Positions 1 through 64,000 of a stretch of DNA of 64,000 bases are shown here, in pieces; the first letter of the stretch is position 1; every line of letters starts with the position of its first letter. The notes below the pieces were generated by a model. The model saw nothing but the letters and a program-made list of their open reading frames with translations. It searched no databases and had not been told where the DNA came from. The stretch is from an uncultured Granulosicoccaceae bacterium (GTDB lineage Bacteria > Pseudomonadota > Gammaproteobacteria > Granulosicoccales > Granulosicoccaceae), in contig CALLMF010000027.1 in assembly GCA_938006335.1 (NCBI GenBank), forward strand, positions 1 to 64,000. The letters run 5' to 3'. A program made the position numbers and the translations under genes.

Positions 1-438
1 CAGCAAGGCGGCACTTTCAGCCAACGCCTTGTCCTTGCGCTCAACCTTGCGTTTGAGTCGCTTGATTTCGTTGCGTGCTGCCTTCAGTGGCTCAGTGGGC
101 GAGTCCGCGCCGCCCATGCCGGCGATACACGCCGAACGCCAACGCTCGACCTGCTCTGGGTACAAACCCTTCTCGCGGCAATAGGCGCCTTTCTCCGCCT
201 CGTTCATCGCTTGTGTTTCCAGCACGACAGCAAACTTCGCCTCGTTGCTCCACTGCTCAGCGTTTCTCGCCCGGCTACCTGGCACCGCAGCCCCTCCCTC
301 TCGTGCGTCTGACAACCACTTGTACAGGGTAACGGCACTGATCCCTTCTGACTCAGCGATCTGCGTGACAGGCTGACTCTGCGGTGGCAGGAGTTTGTTC
401 AGTACCGCGTTCTTTCTCTCGATGGAATAGCGTGGCAT
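1..438 (-). CDS. IS3-family transposase OrfA, C-terminus beyond window
   Basis: The open frame runs from an ATG at 438 to the window edge (146 codons, no stop reached). The product begins MPRYSIERKNAVLNKLLPP and has a helix-turn-helix region (ITQIAESEGIS-like, then LYKWLSDAR). It contains the typical IS3 OrfA phrase KGLYPEQVERWR. The last visible part is a charged heptad-like stretch (LKAARNEIKRLKRKVERKDK), the leucine-zipper region that precedes the frameshift into OrfB in this family. The start has a GGAGCAACGAA ribosome-binding site. The protein should bind the IS ends and, as an OrfAB fusion, catalyse transposition. It is truncated by the window, not visibly by mutation. Confidence 0.85.
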   Translation of the reverse strand, partial: MPRYSIERKNAVLNKLLPPQSQPVTQIAESEGISAVTLYKWLSDAREGGAAVPGSRARNAEQWSNEAKFAVVLETQAMNEAEKGAYCREKGLYPEQVERWRSACIAGMGGADSPTEPLKAARNEIKRLKRKVERKDKALAESAALL

Positions 439-505
439 TTCGTTGCTCCAAACACGCCCCCGAAGGATTCCGGGTTCAAGGTGCAACTAGGTTGACGTAG
501 GGGGA
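1..505 (-). mobile_element. IS3-family insertion sequence, orfA-side end (partial)
   Basis: One end of an insertion sequence enters the window from the left. It carries the 5' part of an IS3-type orfA (1-438, minus strand) and a short untranslated leader. The right boundary is approximate (about 495-512). It is placed where a TAXI-type receptor reading frame on the same strand stops resembling its family, just after the residues FTY, and runs into unrelated sequence ending in a stop at 476. The terminal inverted repeat cannot be confirmed because the other end lies outside the window, and no target duplication can be checked. Confidence 0.7.
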
Positions 506-628
506 GTAGGTGAATGCCGTACCGCCGGTGCCGATCGAAAAGAACTGGATGTCCTGCGCGGTGGCGCCGGCGCTGACGCCGAGGGTCAGGATCGCCGCTG
601 CGGCGGCTTTTTGTAATCGTGAAATCAT
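476..628 (-). pseudogene. TAXI-family TRAP transporter solute receptor, 5' fragment interrupted by IS
   Basis: A 50-codon frame starts at ATG 628 behind an excellent ribosome-binding site (GAAGGAGCAAAC). It encodes a signal peptide (MISRLQKAAAAAILTLGVSA, cleavage near ATA-QD) followed by IQFFSIGTGGTAFTY. The IGTGGT...Y motif is the N-terminus of mature TAXI receptors, the periplasmic substrate-binding proteins of TRAP transporters (usual length about 320 residues). After FTY the frame changes into sequence that leads directly to the IS3 orfA gene and stops at 476. The receptor is therefore broken near its 5' end by the insertion sequence, and the remainder should lie left of the window. An upstream in-frame start at 667 is less likely because it lacks such a ribosome-binding site. 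Confidence 0.75.
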
Positions 629-772
629 GTTTGCTCCTTCAGTGGTATGAACGTCTGGTGCTGTCACCAGTGGTCACCTTAACCGAAGCACTGATTGTCT
701 GCCTCGCTTGCATCCATGCGGAGTATTGGTGCACGCTGGCACGCTTTCGAGTCCCATGCGAAAGCGACGCTG

Positions 773-1876
773 ATGAGTGCCTTGACACAACGCCGCACCC
801 GAGCGACCGAGCTGTTGAAGGCAGTGACCATCGATGCCGTGGCCTTCGTCCCCGGTCCTGGGTTCAAGTACCTGACCGGGGTCACCATGCACCTGATGGA
901 GCGGCCGACGCTGTTTCTGATAACAGCCGATGGAGCCATGTTCGCGGTGATGCCTGCGCTGGAGCGGCAGAAGTGGTCTGCCTCCATGCCACAGGCCGAG
1001 ACGTTCTACTGGGATGATGCCGATGGCCCGGCGGATGCGTTTGCCGCATTGGCAGCTGCTGTCGGCGTCGATGGCACCCTGGGTATTGAAGGTCTCCGTA
1101 TGAGAGCGAGTGAGTACCTTGCCTTGAGTCGCCTGTGGCCGGTCGAGAATCTCGTCGACGCGGATGCCATGTTGAGTGAGCTACGCGTGCTGAAGGACCC
1201 GGAGGAAATCGCTGAATTGCAGCGTGCCATCAGCATCACGGAGACCGCGCTCGCCGAGGTTCTGCACGAGGGGATCGCCGGGCGTCGCGAAGTGGACATC
1301 GTCATGAAGCTGAGGTCTGCGATGGTGTGGCACGGTGCCAGCGGATTCAGTTTTCCCCCGATCGTACTGTCTGGAGCTGCCAGTGCGGATCCCCACGGCG
1401 AGCCGGGTGATCGGCAAGTGACGGCGGGCCAGCCGTTGCTCATCGACTTTGGTGCGAGTTACGGCGACATGCACGCGGACATCACGCGGACGGTGTTCTG
1501 TGACCATGCCTCCGATGCCCATGCAGACATTTACAACACCGTGCGTAGAGCCAATGTTGCCGGACGTGCGGCGGTGCGTGCCGGAGTTGCGGTAGGTGAT
1601 GTGGACGATGCCGCGACCTCCGTGCTCGAAGCATCGCCGCATGCGAGCATGATTCTTCACAAGACCGGTCACGGCCTGGGACGGGAAGTGCACGAAGCCC
1701 CGCAGGTCATGCGATCGAATCGAGCGCTTCAGCGGGCGGGCATGGTGTTTACCGTTGAGCCGGGTCTGTACAGTGCTGGCGACATCGGTGTGCGTATCGA
1801 GGACGATGTATTGGTCACCGAGGATGGTGTCGAGTGTCTGACAGCCTTTTCGCGTGAGCTTGCGGTGTATGCCTAG
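773..1876 (+). CDS. M24-family metallopeptidase (Xaa-Pro aminopeptidase/dipeptidase-like)
   Basis: A pita-bread-fold dinuclear metallopeptidase, or creatinase-type relative, probably cytosolic and acting on N-terminal Xaa-Pro or similar amide bonds. The N-terminal creatinase-like domain (about residues 1-135, with FKYLTGVTMHLMERP) precedes the catalytic domain. The metal ligands are recognisable: Asp residues in IDFGASYGDMHADITRT, His in TGHGLGREVHEAP, Glu in TVEPGLYSAGD and Glu in RIEDDVLVT. About 367 residues from the chosen ATG, normal for the family. The frame stays open to an ATG at 695, but those 26 extra residues do not look like the family's start. It is divergent from the broken TAXI gene. 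The substrate cannot be read from sequence. Confidence 0.85.
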   Translation: MSALTQRRTRATELLKAVTIDAVAFVPGPGFKYLTGVTMHLMERPTLFLITADGAMFAVMPALERQKWSASMPQAETFYWDDADGPADAFAALAAAVGVDGTLGIEGLRMRASEYLALSRLWPVENLVDADAMLSELRVLKDPEEIAELQRAISITETALAEVLHEGIAGRREVDIVMKLRSAMVWHGASGFSFPPIVLSGAASADPHGEPGDRQVTAGQPLLIDFGASYGDMHADITRTVFCDHASDAHADIYNTVRRANVAGRAAVRAGVAVGDVDDAATSVLEASPHASMILHKTGHGLGREVHEAPQVMRSNRALQRAGMVFTVEPGLYSAGDIGVRIEDDVLVTEDGVECLTAFSRELAVYA

Positions 1877-2206
1877 CCTGCAGTAGGCCGTATGGGTGGC
1901 AGGGCGGTTGGCAGGACGATTGAACGTGCGTGATCGCGAGCGTCGACCACCTTGTTTCCGCGACCTGTAAAAATTTGACTCGATCGCATTACATCGAACG
2001 TGGTGTGGTCGAGCCTTTAATGTGTTGCGATCGAGTCAAATTTTTACAGGGTCACAGGAAGTACCGGCACAGGCCTCGGTCATGATCGATCCGCTACGCC
2101 TCGCCTGACGTGACACCTTTTGTAACTTGAACCGCCATGCCGTGGGCTTGAGCCGGTACGGTCCAGTCCCTACATTAGCTGCCAATTGACCTGAGGACGT
2201 AAGCGC
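1877..2206. other. Intergenic region between the M24 peptidase gene and htpX
   Basis: 330 bases without a convincing gene. The main content is the long perfect inverted repeat at 1964-2050, annotated separately. The rest should hold the htpX promoter and leader. A long reverse-strand open frame crosses the region, but it runs antisense through htpX and its composition resembles a shadow. Confidence 0.6.
1964..2050. repeat. Perfect 25-bp inverted repeat with 37-bp spacer
   Basis: The 25 bases at 1964-1988 are exactly the reverse complement of 2026-2050. The arms begin CCTGTAAAAATTTGACTC. With one bulged base the symmetry extends to 1962 and 2053, and several spacer bases next to the stem also pair. 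The T-run lies inside the stem rather than after it, so it is not a standard intrinsic terminator. It could be a small inverted-repeat element (MITE/REP-like), a bidirectional transcription barrier or a regulator site ahead of htpX. No second copy was noticed in the window. Confidence 0.8.
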
Positions 2207-3079
2207 ATGACTCGCATACTGCTGTTTCTTGGCACCAACGCAGCGGTGATGGTGATCTTTTCGATCATCTCGTCGGTGTTCGGCCTGGACCAGATCATCG
2301 GTGCGAGCAATCTGCGCCTGATTCTCTTTGCGGCGATCTTCGGCTTTGTCGGATCGTTCATCTCGCTGTTCATGTCCAAGCGCATGGCGATCAGGTCCAT
2401 GGGCGTTCAGCTTATCGAGCAGCCCTCCAATGAGACCGAGCGGTGGCTGCAGGAGACCGTGCACCGTCAGGCGCGCGAGTCCGGTATCGGATTGCCGGAC
2501 GTGGGCATCTTCGATTCGCCAACTCCCAATGCCTTCGCCACCGGCTGGAACAAGAACCAGGCTCTGGTTGCGGTGTCCACCGGCCTGCTGCAGACGATGA
2601 GTCGCGATGAGGTGGACGCGGTTCTGGGTCATGAGGTCGCGCACGTCCATAACGGCGACATGGTCACGATGGGCCTGATTCAGGGCGTGTTGAATACCTT
2701 CGTCATCATTCTCAGCCGCTTGCTGGGTCGCCTGATCAGCAATGCCATGAATCGTGGCGGCGGTGGCAGCCACGGCATGGGCTTCTTTCTCGGCAACATC
2801 ATCGGCAACGTGGTGTTCGGTGCTCTGGCAAGCGTCATCGCTGCGTGGTTTTCCCGTCAACGCGAGTATCGGGCAGATGCTGGCGGGGCCAAGCTCGCTG
2901 GCCGGGAAAACATGATCGGAGCACTCGAGGCACTCAAGCGAGGTGGGCCCTCGGACATGCCGGCAACGCTTCAGGCGTTCGGGATTGCCAGTGGCGGCAA
3001 GCTGGCGTCGCTCATGTCGACGCACCCGCCGCTGGATGTCAGGATCGCGCGGCTACGAGCGGAAGCCGGTCAGGACTGA
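2207..3079 (+). CDS. htpX: Membrane-bound zinc metalloprotease HtpX
   Basis: Heat-shock-type M48 protease of the inner membrane that helps degrade misfolded membrane proteins alongside FtsH. The 290 residues match the family length. Two N-terminal membrane segments (about residues 5-24 and 32-52) are followed by the cytosolic catalytic domain with the zinc motif HEVAHVHNGD (near residue 143). Two further hydrophobic segments lie near 155-215, and the third-ligand region FSRQREYRADAGGA follows. The C-terminal signature LMSTHPPLDVRIARL is typical. Its 3' end overlaps the convergent gene at 3039 by 41 bp. Start is ATG 2207, after TGAGGACGTAAGCGC. Confidence 0.97.
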   Translation: MTRILLFLGTNAAVMVIFSIISSVFGLDQIIGASNLRLILFAAIFGFVGSFISLFMSKRMAIRSMGVQLIEQPSNETERWLQETVHRQARESGIGLPDVGIFDSPTPNAFATGWNKNQALVAVSTGLLQTMSRDEVDAVLGHEVAHVHNGDMVTMGLIQGVLNTFVIILSRLLGRLISNAMNRGGGGSHGMGFFLGNIIGNVVFGALASVIAAWFSRQREYRADAGGAKLAGRENMIGALEALKRGGPSDMPATLQAFGIASGGKLASLMSTHPPLDVRIARLRAEAGQD

Positions 3080-4169
3080 CGCGGTTGGTGACCGTGGGCA
3101 CCAGCGTATCGTCGGAGGTCGCGTCGTTGTTCGCCGATTGCTGGCGAGCCATGCGCTCGTCGTAACGGCCCTCGAGTCGATCGATCAGGCTGGGCACCGC
3201 GAGGTTCGCCAGTGTGGCTTTTTCGATGTCGATGTCGATCTCGTCTGCGGAGCCCAGCAGGCCGCCCAGGGTCGCAAGCTGGCTTCGAATGCTCGCTTCC
3301 AGCTGTGTGGGTTCGACACGTCGAGCGTCCCGAGTTTCCACCAGCAGTACCAGTCGGTTGATGCGCAAACGGCCGACCAGCAGCCGCTTTGGCGCGTAGC
3401 AACGCAGCGCGTCGGCGGCCCGGTACACGGCGAGATCGGCGAGGGTGCAGTCGAGCTGGCTGGACCGACGTCCACACTGCGCAAAGGGCAGGGTGACCTG
3501 AATGGCGGCAGCCGCCGTGCGATGCGTTGCGGGACGACTGGCGAGGGCCAGCAAGCGCTTCATGGTGGCCTGCCGGCCCGGCAAGCCGTCTCGCTCGCCG
3601 TGCTGTTCGGTTCGCTGAGGTGCTGCAACGATGCGCGGGGGCTCCTTGCGGCGTAGTTGATTCAGACTGGCGTCGCGGTCGCGGCGTTTCTTCGGGACGG
3701 CGCTGACCGACAGGGTGGAGCGCGCGATCATCGATTCGATACGCTGACGCTGTACGTCGATCACCACGGCCTGTCGCCGCGCGGTGGCTGCCAGCGCGCA
3801 GGCGTCGAGCAAGCGGCTCAGCGCGTGGTCGTAGGCGTCCGCGTCGTCCGGAGACACCAGATCGTCTGCGCCTTGTTGAAGCCACCGAGCGAGGGTGCCG
3901 CGTACCCCGTCCGGAGCGACTACCAGCACGCGCACGTCCGGGTGCTTGAGCAGGCAGCGTGGCAGAGGGGCGTTGGGTTCTGGCAGGATCACCACGACCA
4001 GGTCATGGCGGCGTGCGGCAAGATCGAGCCCGAGTGCGATCTCGTCGTTGAGTGTTTCCACACTGCCGACGCGGCTCGAACGGCGCAGCCGTCGGCAGGC
4101 ATCGTCCGTGTGCTCGCCCGGCTCCCCAAGCACCAGACACGACAGCGCCGGCCGTAAGGCCGCCTCCAT
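3039..4169 (-). CDS. Receiver-like protein with a degenerate C-terminal cyclase-like region, function unknown
   Basis: From ATG 4169 the product is about 376 residues. Residues 1-125 look like a response-regulator receiver fold (ALRPALSCLVLGEPG; DLVVVILPEP; VRVLVVAPDG; WLQQGADDLVSP), but acidic-pocket and phosphorylated-Asp motifs are not clear. A basic linker follows (KKRRDRDASLNQLRRKEPP), similar to the start of c-di-GMP signalling proteins. The C-terminal half (LLALASRPATHR... RLLVGRLRINRLVLLVETRD) has the rhythm of a GGDEF fold without the GGDEF signature. The frame is open to 4289, but that would overlap the efp promoter. A GTG at 4205 is another possible start. Divergent from efp. Function is not assigned. 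Confidence 0.55.
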   Translation of the reverse strand: MEAALRPALSCLVLGEPGEHTDDACRRLRRSSRVGSVETLNDEIALGLDLAARRHDLVVVILPEPNAPLPRCLLKHPDVRVLVVAPDGVRGTLARWLQQGADDLVSPDDADAYDHALSRLLDACALAATARRQAVVIDVQRQRIESMIARSTLSVSAVPKKRRDRDASLNQLRRKEPPRIVAAPQRTEQHGERDGLPGRQATMKRLLALASRPATHRTAAAAIQVTLPFAQCGRRSSQLDCTLADLAVYRAADALRCYAPKRLLVGRLRINRLVLLVETRDARRVEPTQLEASIRSQLATLGGLLGSADEIDIDIEKATLANLAVPSLIDRLEGRYDERMARQQSANNDATSDDTLVPTVTNRVSPDRLPLVAARS

Positions 4170-4252
4170 CTCTGCCGGGTCGTGGGTGGGGCTTTGTGCT
4201 ATCACCCCCAGAGTGTAGACAGCGCATGGCAGGCTGCCAGTCAGACCATCTA

Positions 4253-4258
4253 TATAAT
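4253..4258 (+). promoter_or_regulatory. Likely -10 element of the efp promoter
   Basis: A perfect TATAAT sits 30 bp upstream of the efp ATG. No good -35 box is seen at the expected distance. The position gives a leader of roughly 20-25 nt containing the efp ribosome-binding site (TTGGAGC at about 4268). Confidence 0.55.
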
Positions 4259-4287
4259 GATGGGTCTTTTGGAGCAAACAGCACATC

Positions 4288-4854
4288 ATGGCGAACTACA
4301 GCACCAACGAGTTCAAGGGCGGACTCAAGATCATGCTGGATGGAGATCCCCACTCCATCATCAGTAACGAGTTCGTCAAGCCCGGCAAGGGCCAGGCCTT
4401 CACCCGTACCAAGGTCCGCAACCTGAAGACCGGGCGCGTGGTCGAGCGCACCTTCAAGTCCAATGAATCGGTCGAGTCCGCCGATGTCATCGACACACAG
4501 ATGCAATACCTCTACTCCGATGGCGAGCATTGGCACTTCATGGACCCGGCCACCTTCGAGCAGCTGCAGGCCGATGCCACCGCCATGGGCGATGCCAAGC
4601 TCTGGCTGATGGGCGAGGAAACCTGTGAAGTCACGCTGTACAACGGCGAGCCACTCGCGGTAACGCCCCCCAACTTCGTCGAGCTTGCCATCAGCGAGAC
4701 GGACCCCGGCGTGCGTGGCGACACCGCGACAGGTGGGACCAAGCCAGCGCACTTCGAGACCGGTGCGGTCGTCAAGGTGCCACTGTTCATCGAGGAAGGC
4801 GAAAAAATCCGTATCGATACCCGCAACGGAGAGTACGTCTCGCGCGTCAAGTGA
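4288..4854 (+). CDS. efp: Translation elongation factor P
   Basis: EF-P binds ribosomes stalled at polyproline stretches and promotes peptide-bond formation. The 188 residues contain the three-domain fold. The modified loop near residues 30-37 reads [11 protein letters not shown], with the lysine that is beta-lysylated in species carrying EpmA. The C-terminal signature is [15 protein letters not shown]. Its stop overlaps the GTG of the next gene, which encodes the lysyltransferase for this lysine, so substrate and modifier are translationally coupled. No epmB (lysine 2,3-aminomutase) is present in the window. Confidence 0.98.
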
Positions 4855-5855
4855 CGGTGCCCGGCGATAGCCCAGCTGCGGAGTGGCAGCCCGGCGCGTC
4901 GTTGAGCACCCTGGAGTTCACCGCTGACGTGCGTCGGCGGGTGCGCCGCTATTTCGACGCCACCGGCTCGCTGGAAGTCGTGACTCCCGTACTCTCCTGC
5001 GCGGGGCCCAGTGAGCCTGCGATCGAGCCCTTTGATACCCGGGCCACAGCCGCGGACGGTCGGCGATGGTTGCAAACGTCGCCGGAGTTTGCGATGAAGC
5101 GTCTCGTCGCCTGCTACGGGCGTGATGTCTGGCAGCTTGCTCCGGTGTTTCGTCGCGCCGAGCAGGGGCAGCGACACAACCGGGAATTCCTGTTGCTCGA
5201 GTGGTATCGCGTGGGTCAGGACATGGACGAGCTGATGCAGGACGTCAGCGCGCTGCTGCGCGCAACGGTGGGGGAACATCCACCGTTTGATCGCGCATCG
5301 GTCACCGTGAGTTACGGCGACTGCGTCCGCCAATTGACTGGGCAGTGGCCAGAAGCGTTGACGGTGGAATCGATCCGCTCGTTGTTTGCTGCGCGGCAAC
5401 GGCATTTTCCTGAGTCCATACAAGCGCAGGAGCTCGATACGGCGCTGGATCTTCTGTTCGACACCTTTGTGGTGTCCGCGTTTTCTGCCGACTGCCCGAC
5501 GTTTGTCACAGGCTACCCACCCTCGCAAGCCTCACTTGCCCGACTGGCAGTTGATACGCACGGGCGCAGCGTTGCCTCACGCTTCGAGCTTTATGCCGGA
5601 GAGGTCGAGCTTGCCAATGGTTTTCATGAGCTGGTCGATGCTGCCGAGCAGCGCCAGCGCTTTGAAGACGAGTACGCCGAACGTGCGGAGGCCGGGCAGG
5701 TGCTGCCCGCGATGGATGAGGCCTTTCTTGCAGCGCTGGAGTTCGGGCTGCCCGAATGTTCCGGGGTTGCATTAGGGCTGGATCGCCTGGCCATGGTGGC
5801 GCTGGCCGAGACGTCGCTTGATGCGGTGATGAGCTTCTCCGATGAGCGCACCTGA
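4851..5855 (+). CDS. epmA: Elongation factor P--(R)-beta-lysine ligase EpmA
   Basis: Class II lysyl-tRNA-synthetase paralogue without an anticodon-binding domain; it transfers (R)-beta-lysine to EF-P. Class II features: motif 1 region ([19 protein letters not shown]), motif 2 ([21 protein letters not shown]) and motif 3 ([14 protein letters not shown]). The 334 residues fit the family (about 325). It starts at GTG 4851, overlapping the efp stop as GTGA. The 3' end overlaps the next gene by 14 bp, so efp, epmA and the HExxH gene look co-transcribed. Confidence 0.96.
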
Positions 5856-6375
5856 TACGGTCATGAGTCTCGATGCTGTGGGCATCGACGCGCTCGAAAC
5901 CGTGCTGGCGCCTGCGGGGCTCAAGGTGCAGCAGGTGCCGGACGGCGCACCGATTCCGGGGAGTCATTGGGGCGAGCCAGAAGCTGGACTGGTGGCAAGT
6001 ACGCTGTGGGTGCGCCACGACACGCCGGTGCATTCGGCACTGCACGAGGCGGGGCACTGGTTGCTGATGGATGCGCAGCGCAGATCCCGTCTGCATACCG
6101 ATGCGGGCGGCACGGCAGATGAAGAAAATGCGGTCTGCCTGCTGCAGACCGTGCTGGCTGATTGCCTGCCGCCAATGTCGTACGCGCGCATGCTCGCCGA
6201 CATGGATCTCTGGGGTTACTCGTTTCGGCTCGGTTCAACGCACGCCTGGTTGGAGCAGGATGCGGACGACGCGCGCGCGGCGCTCGCCGCACGGCTCGAT
6301 CGTTTTCAGCTCGCGGACGATGTCATGCAGCGCATCAGTCTCGCGTGTGACGTCCGAGGGCCTGTCCCATCCTGA
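5842..6375 (+). CDS. Small HExxH-containing protein of unknown function
   Basis: 177 residues, starting inside the 3' end of epmA (14-bp overlap), so probably translated with it. Near residue 68 it has SALHEAGHWLLMD, a zincin-like HExxH. A possible distal acidic ligand lies in GTADEENAVCLLQTVLAD about 30 residues later. No signal peptide or membrane segment is evident, so it is likely cytosolic. Metallopeptidase activity is inferred from the motif only. The 3' end overlaps the convergent psd gene by 41 bp. I do not recognise a named family. Confidence 0.7.
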   Translation: MSAPDTVMSLDAVGIDALETVLAPAGLKVQQVPDGAPIPGSHWGEPEAGLVASTLWVRHDTPVHSALHEAGHWLLMDAQRRSRLHTDAGGTADEENAVCLLQTVLADCLPPMSYARMLADMDLWGYSFRLGSTHAWLEQDADDARAALAARLDRFQLADDVMQRISLACDVRGPVPS

Positions 6376-7249
6376 CCGGGCTGTCGCTCGTGAGGGCGGC
6401 GTCCCAGTTGATGCGTTGTTCGAACACGGCAATGATCGTCGAACCCATATTGAAGCGACCCATCTCCGCGCCGCGCTGCAAGGCGATTGGTGCGTCATCT
6501 GCAGAGGGCTCGTAGTGGTTGATGCGGCGACGCGACGTCGGTGTAATCGGGCCGTGCCACACCGTATCGATTGCCGCCACATTCATCGCGCCGACCAACA
6601 CCAGCGCCATGCGTCCGTGCTCGGTATCAAAGTGGGCGACAACGCGTTCGTTACGGGCGAACAAACCTTCGAGCGAGCGCACCGCATGGGGTCCGACACT
6701 CCATAGACGACCTGGCACATGCGTATGCGATAGGAGCGTGCCGTTCATCGGCATGTGCAGCCGGTGGTAGTCCCGTGGCGAGAGATAGACGGTAACAAAG
6801 CTTCCGTCGCCGAGGCGTTCGGTGGCGTCGCCGTCGCCGCCCAGTAGCTCGAGCAGGGAATAGTCAGCGCCCTTGGCTTGCAGTACGCGCGCGTCGCGCA
6901 CATCACCCATCGCGGAAATCCGGCCATCGGCGGGGCAGGCAATGAGCTCCGGGTCTTCAGGCAAGGGGCGCGCGCCGGCCTTGAGCGCGCGCGTAAAGAA
7001 GGCGTTGAAGGTCGGGTAGCTCGAGAGATCGGTGTCGACGGCATCCTGCATGTCGACATCGAAGTGCGCAGCAAAACGCCGGATCACCGGGGTGACCAAC
7101 CGCGATTGCCGACGTGTCAGCCGGTAGATGATACCGGTCAGGAAATGCTGCGGCAGCGGTGCCAGTGCAAACGTCTTGATGCGATCAATCAGAGTGGCGC
7201 GGCCAGGGGCCGTTCCAGTGGGCGTGGTCTGATTGGCCGGTGTGCTCAA
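6335..7249 (-). CDS. psd: Phosphatidylserine decarboxylase proenzyme
   Basis: Inner-membrane pyruvoyl enzyme converting phosphatidylserine to phosphatidylethanolamine. The self-cleavage site is visible near the C-terminus as FNMGSTIIAVFE; cleavage before the serine generates the pyruvoyl group and the alpha chain. Other family motifs are FFTRALKAGARPL, YLSPRDYHRLHMP and NERVVAHFDTEHGRMALVLVGA. 304 residues. The only reasonable start is TTG 7249, which overlaps the stop of the copper-chaperone gene as TTGA; no ATG precedes the conserved region. It is the last gene of a coupled operon with sco and PCuAC. Confidence 0.95.
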   Translation of the reverse strand: MSTPANQTTPTGTAPGRATLIDRIKTFALAPLPQHFLTGIIYRLTRRQSRLVTPVIRRFAAHFDVDMQDAVDTDLSSYPTFNAFFTRALKAGARPLPEDPELIACPADGRISAMGDVRDARVLQAKGADYSLLELLGGDGDATERLGDGSFVTVYLSPRDYHRLHMPMNGTLLSHTHVPGRLWSVGPHAVRSLEGLFARNERVVAHFDTEHGRMALVLVGAMNVAAIDTVWHGPITPTSRRRINHYEPSADDAPIALQRGAEMGRFNMGSTIIAVFEQRINWDAALTSDSPVRMGQALGRHTRD

Positions 7250-7800
7250 TTCGTGCTGCTGTCCGTCATGTCCTTGGGCATCGGTTTTCCCATGCCTTCG
7301 TCCATCTCTTGACCGTGTCCGTGCCAGTGGCCCTGCGATGAACCGTCAGACCCCTGGTGAGTCATGGTGTGCTCGCCGGGTCGCACCACCGGCAGAGTCA
7401 CAGGGATAGGACCGGCGCTCGACTCGATCGTGATCTGCACGTCGTCACCGGCCTGCAAGGGCGCGTCAAGACCCATCAGCATCAAGTGATAGCTGCCGTG
7501 CTTGAACTCGAGCGTGCCACCTGCGGGGACCACGATCTGGTCCATCTCACGCATGGTGGCCACATCGTCCACGACCTCGGACAAGTGCAACTCGACGGTC
7601 GCGATGTGCTCGCTGCTCGCGCCGTTCACTACCAGCTCGTCTTCGGAGGTGTTGTTGATGGTGAGATAGCCACCGGCCACCGGTGCGCCGGGAGGCGGCT
7701 GGATGATGCGTGCGTCACTGATGAGTGGCAGTTCCGCGACGGCGGCCGGGCTGGCGAGGCACAGGCAGATCAGCAAGCGTTGCATGGGAGAGGGTTTCAT
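7246..7800 (-). CDS. Periplasmic copper chaperone PCu(A)C
   Basis: Exported Cu(I) chaperone that delivers copper to the CuA site of cytochrome oxidase, usually with a Sco protein. A signal peptide (LLICLCLASPAAVA) is followed by the family's copper motif: His in VELHLSEV, Met in MREMDQI and the late His/Met in HGSYHLMLMG. The fold matches the DUF461/PCuAC family (184 residues). A His/Met-rich tail (HWHGHGQEMDEGMGKPMPKDM) probably adds low-affinity copper binding. The start overlaps the sco stop as ATGA and its stop overlaps psd. Confidence 0.93.
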   Translation of the reverse strand: MKPSPMQRLLICLCLASPAAVAELPLISDARIIQPPPGAPVAGGYLTINNTSEDELVVNGASSEHIATVELHLSEVVDDVATMREMDQIVVPAGGTLEFKHGSYHLMLMGLDAPLQAGDDVQITIESSAGPIPVTLPVVRPGEHTMTHQGSDGSSQGHWHGHGQEMDEGMGKPMPKDMTDSSTN

Positions 7801-8498
7801 GAGGAAGGCAAATCGCTAGAGCTACCGAGTTCGGCAATGATTTCGCGATAGTCCGCGATGATCGATTCCGGTGTGTGGGGTGGGCGAAAGCGTGCACGTA
7901 CGCGACCGTCGGGGTCGATCAAGAGCATGGATGCGGTGTGGTCGACCAGATAGTTTTCGGGGTTGTCGTCATTGGCGGTAAAGGCTGCCACGATGCCAAG
8001 CTCTCCAGTGAGCTCAAGCACGTCAACAAGCTCGCCGGTAACACCACGAAAGCGCTCGTCGAAGTAGCCGACGTATTCGTTCATGCGCTCGACGGTGTCG
8101 CGGTTGGGGTCCACGGTAAAGAAGGCGACCTGCATCGGATCGACAGTGCCTTCGGCTTCGATGGAGCTGACCGTGTCCTTCATGACTTGCAGCGTGATCG
8201 GGCAGACATCAGGGCAGTGCGTGTAGCCGAAGAAGGCCATGGTCCATTGGCCATCGAACATCGTTTGATCGATGGTGAAGCCGTCCTTGTCGAGCAAGGA
8301 GAATTCCGGAACCTGTCGAAAATTCTCGGGTAGCACCAAGGTGTTCTGCATGCGCGTCTGCAGAGCATCCAGCGACGCGTCGGCGGACTCGACGTTTGCC
8401 GCGGCCTCAGGAGCAGACTCCGTATTTGCCACGTAAAGACCCCCACCGATGCCGACAACGGCACCCACCACGATTGGAACGACGTATCGCATGTTCAT
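7797..8498 (-). CDS. SCO1/SenC-family copper protein for cytochrome oxidase assembly
   Basis: Membrane-anchored thioredoxin-fold copper chaperone. From the chosen start (ATG 8498) one N-terminal membrane anchor (YVVPIVVGAVVGIGGGLYVA) precedes the periplasmic domain. It has the Cys pair in THCPDVCPITL and the copper-binding His in LVDHTASMLLID. The frame is open to 8561, but the additional 21 residues would invade the divergent prmB promoter; a second ATG lies at 8492. It is the first gene of a coupled operon sco - PCuAC - psd. Confidence 0.94.
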   Translation of the reverse strand: MNMRYVVPIVVGAVVGIGGGLYVANTESAPEAAANVESADASLDALQTRMQNTLVLPENFRQVPEFSLLDKDGFTIDQTMFDGQWTMAFFGYTHCPDVCPITLQVMKDTVSSIEAEGTVDPMQVAFFTVDPNRDTVERMNEYVGYFDERFRGVTGELVDVLELTGELGIVAAFTANDDNPENYLVDHTASMLLIDPDGRVRARFRPPHTPESIIADYREIIAELGSSSDLPSS

Positions 8499-8569
8499 CG
8501 CATCAGTATACTTGGGCGCCTTCGGCGACAGCGTTGGCGCCACGGAAAAACTCTCGAACATTCCCGGTC

Positions 8570-9493
8570 ATGAAGGACAGCCCGATCACCGATGCCTTCT
8601 TGCCCATGACCGGCCGGGTGACCACGGGCGAGGCCATCACATGTGTCTCCCAGGCGCTCGATAGCGCGGGGCTGGAGTTTGCGCACGGCACCGACAATGC
8701 GCGGGACGAGTCCGCCTGGTTGATTGCCTTTGCGATGGGTCGGTCGCCCGTACAGCCTCCGGACGCAGACCATGTACTGACAGAATCCGAGCGTTCATCC
8801 ATCGAGCGAGTCATTGCGCGGCGCATCACCGAGCGGGTGCCGGCGGCCTACATTACCGGTCGTACCTGGTTTGCCGGTCACGAGATGTTGTGTGACGAGC
8901 GAGCGCTGGTACCACGCTCGCCGTTGGCCGAGTTCATCACTAGTGATTTCTACGGCTTGCTGGATACGGTGGACTCGCCGCGTGTGCTCGACTTGTGTAC
9001 CGGTGGCGGATGCATCGCGATTGCGTCGGCGCTTGCGCGGCCGGATGCGATCGTGCACGCGAGTGATCTGTCAGCCGATGCGCTGGCGCTGGCTGCGGAC
9101 AATGTCGCGCTGCATGGGCTGCAGGATCGTGTGCACCTGCTGCACGGGTCATTGTTTGATCCGGTTGACGCTCGCTATGACCTGATCATCTCCAATCCAC
9201 CGTATGTCGACGCGGCAGACATCCGCGCGATGGCGCCCGAATTTCATCGCGAGCCGGAGATGGGTCTCGGTGCTGGGGATGACGGTCTCGACATCGTGAC
9301 GCCGATGCTGGCCGAAGCGCCCGATTACCTGACCGATGAGGGCTGGATCGTGGTGGAGGTGGGCAACAGCGCCGAGGCCGTGGAGCGTCGCTGGCCGACG
9401 CTTGAGCTCGCCTGGCTCGAATTTGCCAGCGGTGGCGATGGGGTATTCGCGGTGCAGCGTCGGGACCTGTTGGCGCTGCGGCCCGGGCAATAA
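8570..9493 (+). CDS. prmB: Ribosomal protein L3 (glutamine N5)-methyltransferase PrmB
   Basis: SAM-dependent enzyme of the HemK/PrmB family that methylates a glutamine of ribosomal protein L3. SAM-binding motif VLDLCTGGGCIAIASA and catalytic ISNPPYVD are present. ALVPRSPLAEFI marks the PrmB rather than the PrmC subgroup. 307 residues from ATG 8570, matching PrmB length. The frame is open upstream to 8396, but that part is antisense to the sco gene. It is followed by a hairpin at 9516-9538. Confidence 0.95.
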   Translation: MKDSPITDAFLPMTGRVTTGEAITCVSQALDSAGLEFAHGTDNARDESAWLIAFAMGRSPVQPPDADHVLTESERSSIERVIARRITERVPAAYITGRTWFAGHEMLCDERALVPRSPLAEFITSDFYGLLDTVDSPRVLDLCTGGGCIAIASALARPDAIVHASDLSADALALAADNVALHGLQDRVHLLHGSLFDPVDARYDLIISNPPYVDAADIRAMAPEFHREPEMGLGAGDDGLDIVTPMLAEAPDYLTDEGWIVVEVGNSAEAVERRWPTLELAWLEFASGGDGVFAVQRRDLLALRPGQ

Positions 9494-9506
9494 TTGCGCT
9501 CCGGAC

Positions 9507-9538
9507 AATAAAAGACGGCTGACCCAAGGGGCCAGCCG
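9507..9538 (-). terminator. Rho-independent terminator for the 9589-10107 gene
   Basis: Stem CGGCTG.CCC/GGG.CAGCCG (9516-9525 with 9529-9538, one mismatch) and loop AAG. On the minus strand it is followed by a T-rich tract (TCTTTTATTG). It lies about 50 bp after the stop of the minus-strand gene. The stem may also help end prmB transcription arriving from the other side. Confidence 0.65.
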
Positions 9539-9588
9539 AACGGGGGTAACGCGGTTGTTTGCGGGTGTCTAGCGCCCGCAGTGGGTGA

Positions 9589-10107
9589 TCAACGCAGTCC
9601 GAGCTTGAACTGCAACCAGACCACAGGATTGTTGGAATGTTCACCGAAATCGACCGAGGGTGATCCGCTGACATTGAGTACCGCTCGCTCAGTGAATCGG
9701 AACTCGACGACGGGCAGGGGCAGGACGCGGGTATCGATACCGTCGGTCGTCTGGTTGCCTTCGTCATCGAACTTGGCGATGCCGAACTGCTTGTTGATGA
9801 CCGTGGCGCCGATGATCAGACGAATGCGGTTGTAGAAGAAGCTGTCGGTGGCGTAGTTCACGCCAAGGTACTTGGCCTGGTAGCCGAAGCTGTCTGACAG
9901 CGTGCCGACATGGAAACCGATTTTTCCACTTGGCGAGTACTCCCAACCGATACCGGGTGTGAAGTCGTTGCGCTCGTCCGAGTTATCGAAATGCCAGGCA
10001 AAGGTGTTGAAGACGAGATACCCGTCGTCAGCCTGGGCCTTTCCGGCTGCTATCAGCAGTGTTACCCCGAGGACCAACAGCTTGACTGCCGAGATGCGCT
10101 TGTTCAT
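9589..10107 (-). CDS. Putative outer-membrane beta-barrel protein
   Basis: 172 residues with a signal peptide (MNKRISAVKLLVLGVTLLIAAGKAQA). The rest alternates hydrophobic and polar residues, with aromatic girdles and glycine turns (YLVFNTFAWHFDNSDERNDFTPGIGWEYSP; RIRLIIGATVINKQFGIAKF). It ends in a hydrophobic C-terminal strand (PVVWLQFKLGLR), as expected for a small outer-membrane barrel. It somewhat resembles lipid-A-modifying barrels, but I cannot see a catalytic motif. Monocistronic: terminators lie on both sides. Confidence 0.65.
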   Translation of the reverse strand: MNKRISAVKLLVLGVTLLIAAGKAQADDGYLVFNTFAWHFDNSDERNDFTPGIGWEYSPSGKIGFHVGTLSDSFGYQAKYLGVNYATDSFFYNRIRLIIGATVINKQFGIAKFDDEGNQTTDGIDTRVLPLPVVEFRFTERAVLNVSGSPSVDFGEHSNNPVVWLQFKLGLR

Positions 10108-10449
10108 GTAATTCTCCGTTCGCTACGCCGGTCTTGTGCCGGCTTGGTGGCAAATCGCTTCCCGTGTCAGGAAGATGTCGCGCACTGTAGCGATGCGGAA
10201 GCAGATGCTCTGCCGACCGCGTCACGGAGATGAACAGGTCTGAAATCAATGACTTACAACGAAAAAACGGAGAGCCAATAAATTGGCTCTCCATTGTGAT
10301 GGTACGTAAGTGCTTGTTTGAGCTCGACAAATCGAGCATTTGCTAGTGGGTCATACAGGTCTTGCAGCGCGTGGCCCGCACATCAGTCGCAGCCTGCAGC
10401 TTGAATATTCGGTGCAGAGTTGTGATGCATTCGAGGCGTGCATACGGCG
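10108..10449. other. Intergenic region upstream of the beta-barrel gene
   Basis: 342 bases without a supported gene. It holds a strong minus-strand terminator at 10262-10292 that ends transcription from the 10450-11109 gene. It must also contain the promoter of the 10107-9589 gene. Small open frames here have no ribosome-binding site or family resemblance. Confidence 0.6.
10262..10292 (-). terminator. Rho-independent terminator
   Basis: A perfect 10-bp stem, GGAGAGCCAA with TTGGCTCTCC (10269-10278 and 10283-10292), with a 4-base loop. Read on the minus strand it is followed by G-TTTTTT (10262-10267 region). It lies about 160 bp downstream of the minus-strand gene ending at 10450. Confidence 0.85.
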
Positions 10450-11109
10450 TCAGGAGTTCTCGCGCAGCTCTCGCGCGTCGTCCAGGTCCTTGATGATCAG
10501 ATCGAACACGCGCTCGGCAAAGGCGTCCCACTCGCCGTTCTGCCGATTGCTGTCGTTGTCCGGCATCGACAGGCGGATCTTCATGAGTGTGCCGTCGTGC
10601 TCGCTCTGGTACAGCATCGTGAAGGAGGCGAGGTTGGAGCGCAGATAGGTCGCTTGCACGCGGGCCGTGGTGCGTACACCTTGAGCGCGTGTGGCTGCGT
10701 TGAGCACGTTGAAGTCCGCGTACAGCCCCTGATCCACGGCTTCGTTGATGGCATCCATCGTGGCTTTGGTGGAGCCCAGCACCAGCTGCTCGTGGTCAAG
10801 GTCGGTGTTTTCCTCGGCGACCGGGTAGACGTAGACGTCCGCCAGGCGCTTCTTGGAGGGATTGGCGTATCGAAAGGAGTAGCCGCCGCTGTTGTCTTCA
10901 AACTGCTTGTAGCCCTCGAACTCGAACGACGCGATGCGCGCTGGCAGCTCGCCGATGAGCGTTGGGGTCTGAGGTGTGCGATCACCGAAGGCCGCACACG
11001 CCGAGCCGAGTAACGCGACCAGAAACACCGCGCACAGGCGGCTTGCAGCCGCGCATGGAGCCGCGACGCGTGATGAGAGCCATCCGGTGGCGGTGATTGG
11101 CTGGAACAT
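10450..11109 (-). CDS. Secreted protein of unknown function
   Basis: From ATG 11109 about 219 residues. A signal peptide (LCAVFLVALLGSACAAFGD) is followed by a soluble domain with PARIASFEFEGYKQFEDNSG and YSFRYANPSKKRLADVYVYP. A lipobox is possible but imperfect (GSAC lacks the usual Leu at -3). No catalytic motif is visible. The frame is open to 11178, which would overlap the next gene upstream. The upstream neighbour (11407-11168, DUF1653) reads the same way, so the two may share a transcript that ends at 10262-10292. Confidence 0.6.
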   Translation of the reverse strand: MFQPITATGWLSSRVAAPCAAASRLCAVFLVALLGSACAAFGDRTPQTPTLIGELPARIASFEFEGYKQFEDNSGGYSFRYANPSKKRLADVYVYPVAEENTDLDHEQLVLGSTKATMDAINEAVDQGLYADFNVLNAATRAQGVRTTARVQATYLRSNLASFTMLYQSEHDGTLMKIRLSMPDNDSNRQNGEWDAFAERVFDLIIKDLDDARELRENS

Positions 11110-11167
11110 GGGGGAACCCGGGTCGTTGGATCGTTGTGACGGGGTTCGCAAGATCTGTTCCCATCGC

Positions 11168-11407
11168 TCAATCGGCAATTCTCAGGAAACGCGGTCGGGT
11201 ATGGCCGTCTATGGTTACAGGTTCCAGGAACAGGTCCAGTGGGCGCACCCACAGGCCGTGTTCGCCGTACAGCGCGCGATACAGCACCATGGGCTCGTCC
11301 GTTTCCGAGTGATGCACCAGATCGATCACCTGGTAGCGCGCGCCCTTATAGTGTTCATACAGACCTTTCGGCGGAGCGCTGCCGGTGATCTCGATGTTCT
11401 CTTTCAT
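11168..11407 (-). CDS. DUF1653 domain protein
   Basis: 79 residues, essentially one DUF1653 domain: GLYEHYKGARYQVIDLVHHS, then EPMVLYRALYGEHGLWVRP. This small all-beta domain is widespread and uncharacterised. It is divergent from the transglycosylase gene at 11420, with only 12 bp between start codons, so both promoters must overlap coding sequence. Confidence 0.88.
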   Translation of the reverse strand: MKENIEITGSAPPKGLYEHYKGARYQVIDLVHHSETDEPMVLYRALYGEHGLWVRPLDLFLEPVTIDGHTRPRFLRIAD

Positions 11408-11432
11408 GCTGATTCGTCCATGCTGATTCGAC
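11405..11432. repeat. Tandem 14-bp duplication at the divergent start codons
   Basis: CATGCTGATTCGTC is followed at once by CATGCTGATTCGAC. The copies cover the DUF1653 start on the minus strand and the transglycosylase start on the plus strand. Each copy supplies an ATG; the second (11420) is in frame with the lipoprotein. Confidence 0.8.
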
Positions 11433-12046
11433 GCGGGTATTTACTGCTTGCGGTCGGGGTGCTGCTCGCCATGCTCGCGGGTTGTGCGACCTCGCCGCCC
11501 AGGCAGCCCGATGATGTGTGCTCGATCTTCGAGCAGAAGCGCGGCTGGTACAAGGACGCCAAGCGCGCCGAGACCAAGTGGGGGTCGTCGATGCACATCC
11601 CGCTCGCCATCATGTACCAGGAGTCTGCGTTCAAGGCCAAGGCGCGGCCACCGCGCACTCGTGTCCTGTGGATCATTCCCTGGCGCAGACCCACCACCGC
11701 GTATGGCTATGCGCAGGCGCTGAACGGCACCTGGCGCGACTACATCGATTCGACCGGGGAGTACTGGCGCGAGCGCCATGACTTCGGCGATGCGACCGAT
11801 TTCATTCACTGGTATCTCGCTGAAGCGCGTCGGATCAACGCGGTGCCCCTGAACGACGCGTACTCGCTCTATCTCAACTACCACGAGGGCATGGGCGGCT
11901 ACGCCAACGGCAGTTACCACAACAAGGCGTGGTTGCTGAAGGCGGCAACGGCGGTGCAGACGCGCTCGCAGCGCTACCGTCAGCAGTATGCTGGTTGCGA
12001 GGAGGAGCTCGCCAAGGGTTTCTGGGCACGTCTGTTCGGCCGCTAG
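11420..12046 (+). CDS. Lipoprotein with lytic-transglycosylase (SLT-like) domain
   Basis: 208 residues. A lipoprotein signal ends in LLAMLAGCATSP (lipobox LAGC), so the mature protein should be anchored in the outer membrane. The domain reads GSSMHIPLAIMYQESAFKAKARP, with the Glu of YQES in the position of the catalytic acid of SLT-type peptidoglycan lyases. It continues AYGYAQALNGTWRDYIDSTG and YLNYHEGMGGYANGSYH, all typical. The likely role is local cleavage of murein glycan strands. The frame is open upstream, but the lipobox fixes the start near 11420. Confidence 0.85.
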   Translation: MLIRRGYLLLAVGVLLAMLAGCATSPPRQPDDVCSIFEQKRGWYKDAKRAETKWGSSMHIPLAIMYQESAFKAKARPPRTRVLWIIPWRRPTTAYGYAQALNGTWRDYIDSTGEYWRERHDFGDATDFIHWYLAEARRINAVPLNDAYSLYLNYHEGMGGYANGSYHNKAWLLKAATAVQTRSQRYRQQYAGCEEELAKGFWARLFGR

Positions 12047-12113
12047 TTGCCCATCCGGCCTTGCCGGCGCACGCGCTTTGATAGTCTCTGTCATGACAGA
12101 GACGGGAGTACCC

Positions 12114-12407
12114 ATGGGTTTATTCAGCAAATTGTTCGGCGGTGGCGGCAGCGATGACGCGAGCGCAGAAAGCGATCCGGTGGAATACAACGGCTGGAGT
12201 CTGGTCGCCGCGCCCATCAGCGAAGGCGGCCAGTACCGGACGGCCGGCATCATTCGCCGTGAGGTCGATGGCGAGATGAAGGAGGCGCGCTTCATTCGTG
12301 CTGACAACCATGCCTCACGCGACGCGGCGGTCGAGCATTCACTGCGCAAGGCCCAGCAGATTGTCGATGAGCAGGGCCCGGGTCTGTTACAGCGCGAGCA
12401 CGTCTAG
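12114..12407 (+). CDS. HlyU-family protein
   Basis: 97 residues beginning MGLFSKLFGGGGSDDAS, with EYNGWSLVAAPISEGGQYRT and EARFIRADNHASRDAAV. These match the HlyU family, named from a Vibrio haemolysin regulator but widespread in non-pathogens with unclear function. ATG 12114 has a good ribosome-binding site (ACGGGAGTACCC); the open frame further upstream does not. No DNA-binding helix-turn-helix of the separate ArsR-type HlyU is present. Confidence 0.85.
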   Translation: MGLFSKLFGGGGSDDASAESDPVEYNGWSLVAAPISEGGQYRTAGIIRREVDGEMKEARFIRADNHASRDAAVEHSLRKAQQIVDEQGPGLLQREHV

Positions 12408-12433
12408 GCCGGCGTCGCCCGTCGAGGTCGTGA

Positions 12434-13246
12434 TCAGGGCAGTGCCCAGGCGAGCGACGCCCCGTTCAGCGAGCGGTCGCTCCGTGCGAGCAGGTGCAGC
12501 AGCGGGGCCAGTCGATCGTCCGGGTCCGGTGACTCGGTGGCATGCTCGCCGGCAAACAGGCGGCGGCGCAGGGGCGTGCGCATCGGGCCCGGAAAGTAAC
12601 CGTTGAAGGCGATTTGCGGGGCACCGGCCGCGTCCACGCGGTGCTCGGTTTCCTCAGCCAGCGCGTACACCAGCGCTCGCACCGCGGATTTGGACAGGCC
12701 ATAGGCGCCCACATAGGCACCGATGCGATGGTCCAGCGGCCACACCACGCTCGCCGTGTCCGAGCGGGCCAGCAGTGGCACGCAGGCAAGCGTCAGCGCT
12801 CGTGGGGCCGCGACATTGACGCGGAAAACGCGCTCGAATTCTTCCATGTCGATACCGTCCTGCGGGGCGCTGGCACCAGTCTCTACCGCTGCGTGCACCA
12901 GGCCGTCCAGCCGACCGAACTCGCCATACAGCATCTCGGCAACCGCCTTGGCATCGGCTGAGTCGTGCTTCGCAAGGTCGAGTTCGGCGATGGCCGGCGT
13001 GGCGTCGCTGAGGTCTTCGAGTACGTCATACAGACGATTGAGCTTGCGCGTGGAGCGCCCGAGCATCACCACCGTCGCCCCGCCTTCGGCGAGAGCCTTG
13101 CACAGCGCGGTGCCGAGCCCTCCCGTGGCGCCGGTAACAGCGACGATGCGCTCATGCAGGCTGCCTGCCTCCGGCACCTGCAGAAATGACGGGATTTCGC
13201 GGTACGCCGGTAATTCAGGGATGCGTTGGTCGTCAGAAGCGTTCAT
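12434..13246 (-). CDS. SDR-family oxidoreductase (YciK-like)
   Basis: Short-chain dehydrogenase/reductase of 270 residues. The Rossmann motif is VAVTGATGGLGTALCKAL, with LGRS at the end of beta-2, which suggests NADP(H). The catalytic YxxxK is YGLSKSAVRAL. Residues around PRALTLACVPLLARSDTASV correspond to the active-site Ser region. The arrangement resembles the YciK group. The substrate is unknown. Divergent from the YceI gene at 13327 and convergent with HlyU. Confidence 0.85.
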   Translation of the reverse strand: MNASDDQRIPELPAYREIPSFLQVPEAGSLHERIVAVTGATGGLGTALCKALAEGGATVVMLGRSTRKLNRLYDVLEDLSDATPAIAELDLAKHDSADAKAVAEMLYGEFGRLDGLVHAAVETGASAPQDGIDMEEFERVFRVNVAAPRALTLACVPLLARSDTASVVWPLDHRIGAYVGAYGLSKSAVRALVYALAEETEHRVDAAGAPQIAFNGYFPGPMRTPLRRRLFAGEHATESPDPDDRLAPLLHLLARSDRSLNGASLAWALP

Positions 13247-13326
13247 GCGGGAACATGCGACGTGATGTCAGGTCGAAAGTCGAGGGCCTGCACCTTAACC
13301 CACACCTTAACCTAGGCGATCCGGAG

Positions 13327-13944
13327 ATGAATCAAGTGACAACACACAGACTTTTGCGTCATGCCGCGCTGGTGGCGGCGGTGCTGGTGGGCGGTGGTGC
13401 GGTCAGTGCTGCGCATGCCGAATCGGCACGATACGAGATCGACGATACCCACACCGTCGTGGCATTCCTCGTCGAGCACATCGGTTTTTCTCGGGTGCTT
13501 GGACGTTTCGATGGAGTGGAAGGTGCATTCAACTACGACCCGGAAACACGCACCCTCGAGCAACTGGAAATCGTCGTCGATACGACCACCGTCAACAGCG
13601 GCAATGAGGCGCGCGACAAGCATGTGCGCAAGGCAGACTTTCTCGATGTCAAGAAGCACCCCACCATGACGTTCGCGGCCGATTCGGTCACCTTCGACAG
13701 CGATGCCGGCGGCAGCGTGCCCGGCACCTTGACCCTGCTCGGGCAGTCGCAGCCGCTCACGCTTGAGGTCGTGATCAACAAGGGGGCGGTCTATCCCTTT
13801 GGCCACAAGCGCTTCACCTTTGGTGCATCCGCTGAGGGTTCGCTGTCACGGAGCGCGTACGGCATGGACTACGGTGTTGCCAATGGTCTGGTCGGGGACG
13901 AGGTGGAACTACTGATCGAGCTCGAAGCGGTTGCCGCGAAGTAG
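13327..13944 (+). CDS. YceI-family periplasmic lipid-binding-type protein
   Basis: Lipocalin-like beta-barrel family that binds isoprenoid-type lipids; secreted to the periplasm. Signal peptide (AALVAAVLVGGGAVSAAHA), then the family start ARYEIDDTHTVVAFLVEHIGFSRVLGRF. DKHVRKADFLDVKKHPTMTF is the diagnostic YceI block and SRSAYGMDYGV is near the end. 205 residues from ATG 13327. A GTG at 13336 is better spaced from the CCGGAG and could be the true start. Confidence 0.93.
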   Translation: MNQVTTHRLLRHAALVAAVLVGGGAVSAAHAESARYEIDDTHTVVAFLVEHIGFSRVLGRFDGVEGAFNYDPETRTLEQLEIVVDTTTVNSGNEARDKHVRKADFLDVKKHPTMTFAADSVTFDSDAGGSVPGTLTLLGQSQPLTLEVVINKGAVYPFGHKRFTFGASAEGSLSRSAYGMDYGVANGLVGDEVELLIELEAVAAK

Positions 13945-13961
13945 CTGCCCGGGCAGGTGAG

Positions 13962-15614
13962 CTAAGGCGTTTCAAACGCGGTCGTCAGAAGCTCACGCAT
14001 CGACCACATCGGCAGGCTGGTGCCGTTCTGGTCGGGCACCATGCCGTCGACGAAGTACTCTGTCGGTAGCCTGTCGAGCAATTGCGCATCGTCGCTGATG
14101 AAGTGGATCGGCGTGTCGGCGGTCTTTCCCCAACCGGCGATGATCGAGGTGGGCTGATGGTCGCCGAGGACGATCATCAGCGAACCCTCGCCGAACAAGC
14201 TGGCGTACTCGCCTACCATGCTCAAGGAGTACTCGAGCGATGTGGCATAGGCGTCCCGCACGCTGTCGCGGTCGCGCCAGTTCATCGGGCCGCCAAAGCG
14301 ATGCGAGCCATCGAACACCGACCCGTCGCCGACATCTTCCCAGGGGATGCCTCGCGGCAAGGGGTTCCATGGCACATGCGAACTGAGCAAGGCAATCTCT
14401 GCCGCCACATCGCCGTCGGTGGAGTGCCGCATGTTCGCCTCGAACGCAGACAAGGAATACTGGTCCGGCATGGTGACGTAGCCGAAGGGCTCACCCTGAT
14501 AGTCCATGCCGTCACGATTGCGCAGATCATCGAAGCCGTACCAGCTGCCTTCGGGCCATGCCTTCTGAATGGCGGGTAGCAAGCCGAAGGTGGTCCAACC
14601 GGCTTCGCTCAGCAGTGAGTACAGTGATTTTCTCGAGGAGGTGACCAGGCGGTCGTAGCGGGCCTGGTTATCCACCCGCAAGCCCGCAGCGAATGACGAA
14701 TGTGCCAACCAGCTGCGGCCACCGCGAATCGGTGACTCGACCCAACCACTGCGTGCATGCAAGCCCGCAGCAAGCGTGTTCGCCTGAATCTGTTCGAGCA
14801 TGGCCTCGGCGCGGGGCTGCAGGCTTTCGTAGGCGAGAAAGCTGCGTCCATAGGATTCGATGAACACGACCACTAGGTCCCGCCCTTGCAGTGCGGCAAA
14901 GCGCGGCGGGGCGTTCGGGTCTACCGTCTCTTGTTCAAGCTCTTCGGCAAATTCGCGCTGATCGGCGACCGAGCGCTGCAAGGCTTCGATCCGATCTGCC
15001 AGTTCGGGTAACACGGCTGCAGAGACAGGCGCTTTTTCGTTCTGGAATAGCCACGCTGCGCCGACAACAGCAGCGATCGCGGCGCACGCAATGACGGTAG
15101 TGTTGGCGCTCAAGCGTCCGAGCGCCATGAGCCCGCGATACAAGGCGAGGCACAGCAGCGCCAGTACCAGTACGCTTGCGACCACGATGACCAGCGCGGG
15201 AACCAGGCCGATGCTGGTTGACGCGAGGTGCCAGCCATCACCGATAAGATGCCATTCGAGGAGCGGGCTGAAGCGTCGGTCGAAGGCGAGGTAGGAACCG
15301 AGATCAAGAATGCGCAGCAGCAACAACAGCCCGAGTATCGCCACGATCGCGGCGCACCATGATCCGGTGCTGCGCCGCGTCAGCAAGCGTGTTGCAAGGC
15401 CCAGTATGGCAATGATGATGAACCACTCGATGGGGATGACACTGATCTGCGCGAATGTGAAGTCGTTCGGGTGAGCGGGGAAACGCAGCAACAGGAACAA
15501 GGCGATGGCGGTGAGAATCGCCACGCGGGTAAACGGCGCCGACTCAGTCCTGCCATGCGCGTCGCCATCGCTGCGGCGCTCATGCTGCTGGTGTTCTTCT
15601 CGCTTGATGTTCAT
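13962..15614 (-). CDS. Membrane sulfatase / LtaS-like phosphotransferase
   Basis: An alkaline-phosphatase-superfamily enzyme with about five N-terminal membrane helices (residues 28-185) and a large periplasmic domain. Metal and active-site cues: DLVVVFIESYGRSFLAYE, GGRSWLAHSSFAAGL (a Ser/Thr nucleophile region) and the late LGDHQPTSIIAG. The family includes LTA synthase, phosphoethanolamine and phosphoglycerol transferases and sulfatases, and the substrate cannot be chosen. From ATG 15614 it would overlap the divergent flippase-like gene by 60 bp head to head. A GTG at 15524 would avoid this and still keep the first membrane helix. Confidence 0.82.
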   Translation of the reverse strand: MNIKREEHQQHERRSDGDAHGRTESAPFTRVAILTAIALFLLLRFPAHPNDFTFAQISVIPIEWFIIIAILGLATRLLTRRSTGSWCAAIVAILGLLLLLRILDLGSYLAFDRRFSPLLEWHLIGDGWHLASTSIGLVPALVIVVASVLVLALLCLALYRGLMALGRLSANTTVIACAAIAAVVGAAWLFQNEKAPVSAAVLPELADRIEALQRSVADQREFAEELEQETVDPNAPPRFAALQGRDLVVVFIESYGRSFLAYESLQPRAEAMLEQIQANTLAAGLHARSGWVESPIRGGRSWLAHSSFAAGLRVDNQARYDRLVTSSRKSLYSLLSEAGWTTFGLLPAIQKAWPEGSWYGFDDLRNRDGMDYQGEPFGYVTMPDQYSLSAFEANMRHSTDGDVAAEIALLSSHVPWNPLPRGIPWEDVGDGSVFDGSHRFGGPMNWRDRDSVRDAYATSLEYSLSMVGEYASLFGEGSLMIVLGDHQPTSIIAGWGKTADTPIHFISDDAQLLDRLPTEYFVDGMVPDQNGTSLPMWSMRELLTTAFETP

Positions 15615-16529
15615 GCCCTCGTGGCGCAGCTGTCAGGTATCACCCCAGTAACGATGTTGCTTGGCGTGGCGGTCGGCGTGTTGATCGTGCAAATACAGAC
15701 CCTGCTGTCTGCCTGGCGCTGGCAGCTCACCGCAGGTGCGCTCGGTCTGCACATCGGTTTTGTGGAGGCTGCGCGTGAGTACTATCTGGCAACACTGGTG
15801 AATCAGACCTTGCCCGGCGGCGTTGCGGGAGACGCTGCGCGCGTGGTGCGCAGTCGGCATGCGGCCGGAGTAGCTACTGCGGCCCATAGCGTCATGGTAG
15901 AGCGTCTTGCCGGACAAGTGACCCTCGCTGTCATTACGACTGTCGGGCTGGCTGCGTGGCCGTGGCTGTTGCCGGGACGGTCGCCGGTGTCCCCCGTGGT
16001 AGTGCTTGCCGGAATCGTCATTGTCAGCGTGGCGCTGCTCGCCCTGGTGCTCCTTGCGCGTCGCCTGTCGGAGCGGCAGCGAGCGGCACGCTCGGCGATA
16101 GCTGAGCCGCAGCGTACCGTACCGCGCATGATGCAGCGGGCTGCAGAGGTATCGGCTCGCTTTGTCGCGGAGTTTGGCCCGTCGCTGCGCAGGGCGCTGC
16201 TGGAAGAGGGCGCCTGGCGCTTGCAGTTGGCTCTCAACGTCGCGATTGTCCTGAGTTATCTGGCGCTGTTCGCCGTGGCAGCTCATATCGTATCGACGCC
16301 GCTGCCGTGGTTGGCACTGGTCACGATAGTACCGCTGACTCTGCTGGCCATGGCCTTGCCGATCTCCATCGGGGGCTGGGGCGTGCGCGAAGCGGCAGCG
16401 GCCGTGTTGTGGCCGCTGATGGGTCTGGATGCCGAGCTGGGAGTGGTGACCAGCGTCGTGTATGGACTGATTTCGCTGTTCGGTAGTGTGCCGGGAGCGT
16501 TCTTTGTCGTGCGGCGCACTGATCGGTAG
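15555..16529 (+). CDS. YbhN/UPF0104-type flippase-like integral membrane protein
   Basis: 324 residues with about eight membrane segments, of the lysylphosphatidylglycerol-synthase transmembrane-region family. Diagnostic blocks are YYLATLVNQTLPGGVAGDAARVVR, MVERLAGQVTLAV and LPISIGGWGVREAAA. The family includes putative lipid or sugar-lipid flippases. It is arranged head to head with the LtaS-like gene, so both may act on the same envelope lipid, but this is inference. ATG 15555 places the first helix (VAIAAALMLLVFFSLDVHAL) at the start. Confidence 0.85.
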   Translation: MRVAIAAALMLLVFFSLDVHALVAQLSGITPVTMLLGVAVGVLIVQIQTLLSAWRWQLTAGALGLHIGFVEAAREYYLATLVNQTLPGGVAGDAARVVRSRHAAGVATAAHSVMVERLAGQVTLAVITTVGLAAWPWLLPGRSPVSPVVVLAGIVIVSVALLALVLLARRLSERQRAARSAIAEPQRTVPRMMQRAAEVSARFVAEFGPSLRRALLEEGAWRLQLALNVAIVLSYLALFAVAAHIVSTPLPWLALVTIVPLTLLAMALPISIGGWGVREAAAAVLWPLMGLDAELGVVTSVVYGLISLFGSVPGAFFVVRRTDR

Positions 16530-16634
16530 TGCCGACGCCCGACAGGCGTGGATTGTTCCGGTCGCGACTGTCATACAAATGAGCTTCCCAGAAGCTAACC
16601 TCCGGACAACGACCAATGTCTGCAAATACAACTC

Positions 16635-19421
16635 ATGTTCAAGGATACGCAACACCTTGTCTCGATGGCCGTCGTCGCTGCGGTCCTGCTGACGGGCGCG
16701 CCGGTAGCGCTTGGCGCGGGCGAAAGACCCGACGCACCCACGGGGATCATCAGCGGTGTGACGGGGGGCAGCGTCATGCTGTCGTGGCAAGAGCCCGCGG
16801 ATGACGATCGCATCGAGGGCTACAACGTCTATCGTGACAATCAGTACCTGACCACGGTATCGGACACTCGATACGAGGGCGATATCGCTGAAGGCGCCGT
16901 GCACAGCTTTTACGTGGTTGCCTTCGATACGGAACCGCGCCGGTACTCGACCGCTTCCGAGACGGTGTACCTACCGCAGGCCCCCGCGATTGAAGACAAC
17001 AATACGGCGCCTGGCGCTCCTGGTGGTCTGACCGGGACCATCAGCGGCTCGGACGTCGCCTTGCAATGGCAGGCATCCACGGATGACGTGGCGGTACTCG
17101 GCTACAACGTGTACGAGAACAACCGCTACATCACGACGGTAACGGCGACCAACTACACGGGCAGGGTAGAGGCAGGACGCAATTACACCTACTACATCGT
17201 TGCCTTCGATGGCCGGCAGAATTTCTCGCCGCGTTCGCAATCACTCTCCCTGCCGGATGGCGGCTCCGTTCCGGTCAGTGATACCACCGCTCCGAGTCAG
17301 CCACGAGCGCTGACCGGTAACGTCGTGGCGGGTGGCAGTGGAGATACCTTTCGTGTGAGCTGGCAAGCGTCAAGCGACAATGTGCAGGTGCTCGGTTACA
17401 ACGTGTACGTCAATGACAACTACACCACGACCGTGACCGGCACCACGTTCGAGACGGTGTTGGGTGCAGACTCAAGCAATCGGTTCCAGATCGTTGCCTT
17501 TGATGCGGTACCGAATTTTTCACAACCGTCCGAGTCCCTGACGCTGCACCGCGGCTCATCTGCCACTGACCCCGCCGATGGGCCCGACACCACGCCCGTT
17601 GATAGCGATGTGGTACTCAGCGCAGCGACTGGATTGACGGGCACCATGGATCAGAACGGCAACGTTCGGATCACCTGGTCTGCGCCGAGCGTTGGCAACC
17701 CGACCGGCTACAACGTGTACCGTAACAACGCCTATGTCGCCTCGGTATCAACATCGAGCTACAGCGCCACGCTGAACCCTGACGAGGTGTACTCGTTCTA
17801 CGTGACCGCCTACGACGGTCGCGGCAATTTTTCTGCACGTTCGGCGCGACTGACGCTTCCGGACAGCGACAACCTGGCGCCGTTCTTCGTGAACCTCGAA
17901 GATCAGGTCATCGAAGCCGGCCCCGTCTGGGAATACCGTATTCAGCCAGCGGATATCGACGGGGATCTTCCTGGCTTGTTCATCGGCACGCTACCCACGG
18001 GCATGCAGGAGCTCGACAACCGCGACGGGTCGCGCACCTTGCGCTGGAGACCACTGCAACCCGATGTCGGCAACTATTCGATCGAGATCACGGCCTACGA
18101 TGCAGACGACCCTGATCTGACCACGGTGGTCTCGCTCGGCTTGCAAGTGGTGTTACCTGCTGATCTGTCGATCATCCCGAACCTGGCGCCGACCATTGAT
18201 GCTGTAGGTGATCATGTCGTGCGAGCGGGCGATCCCATCGTGCTGCGAGTAAAGGCGGTCGATGCCAATGGCACCGTGCCTGATCTTGTCATCCTGAATC
18301 CACCGGAAGGGTCGACCTTCACCGCGCTGGCGACAGACCCGCGCGTGAGGGAGCTTCGCTACCAGAGCGGCGCGGACGACATCGGTGTCACCGTCTTCGA
18401 CTTTTTCGCAACCGATGCAGAAGACGCATCCCTCACGGCTACCGCCACGGCCTCATTGGAGTTTCGACCGGGCTCGGCGTTTGAACGAGACGGCAGCCGT
18501 CTACGAAACCTTGCACGCCAGGCAGGGATCGATATCGGCTACGCCTCGCTGCTGGAAGTCACGGCCAAACCCGATGGCGTGCTCTATCAGGACATTGCAC
18601 GCGAGGAGTTCAACCTGGTGACCCCTGAGAATTCCATGAAGTGGGGGTATGTGAATCCGGAGCGCGGTGTGTATCGCTGGGAAGAGGCTGACACGCTGGT
18701 GGCCTTTGCCGCCCAACACGGCATGCAGGTGCATGGTCATGCGCTGGTGTGGTACGCCCAGTTGCCACAGTGGGTGCAACAGTCGGATGTTGCCGAGCGT
18801 GAGTCTTTGATGAACGCGTTCATCGATACGATGATCGCGCGCTACCCCAACGTGGATATCTGGGATGTCGTCAACGAAGCGTTTGAAGACGATGGCCGTT
18901 TTCGTAATTCGGTGTGGTTCGAGGCGATGGGAGAGAGCCATATCGACCGGGCCTTCCGACGCGCCCGGCTAAACGACGCCGACGCCACGCTGATCTACAA
19001 CGACTACGACGTGGCAGCGGGAGGCCCCAAGACCGATGCCATGTATGCGCTGGTCGCGCGCCTTGTCCGCGATGGTGTGCCCATCGACGGGGTGGGATTT
19101 CAGATGCACGTGACCACGGACTATCAGGATTTTGCAGCGGTCGCCGCCACCTTCCAGCGCTTTGCCGATCTCGGGCTCGATATCTACATCACTGAACTGG
19201 ACGTCAACCGCGTGGACGGTGATAGTGACGCCGATCAGGCAGCGGTGTTTGCCAACACGGTGCGCACCTGCATGCAACAGCCGGCGTGCCGGGCGGTGCA
19301 AACCTGGGGCTTTACGGATCGCTACACATGGCGATCGCCGAACACGCCGCTATTGCTGGATGAGGAATATCAGGCCAAGGAGTCTTATCGCGCCGTGCAA
19401 CGGGCGCTGACGGGGCAGTGA
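16635..19421 (+). CDS. Secreted GH10 endo-1,4-beta-xylanase with fibronectin III repeats
   Basis: 928 residues, exported (signal LVSMAVVAAVLLTGAPVALG). Four fibronectin type III modules run roughly 30-125, 125-220, 222-315 and 330-420, each with a GYNVY phrase and a FYVVAFD-like end. Two Ig/cadherin-like modules follow (about 420-620). The GH10 domain covers about 630-928. Its acid/base Glu is in WDVVNEAFED and its nucleophile Glu in IYITELDVNR, with VTPENSMKWGYVNPE and HGHALVWYAQLPQW also typical. It should hydrolyse xylan outside the cell, with FN3 modules as spacers. No other xylan-use gene is adjacent, so it looks like a stand-alone enzyme. Confidence 0.95.
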   Translation: MFKDTQHLVSMAVVAAVLLTGAPVALGAGERPDAPTGIISGVTGGSVMLSWQEPADDDRIEGYNVYRDNQYLTTVSDTRYEGDIAEGAVHSFYVVAFDTEPRRYSTASETVYLPQAPAIEDNNTAPGAPGGLTGTISGSDVALQWQASTDDVAVLGYNVYENNRYITTVTATNYTGRVEAGRNYTYYIVAFDGRQNFSPRSQSLSLPDGGSVPVSDTTAPSQPRALTGNVVAGGSGDTFRVSWQASSDNVQVLGYNVYVNDNYTTTVTGTTFETVLGADSSNRFQIVAFDAVPNFSQPSESLTLHRGSSATDPADGPDTTPVDSDVVLSAATGLTGTMDQNGNVRITWSAPSVGNPTGYNVYRNNAYVASVSTSSYSATLNPDEVYSFYVTAYDGRGNFSARSARLTLPDSDNLAPFFVNLEDQVIEAGPVWEYRIQPADIDGDLPGLFIGTLPTGMQELDNRDGSRTLRWRPLQPDVGNYSIEITAYDADDPDLTTVVSLGLQVVLPADLSIIPNLAPTIDAVGDHVVRAGDPIVLRVKAVDANGTVPDLVILNPPEGSTFTALATDPRVRELRYQSGADDIGVTVFDFFATDAEDASLTATATASLEFRPGSAFERDGSRLRNLARQAGIDIGYASLLEVTAKPDGVLYQDIAREEFNLVTPENSMKWGYVNPERGVYRWEEADTLVAFAAQHGMQVHGHALVWYAQLPQWVQQSDVAERESLMNAFIDTMIARYPNVDIWDVVNEAFEDDGRFRNSVWFEAMGESHIDRAFRRARLNDADATLIYNDYDVAAGGPKTDAMYALVARLVRDGVPIDGVGFQMHVTTDYQDFAAVAATFQRFADLGLDIYITELDVNRVDGDSDADQAAVFANTVRTCMQQPACRAVQTWGFTDRYTWRSPNTPLLLDEEYQAKESYRAVQRALTGQ

Positions 19422-19452
19422 TCCGACGGCCGTGATTTGCAGGGCGGTGCCG

Positions 19453-20199
19453 TCAGTTGCCGGGCTGGCGCCGCATCAGCCACTGCGTGTCGCGTGCAAA
19501 CGATGCGATCAGGCACAATAGTGCGCTGACGCCGAGCAGCGTTGCGAGGGTGCCGTTGATCAGTGGTGTCAGCAAGGCTGCAAGCGTTGCGACCTGAATG
19601 ACGCAAACGGTCTTGCGACGCATCGAGGGGAACAAGGGCTGTTGCAATGCCGGGAAGTACAGGCCTGCGGCAACGAAGAGATATCGGAGTACGCCAAGAC
19701 CGAGAATCCAGATGCCGAACTGCTGACTGCGCCACAGCAACAGGCTCATGACCAGTGCCAGTAGCGCATCGACTTCCATGTCAAAACGCGCACCAAACGC
19801 GGTTGACTCATTGCGACTCCGGGCGAGATAGCCATCAAGGCCATCCATCAGCAATGCAACGATCGCAATAATACTGAGTACCCAGAAGATGCCGCTGCCG
19901 ATCTGGTCCGCGACGGGCACGAAGGCGGCAAGAAGCACGGTCGCGCCTGCACGTATCGTGGTGACGGTATTGGCGAGCCCGAAGTAGCTCGACAGTGGTG
20001 CGGATCGGGTGAGTCCGCGTACGATCAGCACGCCGACCACAGCCCACACGAGCATGGCGGTAACGATGGGTGTCGCACTGGTGTCACCCGCAGCGGTGAC
20101 GATACATGTCGCCGCAACGGTCGCGGCCATGGTGCTTGTCAGCGCGAATGCCGCCTTGTCGGGCAGGCCCGGTCGGTACCCTTGTGGCAGATCAGGCAT
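19453..20199 (-). CDS. CDP-alcohol phosphatidyltransferase family protein
   Basis: 248 residues, about six membrane helices. The family motif is complete: DGLDGYLARSRNESTAFGARFDMEVDA, i.e. D..DG..AR, then G...D...D. These enzymes exchange CMP of a CDP-alcohol for another alcohol, most often making phospholipids or lipid-linked headgroups. It starts only 16 bp after the GTP cyclohydrolase II gene and reads the same way, so the pair should be co-transcribed. That pairing is unusual and is part of the cluster discussed in the findings. Confidence 0.85.
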   Translation of the reverse strand: MPDLPQGYRPGLPDKAAFALTSTMAATVAATCIVTAAGDTSATPIVTAMLVWAVVGVLIVRGLTRSAPLSSYFGLANTVTTIRAGATVLLAAFVPVADQIGSGIFWVLSIIAIVALLMDGLDGYLARSRNESTAFGARFDMEVDALLALVMSLLLWRSQQFGIWILGLGVLRYLFVAAGLYFPALQQPLFPSMRRKTVCVIQVATLAALLTPLINGTLATLLGVSALLCLIASFARDTQWLMRRQPGN

Positions 20200-20215
20200 G
20201 ACTTACTGCGCGAAA

Positions 20216-21358
20216 TCAGTGGTCACGCAAACCGCCTTCGGCGACCGAGGGCAAGTGCCCGCCAAGATCGCGCTTGGTCTGCAGATAGTGAAGGTTGTGC
20301 GGATTAATGGAGCCGGATACCGCCACTTGTTCCACCACCTGGATGCCGTTGCTATCAAGTGCGCTTATCTTGGCTGGATTGTTGGTGAGCAAGCGGATCT
20401 GCTCTATTCCAAGATCGGTAAGTATGGTGAGCGCGGGCGTAAAGTCGCGACCATCGGCGCCGAAGCCGAGGTGCCGGTCCGCATCAATGGTGTCATGTCC
20501 TACCGCTTGCATGCTGTAGGCGCGCATCTTGTTGGCGAGTCCGATGCCGCGGCCTTCCTGATCCAGATAAAGGATCACGCCACCGCCGTTGGCCTCCATG
20601 TGTTCGACGGCACCGGCGAGCTGTTCGCCACAATCGCAACGCAAGCTGCCAAACAGGTCGCCGGTAAAGCAGGCTGAATGCAGTCGCACGTTGACCGGTT
20701 CTTCCATGTCCGGAGTCCCGACTACCACAGCGACATGTTGTGCATCGCCAAAGCGCTCGCGGTACACCACAAACTCGGTCTCGGCGGCATGCTCGAGCTG
20801 CACCTGAGCCTGAGATGCACGCTCGAGCAAGCGCCCGCGCACCGCGGCGTATACCTTGACCTCGTCCGCACTGATCGGCTGGGCGCCGTCGAGCACACAC
20901 GCTTCGCTGCAGACAAGCAGTGCAGGCATGCGACCGGCCTGACGTGCCAGCTCGAGCACGGCAGTCGCCTGTGGCGAACGGTCGGCACGGCATTCGAAAG
21001 GACCGTGGTACACATCGGTCGGATCGATGATGCCGGCAAGCTTGCGCAGTTGTTCAAGCGGTGTGGCTCCGGGCAAGGTCACCTCGACGGCATCGGTCGT
21101 GAAGTCATGCCCCAGCACACTGGCGCGCTCGCGGCTGATCAGCAGCTTGATCTGTCCGCTGCGATGGCGCGTGAGCATGTCCCCGTTGAGGTGCTCGATC
21201 ACAACGTAGCTGCTGGCGAGTTTGCCGTCGGAGACGGTTACAGGTCGTCCATGGCGGAGCACGAAGATCGCATGGTTGACCCTGAACGCCGTGCCGGTTA
21301 TGTCGGAATCGCCCATACGTCGCGTGTGTAGAGGGTCGACTGCAGTGTTGTTCGACAT
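20216..21358 (-). CDS. GTP cyclohydrolase II with a degenerate RibB-like N-terminal domain
   Basis: The C-terminal half (about residue 190 on) is a full GTP cyclohydrolase II, which opens GTP to a diaminopyrimidine ribosyl phosphate with loss of formate and pyrophosphate. The zinc cysteines are in LHSACFTGDLFGSLRCDC and the catalytic/GTP region is DQEGRGIGLANKMRAYS. The N-terminal half has the outline of a DHBP synthase domain, but the acidic DRENEGD-type signature is absent, so that activity is unlikely. ATG 21358 is chosen over 21391 because of AAGGG upstream. It is divergent from the RibD-reductase gene. Confidence 0.87.
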   Translation of the reverse strand: MSNNTAVDPLHTRRMGDSDITGTAFRVNHAIFVLRHGRPVTVSDGKLASSYVVIEHLNGDMLTRHRSGQIKLLISRERASVLGHDFTTDAVEVTLPGATPLEQLRKLAGIIDPTDVYHGPFECRADRSPQATAVLELARQAGRMPALLVCSEACVLDGAQPISADEVKVYAAVRGRLLERASQAQVQLEHAAETEFVVYRERFGDAQHVAVVVGTPDMEEPVNVRLHSACFTGDLFGSLRCDCGEQLAGAVEHMEANGGGVILYLDQEGRGIGLANKMRAYSMQAVGHDTIDADRHLGFGADGRDFTPALTILTDLGIEQIRLLTNNPAKISALDSNGIQVVEQVAVSGSINPHNLHYLQTKRDLGGHLPSVAEGGLRDH

Positions 21359-21505
21359 CAATGGACGCCCTTGAGTGATACTTGATTCCATGTCGTTACG
21401 ATGACAGGGCGCGGTTGGCGCACCACTGGTATTGGAAAATCGACACGGTATGTGGCGATCCTTGGGCGCGGCGTGCCCTCCGATCTTGACCTGTTGACAG
21501 AACCG

Positions 21506-22327
21506 ATGAGTGATTCACTTCACAGAACGTGGGCAGCGCTGCTCGAAATGGCTGATGCCCGCCGTGCTGGCGCTCCATATGAAATGCCGTCTGGGCTCAT
21601 GCCGGATCTCGTGCAGCTCTACGCCATGGTGGCAACGGGTGATGACCATGGCCGCTTGCTGATCGCTCATCTGGGCCAGAGCATTGACGGCTGTATTGCG
21701 ACGGAAAACGGCGACTCGGTTCAGGTTACGGGGCAGGAGAATTTTGTTCACCTGCATCGATTGCGCGCCCTGTCTGACGCCATCGTCGTTGGTGCGCAGA
21801 CGGCGCGGGCCGACGACCCGAAGCTGACGACACGCCTGGTGGAAGGACCATCACCCGCGCGGGTCATCATCGATCAGCGTGGGGAACTGCCACCGCATCT
21901 TGGTGTGTTTACCGATACCGACGCAGATACGTACCTGGTATGCGCCCACGGTGTCAGTACATCGTCGGTGCCGGCCGACAAGCACATCCCTGTACCCATC
22001 GTCGATGGGCGACTGTGCATGCGAGCCATGCGTGATGACTTGGCTGATCGCGGCATGCACGTTGTGTTTGTGGAAGGCGGCGGGGTAACGGTCACCCATC
22101 TTGTGCAGGCGGATCTCGTCGATCGTCTGCATATTGCGGTTGCCCCGGTACTGATCGGGCGCGGTCGGCGCGGCCTTGCATTGCCTTCGGCAGCGGACAT
22201 GTCAGCGGCGATTCGTCCAGCCGCCCATTGCTATCGCATGGGAGAGGATGTGCTTTGGGATCTGGACCTCTCCAGGACCGGCGTACGCCAGGAGACATCG
22301 CCTCAAGAGCCGACGCTGATTTACTGA
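21506..22327 (+). CDS. RibD C-terminal (reductase) domain protein
   Basis: About 273 residues. The C-terminal three quarters is the dihydrofolate-reductase-like RibD reductase: HGRLLIAHLGQSIDGCIATE, LHRLRALSDAIVVGAQTARADDP, then VVFVEGGGVTVTHLV. The zinc deaminase domain of bifunctional RibD (HAE and PC..C motifs) is missing; the first 55 residues are an unrelated helical segment. Such reductases reduce the ribosyl side chain of the GTP cyclohydrolase II product or act on similar pyrimidines. The frame is open to 21401 without a better start. Located between divergent ribA and a convergent methyltransferase gene. Confidence 0.85.
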   Translation: MSDSLHRTWAALLEMADARRAGAPYEMPSGLMPDLVQLYAMVATGDDHGRLLIAHLGQSIDGCIATENGDSVQVTGQENFVHLHRLRALSDAIVVGAQTARADDPKLTTRLVEGPSPARVIIDQRGELPPHLGVFTDTDADTYLVCAHGVSTSSVPADKHIPVPIVDGRLCMRAMRDDLADRGMHVVFVEGGGVTVTHLVQADLVDRLHIAVAPVLIGRGRRGLALPSAADMSAAIRPAAHCYRMGEDVLWDLDLSRTGVRQETSPQEPTLIY

Positions 22328-22357
22328 AGCACAAACACCATCGGGCGACGATGTTGC

Positions 22358-23248
22358 TCAGACATCAGGTGGAACACCCAGCACATCCACATGCCCGACC
22401 GTCAGATGGAGTTGCCCTCGTATACGTTGTTCGTGCCGTCGCTGAAGCCACGCATCGATCTGATCTTTTTCTGCTGGGCATTGCTCGCGCGCAGCCTCGC
22501 ACCATCCTTCCATCAGTGTTGCTTGCAAGGCGGTTGATTCGTGTTTCAGCTGCCAGTCCGTGTGCTCGACTTGCACCTTGTATCCGCGCTGCTGCAGCTC
22601 GCGCGCCATGCTGTGTCCGCCCTCAGGGCCCAGCGCGGCACCGAGGCCCTTGTCGCGATGCTGGTGCGCGTTTACCAGTGCGATCAAGCGCGAGTCGTAG
22701 TCGTGAGTGGGGTGGCAGTCGATGTCGCCGTTGTAGCTCAGTGCAAACAGGCAGGCTGCGTGGCTGCTGGTGATGGCCTCGGCCAACGAGGCGATGCGAT
22801 CCGCGGAGAACAGATCCAGCAGGGCAGAGGCGGTGACCAGCGCTGCATCGCTGCAGTCGGGCCAGGCATTGGCAAGATCCAGTGTTGTCAGTGCAATGGT
22901 GGTGTGCGTCTTGTTGCCGTCAAGCAAGAGCCCTTGTTCGTCTGCTTGCAGCGTCAGTCCCCTGGCTGAGGCCCACGTACCCAGCCGCATCGTCAGATGG
23001 GACAGTAGCTCGGGGTCGTTGTCGACCAGCTCCCAGTGTTGCAATACACCCAGCTGCGGTTGCAGGTAGCGCACGTTCGAGCCAGTCCCGGTGCCCAGAT
23101 CGATGATGCGGTTGGGAGTGTCTGATGCGTTGCTTGCACCTTTCCGACGGTTGAGCCAGGCTTGCAATAACGCAAGCAAGGCGTCGGAGCGGGACTCGTG
23201 ATCGGCCGCTTCACGCAGGGTCAACCAATCGGCGCTGAAGCTGCTCAT
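22358..23248 (-). CDS. SAM-dependent methyltransferase, class I
   Basis: 296 residues from ATG 23248. The SAM-binding core is RIIDLGTGTGSNVRYLQPQL, followed by WELVDNDPELL (acidic end of strand 2) and DLANAWPDCSDAALVTASALLDLFS. The C-terminal part, with FALSYNGDIDCHPTHDYDSRL and EGGHSMARELQQRGY, does not match a named methyltransferase I know. It begins 40 bp after the glycosyltransferase gene and is the last gene of the minus-strand operon. The substrate is probably the product of the neighbouring cluster. Confidence 0.82.
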   Translation of the reverse strand: MSSFSADWLTLREAADHESRSDALLALLQAWLNRRKGASNASDTPNRIIDLGTGTGSNVRYLQPQLGVLQHWELVDNDPELLSHLTMRLGTWASARGLTLQADEQGLLLDGNKTHTTIALTTLDLANAWPDCSDAALVTASALLDLFSADRIASLAEAITSSHAACLFALSYNGDIDCHPTHDYDSRLIALVNAHQHRDKGLGAALGPEGGHSMARELQQRGYKVQVEHTDWQLKHESTALQATLMEGWCEAAREQCPAEKDQIDAWLQRRHEQRIRGQLHLTVGHVDVLGVPPDV

Positions 23249-23288
23249 CGGTAGTTTTCCATTCGTGTGTTGTGTCGAATCAACGGCA

Positions 23289-24353
23289 TCACGAAGTACG
23301 GGTGCCGGAACAGGCCTCGGCGAACTGCACCGCCGCATCGCGCCATGACGAGAGTTGCAGACGTTCCTTTCGCGCCGCTTGTGTCAGCGTTTCAAGCGTG
23401 GTGGCGTCTGTCAGCACGTGCTCCAGAGCATCGGCGAGTGCCGCTGTGTCATCCGGTGGTACCAGCACGCCCGTGCCGTCCGGCACGGTGTCGGGGATGG
23501 CACCTGCTGTGGTCGAAATGATCGGCAATCCGTGAGCGATCGCCTCTGTCAGTACCATGCCGAAGCCTTCGTGAAAGGACGGTAGGACGAACAGGTCAGC
23601 GTTGAGATAGTGCTGCTCCAGAGCCGCGTCATCCGCCTCTCCGTGAAAGGTGAGTTTTCCGGCGATGTCGGTCGCTTCCAATTGCTGTTGCAGTGAGCGC
23701 CAGTGGTTTGCGTCACGTTCGATGCTTCCGACGCAGTGTGCTTCCCAGCGTAGATCCGGGCAGCGCTGTTGCAGCCTTTGCAGGGCTGCTATCAGAACGC
23801 CGTGACCCTTGCGCTCGGTGATCGTGGCCACACACAGGAGCTGCGCTACATCCCCCCGCTGATCATCGGATAGTGGCCCTCTGTCCGTGCCGGGCTCCAC
23901 GGTGACGATGCGCTCATCACTGACGTGGTAATCGGCAAGCGATGCGGTTGTAGACGGGCTCGTCGTGATGACGCGAGAGACATGCACGAGTGCGTCGGTT
24001 TCCTGCTGGCGCAGGCGCGCGGCAACGTCGGGAGTCAGTCCGGTTTCCAGCGCCAGCGGATGGTGTACCAGAGCGATCAACTGCAGGCGATGCGCGTGTC
24101 GCGCAAGCACGTCGCTCAAGACCGCGCAGGCGAGCCCGTCGATCACCACCACATGATGGTCGTCGAGTTGCTCGAGTACCGCATCTGCGTGTGCGGTATC
24201 CGCCGTGCTCGGAAATGGAAAGCTGCCAGCCAGTGGGTGCACCTCGACGACATGGCCGAGAGACCTCAGTTCCTCGATGATGCGCTTGTCGTAGCGATAG
24301 CCACCGGTGCGTGTGTCGAGCGACCCGGGGACGAGAAAAGCTGCCTTGATCAC
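23289..24353 (-). CDS. Glycosyltransferase family 4 (GT-B fold)
   Basis: 354 residues. The N-terminal acceptor domain opens with [21 protein letters not shown]. The donor domain has [30 protein letters not shown] and the retaining-enzyme E-x7-E motif in [20 protein letters not shown]. Family members transfer sugars from UDP- or GDP-sugars. It starts with GTG 24353, overlapping the stop of the PTPS-like gene as GTGA. Its presence among pterin-type genes suggests glycosylation of a pteridine or lipid product, which is inference. Confidence 0.88.
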
Positions 24354-24763
24354 GCGCTGTTGTGCGGAAGGTCGCCTTCGAAGCTCGCCCAGGCCACGTG
24401 CGACTCGTGCAGCGTCACGCGCATGCTGCTCAGACCCGCGGCAGCGGCGCCCATGTCACCGCGGCTGATCTTGCCTGCCAATTGCTCGAAGATCGCGTGA
24501 GCCAGAAACTCGGTCGTGGTGTTCTGTCCCGCGAACGCGTCATGTTCATCGAGGTTGCGAAAGTTCAGGTCGGCGAGCACGTCCTTGAGCGCAACGCTGG
24601 CAAGGCCGATGTCCACCACCAGATTGTCATCATCCAGGGAAGGACGCCGCACCTCGACATCCACGATGTAGGTGGCGCCGTGCATGGCGCGTGCAGGCCC
24701 AAAGACATCGCCGCGGAAACTGTGGGCGATCATGAAGTGATCGCGAACGTTGAGACTGAACAT
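24350..24763 (-). CDS. 6-pyruvoyl-tetrahydropterin synthase / QueD-like protein, divergent active site
   Basis: 137 residues with the T-fold layout of PTPS and Que[18 protein letters not shown], then [50 protein letters not shown] and [15 protein letters not shown]. The usual catalytic Cys before the HGH motif is absent, and the motif is HGA, so one of three zinc histidines is lost. The late Asp/His and His/Glu pairs remain. It may bind or isomerise a pterin-like substrate without ordinary PTPS chemistry. I recall relatives with the same HGA pattern annotated as 6-carboxytetrahydropterin synthase, so it is probably a conserved clade. It begins 5 bp after the dehydrogenase stop. Confidence 0.8.
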
Positions 24764-24768
24764 GGGAA

Positions 24769-25773
24769 TCAGGAATAGCGGATGCGGTGGCACAGCGTAG
24801 CGCTTGCCAGTGCTTGGGTGGAATCCGTGGCAAGACCTGCCAGTCGGGGTAGCACGTCGGGGAGTTCGTCGAAGTGGCTCTCGCCGCTGATCAGGATGTC
24901 CAGACGGGCGTTCTGCAGGAGTGCGAGCGCGAGCTTCAAACGCCGCTCGTGGTCCCAGCGGGTTCGCTGCGTTGACGCCACATGACCGACCTGAGACGAC
25001 ACGAGCTGCAGGCGACGTGAATGGAAGGCGCCTCCGAGTGGCACTGACACCGGTTGAGAGCCATACCAGCTCGCCTCCACGATTCGGGCTTCAAAGGCGG
25101 CGATCTCGAGCGCTGTTTCCAGACCTTGCGGATTGCCGCTGGTGTGGATGACAAGATCCGCTTCGGTCTGTGCTGTCGTGGGTGTGGCAAAGGAGACGTC
25201 GAGTGCCTGGGCGATGCGCTTGCGGTCCGTGTTGATGTCGATGAGCTCGACCTCGCAGCCCGCGATGGAACCGACAAGCCACGCCACCAGACAACCGACC
25301 ACGCCGGCACCGATGACTGCAACACGATCGCCGACTGCCGGTGCTGCATCCCACACGACGTTGATGGCGGTTTCCAGATTGGCGGCCAGTACGGCCCGGG
25401 CAGCGGGGACGTCTGTGGGCAAGGGTGTGACAGCGCTGGTGGGCACCACATACCGCGTTTGATGCGGGTATAGGCAGAACACGTCTCGACCGAGCATGTC
25501 CTCCGGCCCCGACTCAACGACACCGACGTTGATATAGCCGTACTTCACCGGAAATGGAAAGTCGCCGGATTGCCATGGCGCACGCATGCGTTGGTACTCG
25601 GCAGCAGGCACCTGGCCCGCCATGACCAGCGATTCCGTACCACGGCTTATCGCGCTGAAGCGGGTCGCCACCTGTACCTCGTCGGCGTCAGCGCCGGGTA
25701 GCGCAAGGTCGCGGATTTCTCCGCGACCGGCAGCGGTGTACCAGAAGGCGCGAGCATCACGTGTGTTCTTCAC
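24769..25773 (-). CDS. Medium-chain dehydrogenase (BchC-like), zinc-ligand-poor
   Basis: 334 residues. The MDR fold is clear: catalytic-domain start [32 protein letters not shown], and the Rossmann motif [18 protein letters not shown] followed by [11 protein letters not shown]. The first catalytic zinc Cys is replaced by Ser (ISRGTE, as in BchC-type dehydrogenases), and the four structural-zinc cysteines are not seen. Oxidoreduction of an alcohol/ketone side chain is likely. GTG 25773 overlaps the previous stop as GTGA, so I prefer it to the upstream ATG at 25794. Confidence 0.85.
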
Positions 25774-26594
25774 CGCGTTCTCCACGCAATCCACAACTTG
25801 AGAATGGGCGGTAGCGAATGCCCTTCGCGATGCAGCGCTGTCCTGCGCTTGGCCCAGCTCTCCAGTTGACGCAGGCGCAAGCGAGCGAGCACGACGATGG
25901 CGCGTTTATCGCTGCGGTTCGGCCACTGCGCGTCCGCATTGCTGATGCCAGCCTCAAGGTGCGTAGTCGCATGCGCGATAGCATCAGCCAACAGGGCTTG
26001 ATCAGCAGCAGCGATCGTGTCCGAGCTCGTGCTGATGAGTGAGGCGGGTTCGGTGCCGTGCCGTTCGTAGAGTTCGTTGGGAAACACTGGTTGACCTGCG
26101 GCAAGCAGCCGAGGAAGGTGTGTCAGGCGATGATGGTGGCCAAGTCCGACTGCGAGCGGCGACAGCGCGTCACGGGTCTCGGTGACGGATGTGCCAGCAA
26201 GGCTGGCTTCGCACAGGGCGAGCAGGCCACCGTAGCCGCGAGCGAGACGCTCATCGAGTTCCTTCATGGTCGCCGCCGGTGTATAGCGTTCATCCGCCGC
26301 AGCGCCGAGCACATCGAGCGCGGCATCGCGCGCCTTGTCGTCACCGGCGAGGTCTCTGCAGGCCTTGGTGTTCGGGTGGCGTGCTTGCCCCTGGTGCAGA
26401 CGCTCGAGTTCCTCGTGCCACCAGTGCAGCTTCTTGTGTGCAACTTCTGGAGTAGCAACATCGAGCAATGCGTCCATCAGTGCCTGGCCGAGTGCCAGGC
26501 GTGCGAGTGTCCGCGTGCGCCCAGGGTCCGCTACCCCCCAAAGCGAGTAATACAGGCTCGACCCTTCATGCGGTTGCGCTACCGAGTCGCTCAC
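25770..26594 (-). CDS. Squalene/phytoene-synthase-family protein (NDUFAF6-like)
   Basis: 274 residues from GTG 26594, which overlaps the ubiG stop as GTGA. The start SSLYYSLWGVADPGRTRTLARLALGQALMDALLDV is followed by VAHKKLHWWHEELERL, the pattern of trans-isoprenyl-diphosphate synthase relatives such as NDUFAF6. The paired Asp-rich motifs of true squalene and phytoene synthases are not evident. Catalysis on prenyl diphosphates is therefore uncertain; the protein may be non-enzymatic or use another substrate. The longer frame to 26822 is antisense-style sequence inside ubiG. Confidence 0.7.
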   Translation of the reverse strand: MSDSVAQPHEGSSLYYSLWGVADPGRTRTLARLALGQALMDALLDVATPEVAHKKLHWWHEELERLHQGQARHPNTKACRDLAGDDKARDAALDVLGAAADERYTPAATMKELDERLARGYGGLLALCEASLAGTSVTETRDALSPLAVGLGHHHRLTHLPRLLAAGQPVFPNELYERHGTEPASLISTSSDTIAAADQALLADAIAHATTHLEAGISNADAQWPNRSDKRAIVVLARLRLRQLESWAKRRTALHREGHSLPPILKLWIAWRTR

Positions 26595-27325
26595 CCCTGC
26601 TGGCGCGCCATGAGCATGTAGTTGACATCGACGTCTCGCTCGTTCAGCGAGTAGACGCGCGTGAGCGGGTTGTAGACAAGGCCGGTCATGTCGGTGACCT
26701 CGAGCTTTGCGGCGCGGCAATGGCTGGAGAGCTCGGCAGGAGTGATGAACTTGTTCCACTCGTGGGTGCCGCGCGGCAGCAACCTCAAGATGTATTCCGC
26801 ACCGACGATGGCAAACAGCCACGACTTGGGGTTGCGGTTGATGGTGGACAGGAACACGTGACCGCCTGATGTCGTGAGCGTCTGGCAGGCGGCGACCGTC
26901 GAGGCCGGGTCTGGCACGTGCTCGAGCACTTCGAGGCAGGTGACGATATCGAAGCTTGCGGGCTCCTCTGCGGCGAGCTGTTCGGCCGAGATGTTGCGAT
27001 AGTCGATGTCGAGCCCACTCTCGCGGGCGTGCAGCCGGGCGACAGCCAGGGGCGCTTCGGCAAGATCGATCGCCGTCACGCGTGCGCCAGCGGCGGCCAT
27101 GGATTCGGCAAGGATGCCGCCGCCGGTGCCGATGTCGAGCACGCGCTTGCCCGCCAGGGGCGCGCGTTCGGCGATCCAGTCGAGGCGCAGGGGGTTGATC
27201 TGGTGGAGGGGGCGGAAGTCACCTTCCGGGTCCCACCAGCGAGAGGCGAGCTCGTCGAACTTGGCGAGTTCGGCGACGTCGACGTTGCCGGATGGGGGTG
27301 CGTTTTCCGGGTTTTCAGCGGGCAT
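26591..27325 (-). CDS. ubiG: Ubiquinone biosynthesis O-methyltransferase UbiG
   Basis: Two-step O-methyltransferase of ubiquinone synthesis. Diagnostic blocks: KFDELASRWWDPEGDFRPLHQINPLR, VLDIGTGGGILAESMA (SAM motif I) and FDIVTCLEVLEHVPDPAST. The late part contains KSWLFAIVGAEYILRLLPRGTHEW. 244 residues, normal length. It leads a tight minus-strand operon that continues into the squalene-synthase-like, dehydrogenase and PTPS-like genes, which is not its usual setting. Divergent from gyrA, a common arrangement in gammaproteobacteria. Confidence 0.97.
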   Translation of the reverse strand: MPAENPENAPPSGNVDVAELAKFDELASRWWDPEGDFRPLHQINPLRLDWIAERAPLAGKRVLDIGTGGGILAESMAAAGARVTAIDLAEAPLAVARLHARESGLDIDYRNISAEQLAAEEPASFDIVTCLEVLEHVPDPASTVAACQTLTTSGGHVFLSTINRNPKSWLFAIVGAEYILRLLPRGTHEWNKFITPAELSSHCRAAKLEVTDMTGLVYNPLTRVYSLNERDVDVNYMLMARQQG

Positions 27326-27454
27326 CGGTGAGGGGTTTGCGCAAGGGGTATGCGCTTGGATACGGCGCAGCGGCGATCCTAGCCTACAAACGGGCTGGAA
27401 CGGCGCGAATATGCGGTCACAGAGCCGATTTCAGGCGGCGGCAAGTGCTTGATC

Positions 27455-27463
27455 TGGTACAAT
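27455..27463 (+). promoter_or_regulatory. Probable extended -10 promoter element of gyrA
   Basis: TGGTACAAT matches an extended -10 (TG followed by a TATAAT-like hexamer, here TACAAT) 50 bp before the gyrA start in the ubiG-gyrA divergent region. No strong -35 hexamer is seen at 17 bp, as is common for extended -10 promoters. Confidence 0.45.
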
Positions 27464-27513
27464 TTACCGGTTGAAATCCTCGTTTTGAGGATGCTCTTTC
27501 GGACCCACGCTGA

Positions 27514-30120
<2,607 letters not shown>

Positions 30121-30204
30121 TCGCATCCGACATCGCGACAGTTCGGCGCCGGGAGTACTCGGGCACCGGGCCTGTCGCAATGCCAGCGTCAAGAGGCTCC
30201 TGAC

Positions 30205-31254
30205 ATGCCGATGACTCCCGAAGACGCACTTCAGCAGATCGCCGAGATCGACAAGTCCCTGCAGGAGATGCTCGAGGCGAGAGCCAGGCTTGTATCCGAT
30301 CTCGGGCAGGACATGCCCGGCATGGAGACCGATGCCGAAGCACTGCGTGCGATTGTCAGCCGTAATCAGGGAGTCTGGCCCGATGCTGCGCTCGAGCAGA
30401 TGTTCCGCGAGATTTTCTCGGCGAGTCGCGCCTTGGCGGCAATCCTGCGTGTTGCCTACCTCGGACCCGAGGGCACCTACAGCCATGCGGCGGCACACGC
30501 GCACTTCGGCCATGCGGTGGATACGGTGCCGGAAGTCAGCATACCCGGCATCTTTTCGGCAGTGGATCAGGAGCGGGCGGACTTCGGTGTGGTGCCGGTA
30601 GAGAACTCCACGGAGGGGGCTGTCAATCACACTCTGGACCTGTTGATGGAGACGCCTCTGCGCATTTGCGGGGAAGTGCGCTTGCGCATACGCCACTGTC
30701 TGATGGGGCAGGCCGCAGAGTTGGCGTCCATCACCGAGGTGCATGCCCACCCACAAGCACTGGCGCAGTGCCGCCGCTGGTTGGATGAGCATCTTGCACA
30801 CGCGGCCCGAGTGCCTTCGAGCAGCAATGCGGCGGCGGCCGCTCATGCCGCAGAACATACCGGGGTAGCCGCCATCGCCGGCGAGTCTGCGGCAGCACGC
30901 TATGGCCTTGCGACCTTGGAGATCGGCATCGAGGACGTCAAGACCAACACCACGCGCTTTCTCGTGATGGGTCGTCATGACATTGCACCGTCGGGTGCGG
31001 ATGCAACGTCCTTGTTGTTGAGTGCACCACACCGCCCGGGTGGTTTACGCGCCATGCTGGAGCCGTTCGAGTCCGCGGGCGTCAGCCTGACACGCATAGA
31101 GTCACGCCCCAATCGCAGTGGACTCTGGGAGTACAACTTCTTCATCGATGTGGCAGGGCATCAACACGATGACACCCTGGCGCCCGTACTGGAGCGTCTG
31201 CGGGCCGAGCTGCCCCTGGTGCGGGTGCTCGGTTCCTACCCCGTCCAGAACTGA
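30205..31254 (+). CDS. pheA: Bifunctional PheA type: prephenate dehydratase with degenerate chorismate mutase domain
   Basis: 349 residues. The prephenate dehydratase domain (about 86-265) is intact: LRVAYLGPEGTYSHAA, FGVVPVENSTEGAVNHTLDLL and NTTRFLVMG. A C-terminal ACT domain (PGGLRAMLEPFESAGVSLTRIESRP) should bind phenylalanine for feedback control. The N-terminal AroQ-like chorismate mutase (about 5-85) keeps one Arg (EARARL), but positions equivalent to E. coli Arg11, Lys39 and Arg51 appear to be Leu, Met and Ala. Mutase activity is therefore doubtful. Start ATG 30205 has AGAGGCTCC upstream. tyrA follows closely. Confidence 0.95.
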   Translation: MPMTPEDALQQIAEIDKSLQEMLEARARLVSDLGQDMPGMETDAEALRAIVSRNQGVWPDAALEQMFREIFSASRALAAILRVAYLGPEGTYSHAAAHAHFGHAVDTVPEVSIPGIFSAVDQERADFGVVPVENSTEGAVNHTLDLLMETPLRICGEVRLRIRHCLMGQAAELASITEVHAHPQALAQCRRWLDEHLAHAARVPSSSNAAAAAHAAEHTGVAAIAGESAAARYGLATLEIGIEDVKTNTTRFLVMGRHDIAPSGADATSLLLSAPHRPGGLRAMLEPFESAGVSLTRIESRPNRSGLWEYNFFIDVAGHQHDDTLAPVLERLRAELPLVRVLGSYPVQN

Positions 31255-31269
31255 GCGGTGAGCCATCAT

Positions 31270-32127
31270 ATGCCTGCGGTCCAGCGGCTGGCCATCGTCG
31301 GCTTTGGCCTCATTGGCGCCTCCCTGGCTGTCAGTCTAAAACGCAAGGGATTTGCCGGCGAGATCGTTGCGGTGACACGTAGCGAAGCCTCGGCGGCACA
31401 AGCGCTGTCTCTCGGTCTTGCAGACGAGGCGTTTGCCTCTCTCGCGCCCGGTGTCACGGGTGCTGATGTGATCCTGCTTTCAGTCCCGATGCAAGCGATG
31501 CGATCGGTGATGCAAGCGATTGCGCCTGCACTTGCACCCAACGCCATCGTGACGGATGCCGGCAGTGTCAAGGCGTGTGTCATTGAAGATGCCGAAGCGG
31601 TGTTCGGCTCCACCCGGCGCGTGGTACCCGGGCACCCGATAGCGGGGCGTGAGAAAAGCGGTATGTCGGCAGCAGACGCTGCGCTTTTCGAACAGCGGCG
31701 CGTGCTGTTGACCCCCACCAGCGAGACCGAAGCGGACGCGATCGCCACGGTGTCCGCGCTCTGGACGCTGGCAGGGGCGGAGGTCGAGTGTCTGGACGCC
31801 GCCCACCACGATCGCGTGCTCGCGGCAACCAGTCATCTGCCGCATGTGCTGGCGTTCTCGATTGTCGACACGCTCGCGACGCAACAGGAAGCCGAGGAAA
31901 TCTTTCGCTACGCTGCCGGAGGGTTTCGGGACTTCACGCGAATCGCCGCGAGTGATCCTGTCATGTGGAGGGATATCTGTCTGACCAACAAGGACGCACT
32001 ACTTGATTCCATCGACACCTTCGATGAACACCTCGGGCGCCTGCGCTCAGCGATAGAGGCTGGCGACGGGGAAGCGATCGAGGCGGTGCTGACGCGAGCC
32101 AAGGAGGCACGCGAAGCGAATCAATAG
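31270..32127 (+). CDS. tyrA: Prephenate dehydrogenase (TyrA)
   Basis: NAD(P)-dependent oxidative decarboxylation of prephenate toward tyrosine. The Rossmann motif is RLAIVGFGLIGASLAVSLKR. Substrate-binding blocks are TDAGSVKACVIEDAE, GHPIAGREKSGMSAAD and AATSHLPHVLAF. FRDFTRIAASDPVMWRDI is also typical of the monofunctional enzyme. About 285 residues. ATG 31270 has GGTGAG seven bases upstream. A GTG at 31258 is also in frame and is the alternative start. Co-directional with pheA, so one aromatic amino-acid operon. Confidence 0.95.
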   Translation: MPAVQRLAIVGFGLIGASLAVSLKRKGFAGEIVAVTRSEASAAQALSLGLADEAFASLAPGVTGADVILLSVPMQAMRSVMQAIAPALAPNAIVTDAGSVKACVIEDAEAVFGSTRRVVPGHPIAGREKSGMSAADAALFEQRRVLLTPTSETEADAIATVSALWTLAGAEVECLDAAHHDRVLAATSHLPHVLAFSIVDTLATQQEAEEIFRYAAGGFRDFTRIAASDPVMWRDICLTNKDALLDSIDTFDEHLGRLRSAIEAGDGEAIEAVLTRAKEAREANQ

Positions 32128-32198
32128 AGTTGCCAGTGGCGGCTCACACAGGCGAGCTCATTGGCTCATCAATGGGCACATCGTCAGAGGACAGCCCA

Positions 32199-32507
32199 CT
32201 AGTTCAGTTTCAAGCGCTCGCACAGCACTGCGAGCGTATCGGCGGAGAGCCCGCCCGAGCCTGCCAGTTCCGCGAGATCTGCAAGGTGCGCCTTGGTGTC
32301 GTCGAGAAAGGGCAGGTCGATGGCCGAGCGGTTCATGCCGTATGACACCGATGCTGCTCCCAGCCCCGATAGAAGCACCCAGAACACCATCGTGAAGCTG
32401 CTCTTGATGATGCGGACAACCCCCATGAAGATCAGGAATGCACCGAGCGCAATCATCAGCTCGTCAGCGTATTTGAAGTTCAGGAACTCCTGAATCGCCT
32501 CTTCCAT
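32199..32507 (-). CDS. Small membrane protein of unknown function
   Basis: 102 residues with two hydrophobic segments (ELMIALGAFLIFMGVVRII and FTMVFWVLLSGLGAASVSYG) followed by an acidic, soluble tail (PFLDDTKAHLADLAELAGS). No family recognised. Convergent with tyrA. Start ATG 32507 has GGAGTTACCG upstream. Confidence 0.6.
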   Translation of the reverse strand: MEEAIQEFLNFKYADELMIALGAFLIFMGVVRIIKSSFTMVFWVLLSGLGAASVSYGMNRSAIDLPFLDDTKAHLADLAELAGSGGLSADTLAVLCERLKLN

Positions 32508-32567
32508 CGGTAACTCCGCCTGTATGCGATACCGGGAGTTTAGGCGGCATTGGCGGCGCTGTTTCCG

Positions 32568-33122
32568 CTACTTGCTGCATACCTCGGACCGGGCCGAGGC
32601 TTGCTGGAACACAGTGCTGTGGCTTGTTGATTCGCCATCAGCTGACCTGAACATGATATCGAGCTGCGCACCATCGATCTCGGCACCCGCCACGCGAATC
32701 TGGCCGAGGCTCGAGTCGGTCAGCCGGTCATCAACGTCGATCGAGAAGGTGAAGGACGCTCCGGCGGGGAAGCGCTTGAAATCGAGCACGATCTGCGTGT
32801 CGCCGTCGTCGGGTTCTGGCATTGCCGTCAGGCTCGCGTCGCTGGCTTCGACACGAAAGGGTTGAAAGACTTCGACACCATCACCGGATGCACTGGTGTC
32901 GAAGTACAAGCGACCACGGCTGCCATCCATGTCGATGGTGATACGTGCGATATCGCTCTGCCCGACGTTCTCGAATACGAATCGGTCACGCGGAGCACCT
33001 TCGCGGAACGTCGCCTCAAGTGCTTCTGCACACGCGTCGTTGGCCGCTGAGCTACCGGCCCAGGAGGCGAGTTGCAAGCAGCATAGGGCAGTGAGGGTCG
33101 AGCTTGTAGTCGATATTCTCAT
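32568..33122 (-). CDS. Secreted protein of unknown function
   Basis: 184 residues with a signal peptide (LTALCCLQLASWAGSSAAND). The mature part is beta-rich (IARITIDMDGSRGRLYFDTSASGDG; SFTFSIDVDDRLTDSSLGQIRVAG) and resembles the aggregated-product domains of exported adhesion or carbohydrate-binding proteins. I cannot name the family. One Cys lies near each end (DACAE, SEVCSK), suggesting a disulfide. Confidence 0.6.
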   Translation of the reverse strand: MRISTTSSTLTALCCLQLASWAGSSAANDACAEALEATFREGAPRDRFVFENVGQSDIARITIDMDGSRGRLYFDTSASGDGVEVFQPFRVEASDASLTAMPEPDDGDTQIVLDFKRFPAGASFTFSIDVDDRLTDSSLGQIRVAGAEIDGAQLDIMFRSADGESTSHSTVFQQASARSEVCSK

Positions 33123-33191
33123 CGGGTTCCGGGTTCCTGCTCTGCGTGTTGCTGCTACGTGTCTGACGATCCCCCGGACGTATCAGCTGCC

Positions 33192-36100
33192 TCAGTCCTC
33201 CACCGCGATCTTCACCAACAGATCCTTGGCGTCGATCTGGTCGCCGGGGGCGACCAACAAGGACTCGATGGTGCCGCCCATGTCGGCGTGAATGGCGGTT
33301 TCCATCTTCATTGCCTCAATCGATACAAGGACGTCGCCCGCCTCGATGCGTTGCCCTTCCTTTATTGCCACCGTGGAGACCACACCCGGCATCGGCGCTC
33401 CGACCTCGCCCGCATTGGCGGGATCCGCCTTGGCACGTGCCGCGACCCCGGTAGCGCCGTGCAAACGGTCCGGTACCGCAATTGAGCGCGGTTGCCCATT
33501 GAGCTCGAAGAACACGCGCTTCATGCCTTTCTGGTTGACTTCTCCGACGGCTACGCAGCGGATGACCAGTGTCTTGCCGCGCTCGATCTCCACGAGGATT
33601 TCATCGCGTGGTTCGAGGCCGTAGAAATAGACGGGCGTCGGGAGCACGCTGGTCGGGCCGTACTCCGAGAAGGCGGTCTGAAAGTCGGTGTAGACCTTCG
33701 GGTACATGTTGTAGGAGGCCAGATCCTGCTCGGTGCACGGGCGCCCGATCTGCTCGCTGATCGTGGCACGAGTCGCGTCGAGATCGGCGGCGGGAATGGT
33801 GGCTCCGGCGCGTTCGGTGAGCGGGCGTTCGCCCTTGAGTACCTTGGCGATCAACGGCTCGGGAAAACCACCGGCGGTCTGGCTGAGCTCACCGCGCAGC
33901 ATCGAGACAACCGAATCCGGGAAGGCGATCTCGCGGTCGGGGTCGAGCACGTCGTCCACGGTGAGTTCCTGACTGACCATCATCAGTGCAAGGTCACCCA
34001 CCACCTTGGAGCTGGGCGTGACTTTCACGATGTCGCCGAACATGGTGTTCACATCGGCGTAGGTTCGTGCCACTTCGTGCCAGCGTGATTCGAGGCCGAG
34101 CGAACGTGCCTGCTCCTTGAGGTTGGTGAACTGCCCGCCAGGCATCTCGTGCAAGTAAACCTCGGACGCCGGGCCCTTCAGGTCGCTCTCGAACGCTGCA
34201 TACTGGTTGCGCACGGTTTCCCAGTAGGTACTGATCTTCAGGATGGCGTCCTGATCGAGGCCGGGGTCACGGTCGGTACCGGCGAGCGCACGCGTGATCG
34301 AGCCGAGGCAGGGCTGACTGGTGTTGCCGGACAAGGCGTCCATCGCAGCGTCCACGGCGTCCACACCGGATTCGACCGCGGCCAGCACGGTGGCCGCCGA
34401 CAGGCCGGAGGTGTCGTGGGTGTGGAAGTGCACCGGCATCGAGACGGTGTCGCGCAGGGCAGGGAACAGCACGCGGGCGGCGGCCGGTGTCATCAGACCC
34501 GCCATGTCCTTGATGCACAGAATGTGTGCGCCTGCCGCTTCGATCTCCCGGGCCAGCTTCAGGTAGTAGTCGAGGTTGTACTTGGGGCGCTTGGGATCGA
34601 GCAGGTCTCCGGTGTAGCAGATGGTGGCTTCGCACAGCTTGCCGGACTCGATCACCGCATCCATGGAGACGCGCATGTTCTCGATCCAGTTGAAGCAATC
34701 GAATACGCGGAACAGATCGATGCCACCCGCTGCCGCTTCACGAATGAAGTGTTGAACGACATTGTCGGGATAGTTGGTGTAACCCACCCCGTTGGCGCCT
34801 CGCACCAGCATCTGCAACAGCAGGTTGGGCGCGCGCTCGCGAATGTCTGCGAGGCGCTCCCAGGGATCCTCGGTAAGAAAGCGCATCGACACATCGAAGG
34901 TTGCGCCGCCCCAGCACTCAAGCGAGAGCAGTTGTGGGAGTGCCTTGGCGTAGGCGCCGGCCACGTTGACGATATCGGAGCTACGCATGCGCGTTGCGAG
35001 CAGGGACTGATGCCCGTCTCGCATGGTGGTGTCGGTCAGCAGTACCGATTGCTGCTCGCGCATCCAGTGTGCAAAGGCCTCGGCGCCGTCCTTTTCAAGG
35101 CGCTGGCGCGATCCGTCGATGATGTCGGCATCGAACCAGGGGGCGGAGGGTGTTTCCGCGTCCAGACGCGGGCGCGGGCGGTCGCGTGTGTCCGGGTGGC
35201 CATTGACCGACACGTCGGCGATGTACTGCAACAGCTTGGTGGCCCGATCCTGACGCTGCACCTGCTCGAACAATGCAGGTGTGGTATCGATGAAGCGGGT
35301 GGTGTAGCTGTTGTTCTGAAACTCCTCGTGGCCGATGATGTTTTCGAGGAAGGTCAGGTTGGTGGCTACCCCCCGGATACGAAACTCGCGCAGCGCGCGG
35401 TCCATGCGTCGTATGGCTTCTTCCGGCGTGGGGGCCCAGGCGGTGACCTTCTCGAGCAGCGGGTCATAGAATCGGCTGATCACGGCACCCGAGTAGGCCG
35501 TGCCACCATCCAGACGAATACCAAAGCCTGTGGCCCCGCGGTACGCAGTGATGCGCCCGTAGTCGGGTACGAAATTCTGCTCAGGATCTTCGGTGGTGAT
35601 ACGACACTGTATGGCATGTCCGGACAGCGTGATGTCTTCCTGCGGTGGCACTCCGGATTCCGGTGTGCCGATCACCGCGCCTTCCACCAGGTGAATCTGC
35701 GCCTTGATGATGTCGATACCGGTGACTTCCTCGGTCACCGTGTGCTCGACCTGAACGCGCGGGTTCACTTCGATGAAATAGAAGGCGCCCGTATCCATGT
35801 CCATCAGGAACTCGATGGTGCCGGCACCGATGTAGTTGGTGGATTGGCCGATCTTCAGCGCGTAGTCGCTGAGCTCCTTGCGTTGCGCGTCGTTCAGATA
35901 GGGCGCCGGCGCTCGCTCGACCACCTTCTGGTTTCGTCGTTGGACGGTGCAGTCGCGTTCAAAGAGATGAACGACATTGCCGTGGGTGTCACCGAGAATC
36001 TGTGCCTCGACGTGCCGTGCGCGCTCGACGAGTTTCTCCAGGTAGATCTCGTCCTTGCCGAAGGCGGCACGCGCTTCACGGCGTGCTTCGTCCACTTCGC

Positions 36101-36695
36101 GGTCGAGGTCTTCCTCTGAACGGATGGTGCGCATGCCACGGCCACCGCCTCCCCAGGAGGCCTTGAGCATGATCGGGTAGCCGATGGTCGCGGCCATGCG
36201 ACGAATCTCTGCGGGATCTTCCGGAAGCGGCTCGGTGGCGGGGACCACGGGCACACCAATCTCGATTGCCAGGTTTCGTGCGGCGACCTTGTTTCCCAGC
36301 CGGCGCATGGTTTCTGCGCGGGGGCCGATAAAGGTGATCCCCGCAGCATCGCAGGCGTCTACAAACTCGGGGCTCTCCGAGAGCAGGCCGTAACCCGGAT
36401 GTATGGCATCGGCGCCTGACAACTTGGCGACCCGCAGTACTTCGTCGATCGACAGATAGCTTTCGATCGGTCCCATTTCTTCGGCGAGGTGCGGGCCGGT
36501 GCCGATCGGGTAAGCCTCGTCAGCCTTGAATCGGTGCAGTGCGAGTTTGTCTTCCTTGGCCCAGAGTGCAACGGTCTTCAAGCCCAGCTCATTGGCGGCT
36601 CGGAAGACGCGAATTGCAATTTCGGAACGATTTGCAACAAGAATCTTCGAGATAGGTCGTGGATTCGAGTGAGGCGTTTCGGACGATAGGGGCAC
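33192..36695 (-). CDS. pyc: Pyruvate carboxylase (single-chain)
   Basis: Anaplerotic conversion of pyruvate and bicarbonate to oxaloacetate. 1167 residues in the standard order: biotin carboxylase (about 15-470, with IAIRVFRAANELGLKTVAL and MLKASWGGGGRGMRTI), carboxyltransferase (about 550-820, LLTDTTMRDGHQSLLATRMR), the PC tetramerisation region, then biotinyl domain. The biotinylated lysine is in SIEAMKMETAIHA near the C-terminus. Start is GTG 36695; a good ATG is not available earlier. A 656-codon reverse-complement frame inside it is a shadow. Confidence 0.97.
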   Translation of the reverse strand: MPLSSETPHSNPRPISKILVANRSEIAIRVFRAANELGLKTVALWAKEDKLALHRFKADEAYPIGTGPHLAEEMGPIESYLSIDEVLRVAKLSGADAIHPGYGLLSESPEFVDACDAAGITFIGPRAETMRRLGNKVAARNLAIEIGVPVVPATEPLPEDPAEIRRMAATIGYPIMLKASWGGGGRGMRTIRSEEDLDREVDEARREARAAFGKDEIYLEKLVERARHVEAQILGDTHGNVVHLFERDCTVQRRNQKVVERAPAPYLNDAQRKELSDYALKIGQSTNYIGAGTIEFLMDMDTGAFYFIEVNPRVQVEHTVTEEVTGIDIIKAQIHLVEGAVIGTPESGVPPQEDITLSGHAIQCRITTEDPEQNFVPDYGRITAYRGATGFGIRLDGGTAYSGAVISRFYDPLLEKVTAWAPTPEEAIRRMDRALREFRIRGVATNLTFLENIIGHEEFQNNSYTTRFIDTTPALFEQVQRQDRATKLLQYIADVSVNGHPDTRDRPRPRLDAETPSAPWFDADIIDGSRQRLEKDGAEAFAHWMREQQSVLLTDTTMRDGHQSLLATRMRSSDIVNVAGAYAKALPQLLSLECWGGATFDVSMRFLTEDPWERLADIRERAPNLLLQMLVRGANGVGYTNYPDNVVQHFIREAAAGGIDLFRVFDCFNWIENMRVSMDAVIESGKLCEATICYTGDLLDPKRPKYNLDYYLKLAREIEAAGAHILCIKDMAGLMTPAAARVLFPALRDTVSMPVHFHTHDTSGLSAATVLAAVESGVDAVDAAMDALSGNTSQPCLGSITRALAGTDRDPGLDQDAILKISTYWETVRNQYAAFESDLKGPASEVYLHEMPGGQFTNLKEQARSLGLESRWHEVARTYADVNTMFGDIVKVTPSSKVVGDLALMMVSQELTVDDVLDPDREIAFPDSVVSMLRGELSQTAGGFPEPLIAKVLKGERPLTERAGATIPAADLDATRATISEQIGRPCTEQDLASYNMYPKVYTDFQTAFSEYGPTSVLPTPVYFYGLEPRDEILVEIERGKTLVIRCVAVGEVNQKGMKRVFFELNGQPRSIAVPDRLHGATGVAARAKADPANAGEVGAPMPGVVSTVAIKEGQRIEAGDVLVSIEAMKMETAIHADMGGTIESLLVAPGDQIDAKDLLVKIAVED

Positions 36696-36778
36696 GGGAT
36701 GGAAATTCCTTCGGAAGACCCCCCTAGTTTACGCCACTCAAGACATTGAAGCGTCCGACATCAAGGCGTTCAGAAGCC

Positions 36779-39535
36779 TTATGCCGCCCGGCGCAGTTCG
36801 ACGTTCGAAGACAGCCGGGACTCGATCCTTGCGATGATCTCGGGAATTTCGCTGGCCGGTACCGGCCTCGAGTATAGAAAGCCCTGAATGATGTCGCAGC
36901 CGAGCCCCGCGATCTGATCTCGCTGTTCGCTCACTTCTACACCTTCAGCCACTGTCTCCAGCCCGAGGCCGGACGCCAGCCGCATGATGGTGTTGACCAG
37001 CGACGGTTGATCTTCGCGGTTGCTGAGTCGGTTCACGAAGGTGCGATCGATCTTGAGGACATCAAGCGGCAGGTCCTGCAGGTAGGCAAGCGAGGAATAG
37101 CCTGTACCAAAGTCGTCGATTGCGATACGGATACCGGTGGCACGCAAGCTATCGAGTCGGCTGACCACGTTATCGATATCGCGCATGACTACACTCTCGG
37201 TCACTTCCAGTTCAAGCAGGCTTGGCGGTGCTCCATGGAGCGCGAGGGCACCCAGAACCTGATCGCAGAAGTCCTCGCGTTGCAACTGCGATGCGGCGAC
37301 ATTGATGCACACCCGCAAGTCGCGGGCAGCGCTACCGTGCCACTCGGCCAGCTGACGAATGGCTTCGTCAATGACCCAGGCGCCGATGGTGTCGATCAAG
37401 CCGCAGGATTCGGCAACCGGGATGAAGTCATTGGGCGCAATGATGCCTTTTTCGGGATGTTCCCAGCGAATCAGCGCTTCAAGGCCAACGACTTGACTGT
37501 CGCTGCAGCGAACCTGCGGCTGGTACACCAGAAAGAACTCCTTGTTCTCGATTGCCTGTATCAGCTCCTTCTCCAGCACGATCCGCTGGCGGGATTCAGC
37601 GGCAAGCGACTCATCGAACGTGAAGATGCAACCCTTGCCACTGCGCTTCGCCTGATACATCGCGATATCTGCACAACGCAGCAGTGCGTCCACGGATTCA
37701 CCGTGTTTGCGGAACTGGCTGATGCCAATGCTTGCACCCACGGTAACCAGCTCGCTATCGAGCCCGAAGTCATCGTCGAGACTGTCGAGCAAGGCCTCGG
37801 CGCGTCGTGCGCATTCGTCATGGTCATGGACGATCGCCGCGAATTCATCACCACCCATGCGCGCCAGCAGGTCGTGTTCGTCGAGACAGCCGGCAAAACG
37901 CTCCGTGACATCGATCAGCAGTTGATCGCCAGCTGCATGACCGAGCGAGTCGTTGACTTCCTTGAAGCCGTCAAGATCGATGAACAGTACCGAGAACGTC
38001 GAACTGTGCTCTGATGCGCGAGCGATGATTTTCTCGAGTTCAAGCTCGAAGGCATGCCGGTTCGGTAAATGAGTGAGTGCATCATGAAACGCCCGATGCT
38101 TCAATTCGCTCGATAGGGCACTGCGTTCTATCGCCGTGGACAGCTGATTGACCACCGCTTCAAAGACGTTGACTTCGCCATCGTCAAAGTCGCATTGGGA
38201 ACGCTCCCGTGTTACGGATATGACGCCAAGGATCTGACCATGGTTCTTCAACGGTGCGCAAACCGTACTGCCAATGTTCAGTTCCTTGCGCATGGCGTGA
38301 ACTTCAGCTGACTCCCGAGGGTCATCATCCAATCGCTTGATCAGGCCCACTTGGTCATTTCTTGCAGTCCACTGGGGTAGTGCATGCTGCATCAATTCGC
38401 GTTGCAAGGTCGGGATTCGAGCGATACCAGAGTCTGTCTGTCCCCAGCTCACATGGGGGTAGAGTCTGCCTTGCTCGTCGAACAGCAAGGCGCTGGCGCG
38501 GCTTGCATCAACGGCAGATAGCAGCATTTGACAGACGGCATCGTAGGAGGCGTCGCTGTCATCGCAATGATTCAGTGCCTGGCTGACTTCGGCGAGCGCA
38601 CGCGATCGCTTCAGACTGCGTTCGGTCGACTCTATCTGTTGCATGTTGGCAAGCGCAATGGAGGCCATGCTGCAGATGCGCTCGAGTTGCGGTACTTCCA
38701 CAGAAAGATCGGGGGACTCCGGTCCCGAGATAACCATGAGAGTGGCTACCGCCTTGGTCTTGACGTAAAGCGGTAGCGCGAACACCTGAGTGCCCGCCGG
38801 GTAGCTATGGACAGGATTGATGTCGTTGACATCGTCAAGAAATAGCGAGTGCCCTACTTGCCATGTGTGGCCGACCACTCCCTGGCCAACAACGAAATCA
38901 TGGCCGAGGAATTCCTGCACGCGATCACCCGCTCCGGCAACGCACTTCATGAAGTCGCCGGATTCATGCAGTACAGCGATATACGCTCCATCCGCCGTGG
39001 TGCGCTCTACCAGAGTATTGGCAAGTTGCGAGAGCAGGGTGACGGTGTCGGTGCACGCGAGCAGCGACGCCAAAACGGAATCCAGGGTGACGATGTCGCC
39101 CTCGCGCGACTGCAAGGCGTTGGCATTGCTGGCAAGTTGCTGCTCCAGTTCGCGCACCGCAGAGATGTCGCGCAGCTGTACCATCAGTGCGATCGTGTTG
39201 CCGTCATCATCCTTTAATGGCGTACGGATGACGTCCGTGATGTTTTTGTCAGCAATAGGGTCGGCCAGGGCGACCTCGCCCTCTCGTACGGCCTTGTCGT
39301 CGAGCGCCCAGAAGCCGGGCCACCCGGTAACGGGGTCACCAAGAACCAGCTCCCGCGAGCGACCCATCTCAAGGTCGTTTTTTCCTGTCATTTGATCGAG
39401 CGTCCAGCCAACGAACGCGCAGTAGGCACTGTTGGCGTGGATGAATCGATGCTCCAGATCCTTGATCACACAGGGTTCCGTCTGAGTCTCACAGAGTTGT
39501 TGCAACAGACGCAGCTGAGACACGTTGTCGTACAT
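36779..39535 (-). CDS. PAS-GAF-GGDEF-EAL cyclic-di-GMP signalling protein
   Basis: 918 residues, no membrane segment. Order: PAS (about 10-130, EPCVIKDLEHRFIHANSAYC, with a PAC-like PLKDDDGNTIALMVQLRD), two GAF-like domains (about 150-300 and 310-475), GGDEF (about 485-645, ARMGGDEFAAIV) and EAL (about 660-910, GLEALIRWEHP, ELEVTESVVM, DDFGTGYSSLAYL). GGDEF and EAL signatures look intact, so it may both make and degrade c-di-GMP. The RxxD inhibitory site is not present (DEHD instead). Its neighbours are pyc and a DUF3726 protein; no output partner is adjacent. Confidence 0.95.
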   Translation of the reverse strand: MYDNVSQLRLLQQLCETQTEPCVIKDLEHRFIHANSAYCAFVGWTLDQMTGKNDLEMGRSRELVLGDPVTGWPGFWALDDKAVREGEVALADPIADKNITDVIRTPLKDDDGNTIALMVQLRDISAVRELEQQLASNANALQSREGDIVTLDSVLASLLACTDTVTLLSQLANTLVERTTADGAYIAVLHESGDFMKCVAGAGDRVQEFLGHDFVVGQGVVGHTWQVGHSLFLDDVNDINPVHSYPAGTQVFALPLYVKTKAVATLMVISGPESPDLSVEVPQLERICSMASIALANMQQIESTERSLKRSRALAEVSQALNHCDDSDASYDAVCQMLLSAVDASRASALLFDEQGRLYPHVSWGQTDSGIARIPTLQRELMQHALPQWTARNDQVGLIKRLDDDPRESAEVHAMRKELNIGSTVCAPLKNHGQILGVISVTRERSQCDFDDGEVNVFEAVVNQLSTAIERSALSSELKHRAFHDALTHLPNRHAFELELEKIIARASEHSSTFSVLFIDLDGFKEVNDSLGHAAGDQLLIDVTERFAGCLDEHDLLARMGGDEFAAIVHDHDECARRAEALLDSLDDDFGLDSELVTVGASIGISQFRKHGESVDALLRCADIAMYQAKRSGKGCIFTFDESLAAESRQRIVLEKELIQAIENKEFFLVYQPQVRCSDSQVVGLEALIRWEHPEKGIIAPNDFIPVAESCGLIDTIGAWVIDEAIRQLAEWHGSAARDLRVCINVAASQLQREDFCDQVLGALALHGAPPSLLELEVTESVVMRDIDNVVSRLDSLRATGIRIAIDDFGTGYSSLAYLQDLPLDVLKIDRTFVNRLSNREDQPSLVNTIMRLASGLGLETVAEGVEVSEQRDQIAGLGCDIIQGFLYSRPVPASEIPEIIARIESRLSSNVELRRAA

Positions 39536-39671
39536 GCGGCGATCAGAATGTACTTGGGTGGAGGAATCCTTTCACCTGTCTGGTAACGGTGGATTCTCCG
39601 CATACTTGCCCTGTCGATCTCGCTTGTGAGAGTTGGCTCTCATTCCTTGGGCCTCGGCAACGGACATGAAC

Positions 39672-40283
39672 TCAGCCATCTCCGGCTCCACGCAGACGCG
39701 ACTCTTCGGTGGCGGGGGCGCGCAGTAGTGCAGCGTACTGATCCAGAAGCCTCAAGTGCTGGTCGGCAACCACCGCCCGATTGTGAGGCGAGAGATGGAT
39801 ATCACGCTCGCAAGGGCGGGCCGGGGCCAGGGTGAGAGTCAGCTGTGTCGCATGCGTCGTGCACAGTATGGTGTCGGTCGTTGACGCGCGACACTCGTGC
39901 TTGCCAGTGGATGTGAACGTGATCACATTCCCGTTGCAAGACCAGGCAATCGATACGGATGTTTCACGTAGCTCGGCCAGATCCATGATCATCGGCACGA
40001 GTAGCAAGGGGTCTTCCAGTCGAGGGATTTCCACCCGCGCGTGTAGTCGAATTGCCTTGTCCAGGATCAAGCTGCTGGTCACTATGGGACAGGACTGGCG
40101 TGTCCCTGGGACTCCCGCTGCGACACGCTGCAGACGCGCGCACAGCACAGCAGCGCCCGGCAATCCCACCGATTCCAGCCAGCGGACCGCAGCCGCAGAC
40201 TCTTCCGCGTGCCCCCAGTGATACCCCGCTCCCCGGACCGCCTGACGCACCAGAGATTCAAGCTCTCCGAGGGAACAATCCAT
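39672..40283 (-). CDS. DUF3726 family protein
   Basis: 203 residues from ATG 40283, whose A is shared with the previous stop (TGATG), so it is coupled to the 574-residue gene. The N-terminal half reads SLGELESLVRQAVRGAGYHWGHAEESAAAVRWLESVGLPGA. I recognise this as the DUF3726 pattern, although its function is unknown. The rest is variable with no motif. It is the last gene of the minus-strand group dipeptidase - 574-aa protein - DUF3726. Confidence 0.72.
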   Translation of the reverse strand: MDCSLGELESLVRQAVRGAGYHWGHAEESAAAVRWLESVGLPGAAVLCARLQRVAAGVPGTRQSCPIVTSSLILDKAIRLHARVEIPRLEDPLLLVPMIMDLAELRETSVSIAWSCNGNVITFTSTGKHECRASTTDTILCTTHATQLTLTLAPARPCERDIHLSPHNRAVVADQHLRLLDQYAALLRAPATEESRLRGAGDG

Positions 40284-42007
40284 CACGCCGCAGACGTCGA
40301 GCAAAGGTCTTGAGTCGTGTCGACTGAAGGGTAAATCCACCGATCGGCATCCTTGTCGAGTAGCTGCGAGGGGTAGGGGGCGTCAGCAAACAAGCGGATG
40401 CGCACCCATCGATCCGACCTCGGGTCGAAGTGGGTGGCGCCGAAAAAGCTGAGCTTGCAGCGCAGCATGTCAAGCGGTTGCATGTGTGCTGCGATCGTGT
40501 TGTCACAGATCTCGGCGTACGGCTCGCGCGCAACCAGCTGGATGCGGCGTACCGTGTGCCGATGCTCTGGATGTGCCGCCAGCACATCGGCAATGCTGTG
40601 CTCGCCGGGCCAGCTGTCGAGTTCGCGGCGCAAGGCTATCGCATCGCGCGCGGGTGCGAGCGGTTGCTCGTACTCGGCAACAGGCTCCTCGAAGCGCTCG
40701 CCAAGCCGCGGTTCCAGCTTTTCTTCGGATACGTACCAGACTCTCGCGATCGCGTCCCGGGACGTCCAATCGATGTCACGGGCCCAGGCGTACACGCGAT
40801 CGATATCGTCCCGCGTTGCCGCAACCGATATGCTGCCGTCGATCGCCGATGTGCGTGATCGCGAGCTTGACAGGGTCTCGCACAAGGGGTCGACCAGCTC
40901 CGGGTAGGGCTCGAGCAACAGCGAAGCAAGACACTCCTGCGCTTCGATGCCGAGGTGCGCTTCTGCCCAGGTGTACAAGCGGTCCCATGGCTGCAGTGTC
41001 TTGCCTTCTGCATCCTTGTTGATCAGATCAAGCTGCTCCCCTAGGCGCTCAAGATCGTTTGACAGCTCCACGACCTGTTGCTGCTGCGTGGCGTGGTCGG
41101 TATGCCAGTGCGCCACTGACTGCACGGTGCCTTGCAGCAACTGCCGAAACAGGGCCAGGGCAGCAGGGCTGGCCGTGCTGATGCTCCGGACGCGCGAGAT
41201 CGCTTCCTCCCGAGCCGTGATCCATCGACTGAGCAAGGTCGGGTGATTGAGAATGAACGGCGCCATGCCAAGGCCCGTGGAGTTGCCGATGCCGAGACTC
41301 TCTGCGATGTCCTCGTCCATCGTAGTGGCTTCGGGACCCCCGCGCTCGTGCGCGATGTGCTCAACCAGATCGCGCACGAAGGTGCGTATCAGATAGACCG
41401 TCAGCATTTCGACCTGGAAGGGCTCCGTGAATTCGCTGCGCTCGGCGATGGCACTGCGGTCCGCTGCGCCGAATTTTCCCGAGCCGTACACCGCAGTGGT
41501 ACGCATCAGATAACCGACGTCTGCCAGACGCCCCGGGTCCGGTTGCTTACCCCGGGACAGGGCGGTGACCACGTGTTCCCAGACGCGCATGGATCGATTG
41601 GCGCGAGACAGCGATAGCTCCGACGCGCTGATTCTGCCCGCCTCCTGTAGAGGTACATTGGCAGCCAGCCGGGTCAGGTCCTGCGGGTCTGGGCAACCGT
41701 CAAACAGGGCGAAAGTGGCATCCCAGGCGTCAGCGATCACCCGGTCGGAACGTTGCTCATCCGGCAGATCGTGTGCGAAGGCCACAAGGGAGTAGCTGCG
41801 CGCGGGCCCGTGCAGTGTGTACACCGCGCGACCCACGCCCTGGCTGTCGATGGTGAACTCGCGTCTCTCGAAGCGCCAGCGTTCACGAGCGAGGCGCCGG
41901 GTGAGAATCCGCATGAACGACAAGCGTGACTGATGAAATGAGCCCAGACGCTCAAGGCGCATGACCTGGCTGGCTGGTCGGCGTGTTACCGCGTGTTCGG
42001 AAGTCAC
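40283..42007 (-). CDS. Unrecognised 574-residue cytosolic protein
   Basis: 574 residues, starting with GTG 42007 directly after the dipeptidase stop (42008-42010) and ending where DUF3726 begins. No signal peptide or membrane segment. Notable stretches are RERWRFERREFTIDSQGVGRAVYTL, ADVGYLMRTTAVYGSGKFGAADR and MLTVYLIRTFVRDLVEHIAHERGG. Aromatic and Arg-rich clusters suggest a globular enzyme-like or RNA/nucleotide-binding fold, but I recognise no family. The tight linkage to the dipeptidase and DUF3726 genes is the best clue to its role. Confidence 0.7.
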   Translation of the reverse strand: MTSEHAVTRRPASQVMRLERLGSFHQSRLSFMRILTRRLARERWRFERREFTIDSQGVGRAVYTLHGPARSYSLVAFAHDLPDEQRSDRVIADAWDATFALFDGCPDPQDLTRLAANVPLQEAGRISASELSLSRANRSMRVWEHVVTALSRGKQPDPGRLADVGYLMRTTAVYGSGKFGAADRSAIAERSEFTEPFQVEMLTVYLIRTFVRDLVEHIAHERGGPEATTMDEDIAESLGIGNSTGLGMAPFILNHPTLLSRWITAREEAISRVRSISTASPAALALFRQLLQGTVQSVAHWHTDHATQQQQVVELSNDLERLGEQLDLINKDAEGKTLQPWDRLYTWAEAHLGIEAQECLASLLLEPYPELVDPLCETLSSSRSRTSAIDGSISVAATRDDIDRVYAWARDIDWTSRDAIARVWYVSEEKLEPRLGERFEEPVAEYEQPLAPARDAIALRRELDSWPGEHSIADVLAAHPEHRHTVRRIQLVAREPYAEICDNTIAAHMQPLDMLRCKLSFFGATHFDPRSDRWVRIRLFADAPYPSQLLDKDADRWIYPSVDTTQDLCSTSAA

Positions 42008-42991
42008 TCAGGTCACCTCACCGATAGGTTTGAAGCTCGTCTCATAGAAGCGGTACCAATTGCCACCCATGATGCCTGCGACCTCATTGTCATCGAGCCC
42101 GCAGGCAAGCAGACCCGAGCGTAGCTGGTCGAAGTCTCTGTTGTCCTTGAACCAATGTGGCATGTCAGGAAAGCCTGGTGCATCCGCTGAGCCTTCACCA
42201 AAGTCCACCGAGCGAGTCCAGCGCCCGCTGCGCATCCATTCCACGACCGAGTCGGGTTGGTCCTGACACAAGTCACTGCCGATGCCAAGGTGTTCGGCAC
42301 CGACACGTTCGGCCGTGTCGGCAATCATCCGGCAGAAGCTCTCCAACGTGCACGCGCTGCCGTCTTTCAGATGATGGGGATAGAGTGAAAATCCCAGCAT
42401 GCCGTCGCGTTTGGTCACTGCACTGATGACCGCATCGGACTTGTTGCGGCGCGCAGGATGCCACGAGGCCGGATTGGCGTGAGTGATGGCGATCGGGCGG
42501 CTGGATACTTCGGCCGCTTCCAAGGTTGAGCGGTCGCTCGAATGGCTCATGTCGATGACCATGCCCACCCGGTTCATCTCCTTGACTACTTCCCGGCCCA
42601 TCCGGGTCAGCCCGGGGTCGTGTGTTTCGTAGCAACCGGTCGCGAGCAGGGACTGGTTGTTGTACGACAACTGCATGAAGCGAATGCCAAGCGTGTGGCA
42701 GATCTGAACCAGCCCGATATCGTCCTCGATGGGGCTGGGATTCTGCGTGCCGAAGAAAATGGCGGTGCGGCTGCTCCGGCGCGCCTCGTCCACGTCGCTT
42801 GCGCTCCTGCCGTGCATGATGAGATCGGCGTGATCTTCGAACCAGCGGTTCCAGCGTTCGATATTCAGCACCGTTTCACGGAAGTTCTCGTGGTAGGCGA
42901 TGGTCACGTGAACCGCGTCGAGCTGGCCCTCACGCATCTGTTTGAAGATGCGCTGAGACCAATTGGCGTACTGAAGGTTGTCAATGCGCAT
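42008..42991 (-). CDS. Membrane dipeptidase family (M19) protein, N-terminal metal motif missing
   Basis: 327 residues, TIM-barrel M19/renal-dipeptidase family. Later metal-ligand blocks are recognisable: VIDMSHSSDRSTLEAAE, ITHANPASWHP, and GIGSDLCQDQP. The N-terminal HxD motif that begins catalytically standard M19 members (DxHxD) is not seen; the protein starts RIDNLQYANWSQRIFKQM. A conserved variant clade with this start exists to my knowledge, so it is probably not truncated. It is the first gene of a coupled trio with the 574-residue protein and DUF3726. Dipeptide or D-amino-acid substrates are inference. Confidence 0.8.
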   Translation of the reverse strand: MRIDNLQYANWSQRIFKQMREGQLDAVHVTIAYHENFRETVLNIERWNRWFEDHADLIMHGRSASDVDEARRSSRTAIFFGTQNPSPIEDDIGLVQICHTLGIRFMQLSYNNQSLLATGCYETHDPGLTRMGREVVKEMNRVGMVIDMSHSSDRSTLEAAEVSSRPIAITHANPASWHPARRNKSDAVISAVTKRDGMLGFSLYPHHLKDGSACTLESFCRMIADTAERVGAEHLGIGSDLCQDQPDSVVEWMRSGRWTRSVDFGEGSADAPGFPDMPHWFKDNRDFDQLRSGLLACGLDDNEVAGIMGGNWYRFYETSFKPIGEVT

Positions 42992-43262
42992 CGCTTGCGA
43001 CCTGGTTGGCTTGCGGCGACAAGCGTACCGAATTCGGCACTCTACCCGGCAGATGTCTCAATCGAGACTGCCATGGGTCATGGTTTGGCGTTGGCGGCCG
43101 ATACCGGTGTTATGCGGGGGCTGGGTGCAACTATCGGGTTGTGACGTTTCTCACACCGCGAAGAAACGGAATCTTCCCAACCGACAGCGGACCAGATGCA
43201 CAAGAAATCGAGTAGCACAGCGGCTTCGGCACCCTCGTGTGCTTACGCACCGGGGACAGGCG

Positions 43263-44075
43263 ATGAAGCGCAGAGTTGACCGGGCAGAGCAACTTCATCT
43301 GCTCGAGCCCCGGATCGAGGGACGTCGGCTCGTCTCGGGTGAGCTATCGGCTGATATCGTGCACCGCAGCAAATCGGCGGTCATCGCCGAAGGCGAAGAC
43401 GGGTGTCTCTGGGTTCTCGTCATCGATGAGCAACGGCGGCCCCGAGGGCGCGATCCAGGTGTGGTTGTCGAGCTCGGCAAAGTCCACTACGAGCAGAATG
43501 GGTTGGTGCGCATCGCCAATCGACGAGTAGCTCCAGGCTCTCTCGAGCGTCTTGTCGGCGAATTGACGGGCTGCCACGTGCGTCTTGGCTCGGACCTCGG
43601 GCAGCGATCACGCATCCCGGCCGGACGCTACGGCAACCTGACTGTCGAACATATCGATACGCACTATCGGGTTCACGTCACCGGTCGTCCGGTGAAGCTC
43701 CTGGAGAGCATGCAATCGCTGGGTCCCAACCGCTGGCTGGTGGTCTCCGGCGAGGAATCCACGTTGCGTCGACTCCTCGTCGAAGTACTCATGCCCGGTC
43801 ATCATCGTGCCATCTGGCTTGCGGTCAGACACGGTGAGAAATTGCTCATGGCGGCTGGCATCGTGTTCGCCCTGTTGTCGTTTGTGATGGTATATGCGGC
43901 TCCACTTGCGCTAGCGGCTGCAGTGGGTCTCGGACTTTATCGGTGGAAGCAGAGGCGCATCGTGGCCATGACTCATCGAGCGGTCGTGCAGCCTCATATT
44001 GTTCGCACCTTCGAGAAAGTCGCTGTGAAGGACCCAGGTGAGGCCACCTCCGGTGAATTCAGTCGCGCTTCATGA
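43263..44075 (+). CDS. Membrane-associated protein of unknown function
   Basis: 270 residues from ATG 43263 (CCGGGGACAGGCG upstream). Residues 1-200 form a beta-rich soluble region (GELSADIVHRSKSAVIAEGEDGCLWVLVID; GRPVKLLESMQSLGPNRWLVVSG). They are followed by one long hydrophobic segment (LLMAAGIVFALLSFVMVYAAPLALAAAVGLG) and a basic cytosolic-type tail. No family recognised. Convergent with the DUF1989-GcvT gene. Confidence 0.55.
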   Translation: MKRRVDRAEQLHLLEPRIEGRRLVSGELSADIVHRSKSAVIAEGEDGCLWVLVIDEQRRPRGRDPGVVVELGKVHYEQNGLVRIANRRVAPGSLERLVGELTGCHVRLGSDLGQRSRIPAGRYGNLTVEHIDTHYRVHVTGRPVKLLESMQSLGPNRWLVVSGEESTLRRLLVEVLMPGHHRAIWLAVRHGEKLLMAAGIVFALLSFVMVYAAPLALAAAVGLGLYRWKQRRIVAMTHRAVVQPHIVRTFEKVAVKDPGEATSGEFSRAS

Positions 44076-44112
44076 CGTTCTGATCCGTTGCCGCGCAGCA
44101 CGAGTGCGCTGG

Positions 44113-46551
44113 CTAGGCCCGCGCGCGGCTGCGCGTCGGGTCAACAAACGGAATGTCGCAGCATTGCGCAAACAGTCGCTTGCCGTGGCCGTCGAGTTTT
44201 CCCACTTCCAGTGAGCTACCGGGTTCGGCGTATTCCACATTGAGCCGCGCCATGGCGATGGCGCAACCGAGTGCTGGCGAATCCGTTGCACTGGTAATGG
44301 TGCCGACCTGCCTTCTGCCGACCATCACGGGATCACCGTGCACGGGCGTTTCGTGGCTCTTGAAGAGGAGTCCTTTAAGCACTCGCCTCGGTTGTCGTTG
44401 GTTTCTGTCGAGCGCCTGCTTGCCGACGAAGTCCTCCTTGGTCAGATCGACCGCGAATCCGAGGCCAGCTTCAAAGGCATCGATGTCGGCCCCGAACTCT
44501 GCATTGGCCGCCATCAACCCGGCTTCTATGCGAATGGTTTCCAGCGCATCCATTCCCATCGGGGTTACGCCAAGATCGGCGCCGGCGCTCATGACGGCAT
44601 CCCAGATGGTGAGGGCTGCGTCCGGGTGACAGAAGATTTCGTACCCGAGCTCGCCGGTGTAGCCACTGCGCGTGAGCTGGAAGGCCTCGCCGTCCCTGTC
44701 ATGCAGGCGACCGATGGTCGAGCCAAACCAGCGCAGTTGCTCCACGGCTGTGGCGTTCGGCTGAGTGAAGGTGATCCGGCGCATCAGCTCGCGACTGTTG
44801 GGTCCCTGAATGGCGAGGTTCGGTAGCGCGCTGAACAGCGACTTGACCCAGGCATTCAAGCCGTGTGCTTTGGCCACCTGTCTGAGCTGAAGACCGCTAT
44901 CGTCTGAGCCACAGCACCACCGGAAGGTATCTTCACCCAGACGAAACAGGGTGCCATCGTCGATAACCGTGCCGCTTTTGTCGCACATCAGTGCGTATAT
45001 CCCACGATTGACAGCAAGGCGAGTGACATCGCGCGTCAGTGCGTACTGCAACAGGGTGTACGCATCTGGCCCCACGATGTCGAACTTTCGAAGCGACGAC
45101 AGATCCTGCACGGTCACGGCATTCCGGCAGGCGTGATATTCCGTGACACTGCGTGTGGCTTCGAACGACTGCGGTAGCCACAGGTCACGGGCCACCGTGT
45201 AGGCGCGCGTGAGTGAGCTGGTGCGGGGATGGAAGGCGGAATGCTCAGTCAAGATGGGCTCCTGCGCGGGCTCGGCACGATACCCAACAGCGTGTCGTAC
45301 CGGAGTTGTCTTCTTGTAGATGCGAACATGAATGTCGGTCGGGTTCCAGCCGTTGATCGGATCCACATCATCTGGGCAGGCTGTTGATACAGCGACCAGG
45401 TCTTGCATGGCCTGCAAGGCCACGTAGTCCCCGGGCCGAGACCAGGCTTCGTCGATCTGTATCTGGTTGTCAGCAGGATCTATCCACGAGTTGAAGAAGA
45501 AATTGATGGCAGGCCAGGCACGACGTCGAGCTATGCCATACGGGCTGTACGCGTTACTGATGTTGTCCGAGCAATTCAAGTGGCCGAAAAAACCGCGTTC
45601 CTCGTAGCCGCGCGCGGTGCATGCCAGCGCAAATGTGTCGTGTCGTCCTACCGTGTCCTGGGTGAGTTTGAGCAGCGGTTGCATGTCCTGGTCGTAGAAT
45701 TTGTCGAACAGGCCCGGTAACGGGTAGGCGCCATGCACCATCGACCGCGTAACCGTTGAATCGATATAGCGCTCGATCCCACCGTCGAGCGCCCGGGCAC
45801 TCATTGCCATGAAGTCGGAACATTGGCGTCCCTCAACGTCGATCACCTGCAGGATCTCTCCCTCCATCAGCTCGTAGGCCCTGGCTGTACCTCTCGGGAT
45901 GGTGAATTCATCACGCATGTCGCCAAAGGGTTCTGGCAGCGCGAATGATGCGGCGCTGGCGCGCTGATGTTCACAATGGATGGCACCCCCCATGCCGCCC
46001 AGGCTCAAGCGCTGAGTGCTGTATATCTCGGCGGGGTCCACCAGCATCCAGAGTGTCACCGGGCGGTTCGCGCGCACGATGCATACCTCACCGGCAGGTG
46101 TCTCTTGATCAAATACGCGACCACACATGAGCCCGCGGTGGCCCTCGTGATCCTCGGCATCAAGAGGTGAACCATGGTCGCGCAACCAGGATACGATGCG
46201 CGTGATGTCGGGGTAGCTCGTCGCTCGGTGTTCGCGCGGGTTACTGCCAAGCCCGAGCGCGTCGAAGTCGCTGTTACCGGTATCGTCAACCGGGAGCAGC
46301 AATACCGGTGTCGCGCCGTCCACGCAAGTGAGCGTGATCAGATCGCCGTCGCCGACATCGATCCGTAGCGGGCGTGCCGGGCGGAGCAGGCGCGCAGTGC
46401 CGCGCTGAGCAAAACCTTCGTAGCGGCGTGCCACCGAGTCGAGTCCGCCGCCGGGCGGGCTGTACTCGCACACGACAGTTGTGGCCCCTGACCGTCGGGC
46501 CTGGTTCGGAGGCAGTGCCCGTGCAGCGTCTGCCGTGCTGTCCGATTTCAT
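44113..46551 (-). CDS. DUF1989 (urea-carboxylase-associated) - GcvT aminomethyltransferase fusion
   Basis: 812 residues. The N-terminal part contains a DUF1989 domain (about residues 205-400; FTIPRGTARAYELMEGEILQV, GRQCSDFMAMSAR and LNCSDNISNAYSPYGI), as in urea-carboxylase-associated proteins. The C-terminal half (about 430-805) is a GcvT/aminomethyltransferase or folate-dependent demethylase domain: ALTRDVTRLAVNRGIYALMCDKSG, YTGELGYEIFCHPD, GMDALETIRIEAGLM and FVGKQALD. The C-terminus may take a methylene or methyl group from an N-methyl substrate onto tetrahydrofolate. It may belong to a one-carbon or amide catabolic pathway with the nearby dipeptidase island; this is inference. Confidence 0.85.
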   Translation of the reverse strand: MKSDSTADAARALPPNQARRSGATTVVCEYSPPGGGLDSVARRYEGFAQRGTARLLRPARPLRIDVGDGDLITLTCVDGATPVLLLPVDDTGNSDFDALGLGSNPREHRATSYPDITRIVSWLRDHGSPLDAEDHEGHRGLMCGRVFDQETPAGEVCIVRANRPVTLWMLVDPAEIYSTQRLSLGGMGGAIHCEHQRASAASFALPEPFGDMRDEFTIPRGTARAYELMEGEILQVIDVEGRQCSDFMAMSARALDGGIERYIDSTVTRSMVHGAYPLPGLFDKFYDQDMQPLLKLTQDTVGRHDTFALACTARGYEERGFFGHLNCSDNISNAYSPYGIARRRAWPAINFFFNSWIDPADNQIQIDEAWSRPGDYVALQAMQDLVAVSTACPDDVDPINGWNPTDIHVRIYKKTTPVRHAVGYRAEPAQEPILTEHSAFHPRTSSLTRAYTVARDLWLPQSFEATRSVTEYHACRNAVTVQDLSSLRKFDIVGPDAYTLLQYALTRDVTRLAVNRGIYALMCDKSGTVIDDGTLFRLGEDTFRWCCGSDDSGLQLRQVAKAHGLNAWVKSLFSALPNLAIQGPNSRELMRRITFTQPNATAVEQLRWFGSTIGRLHDRDGEAFQLTRSGYTGELGYEIFCHPDAALTIWDAVMSAGADLGVTPMGMDALETIRIEAGLMAANAEFGADIDAFEAGLGFAVDLTKEDFVGKQALDRNQRQPRRVLKGLLFKSHETPVHGDPVMVGRRQVGTITSATDSPALGCAIAMARLNVEYAEPGSSLEVGKLDGHGKRLFAQCCDIPFVDPTRSRARA

Positions 46552-46928
46552 GCTGGCTGTATGTCGACCCGGCGCGTGCCTGGTGTCGCCCCCGGGGCCC
46601 TGTGGCGACAGTGCGTGCTCGGCGATGGCGTGTCAAGTTGGCCGGGCGTTGTGCTTCTCTCGCTGAACCCCGTCGGCGATGATGCAGGCAAAGCACGCGG
46701 CACGACGCCTGTTCCGTTGGTCAGTGGACATTGCGGGTGTGCTGCGCGTACCATTCGGCAGCTCAAAGACGGTTGCAACTCATTGCGCTTGACGCGCGGC
46801 GGGTGTTGCCTCGGCGAGCTCCCATCGAGTCCTGTCTCCTGGTCGAGCGCGTCGTGTCGTTCGTACCCGGTGCCGCGCGCCACGGCAGACAGAATGCCTT
46901 CCACCGTCACCGTCTGAATCGACCCGCC
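46552..46928. other. Divergent intergenic region upstream of carA
   Basis: 377 bases between the DUF1989-GcvT start and the carA start. It must hold the carA promoter and possibly pyrimidine/arginine control sites, but no clear sigma-70 hexamers or ArgR/PurR-type boxes were recognised. In-frame open reading upstream of carA has no start or family match. Confidence 0.45.
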
Positions 46929-48080
46929 TTGTCTCGACCAGCTCTTCTCGTGCTCGCTGATGGCACCACCTTCGATGGTGTCTCCATAGGCATTGATGGC
47001 CGCGCCGTCGGCGAAGTCGTTTTCAATACCGCCATGACCGGCTATCAGGAGATCCTCAGTGATCCGTCCTATGCGCGTCAGATCGTGACGCTGACCATGC
47101 CGCACATCGGCAACACGGGTACGACCCCCGTCGATGTCGAAGCTGACCAGATCCACTCGGCCGGATTGATCGTGCGCGACCTGCCGAGCGTGCACAGTAA
47201 TTTTCGAGCCACGGACAGCCTCGGCGGATTTCTCGAATCCCGCGGTGTGGTCGCCATCGCTGATATCGACACGCGCGCGCTGACGCGTCACCTGCGCGAT
47301 CACGGTGCGCAGGCCGGTTGCATCATCGCAGCGCCAGAGCCTGACGCAGACGAGGCGCGTGCGGCTGCGCAGGAATTTCCGGGTCTTGCCGGCATGGACC
47401 TCGCGCGTGAGGTGACCTGCCGTGAGCCGTATGTCTGGACCGCCGGCAGCTGGACCCTCGGTGACGATCAGTCACCCGCGGCTGATGTGGAGCTGGCGGC
47501 TGATGCGCCGCATGTGGTCGCGATGGATTTTGGCGTCAAGAAAAACATCCTGAGGCTTTTGGTCGACCGCGGCTGCCGCGTGACCGTGGTGCCGGCCACC
47601 ACCACTGCCGAGACCATCGCCGCGCTCGAGCCGGATGGGCTCTTTCTGAGTAATGGCCCCGGTGATCCCGAGCCGTGCGACTACGCGATTGAAACCATTG
47701 CAGCGTTTCTGGAGAAGGGCTTGCCGACTTTCGGTATCTGCCTGGGTCATCAGCTGCTGGCACTTGCCTCGAAGGCGGCGACAGTAAAGATGAAGTTCGG
47801 CCACCATGGCGCCAACCATCCGGTGCAGGACTGCGCCACAGGTCGCGTCATGATCACCAGCCAGAACCACGGTTTTGCCGTCGACGCCGACACGCTCGGT
47901 ACCGACATCGTGATCACTCATGTGTCGTTGTTTGATGGCTCGCTACAAGGCATTCGCCGACTGGATGTCCCCGCCTTCGGTTTTCAAGGCCACCCGGAGG
48001 CCAGTCCGGGGCCGCATGATGTGCAGGCACTGTTTGATCAGTTCGCCGATCTGATTGCAGCGCACCGTTCAGCACGCTGA
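46929..48080 (+). CDS. carA: Carbamoyl-phosphate synthase small chain
   Basis: Glutamine amidotransferase subunit that feeds ammonia to CarB for arginine and pyrimidine synthesis. Start is TTG 46929: translation gives [17 protein letters not shown], which aligns with the usual M-S-x-P-A-L-L-V-L-E-D-G CarA start, and length (383) is normal. No ATG lies nearby. The class I glutaminase triad is present: Cys in [12 protein letters not shown], plus His and Glu in [11 protein letters not shown]. The N-terminal domain has [22 protein letters not shown]. Leads carA-carB-greA. Confidence 0.97.
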
Positions 48081-48135
48081 ACACCTGCTGCAGCCGATAG
48101 ATCTCCTTCCTACCTGAGTTCAGACGACCGACCGC

Positions 48136-51396
<3,261 letters not shown>

Positions 51397-51480
51397 GTCG
51401 ACTGTCAAGGCAGCTGTGCCTGCCTCGATAAACCCGCTACCCACGCTTCGGCCAGGCGCCGTGGCACGACGAGACCACTG

Positions 51481-51963
51481 ATGAATCGCGTACCCCTGAC
51501 CAAACGTGGAGAGACCCTGCTGCGTGAGGAACTGTCTGATCTGAAGTCCGTGCAGCGCCCGGCGGTGATTCAGGCGATTGCGGAGGCACGCGAGCATGGA
51601 GACCTCAAGGAGAACGCCGAATATCACGCGGCGCGCGAGCAGCAGGGCTTCATCGAGGGGCGCATCAAGGAGATCGAGGCGAAACTCTCGAATGCCCAGG
51701 TCATCGATGTGTCGACCCTGAATGCCAATGGCAAGGTCGTATTCGGCAGCACGGTCAAGCTCGCAGACCTCGAAACCGACGCGGAGATTTCCTACCAGAT
51801 CGTAGGTGATGACGAGGCGGACCTCAAAGTGGGTCGCATTTCCTTCGGCTCACCGGTGGCCAAGGCCCTGATCGGCAAGGCGGTGGGCGACGAGGTTGCG
51901 GTCACCGTGCCTGGCGGCATGAAGGAATACGAAATTCTTGCCGTGAGTTACGAAGCCAGCTAG
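51481..51963 (+). CDS. greA: Transcription elongation factor GreA
   Basis: Stimulates RNA-polymerase transcript cleavage. 160 residues: antiparallel coiled-coil tip with [39 protein letters not shown] (the acidic DLKENAEY tip that enters the secondary channel) and a C-terminal FKBP-like domain ending in [13 protein letters not shown]. Located 84 bp after carB, the usual gammaproteobacterial order, probably co-transcribed. Confidence 0.97.
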
Positions 51964-52078
51964 CTGTTTTGACGGCTTTGCTCCAATCGTGCTGTCGTTG
52001 TAGGTACAATTCGACTGGTTTTTGACGTAATTGGCGGGCTCGGACAACTCCGGTGCCCGAACCAGCGAACGGAGTACC

Positions 52079-52699
52079 ATGAGCACGCAGCGCCCCCTGA
52101 TCGATTCCCGACGTCGTTTTCTTCGTCGCGCCGCCGGCGCGTCGGTGCTTGCGTGTGCGGGTGGGGTGTCGCCTGCGGCCTTCGCTGCGGCAGAAGCTCC
52201 CGCCGACGACGGCTGGCAAGCCGTGGGTGCAGCATCCGATGGCCTGCCCGACGAGCGCCGCCTGCGACTGGTCAACCGGCACACCGGTGAGCGCCTGGAC
52301 ACCGCCTACGTCACCCGCGGCATGTACATTGACGAAAGCCTCGAGTCGATTGCCCACCTGATGCGTGACCATCGCGCCAACGAGGAGCGCCTGATGGATC
52401 CGGATCTGCTCGACATTCTGTTCCGCGTCCAGCAGCAGCTGGCCGTTGACGCACCGCTGCACGTACTCTCCGGTTACCGTACGCCGGGCACCAACGCAGC
52501 GCTTCGCAAGCGTTCCAACGGAGTGGCTCGCTACAGCCTGCACATGGAAGCCAGGGCCGCGGACATCTACGTTCCCGGCGTCAAGACCCGTGATCTGCAG
52601 GCTGCCGCCTTGAGTCTGGAGGCCGGTGGCGTGGGCTACTACGGCAAGTCGGGTTTCGTCCACGTGGACACCGGCCGAGTACGAAACTGGGGCGGTTGA
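52079..52699 (+). CDS. Tat-exported DUF882/YcbK-type (M15-like) peptidase
   Basis: 206 residues with a twin-arginine signal (SRRRFLRRAAGASVLACA), so it folds before export. The mature region has LHVLSGYRTPGTNAALRKRS, then YSLHMEARAADIYVPG, in which the His and Asp match the zinc ligands of the M15/DUF882 fold, and FVHVDTGRVRNW with the third ligand. Peptidoglycan cross-bridge or stem-peptide cleavage is the family's likely role. ATG 52079 has GGAG upstream. Comes 115 bp after greA with a TACAAT-like -10 in between. Confidence 0.85.
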   Translation: MSTQRPLIDSRRRFLRRAAGASVLACAGGVSPAAFAAAEAPADDGWQAVGAASDGLPDERRLRLVNRHTGERLDTAYVTRGMYIDESLESIAHLMRDHRANEERLMDPDLLDILFRVQQQLAVDAPLHVLSGYRTPGTNAALRKRSNGVARYSLHMEARAADIYVPGVKTRDLQAAALSLEAGGVGYYGKSGFVHVDTGRVRNWGG

Positions 52700-52927
52700 C
52701 GTGCAGCATTGATACCGGCGTCAGTGCGGCACTGTCACGCGCGCAAGCATGCACGTGAACCACTCGGCATTTGGTGTCAATAAAACGTCGTTTCCGTGAC
52801 CTGCTGCCAGACCCCGCAGCCGGTTCACGCCAGAATCCTCAAAGCAGAAGTCAACTCACCGGCAGCCGGCGATTTGGCGACATTCCACTGACACCGCCTG
52901 GCGGCGGATGTACCCGGAGACTTTGAG

Positions 52928-53611
52928 ATGAACCACAGCACCCCGAACTTCCCTCGCATTGGCCGCCGTCTGCTCGCAGGCATGACTGCTGCCGGTCTGA
53001 TGCTGGGCCTTGCTGCTCCCGCCAGCGCGGCCACGTTCGGTGTTCGTGTCCTCGACGCCGAGGGTGTTCCGGTCGCTGGCGCTTCGGTCTGTTTCGGGCT
53101 GGAAGGTAACCACAAGCAGTTCGCTGCCATGTTTACCAACGACGAAGGCATCGCCACCGCCACGGTGCCGAACGTGCCGCTCGTGGTGACCGTCTCGAAA
53201 ACGCGCTTCAGCGGCGTCCGCGTGCAAGAGCCCGCTCGTGGATTCAACCTGATCAAGGACATGACTCTGGTCGAAGGTGTACCTGGCCCGCGTTGCCGTG
53301 CCGACAGCGCTCTTGCCGACGCGGCCGGCAGCATGTTGCGCATTCGCGATGTCGACGTGAGCGATGACGGCGATGTCATGACGCTACGTGCCGACGCAAC
53401 AGGCGAGCCCACCCACTACCGTGTCGCCACGGATCGCGATTTCACCGGCGCAAACTGGCAACGCTACGACGCGGCAATCCCGGTAGACAGTCAACTCGCG
53501 GCAGCCTCTGAGCTGTTCCTGCAACTGCGCCGCTTTGCGGGGGATGCGACTGCGTCGCTTGAGATGCGATCTGATGTCTCGGTAATCGCCCTCACTAAAG
53601 TGCTCCAGTAA
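52928..53611 (+). CDS. Secreted protein with a carboxypeptidase-regulatory-like (Ig-fold) domain
   Basis: 227 residues. Signal peptide with an A-A-P-A-S-A-A cleavage region (GLMLGLAAPASAATF), then a beta-sandwich in which FGVRVLDAEGVPVAGASVCF and ATVPNVPLVVTVSKTRF fit the carboxypeptidase-regulatory-like fold. The C-terminal half (SMLRIRDVDVSDDGDVMTLRADA) is unknown. Good ribosome-binding site (CCGGAGACTTTGAG). Function unknown. Confidence 0.7.
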   Translation: MNHSTPNFPRIGRRLLAGMTAAGLMLGLAAPASAATFGVRVLDAEGVPVAGASVCFGLEGNHKQFAAMFTNDEGIATATVPNVPLVVTVSKTRFSGVRVQEPARGFNLIKDMTLVEGVPGPRCRADSALADAAGSMLRIRDVDVSDDGDVMTLRADATGEPTHYRVATDRDFTGANWQRYDAAIPVDSQLAAASELFLQLRRFAGDATASLEMRSDVSVIALTKVLQ

Positions 53612-53633
53612 ACATCCCTGGCAGACTGGGCAC

Positions 53634-53822
53634 TTACTTGGGTTTGAGCGACTCGGCCTCCTCCAGCGTCAACGCCCGAGCTTCGTTCTCAAGCATGACA
53701 GGCACGCCGTCTCTCACCGGGTAGGCGAGGGCGGCCTGGCGGCTCCACAGTTCGTCACCACGCAACTCGACCTTGCCCTTGGTCACGGGGCAGACGAGGA
53801 TATCCAGCAATCGTTTGTCCAT
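53634..53822 (-). CDS. Trm112-family protein (YcaR-like)
   Basis: 62 residues, matching the Trm112 family: [38 protein letters not shown]. Only one of the usual zinc cysteines is present at the start (LVCPV), as is common in bacterial YcaR. In eukaryotes Trm112 activates methyltransferases; the bacterial role is unclear. Convergent with the secreted-protein gene and 65 bp upstream of the PilY1 stop on the same strand. Confidence 0.92.
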
Positions 53823-53887
53823 CCTGCGATCCTAACCCAACCGGCGTCCATGCCCGTTGGTGGATCAAGCCGTAGTGGCTCGCTGAA

Positions 53888-56800
53888 TCAGTCCTCGATG
53901 CCGGTGTCTACCCAGAACGTACGCGTTGTCTCGTTCGAGATATCGGTCGGGATACGTTCTGTTCCGATAAAGACCTGAGGATCTGCTGCGTTGCCGTTGG
54001 AGTCCTGACCAATGAGTATTGCGGCGTTCGGTGGTGGGCCCTTGTGCTTCAATTCCATGCGCATGTCCCCCGATCTGCCCGAGCGGTAGGTCTTGTTGAT
54101 CACGCCGTCATTGTCAAAGTCGACCGCAGGCGTGCCGTCGGTGATGGACAGCGCGTACGCATGGCCTTGTCCGAGTGCGACCTCGCAGGCAACGACGTTG
54201 GACGCGGGCGTGTACGTCGTGAAATAGACGACGTTCTTGAAGATCAGACTGGTGCCGAGTACCTTCTCTCCGGCGTCAGGAAAGCGCAGGTACCACCCGT
54301 TGGAGAGATCGCGATCGGCGTTCGAGGATTCCATACCATTCACATGCACCAGATCAGCTTCGGTAATGGGTACCCACTTGCCTGACTGGTCGAGGCGGCC
54401 ATAACCCTCGGGAACAGCGCGAACGTCATAGATCTTGACCATGTACATTGCGTCTTCAACAATGTCGTTCAGCGGATGGGCACGCCAACCTGACCCGATG
54501 GTCACCGACAGGTAGCGCTCGCCGTCTTGCTGGATCAGGGCGACGTCCGGTTCGCTGTAGAACCGGCGATGTGAGTCCTTGTTGTCCTCGGCAAGACTGG
54601 CTATGACGCCGCCTTGCAATAGATCAGACCCGGTGCTGCCGTCACCCACGACATCAAAGCGCCAGATCTGGCCACCCATGTCCGAGGCGTACAGCTGATC
54701 TGCGAGGCCATCAAGGTCGATATCGACCACACGGATGTCTGCCGGTATGCTGTACTGCATGTCCGAGAAACGCTGATCCGGAGAGGATGCGTCACTCGCG
54801 CCCCTTGAAGGGCCGGTGGCTGACCACAGCAGCTCGCCGGTCTCGGCATCAACCACAAACAGTCCGCGGCCTTGAGAGTCGATGGTCTGTGACATCGTGA
54901 TCGCGTTGCCGTTGGCGTCGCGGTTGGAGTCCGGGTCCTGATTGGTATCGTAGCCGGCACCAAAAACGAGTACATCGCGTGACTCGCTGCCTATCAGCAT
55001 TTCCGTGTGCGTCGCCTTGGACCATGATTGCCCGAGTTCTTCAAACCCAACAGTGCCGTTGGCTCCGCCCTGGATGACCCAGGCGAGTTTGGGTTTATCC
55101 GGATCGGTAATGTTGAATGCGTAGTAGTTGCGACCGCCTCGTCGCATCGCCACGTACAGGTACACCGATTCACCATCTGCGGATTCGACGACGAAATTCT
55201 CGTTCGGGTCTTCGCGCCACAAGGTCATGGTGCCGTCCAGGCCGTAGGGATGGGGTGTTGACGTCGAATTTTCGAAGAACAGCTGATGGTTTTCCATCAG
55301 CTCGGCCGGCGTGAACGACCACAGCTCATCACCGGTCTCTGAATCGATGGCGTGCAGGAGACCTTCGTTGGTCGCGACGTAAACCACAGAACGGTCAGTC
55401 GTGGCGCTCTTCGCACGATAGTTCACGATCACCGGCCGGGCGTGCATGGGATCTCCCATGTGGCCACGTGATTCGGTGACGTCGCCATCGTCATCGAGAT
55501 CATGCACGTCCATGCCGCGTACCCACTGCATCAACTCGCGGCGGTAGATTGCTTGTTCCGCTACACCGGCCGCGCGTCCCTGAATGCCCAGGAGTACATC
55601 GTCGATCCCGTTGTTGTCTTCGTGAAAGCGGTGTGTCTCTGCGGTAAGGTCGATACCTGTGTTCGGGATATCAGAGGGCTCTCCAAGATAGGTGTACAGC
55701 TTGCGATTGGCCACGCCGTCATGAGCGATCCTGACCGCGGCGCCACCTTCTGGTACGCGGTCGCCGTCTGGCGTGGTGATGACATTGCCATCACTGTCCA
55801 GGTTGTCCCAGAAGCTCGTGACGTCCTCGTAGAAGAAGCCGAGATCCTCATCGACGGCGAGCTTGCCATTCGCGTCGAGGATGTTGGTGCCTTCAGCGGA
55901 GCTGTCGCCCGTATCGTTGGCGTCCGGCTCAGCGATACCGAGACGGTAGCGTTTGAGGTTTCCGTTCCACGTCGGGCGGTCGGTCGGCTTGAACAGCGCG
56001 AAGTACACGTCTTCCCGGTGAGCAAGTCGATTGAACTGGTTGACGGTCGCACCCGGCGCGGTGAAGCTGGTGTCTATCGACTGTACGCCGTTCAGGATTG
56101 CTTCGAACGCGGCAACGAGTTCATCCGCTGAGTCAGCCGGGTAGAAGCCACCGCCGCCGGCAGCCGCGACTGATTTCAGATAGCGAGGGTCGTTGAGGTT
56201 GAAACCGATGGTGTGTGTTGTGATGTTCTGTGATTCTGCGACAAATTCGTTGTGATCCGTTTCATACAGCCACTTCGCCAGATCAGTGCCGCAGGCTTCG
56301 TTGTATGAATTGTCTTCGCAGTCGGTCGAATCAATCAAGTCCTTGATCTTGTCGGACACGTTGTCGCTACTTGCCTGACCATCCGACAGTACGACGACGT
56401 GGTTGGTTGTCTGACAGCTCGAATCAAGCGGAGAGATGTAGGTCGGATTGTTGTTGATGGTTTCGTTCTTGCAGCTTTCGTCGCCGGGGTCTCCTGTAGT
56501 ACAGCCGGGCGGCGTGTACAGGATGCCACCGGTATAGGAGTTCGGATGCGAGATACGGTACCGTGAACGGGGTGACCACCACGCTCCGCGTGTTCTTCCA
56601 TAGTCCACTGACTCACCGAGTAAGTATTGGGCCGCTTCGTAGTGAGCACTGACCAGCGGCGTGCCGCCGTAGGCATCGAGCTGGTCGATGATGTTGAGCA
56701 TTTCGCTACGTGCGGTGACCGTGGCTGCACCGAGTCCCACGCTCGCAAAACCCTTGTATCGGAGCAGCAGCTTGGGCGCAGCCGTAGCCTGATAGTCATA

Positions 56801-58264
56801 GCTCGCGAACTGGCGGTAGCGGTTGCCGTTACCCTCCGGTTCAATCATCAGATTGAGCGCGTTACCGGAAGACCAGTCCGCACGGCTGATCACTTCCTCG
56901 ACCACACTCGCGATATTGGGTGTTGTCATCGTCTGACCGACGGCCGGGCTGTCTGTCATGGTCCAGGTGACATCCGCGCGTGTCTCGTCGCGATTGGACA
57001 GTTCCCATCGGTTGCCAGAGAAGGCGTCCGCATCGCCGACGTCCTCAGCAAAGATGCGTGCCCTCGCGGTACCGTTGCGAACGCGGTCGACGGTAAACTC
57101 GATACGCGCATCGATGATCTCGGATCCTTGCGGAATCGCGATGTCACGAAAGCGTGTACCCAGGCGCTGGCCTCGATTGGTACGAGGCACCTGAAGGCTG
57201 TTGTCTGTGCGACGAACGACGCCGTTGTTGAGCTTCTGCTCCACATCGTCATCGTCGGACGCAACTTGTGCAACGACGGTCTGTGCAATACAGCCTTGGC
57301 CAGGTGCGATCAGGCTGGCGTCATAGACCAGACGGAGTGTCGCCGGGTTGCTCGCAACTTGCGCATTGGCATCAACGTTGACGTGTTCGAGACTCTTGAT
57401 ACTGCGTGAGTCGGTGCCTCTGGCCATCAGCACCAGAGCGTTGCCGCCGCACCATCCGGGTCGGTTGACGATTTCCTGAATGACGCCGCTGATATCCGGG
57501 GATTCGTAGCTGGCATCGGCTTCCCAGGCGCCGGGATCAAAGCTGCTTGTCGCCTGCGTGGGTTGGCGATTGCTCAGGTTGTTTCTGGCGTTGTTGAAGG
57601 CGTCTGCATCGTCTGCGTCCTCTCCGTAGAGGGTGATGCTCGCGGGGCCATCATTGTCGTATACGGAGTCCATCTCGAGAGTGGCAGACACGATGCGCGC
57701 TCCCTGCGGAATGCCAAGGTCGTCAAAGCGAAGCCCGACGATCTGCTCGGCGCCGCCAGGGCCTTCCTGGCCACCCACACTGAGGTTGAATCCGCCTCCT
57801 TGCATCCGACCGTTTGCTACCAACTGCTCGGTATCGTTGTCGACATCGTCGATCGAATTGCGCAACAACACCTCGGTACACGCGGTGCCTTGGCACGCTG
57901 ATTGATCGATCGGGGTCACCGGGTAGAGCACCGGTCCACCGCCGTAGCTACCGTTGAGGCTCATGAGCCCGACATTGACGTTGGTGGTCTGCTCGAATAT
58001 TTCTTTCATCGCGGACTTCATTCGAGACAGGCGGGTGCCGGATTGTCCGAAATCTGACAACCCCATGGAACCAGACGTGTCAAGGATGAACAGCACGTTG
58101 GGTGCGGTGTTGCCGCTGGAGTCGACCTGCCCGAAGAACACTTCGGTGTCGTCTGCCGATACGCCCGCGGTGTAGCTGGCGAGCGCCAGTATCACGCCGG
58201 TGCTGAAACCTGTGAGTCCGGTACGACTCCGCCATTTCGAGGCTGTGTGTGTGACGTGTTCCAT
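53888..58264 (-). CDS. pilY1: PilY1-like pilus tip protein, vWA domain split by two tandem beta-sandwich modules
   Basis: 1458 residues, exported; putative type IV pilus tip adhesin and regulator of pilus retraction. The N-terminal von Willebrand A domain begins at residue 53 (NVLFILDTSGSMG, MIDAS DxSxS). It is interrupted by two homologous modules at about 140-316 and 338-505, then resumes at GGTPLVSAHYEAAQ. The C-terminal beta-propeller (about 850-1400) has a calcium-loop motif (VVDIDLDGLADQLY) and blocks such as VIVNYRAKSATTDRSVVYVATNEGLLHAID. Last gene of the minor-pilin operon on the minus strand. Confidence 0.93.
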   Translation of the reverse strand: MEHVTHTASKWRSRTGLTGFSTGVILALASYTAGVSADDTEVFFGQVDSSGNTAPNVLFILDTSGSMGLSDFGQSGTRLSRMKSAMKEIFEQTTNVNVGLMSLNGSYGGGPVLYPVTPIDQSACQGTACTEVLLRNSIDDVDNDTEQLVANGRMQGGGFNLSVGGQEGPGGAEQIVGLRFDDLGIPQGARIVSATLEMDSVYDNDGPASITLYGEDADDADAFNNARNNLSNRQPTQATSSFDPGAWEADASYESPDISGVIQEIVNRPGWCGGNALVLMARGTDSRSIKSLEHVNVDANAQVASNPATLRLVYDASLIAPGQGCIAQTVVAQVASDDDDVEQKLNNGVVRRTDNSLQVPRTNRGQRLGTRFRDIAIPQGSEIIDARIEFTVDRVRNGTARARIFAEDVGDADAFSGNRWELSNRDETRADVTWTMTDSPAVGQTMTTPNIASVVEEVISRADWSSGNALNLMIEPEGNGNRYRQFASYDYQATAAPKLLLRYKGFASVGLGAATVTARSEMLNIIDQLDAYGGTPLVSAHYEAAQYLLGESVDYGRTRGAWWSPRSRYRISHPNSYTGGILYTPPGCTTGDPGDESCKNETINNNPTYISPLDSSCQTTNHVVVLSDGQASSDNVSDKIKDLIDSTDCEDNSYNEACGTDLAKWLYETDHNEFVAESQNITTHTIGFNLNDPRYLKSVAAAGGGGFYPADSADELVAAFEAILNGVQSIDTSFTAPGATVNQFNRLAHREDVYFALFKPTDRPTWNGNLKRYRLGIAEPDANDTGDSSAEGTNILDANGKLAVDEDLGFFYEDVTSFWDNLDSDGNVITTPDGDRVPEGGAAVRIAHDGVANRKLYTYLGEPSDIPNTGIDLTAETHRFHEDNNGIDDVLLGIQGRAAGVAEQAIYRRELMQWVRGMDVHDLDDDGDVTESRGHMGDPMHARPVIVNYRAKSATTDRSVVYVATNEGLLHAIDSETGDELWSFTPAELMENHQLFFENSTSTPHPYGLDGTMTLWREDPNENFVVESADGESVYLYVAMRRGGRNYYAFNITDPDKPKLAWVIQGGANGTVGFEELGQSWSKATHTEMLIGSESRDVLVFGAGYDTNQDPDSNRDANGNAITMSQTIDSQGRGLFVVDAETGELLWSATGPSRGASDASSPDQRFSDMQYSIPADIRVVDIDLDGLADQLYASDMGGQIWRFDVVGDGSTGSDLLQGGVIASLAEDNKDSHRRFYSEPDVALIQQDGERYLSVTIGSGWRAHPLNDIVEDAMYMVKIYDVRAVPEGYGRLDQSGKWVPITEADLVHVNGMESSNADRDLSNGWYLRFPDAGEKVLGTSLIFKNVVYFTTYTPASNVVACEVALGQGHAYALSITDGTPAVDFDNDGVINKTYRSGRSGDMRMELKHKGPPPNAAILIGQDSNGNAADPQVFIGTERIPTDISNETTRTFWVDTGIED

Positions 58265-58317
58265 CGTGCTGTGCTCCTTGTATGTTTCGGCGTTACCCGT
58301 ATAACGCCGTACAACGA

Positions 58318-58758
58318 TCAGTTGGCTGGGACTTCACGGACCGCGCCCTGAGCGACACCGGCGCCGGCGATGTTCTCTCGCAAGCCCTTGCCTCTGACTT
58401 CGAATCGCAATCCTTCAAATAGTCCGATAGACGATCCCGGCACAATGCTGCCGCCGACATATTCGAGCGACGCATTGCTGGAAATGCGGCTGCTGCCATC
58501 CATGTTCAGCGTCACTTTGTGTGGATTACCAACGCCCTTGTCAAAGGCTGCAGTAATGTTCGAGTCATTGTTCAGGGCAAAGTCGGTGACCGACTCTGCC
58601 GATTGAAATACCGCCTTGGACTCGATGGCGTTGGTTGCCATGCGGTGCTCGAGTGTCGAGCTCTGCATGACGGATATGCCCATGATCGAAATCATGAACA
58701 ACAGGATCATCGCGATCAGTAGTGCGCCACCGGATTGCGTTCGAGTATTCGAGTACAT
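58318..58758 (-). CDS. pilX: Minor pilin PilX
   Basis: 146 residues. A type III-like prepilin start (QSGGALLIAMILLFMISIMGISVMQSS) is followed by ATNAIESKAVFQSAESVTDFAL, the PilX family pattern; it is part of the minor-pilin priming complex. Start ATG 58758 shares a base with the pilW stop (TGATG). An upstream TTG (58761) is less likely. Confidence 0.88.
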   Translation of the reverse strand: MYSNTRTQSGGALLIAMILLFMISIMGISVMQSSTLEHRMATNAIESKAVFQSAESVTDFALNNDSNITAAFDKGVGNPHKVTLNMDGSSRISSNASLEYVGGSIVPGSSIGLFEGLRFEVRGKGLRENIAGAGVAQGAVREVPAN

Positions 58759-59933
58759 CAATTGCCCGTATCCCTGAAGTTGCGCACCTTGATCGTGGTG
58801 TTGAAGGCGAGGCGAAAGCGTTTGTCCCCGCCGTGCGACGGCTGCCCGACTACGGCGGCGGACGAGGTGGCAGGCGGAATCTCTACACCTGCCAGCTCGT
58901 AGACCTTGGTGTCGTTCTCGTCGGCGATCGGATCTTCCGATGCCATCAGCACACCGATACGAACGGCGGTGACGCTGGCGGGATTGATCGGATTTCCGGC
59001 GCTGACCGTGCTGCGAAGCCCGTTGGCGTCCTGAATCTCAAAGCTCACGACGAGCTGTTCGACACCTTGTACGATTTCGAACGGCGGGTTGCTGCTGTCG
59101 AAAGGTGCGTCCTGTTGATACAGGGCCGACACGGTCTGACCGTTTTCGTCGACCTCGCCGGTATCTCCGACAAAGTACACCCGAGTGTTGAATCGCATCA
59201 CCATGGTCTGTGCGCGTAGTCGGTCGCTCTTCCCGTACAAGGTGCTGAAAGTGCCGGAGTTGTTCTCGCCTGCCGCGTGCTTGATGACGGTCTTGCCGCT
59301 GATTTCACTGACATCCGTCACGCGAAACAAGTCTCCGCCGATGCAGTCGGAGATGATCGCCAGGTCGCCGGTGTCCAGGCTTTGGGCCCGGGTATCCAGG
59401 AAGATATCGCCCGACGGACTTGGGGTACTCGTACCGCCCAGCGGGAACTCCATCCGATAGGTGTTTTCGTCACCGAACTGCAAGGCGAGGGTATGAGAAC
59501 CCGGAATGCCCGGATTCGAGCTGGGTACAGTGAAACGGTCTGTACCCGTTCCCCAGGGTGGCATCGGCAACCAGGAGCTTTCGCTGACGACACGGCTACC
59601 CCAGAGCGCCGTAGACCGTAGTCCTGCCGAAGTATCAGACATCGGTACTGACGCTGCGCCTACCACAACAGACCCTCCGCTGATTGGCGCACAGCCCTGG
59701 AATCCTGCCATACGGACGTCACGGGACATGACGTCGAGCGCGAAGCGCGCATCTTCCTGCAGGTTGGCGATGGCCTGATTCAGCTGAGATGATTTCTGGT
59801 TACCGCTGAATACCGAAATCATGCCGAGCGTAACGATCAGCCCGAGCACCATGGCTATCAGCAACTCGACCAGCGAGAAGCCTTTTTGCGAGCACCAGAC
59901 GATTGCTCTGGATCTCTCTCCCGTACGTTTCAT
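58758..59933 (-). CDS. pilW: Minor pilin PilW
   Basis: 391 residues from ATG 59933, 5 bp after the pilV stop. Prepilin cleavage motif is QKGFSLVELLIAMVLGLIVTLG, then QLNQAIANLQEDARFALDVMSRDVRMAGFQGC, diagnostic of PilW. A family-typical C-terminal VTAVRIGVLMASEDPI is present. The long upstream open frame to 60170 lacks a pilin leader and is not used. Confidence 0.9.
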   Translation of the reverse strand: MKRTGERSRAIVWCSQKGFSLVELLIAMVLGLIVTLGMISVFSGNQKSSQLNQAIANLQEDARFALDVMSRDVRMAGFQGCAPISGGSVVVGAASVPMSDTSAGLRSTALWGSRVVSESSWLPMPPWGTGTDRFTVPSSNPGIPGSHTLALQFGDENTYRMEFPLGGTSTPSPSGDIFLDTRAQSLDTGDLAIISDCIGGDLFRVTDVSEISGKTVIKHAAGENNSGTFSTLYGKSDRLRAQTMVMRFNTRVYFVGDTGEVDENGQTVSALYQQDAPFDSSNPPFEIVQGVEQLVVSFEIQDANGLRSTVSAGNPINPASVTAVRIGVLMASEDPIADENDTKVYELAGVEIPPATSSAAVVGQPSHGGDKRFRLAFNTTIKVRNFRDTGN

Positions 59934-59938
59934 TGAAA

Positions 59939-60481
59939 TCAAAACTGGGTGAGGAAGTTGACGTTCAGAGAGTCGCTGCCATCCTTGTCGGCCCATACCA
60001 GCATGATTGTGAACTCCCCGTCGCCCTTGGGTACGATCGAGCCACCTGCAGTAACGTCGGCGCTGCTTGGCAAGGCAGGTGAGCGGTCGGTGCTCGGATG
60101 CAGGTAGTCGCTCCACTCTGCGAGGTCGCGTAGGGCGATTTCGGTAGCTGAGCACGCGGTGGTCGCGCATTCGGGGCGACTGCCCACTTGTGCGGTTGTA
60201 CCCGCATCGTAGTCACCGTTTCTGACGCCCTCGATATTGGCGCGCATCCGATCCGTGATGTCGTTAGCCATGAAGTAGGCCTGCGATCGATAGTAGGCTG
60301 ACTGGCTGAAGCGCATGCCCTCGACTTGCATTCGTGCACCCGCCAAAAAACCGATCGACACGATCAGCACCGCGAGCATGACTTCGATCAAACCGATGCC
60401 GTGCTGCGCGTGAGTCGTTTGTCGGTGCGACCGTTGCCTCACGGGTGCCGCGACGCTTGCTTGACCTCGACTCAGTCGCAC
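59939..60481 (-). CDS. pilV: Minor pilin PilV
   Basis: 180 residues. The leader ends before GIGLIEVMLAVLIVSIGFLAG, giving a somewhat long leader (about 27 residues). ANDITDRMRANIEGVRNGDY is the PilV-family block. Start is GTG 60481, overlapping the FimT stop by 10 bp; AGGAAG lies about 10 bases upstream. Confidence 0.87.
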   Translation of the reverse strand: MRLSRGQASVAAPVRQRSHRQTTHAQHGIGLIEVMLAVLIVSIGFLAGARMQVEGMRFSQSAYYRSQAYFMANDITDRMRANIEGVRNGDYDAGTTAQVGSRPECATTACSATEIALRDLAEWSDYLHPSTDRSPALPSSADVTAGGSIVPKGDGEFTIMLVWADKDGSDSLNVNFLTQF

Positions 60482-61092
60482 GAGGTGATCTTCCTGTTGA
60501 AAGCGTCGACGAGCGCATCGCTATCGCTGTGCGTTCTTGCGCTGCGGATATCTCCGCTGACGCCCACGTTCATCGCCTTCCAGTGATGAGACTCGCGGTC
60601 ATCGCACACTGCGATGAACCCGGGTTCCCAGTTGGACTGACCGTCTCTGGTGTATCGGATGAACTGACGTTTGGCGGAATTGCCGGAATCCCGATCCGCG
60701 GAGGCGATGGCGACAACGCTGTTGTCCTCATGCACGGGTGGGCACCTGCGCAGGATGGTCGAGTCCACGTCCACCGTGGCGGTGTCCAGATCAGGCGTTC
60801 GATTGAGGTTTTCGTCTGCGCCTTCGGTGAACACCAAGGCACCTTTTGACCAGTCGCTGCCACAGCTGTCTGCTCCGCCCCGCGGGCAGACCGTGACAAA
60901 GCTGGAGCGACGTACTGCCTCGGACCGTGCCGATAGCAAAGCCAGATTCAGGCAAGTGGCTTCTGCCGAGATGCGACCATTCTTGATGGTCTGCAGGAAA
61001 CTCGGTACGGCAACGGCCAGGAGAATCGCTGCGACGGCAAGCGACACGATCAGCTCAAGAAAGGTAAATCCTTTTGACGGTTCGGCGCGCAT
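60472..61092 (-). CDS. FimT/GspH-type minor pilin
   Basis: 206 residues. Prepilin motif SKGFTFLELIVSLAVAAILLAVAVP, then RSEAVRRSSFVTVCPRGG, the FimT/FimU/GspH pattern. Cysteines (TVCPRGGADSCG, ITSCD) fit a disulfide-linked head. Stop overlaps pilV start by 10 bp. Confidence 0.88.
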   Translation of the reverse strand: MRAEPSKGFTFLELIVSLAVAAILLAVAVPSFLQTIKNGRISAEATCLNLALLSARSEAVRRSSFVTVCPRGGADSCGSDWSKGALVFTEGADENLNRTPDLDTATVDVDSTILRRCPPVHEDNSVVAIASADRDSGNSAKRQFIRYTRDGQSNWEPGFIAVCDDRESHHWKAMNVGVSGDIRSARTHSDSDALVDAFNRKITSCD

Positions 61093-61236
61093 GGGGATGG
61101 TAGCGGCACACCGAGGGCGTGTCTTTAAGCAATTGGCAGGATTTTGTGCGCAGAGCCCTCGTGGGCATACGCCCCATCGTAGACGGTCGCGGTGAGGTCT
61201 TCGCGGCTGGAGTGTTCGAGACGTGCAGCTACGGAC

Positions 61237-61665
61237 CTACCAGCAGTCTGCGTCGCCGCTGGTGTCTACGGGACCGCGTTGACTGGTCTGGTCGATGGTC
61301 AGGGTAGGGCAGTCCGTATCTTGCGCTTGCGCGCCCTGAGCGGTTGCCGTCAACGTGAACGTCGTCGCAGAGACGTTGCTGGCTGTGATCGCGTAGAACT
61401 TTTCTTCCGACTCGGCTGGGAGATTGTTCTGACAGTCTGCGTATGAGTAGTTGGTTGCACGGCAACGCTCCATGCTCTGGATGCCGCTCAACAAGGCGCT
61501 GACCGCATCAGTACGTCGCGTCTCCATGACGTAACGCCCATAGGCCGGATAGGCGAAAGCCGCGAGGATACCGATGATGGCAACGACGATCATGAGCTCG
61601 ATCAACGTGAAGCCCGCAACGCGGGGTCGGTGCTGGATCATGGGAAGATGCGGGTCGCTGGGCAT
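61237..61665 (-). CDS. pilE: Type IV pilin PilE-like
   Basis: 142 residues from ATG 61665. Cleavage site precedes [20 protein letters not shown], followed by [23 protein letters not shown], characteristic of PilE-type minor or major pilins. The C-terminal disulfide loop is [12 protein letters not shown] and [16 protein letters not shown] 61641 would give a shorter leader and is equally possible. It lies between the hairpin at 61762 and fimT. Confidence 0.87.
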
Positions 61666-61761
61666 GCGTGGATCTCGGTTGGCTGGCCGGTTGGCAGGCA
61701 AATCTCGCCTGCAAGGGCACTAGCGGCAGCGGTACCCACAACTTGAGTGAAATGGGTTTTG

Positions 61762-61798
61762 CAAGAGCCAGCCATGGGATGTGTGGCTGGCTCTTGCC
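61762..61798 (-). promoter_or_regulatory. Strong stem-loop between the second pilY1 and pilE
   Basis: A perfect 14-bp stem (61762-61775 with 61785-61798) and a 9-base loop, 49 bp after the pilY1-like stop. No T-tract follows on the minus strand, so it is not a clear intrinsic terminator. It could protect or process an mRNA, or reduce readthrough into the pilin genes. Confidence 0.6.
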
Positions 61799-61847
61799 TT
61801 GGACGCTCGCGCAGCGCTTCAAGCGAGGGCCCTGTTCTCTGATGGAC

Positions 61848-64000
61848 TCAGTCGGTATCGCCTTCGACGATTTCCTGCCAGAAGGTGCGGCGACGGAGTT
61901 CACCGACATCGATCGGCAAGGTTTCGGTGCCGATGTTGATGGTCGCAGTGGACGAGTTTTCGTGAAACATGATGCTCGCGCCCGGTGCCAGTCCGGCCTG
62001 GTTCAACTCGTAGTGACGATCACCAAGCGTCGCTGCCGTGCCATCGTTGCGGAAGGTGTCGGTGGGGGCACCGTTGACCACGTTGACCACATTGGCAACG
62101 CTGGAGCCGATGGCAGCACTACAGACACCTGCCTGGGACTCGGGCCGATACGTGGTGTAGATGATCTTGCCGTCAACCGTCAACGGTCTCGAGAGCGACT
62201 TCTCGCCCGGACTATCGTCTGCGCCGTCAACTCCTTGTCCGATGTTGATGTACCACCCGCGTGAGACCTCCGACTCGTCCAGGGGGTAGGTGGCGGTGGT
62301 CACGTCCTTGAAGCCGGGTGTTTGAAAACCGGAATCGTCATAGACGGTGGAATAGTCGATGATGCCGGAAGAGTCGACTGGTGGGCCATACACATAAGGC
62401 GTACGAATGGAAAAGAAGCGATCCTGCACTGCCGTATCCAACGGGTGTGCACGCCAGCCCGAGCCGATCGAGACGGCGAGTTGTTGTCTGCCGCCAGCAT
62501 TGATCAGGGAGACACTTGGCGGGTCGTAGAAGCGACGTGTTTCGCCAGGGCCGTCACCGGCCAAGACTGCAAATCGGTCGCCAGTAATCCTTTTCTTGAG
62601 CTTTAGCTTGGCGCTTCGGTCGTTGTTGAAGTCGAAGCGCCATACCTGACCGCCCATGTCGCCAAAGTAGATCTGATCAGCGATGCCGTCAAAGTCCACG
62701 TCCAGCACTGCGGGGGCAGAAGGGATGCTGTACAGCATTTCCGTATGGCTATCGTGATCCGCACGCCACAACTCATCGCCGGTCAGTGCGTCCACGACGA
62801 ACAGAGCGCGACCCACCCCATCGACAGAGCGAAGTTCATTTGCTGGATCGTCGTCAGCGGACTTGTCCTGATTGGTCGAGTAGCCGCCGCCAAATACCAG
62901 TACATCGATGATGTTGCGATCTTTGGTGCCGTTACCGTCGATCACCTTGGTGCGCTGGGGCAAAGACCAGGTCTGACCAAGCTCGGTGAACTGGCCATCG
63001 GCGGTGCTGTCGTCGTTGTCAACTGTCTTGCTACCGCCGGCAATTCGCCACATGAATTCCGGGTCATCGATGTCACTCACATCCAGGGCGTAGTACGAAT
63101 TACCTCCCCGTCGCATGCCGATGTACAGGATGGCGCGCTCATCGTTGTCGATTCTGCCGTCGCGATCCGTATCATCCACCCAGGTGGTGATACCGCCATC
63201 GAGTCCGTACGAGCGCGAGCGCGTGCTCGAGGCCTGGAATCGGTCGTGCAGATTCTTGTAGAGTTCCTGCGGAATCCAAGCCCAGAGCTCTTCGCCTGTG
63301 TCGCTGTCGAACGCATGCAAAAAACCTTCATTGGTGGCGACAAACACGATGCTCTTGCCATTGGCGTAGTTGAGCAGTACCGGCTGTGAATGCAATGGAT
63401 CCCCCAACTGTGCTCGCGTTTCGGTAGTGTTGTCGTCACCATCGTGGTCCTTGACGTCCATGCCACGCGACCAGTCAAACAACTTGCCAAAGTAGTCCTC
63501 GTCCGTATCGAGCGGTGGCGGTATGTCAAACAGGCTTGCATCGATGCGCGGGTTGCTCTTGTCGAACATGTTGCTCGAGTGGCTCAGCTTCTGACTGCCA
63601 CCCGACGCTTCTCCACCCGTGAAGGTGTAGACCTTCCGATCGCTGTTGGGTGTCATGTTACTGTCAAGCTGCGCTGCGGCACCGCCCTTGGCCACCGAAC
63701 CGCCGTCGGCAGTAGCTGACCAGAAACTGCGTGCATTTTTCTTGAATTCGCCCGTATTGGGGTCAACGGCCGGGTTGCCGTTGGCATCGACCAGAGAGGC
63801 GAGCGAGCCGTCAGTGGCTGACGAGCGGTATCGCTTGAGATTGCCCGACCAGTTGTCGGTGGGCTCGGGTTTGAAGAGAGAAAAATAGACGTCATCTCTG
63901 TTCTTCAATCGATTGGCCGAGCTGACCGTGACACTCGGAGACACGAACGTTGCATCGGTGTCGCTGACATTGGCAAAAATCGACTTGAAGGCATTGAGAA
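61848..64000 (-). CDS. pilY1: Second PilY1-like pilus tip protein, N-terminus beyond window
   Basis: The minus-strand frame stays open from the window edge (LNAFKSIFANVSDTDATFV) to a stop at 61848, about 717 residues visible. The translated part corresponds to the PilY1 C-terminal half: RLKNRDDVYFSLFKPE, GMDVKDHDGDDNTTETRAQLGD, VFVATNEGFLHAFDSDTGEELWAW, and the calcium-loop-like VLDVDFDGIADQIYFGD. The visible region aligns with the other PilY1 (53888-58264) from its residue 730 on, but the two differ substantially. An apparent GTG start at 63944 is internal. The N-terminal adhesion half lies right of the window. Confidence 0.9.
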   Translation of the reverse strand, partial: LNAFKSIFANVSDTDATFVSPSVTVSSANRLKNRDDVYFSLFKPEPTDNWSGNLKRYRSSATDGSLASLVDANGNPAVDPNTGEFKKNARSFWSATADGGSVAKGGAAAQLDSNMTPNSDRKVYTFTGGEASGGSQKLSHSSNMFDKSNPRIDASLFDIPPPLDTDEDYFGKLFDWSRGMDVKDHDGDDNTTETRAQLGDPLHSQPVLLNYANGKSIVFVATNEGFLHAFDSDTGEELWAWIPQELYKNLHDRFQASSTRSRSYGLDGGITTWVDDTDRDGRIDNDERAILYIGMRRGGNSYYALDVSDIDDPEFMWRIAGGSKTVDNDDSTADGQFTELGQTWSLPQRTKVIDGNGTKDRNIIDVLVFGGGYSTNQDKSADDDPANELRSVDGVGRALFVVDALTGDELWRADHDSHTEMLYSIPSAPAVLDVDFDGIADQIYFGDMGGQVWRFDFNNDRSAKLKLKKRITGDRFAVLAGDGPGETRRFYDPPSVSLINAGGRQQLAVSIGSGWRAHPLDTAVQDRFFSIRTPYVYGPPVDSSGIIDYSTVYDDSGFQTPGFKDVTTATYPLDESEVSRGWYINIGQGVDGADDSPGEKSLSRPLTVDGKIIYTTYRPESQAGVCSAAIGSSVANVVNVVNGAPTDTFRNDGTAATLGDRHYELNQAGLAPGASIMFHENSSTATINIGTETLPIDVGELRRRTFWQEIVEGDTD

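Follow-up and report, generated by a model that had tools for sequence, protein, structure and literature searches.

The closest described counterparts of the locus analyzed here come from Streptomyces coelicolor, in which the work of Spoonamore and Bandarian reportedly dealt with SCO6650, a PTPS homolog, and SCO6655, a homolog of GTP cyclohydrolase II (GCH II). SCO6650 is said to be inactive as a PTPS, and with SCO6655 the reaction reportedly does not go beyond the formylated product, owing to a methionine at its product-switch position. Cyanobacterial pteridine glycosides combine a pterin with a glycosyltransferase and start from GTP cyclohydrolase I; compared with that system, the present cluster has GCH II, a methyltransferase (MT), a CDP-alcohol phosphatidyltransferase (CDP-OH) and an LPG_synthase_TM protein (LPG-TM). 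The first steps of riboflavin synthesis (RibA and the RibD reductase; archaeal ArfA/ArfB/ArfC; bacterial BrbF) are carried out by enzymes of the families also found in the cluster, and the first intermediates are probably shared as well. PTPS and QueD (COG0720) belong to the same Pfam family as the PTPS-like T-fold protein of the cluster (hereafter PTPS), and the function of one COG0720 subfamily, PTPS-V, is called unclear in a passage of a published account (PMC5041015) that states no motif for it. The literature covered, in which subscription journals are thinly represented, yielded no account of the gene set or of its product, for the SCO6650/SCO6655 group included.

Gene organization and conservation of the cluster

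In the window (the whole 64,000-nucleotide stretch of DNA that was analyzed), the nine genes named in the preliminary description are all present where it placed them, and the tight spacing that it claimed (most genes coupled or less than 45 bp apart) is confirmed, with gaps of at most 40 bp between neighbors (from ubiG down, -4, -25, 8, -4, 40, 30, 9 and 16 bp, negative values denoting overlaps). The gene of the reductase domain RibD_C runs in the opposite direction to the other eight, so that the nine genes do not form one operon. Seven of the nine belong to a conserved cluster; the other two, which had been counted in, are found in 0 of 80 related loci. These are the gene of an SQS/PSY (HpnD-like) protein (25770-26594, - strand; PF00494, E 1.1e-10), which, among the loci examined, the window shares with the same-genus genome L120 alone, and the housekeeping ubiquinone methyltransferase gene ubiG (26591-27325, - strand; TIGR01983, 277.5 bits against a cut-off of 102.95). 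Conversely, the range originally given to the cluster misses one member, LPG-TM (15471-16529, + strand; PF03706, E 1.6e-40), a flippase-like membrane protein related to the lysylphosphatidylglycerol synthase TM region, the gene of which directly adjoins that of CDP-OH in L120.

The relatives were sampled as 80 loci, the best of 562, chosen by their PTPS-like protein, and the sample is skewed toward close relatives of the window PTPS; 62 of these loci span at least 19 kb. In all 62, the BchC-like dehydrogenase (MDR), the GT4 family glycosyltransferase (GT4) and MT are each present together with PTPS, and this four-gene core rules out a chance neighborhood. In the same 62 loci, CDP-OH is present in 54, LPG-TM in 46, RibD_C in 42, creatininase in 38 and GCH II in 35; 58 loci carry one or more of RibD_C, creatininase and GCH II. 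Across all 80 PTPS-selected loci, the counts are 80 for MDR, 79 for GT4, 78 for MT, 67 for CDP-OH and 54 for LPG-TM. Of the 12 commonest arrangements, which account for 50 of the 80 loci, 11 have MDR-PTPS-GT4-MT as an uninterrupted block, and the window carries this block in the same order. Thus, seven adjacent genes and LPG-TM close by form a real conserved cluster, and the core of the earlier idea, a conserved gene set separate from riboflavin synthesis, is borne out.

The hosts belong to Pseudomonadota, Actinomycetota, Gemmatimonadota and Acidobacteriota. Among the 11 Streptomyces loci listed, 10 have CDP-OH, MDR, PTPS, GT4, MT, creatininase/LPG-TM and GCH II, with RibD_C in addition in one locus; eight genes would fit SCO6648-SCO6655. 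In haloarchaea, GTP cyclohydrolase IIa is encoded beside MDR in place of GCH II, and Haloarcula has GTP cyclohydrolase IIa, MDR, PTPS, MT and CDP-OH in one run. Gene fusions include GCH II-RibD_C, found in 2 genomes directly upstream of MDR-PTPS, creatininase-RibD_C in locus L093, and GT4 with MT as a single ORF in 16 of the 80 loci. The fusions and the haloarchaeal replacement of GCH II tie these genes to one pathway.

The scattering among relatives that the preliminary description would have held against a cluster is not observed, the core genes being together in the relatives examined, with exceptions such as genome G223, where the GCH II/RibD_C/creatininase genes are at a different locus from MDR-PTPS-GT4-MT. 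Genomes G068 and G155 have an extra RibD_C, and G272 an extra GCH II, away from MDR; a short contig of G174 carries MDR, GCH II and RibD_C, with no match to PTPS. GCH II, RibD_C and creatininase are all missing in 4 of the 62 long loci and in Neorhizobium L037. The separate locus in G223 and the 4 loci without these genes, along with the presence of MdoH in 15 and MdoG in 17 of the 80 loci, would fit two modules that merely travel together, one (GCH II, creatininase, RibD_C) supplying a diaminopyrimidine phosphate and the other (GT4, MT, CDP-OH, LPG-TM, sometimes MdoG/MdoH) making an envelope glycolipid with no pteridine in it. We consider this explanation unlikely given that the pterin-type proteins PTPS and MDR accompany GT4 and MT in every long locus, that the haloarchaeal run joins GTP cyclohydrolase IIa to MDR and, in Haloarcula, to PTPS, MT and CDP-OH, and that the GCH II-RibD_C fusions directly precede MDR-PTPS.

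Early enzymes and separation from riboflavin synthesis

The GCH II of the window (20216-21391, - strand; PF00925, E 1.7e-56) scores 190.8 bits against a domain cut-off of 23.3, and the three zinc cysteine columns are invariant in 42 of 42 aligned GCH II sequences. It has tyrosine at the product-switch position, which we take to mean release of formate. In this it differs from SCO6655 as reported; the window further adds RibD_C and has no creatininase gene within positions 12001-34000. Two other GCH II loci of the 42 also have no creatininase. All 19 GCH II with another residue at the switch (Met in 11, His in 6, Ile in 1, Gln in 1) are accompanied by creatininase, as are 20 of the 23 with tyrosine, so that the switch predicts creatininase in one direction only and there is no strict covariation. 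One member of the creatininase family, BrbF, is a proven deformylase in such chemistry (PMC9478397).

The stand-alone RibD_C (21401-22327, + strand; PF01872, E 1.9e-33, residues 87-257) has an N-terminal extension and no deaminase domain. In the PDB, its top match (E 2.8e-22) is the 2,5-diamino-6-ribosylamino-pyrimidinone phosphate reductase 6p8c. Homology, together with the fusions and the replacement of GCH II, supports the following early steps. GCH II would convert GTP to 2,5-diamino-6-ribosylamino-4(3H)-pyrimidinone 5'-phosphate, a creatininase-family deformylase would act after it in many relatives, and RibD_C would reduce the ribose to ribityl, giving 2,5-diamino-6-ribitylamino-pyrimidinone, the 2-amino group of which would be retained because RibD_C has no deaminase.

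GCH II and RibD_C are riboflavin-type enzymes, and the cluster might accordingly be an accessory operon for the supply of riboflavin or a secreted flavin. However, single-sequence searches with RibB, RibE, RibH and the RibD deaminase of the host (E<=1e-5) match in 0 of 88 loci, and a riboflavin operon is rejected on this basis; compared with the riboflavin pathway, the cluster adds PTPS, MDR, GT4, MT and CDP-OH, four of which make up the invariant core. The host also has a separate rib operon and another copy of GCH II on contig C9, so that the cluster GCH II is the second copy of the genome and not the only one, the case that the preliminary description had singled out as adverse. A role in flavin supply thus appears very improbable. 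At least two copies of RibD_C are present in 15 of 16 MDR-bearing genomes versus 2 of 10 others, and at least two of GCH II in 8 of 16 versus 1 of 10. G255, a 96%-complete genome of 1.0 Mb, keeps the cluster RibD_C and has no GCH II; RibH and RibE are missing as well, so that a missing operon or auxotrophy is possible.

The T-fold protein, the dehydrogenase and the transferases

The PTPS of the window (24350-24760, - strand; PF01242, E 3.7e-23) is an ortholog of SCO6650, its closest solved relative (PDB 3d7j, E 5.2e-49). The pterin-anchor glutamate, shared with PTPS and QueD, is kept in 87 of 87 PTPS sequences. In contrast to PTPS/QueD, the CxxxHGH-type motif is replaced by HGA: the third zinc-ligand histidine is alanine in 86 of 87 sequences, the position of the catalytic histidine is occupied by histidine in only 1 of 87, and the catalytic motif has no cysteine in 15 of 15, the 15 PTPS sequences of the search alignment being those found beside MDR. 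In PTPS/QueD, three histidines bind zinc, and a cysteine and a histidine are catalytic. With the third zinc ligand and the catalytic residues lost and the QueD model reaching 41.3 bits (cut-off 89.25), a canonical PTPS/QueD identity is rejected. Membership in the PTPS family would otherwise invite the notion of a queuosine- or BH4-type pathway with incidental neighbors; considering also the closeness to SCO6650, reportedly PTPS-inactive, such a pathway is hardly credible.

The MDR oxidoreductase (24769-25794, - strand) falls below the cut-offs of both the BchC model TIGR01202 (52.3 bits; cut-off 291.25) and ADH_zinc_N (E 2.8e-5), and its matches in a PDB sequence search are weak (best E 5.4e-5). 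The motifs SRGTE and YGY stand where the canonical zinc-ligand cysteine and histidine would presumably be. GT4 (23289-24353, - strand, GTG start) is readily recognized (PF13692, E 2e-31). The MT (22358-23248, - strand) belongs to a divergent class I SAM methyltransferase family, and its earlier identification needs qualification: the window protein has no Pfam match at E<=0.001, methyltransferase hits being sub-threshold, whereas one of three orthologs scanned (L059) passes the curated cut-off of Methyltransf_25 (33.4 bits versus 27).

Membrane proteins and the predicted product

CDP-OH (19453-20199, - strand; PF01066, E 1.9e-16) is a membrane enzyme of phospho-alcohol transfer. In an alignment of 72 sequences, the eight motif positions are each conserved in 71 or all 72; a PDB sequence search yields no match at E<=0.001. 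The CDP-OH gene recurs across all four bacterial host phyla; LPG-TM, which the two Acidobacteriota loci lack, occurs in three of them. CDP-OH is missing in 8 and LPG-TM in 16 of the 62 long loci, all of which have MDR-PTPS-GT4-MT, a pattern that would suit a soluble, non-lipid glycosyl-methyl-pterin (a cofactor, pigment or UV screen), with CDP-OH and LPG-TM serving in export or as auxiliary proteins. The spread of both proteins over several phyla and the intact CDP-OH motif make this rather unlikely.

These observations are best compatible with the proposal, made with moderate confidence, that the cluster diverts GTP from riboflavin to a glycosylated, methylated and probably membrane-linked compound that would keep the 2-amino-4-oxo-pyrimidine of GTP. 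This compound would be a pterin or the open aminopyrimidine precursor, and its glycosylation, methylation and lipid link are likewise predicted. MDR would oxidize a side-chain alcohol; the SCO6650-type T-fold protein would bind the aminopyrimidinone or pterin via its invariant glutamate and may help to form or reshape the ring; GT4 would add a sugar and its partner MT a methyl group; CDP-OH would attach a phospholipid-type group, and LPG-TM could move the product across the membrane.

A more specific version, possible but doubtful, is that the products are membrane lipids of a class so far undescribed, in which a pterin forms the head group. In this case, DARiPP would be oxidized at the ribityl C2' by the zinc-less MDR, and ring closure inside the T-fold protein would yield a dihydroneopterin-like pterin independently of GTP cyclohydrolase I. 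This pterin would then receive a sugar and a methyl group, be linked by CDP-OH to a phosphatidyl group and be flipped outward. If this is correct, it would be, to our knowledge, the first pathway with a pterin as a lipid head group, spread over several phyla and perhaps haloarchaea.

More generally, a predicted GTP-derived metabolite would be encoded in members of at least four bacterial phyla, with a related form in haloarchaea, by genes that are annotated singly as queuosine, riboflavin or phospholipid enzymes. The pathway would account for the second GCH II and the lone RibD reductase of some bacteria and would assign a function to SCO6650-type PTPS. It predicts that a guanosine label enters a lipid or glycoside, which is testable in Streptomyces.

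As for the remaining genes, the SQS-like protein, inspected by eye, does not have the second Asp-rich motif of SQS-type proteins. All-against-all clustering of the locus ORFs, blurred by antisense ORFs, gave 8 ORFs that were scanned against Pfam, 5 of them with no match; FkbM, MdoG and an ABC permease were followed further.

Gene content and conservation of the cluster

The preliminary description proposed a nine-gene pathway, and the ORF list and family scans bear out these genes and their order: GTP cyclohydrolase II (GCH II), a RibD reductase domain without deaminase (RibD_C), an SCO6650-type T-fold protein (PTPS), a BchC-like dehydrogenase (MDR), a glycosyltransferase (GT4), a methyltransferase (MT), a CDP-alcohol phosphatidyltransferase (CDP-OH), a squalene synthase (SQS)-like protein and ubiG. 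Adjacent pairs overlap by at most 25 bp or are separated by at most 40 bp. RibD_C (21401-22327, plus strand) is flanked by two minus-strand genes; because its domain match in the family scan begins only at residue 87 of the ORF, the true start may lie further in, with a divergent gap to GCH II of more than 9 bp.

One profile scan of genome contigs, with an alignment of 15 PTPS relatives, all originally found beside MDR, as the query, confirmed at least 562 PTPS relatives; only the best 80 were kept, so this sample leans to close relatives. Genes were counted with HMMs, each seeded with one protein from the window or from a relative. Among the 62 of these 80 loci that hold at least 19 kb, MDR, GT4 and MT are present in 62/62 each, CDP-OH in 54, a flippase-like membrane protein (LPG-TM) in 46, RibD_C in 42, creatininase in 38 and GCH II in 35, and 58 encode one or more of the trio GCH II, creatininase and RibD_C. 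The corresponding counts for all best 80 loci are MDR 80, GT4 79, MT 78, CDP-OH 67, RibD_C 54, LPG-TM 54, creatininase 45 and GCH II 40. The SQS-like gene and ubiG, included in the original proposal, occur in none of the 80 and drop out of the cluster. Among the loci examined, the SQS-like gene (HpnD/SQS-like, 25770-26594, minus strand, 4-bp overlap with ubiG) is seen only in the genus of the window, where another genome (locus L120) contains the entire window set, including both genes. By eye, the second Asp-rich motif of this protein is degenerate.

In the window, a 928-aa ORF (16635-19421, plus strand) lies between LPG-TM and the CDP-OH gene, which are adjacent in L120; by eye, this ORF has Fn3-like repeats and ends in a GH10-xylanase-like domain. 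The listed LPG-TM ORF start is overlapped by a 550-aa membrane ORF (13962-15614, minus strand) that has no Pfam match and by eye resembles LTA-synthase/sulfatase-type proteins. The FkbM methyltransferase, MdoG and MdoH are encoded in 18, 16 and 14, respectively, of the 62 longer loci. Across 88 loci, the FkbM gene lies near the cluster in 24 and the OPG glucan genes mdoG and mdoH in 17 each (e.g., L046, L049, L054, L093, L118, L036 and L037), which may point to a connection with periplasmic glucans.

Relation to riboflavin biosynthesis

Judged by its best matches, the host is probably a gammaproteobacterium. Its genome (3.8 Mb, 93.75% complete; the window lies on contig C27) encodes a rib operon on contig C9, with RibD_C (451-aa frame, C9:20080), riboflavin synthase (C9:20802), the second GCH II domain of the host (420-aa frame, C9:22114) and RibH (C9:22788). 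Given this second GCH II, the window enzyme is not the only copy; a sole copy able by itself to complement riboflavin auxotrophy would, according to the preliminary description, have spoken against the cluster idea. The window PTPS is the sole PTPS-family match in the host contigs. Single-sequence searches (E<=1e-5) with the host-operon RibH, RibE, RibB and RibD deaminase matched 0 of 88 loci, some of which are short and some haloarchaeal, with versions possibly too distant for these queries.

An MDR match better than 1e-40 is found in 16 of 274 genomes of the class, own included. At least two RibD_C copies are present in 15 of these 16 vs 2 of 10 hand-picked genomes without such a match, and at least two GCH II copies in 8/16 vs 1/10. 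Against a dedicated pathway, the extra RibD_C lies away from MDR in three genomes (G068, G155, G223) and the extra GCH II in two (G272, G223), and genome G255 (96% complete) lacks GCH II, RibH and RibE although it carries the cluster RibD_C. In its relative G142, the three genes absent from G255 sit together, so that the gap in G255 could be one missing stretch or auxotrophy. Both genomes (about 1.0-1.1 Mb; loci L123 and L124) keep CDP-OH, MDR, PTPS, GT4, MT, LPG-TM and RibD_C together, suggesting that the product is important even to bacteria with such small genomes.

Distant members, probable transfer and gene fusions

The dehydrogenase matches 72 plasmid records (tblastn), of which seven were inspected (Thiodictyon, Streptomyces, Methylosinus, Neorhizobium, Microbacterium and two haloarchaea). 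On the haloarchaeal plasmids (L035, L038), a gene for GTP cyclohydrolase IIa, which we take to be the same enzyme as archaeal GTP cyclohydrolase III, is next to the MDR gene. In Natrarchaeobaculum this enzyme adjoins MDR, and Haloarcula pelagica encodes CDP-alcohol transferase, GTP cyclohydrolase IIa, MDR, PTPS and MT in one run. In a maximum-likelihood MDR tree, Actinomycetota form one group and Thioalkalivibrio falls among Gemmatimonadota and Acidobacteriota; at least one transfer is therefore likely, though not proven. A short contig of G174 has MDR, GCH II and RibD_C without a PTPS match.

Another PTPS subfamily (L015, L016 and L018, from genomes G010, G249 and G182), with an H(S/A)H(H/Q)Y-type motif, is still paired with MDR, possibly as part of a sister pathway whose PTPS is able to bind zinc. 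In L125, L126 and L127 of the same genomes, it is found by MDR and either RibD_C or a GCH II-RibD_C fusion. In G249 (462 aa) and G182 (434 aa), this fusion is a single ORF, with MDR and PTPS immediately downstream. A creatininase-RibD_C fusion (L093, 614 aa) has non-overlapping domains, and GT4-MT fusion ORFs occur in 16 of the best 80 loci; nine of these were examined for separate domains, including the L051 ORF, which is truncated by the end of its contig. These fusions link the cluster genes pairwise. BrbF, of the creatininase family, has been shown to deformylate the formylamino intermediate in riboflavin synthesis, and according to the same paper archaeal GTP cyclohydrolase III yields the formylated product (PMC9478397). 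This chemistry, the fusions and the replacement of one enzyme by another point to a formyl- or diamino-pyrimidine at the pathway start.

Predicted enzymes and pathway

The best PDB match of the window PTPS is 3d7j (SCO6650 from Streptomyces coelicolor, E 5.2e-49; next match, E 0.11), and by sequence it is an orthologue of SCO6650. With residue roles assumed from PTPS/QueD work, the first two zinc histidines and the pterin-binding Glu120 are invariant in 87/87 PTPS sequences, the third zinc histidine is replaced by Ala in 86/87, and the catalytic histidine position is Glu or Asp in 78/87. MDR has SRGTE and YGY at what we take to be the canonical Cys and His ligand sites, and thus is devoid of the canonical ligand residues. 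GCH II retains the zinc cysteines in 42/42 aligned sequences; at the switch position, 23 of these have Tyr and the other 19 have Met, His, Ile or Gln. In CDP-OH, all eight motif positions are conserved in at least 71 of the 72 sequences. The best PDB match of RibD_C is 6p8c, named 2,5-diamino-6-ribosylamino-4(3H)-pyrimidinone 5'-phosphate reductase (E 2.8e-22), followed by 2azn (archaeal, E 6.2e-19) and 7lrh, a RibD (E 9.9e-18). Two NCBIfam models match it below their cut-offs, the general RibD_C model with 119.7 bits and the one for the archaeal reductase with 100.8. For PTPS-V, a PTPS/QueD subfamily that might include the window PTPS, a review describes the function as unclear (PMC5041015).

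Sequence comparison shows a conserved gene set with a second GCH II, a reductase that lacks the deaminase, a degenerate PTPS site and, in relatives, gene fusions, and it gives no match to genes committed to riboflavin. One dedicated pathway very likely exists, and its starting compound is probably what GCH II or IIa produces. The 2-amino group would be retained, MDR and PTPS would form a ring, a sugar, a methyl group and a phospholipid would be attached, and the product would be flipped outward. The chances that the end product is lipid-linked are about even; a GTP-derived dedicated pathway to a sugar-decorated, methylated, probably lipid-linked product is somewhat favoured as a whole, since the lipid link enters this statement only as a probability.

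In Streptomyces, SCO6655, the GCH II homologue, is listed in PMC2853524 among genes with expression opposite to predicted flux, most of which rise in stationary phase. A table in PMC3610822 gives SCO6652, a hypothetical protein, values of 0.8, 4.3 and 4.1, presumably for second mycelium at 24, 48 and 72 h, the stages that the paper names. SCO6652 would be the cluster methyltransferase if numbering follows the gene order of the Streptomyces loci.
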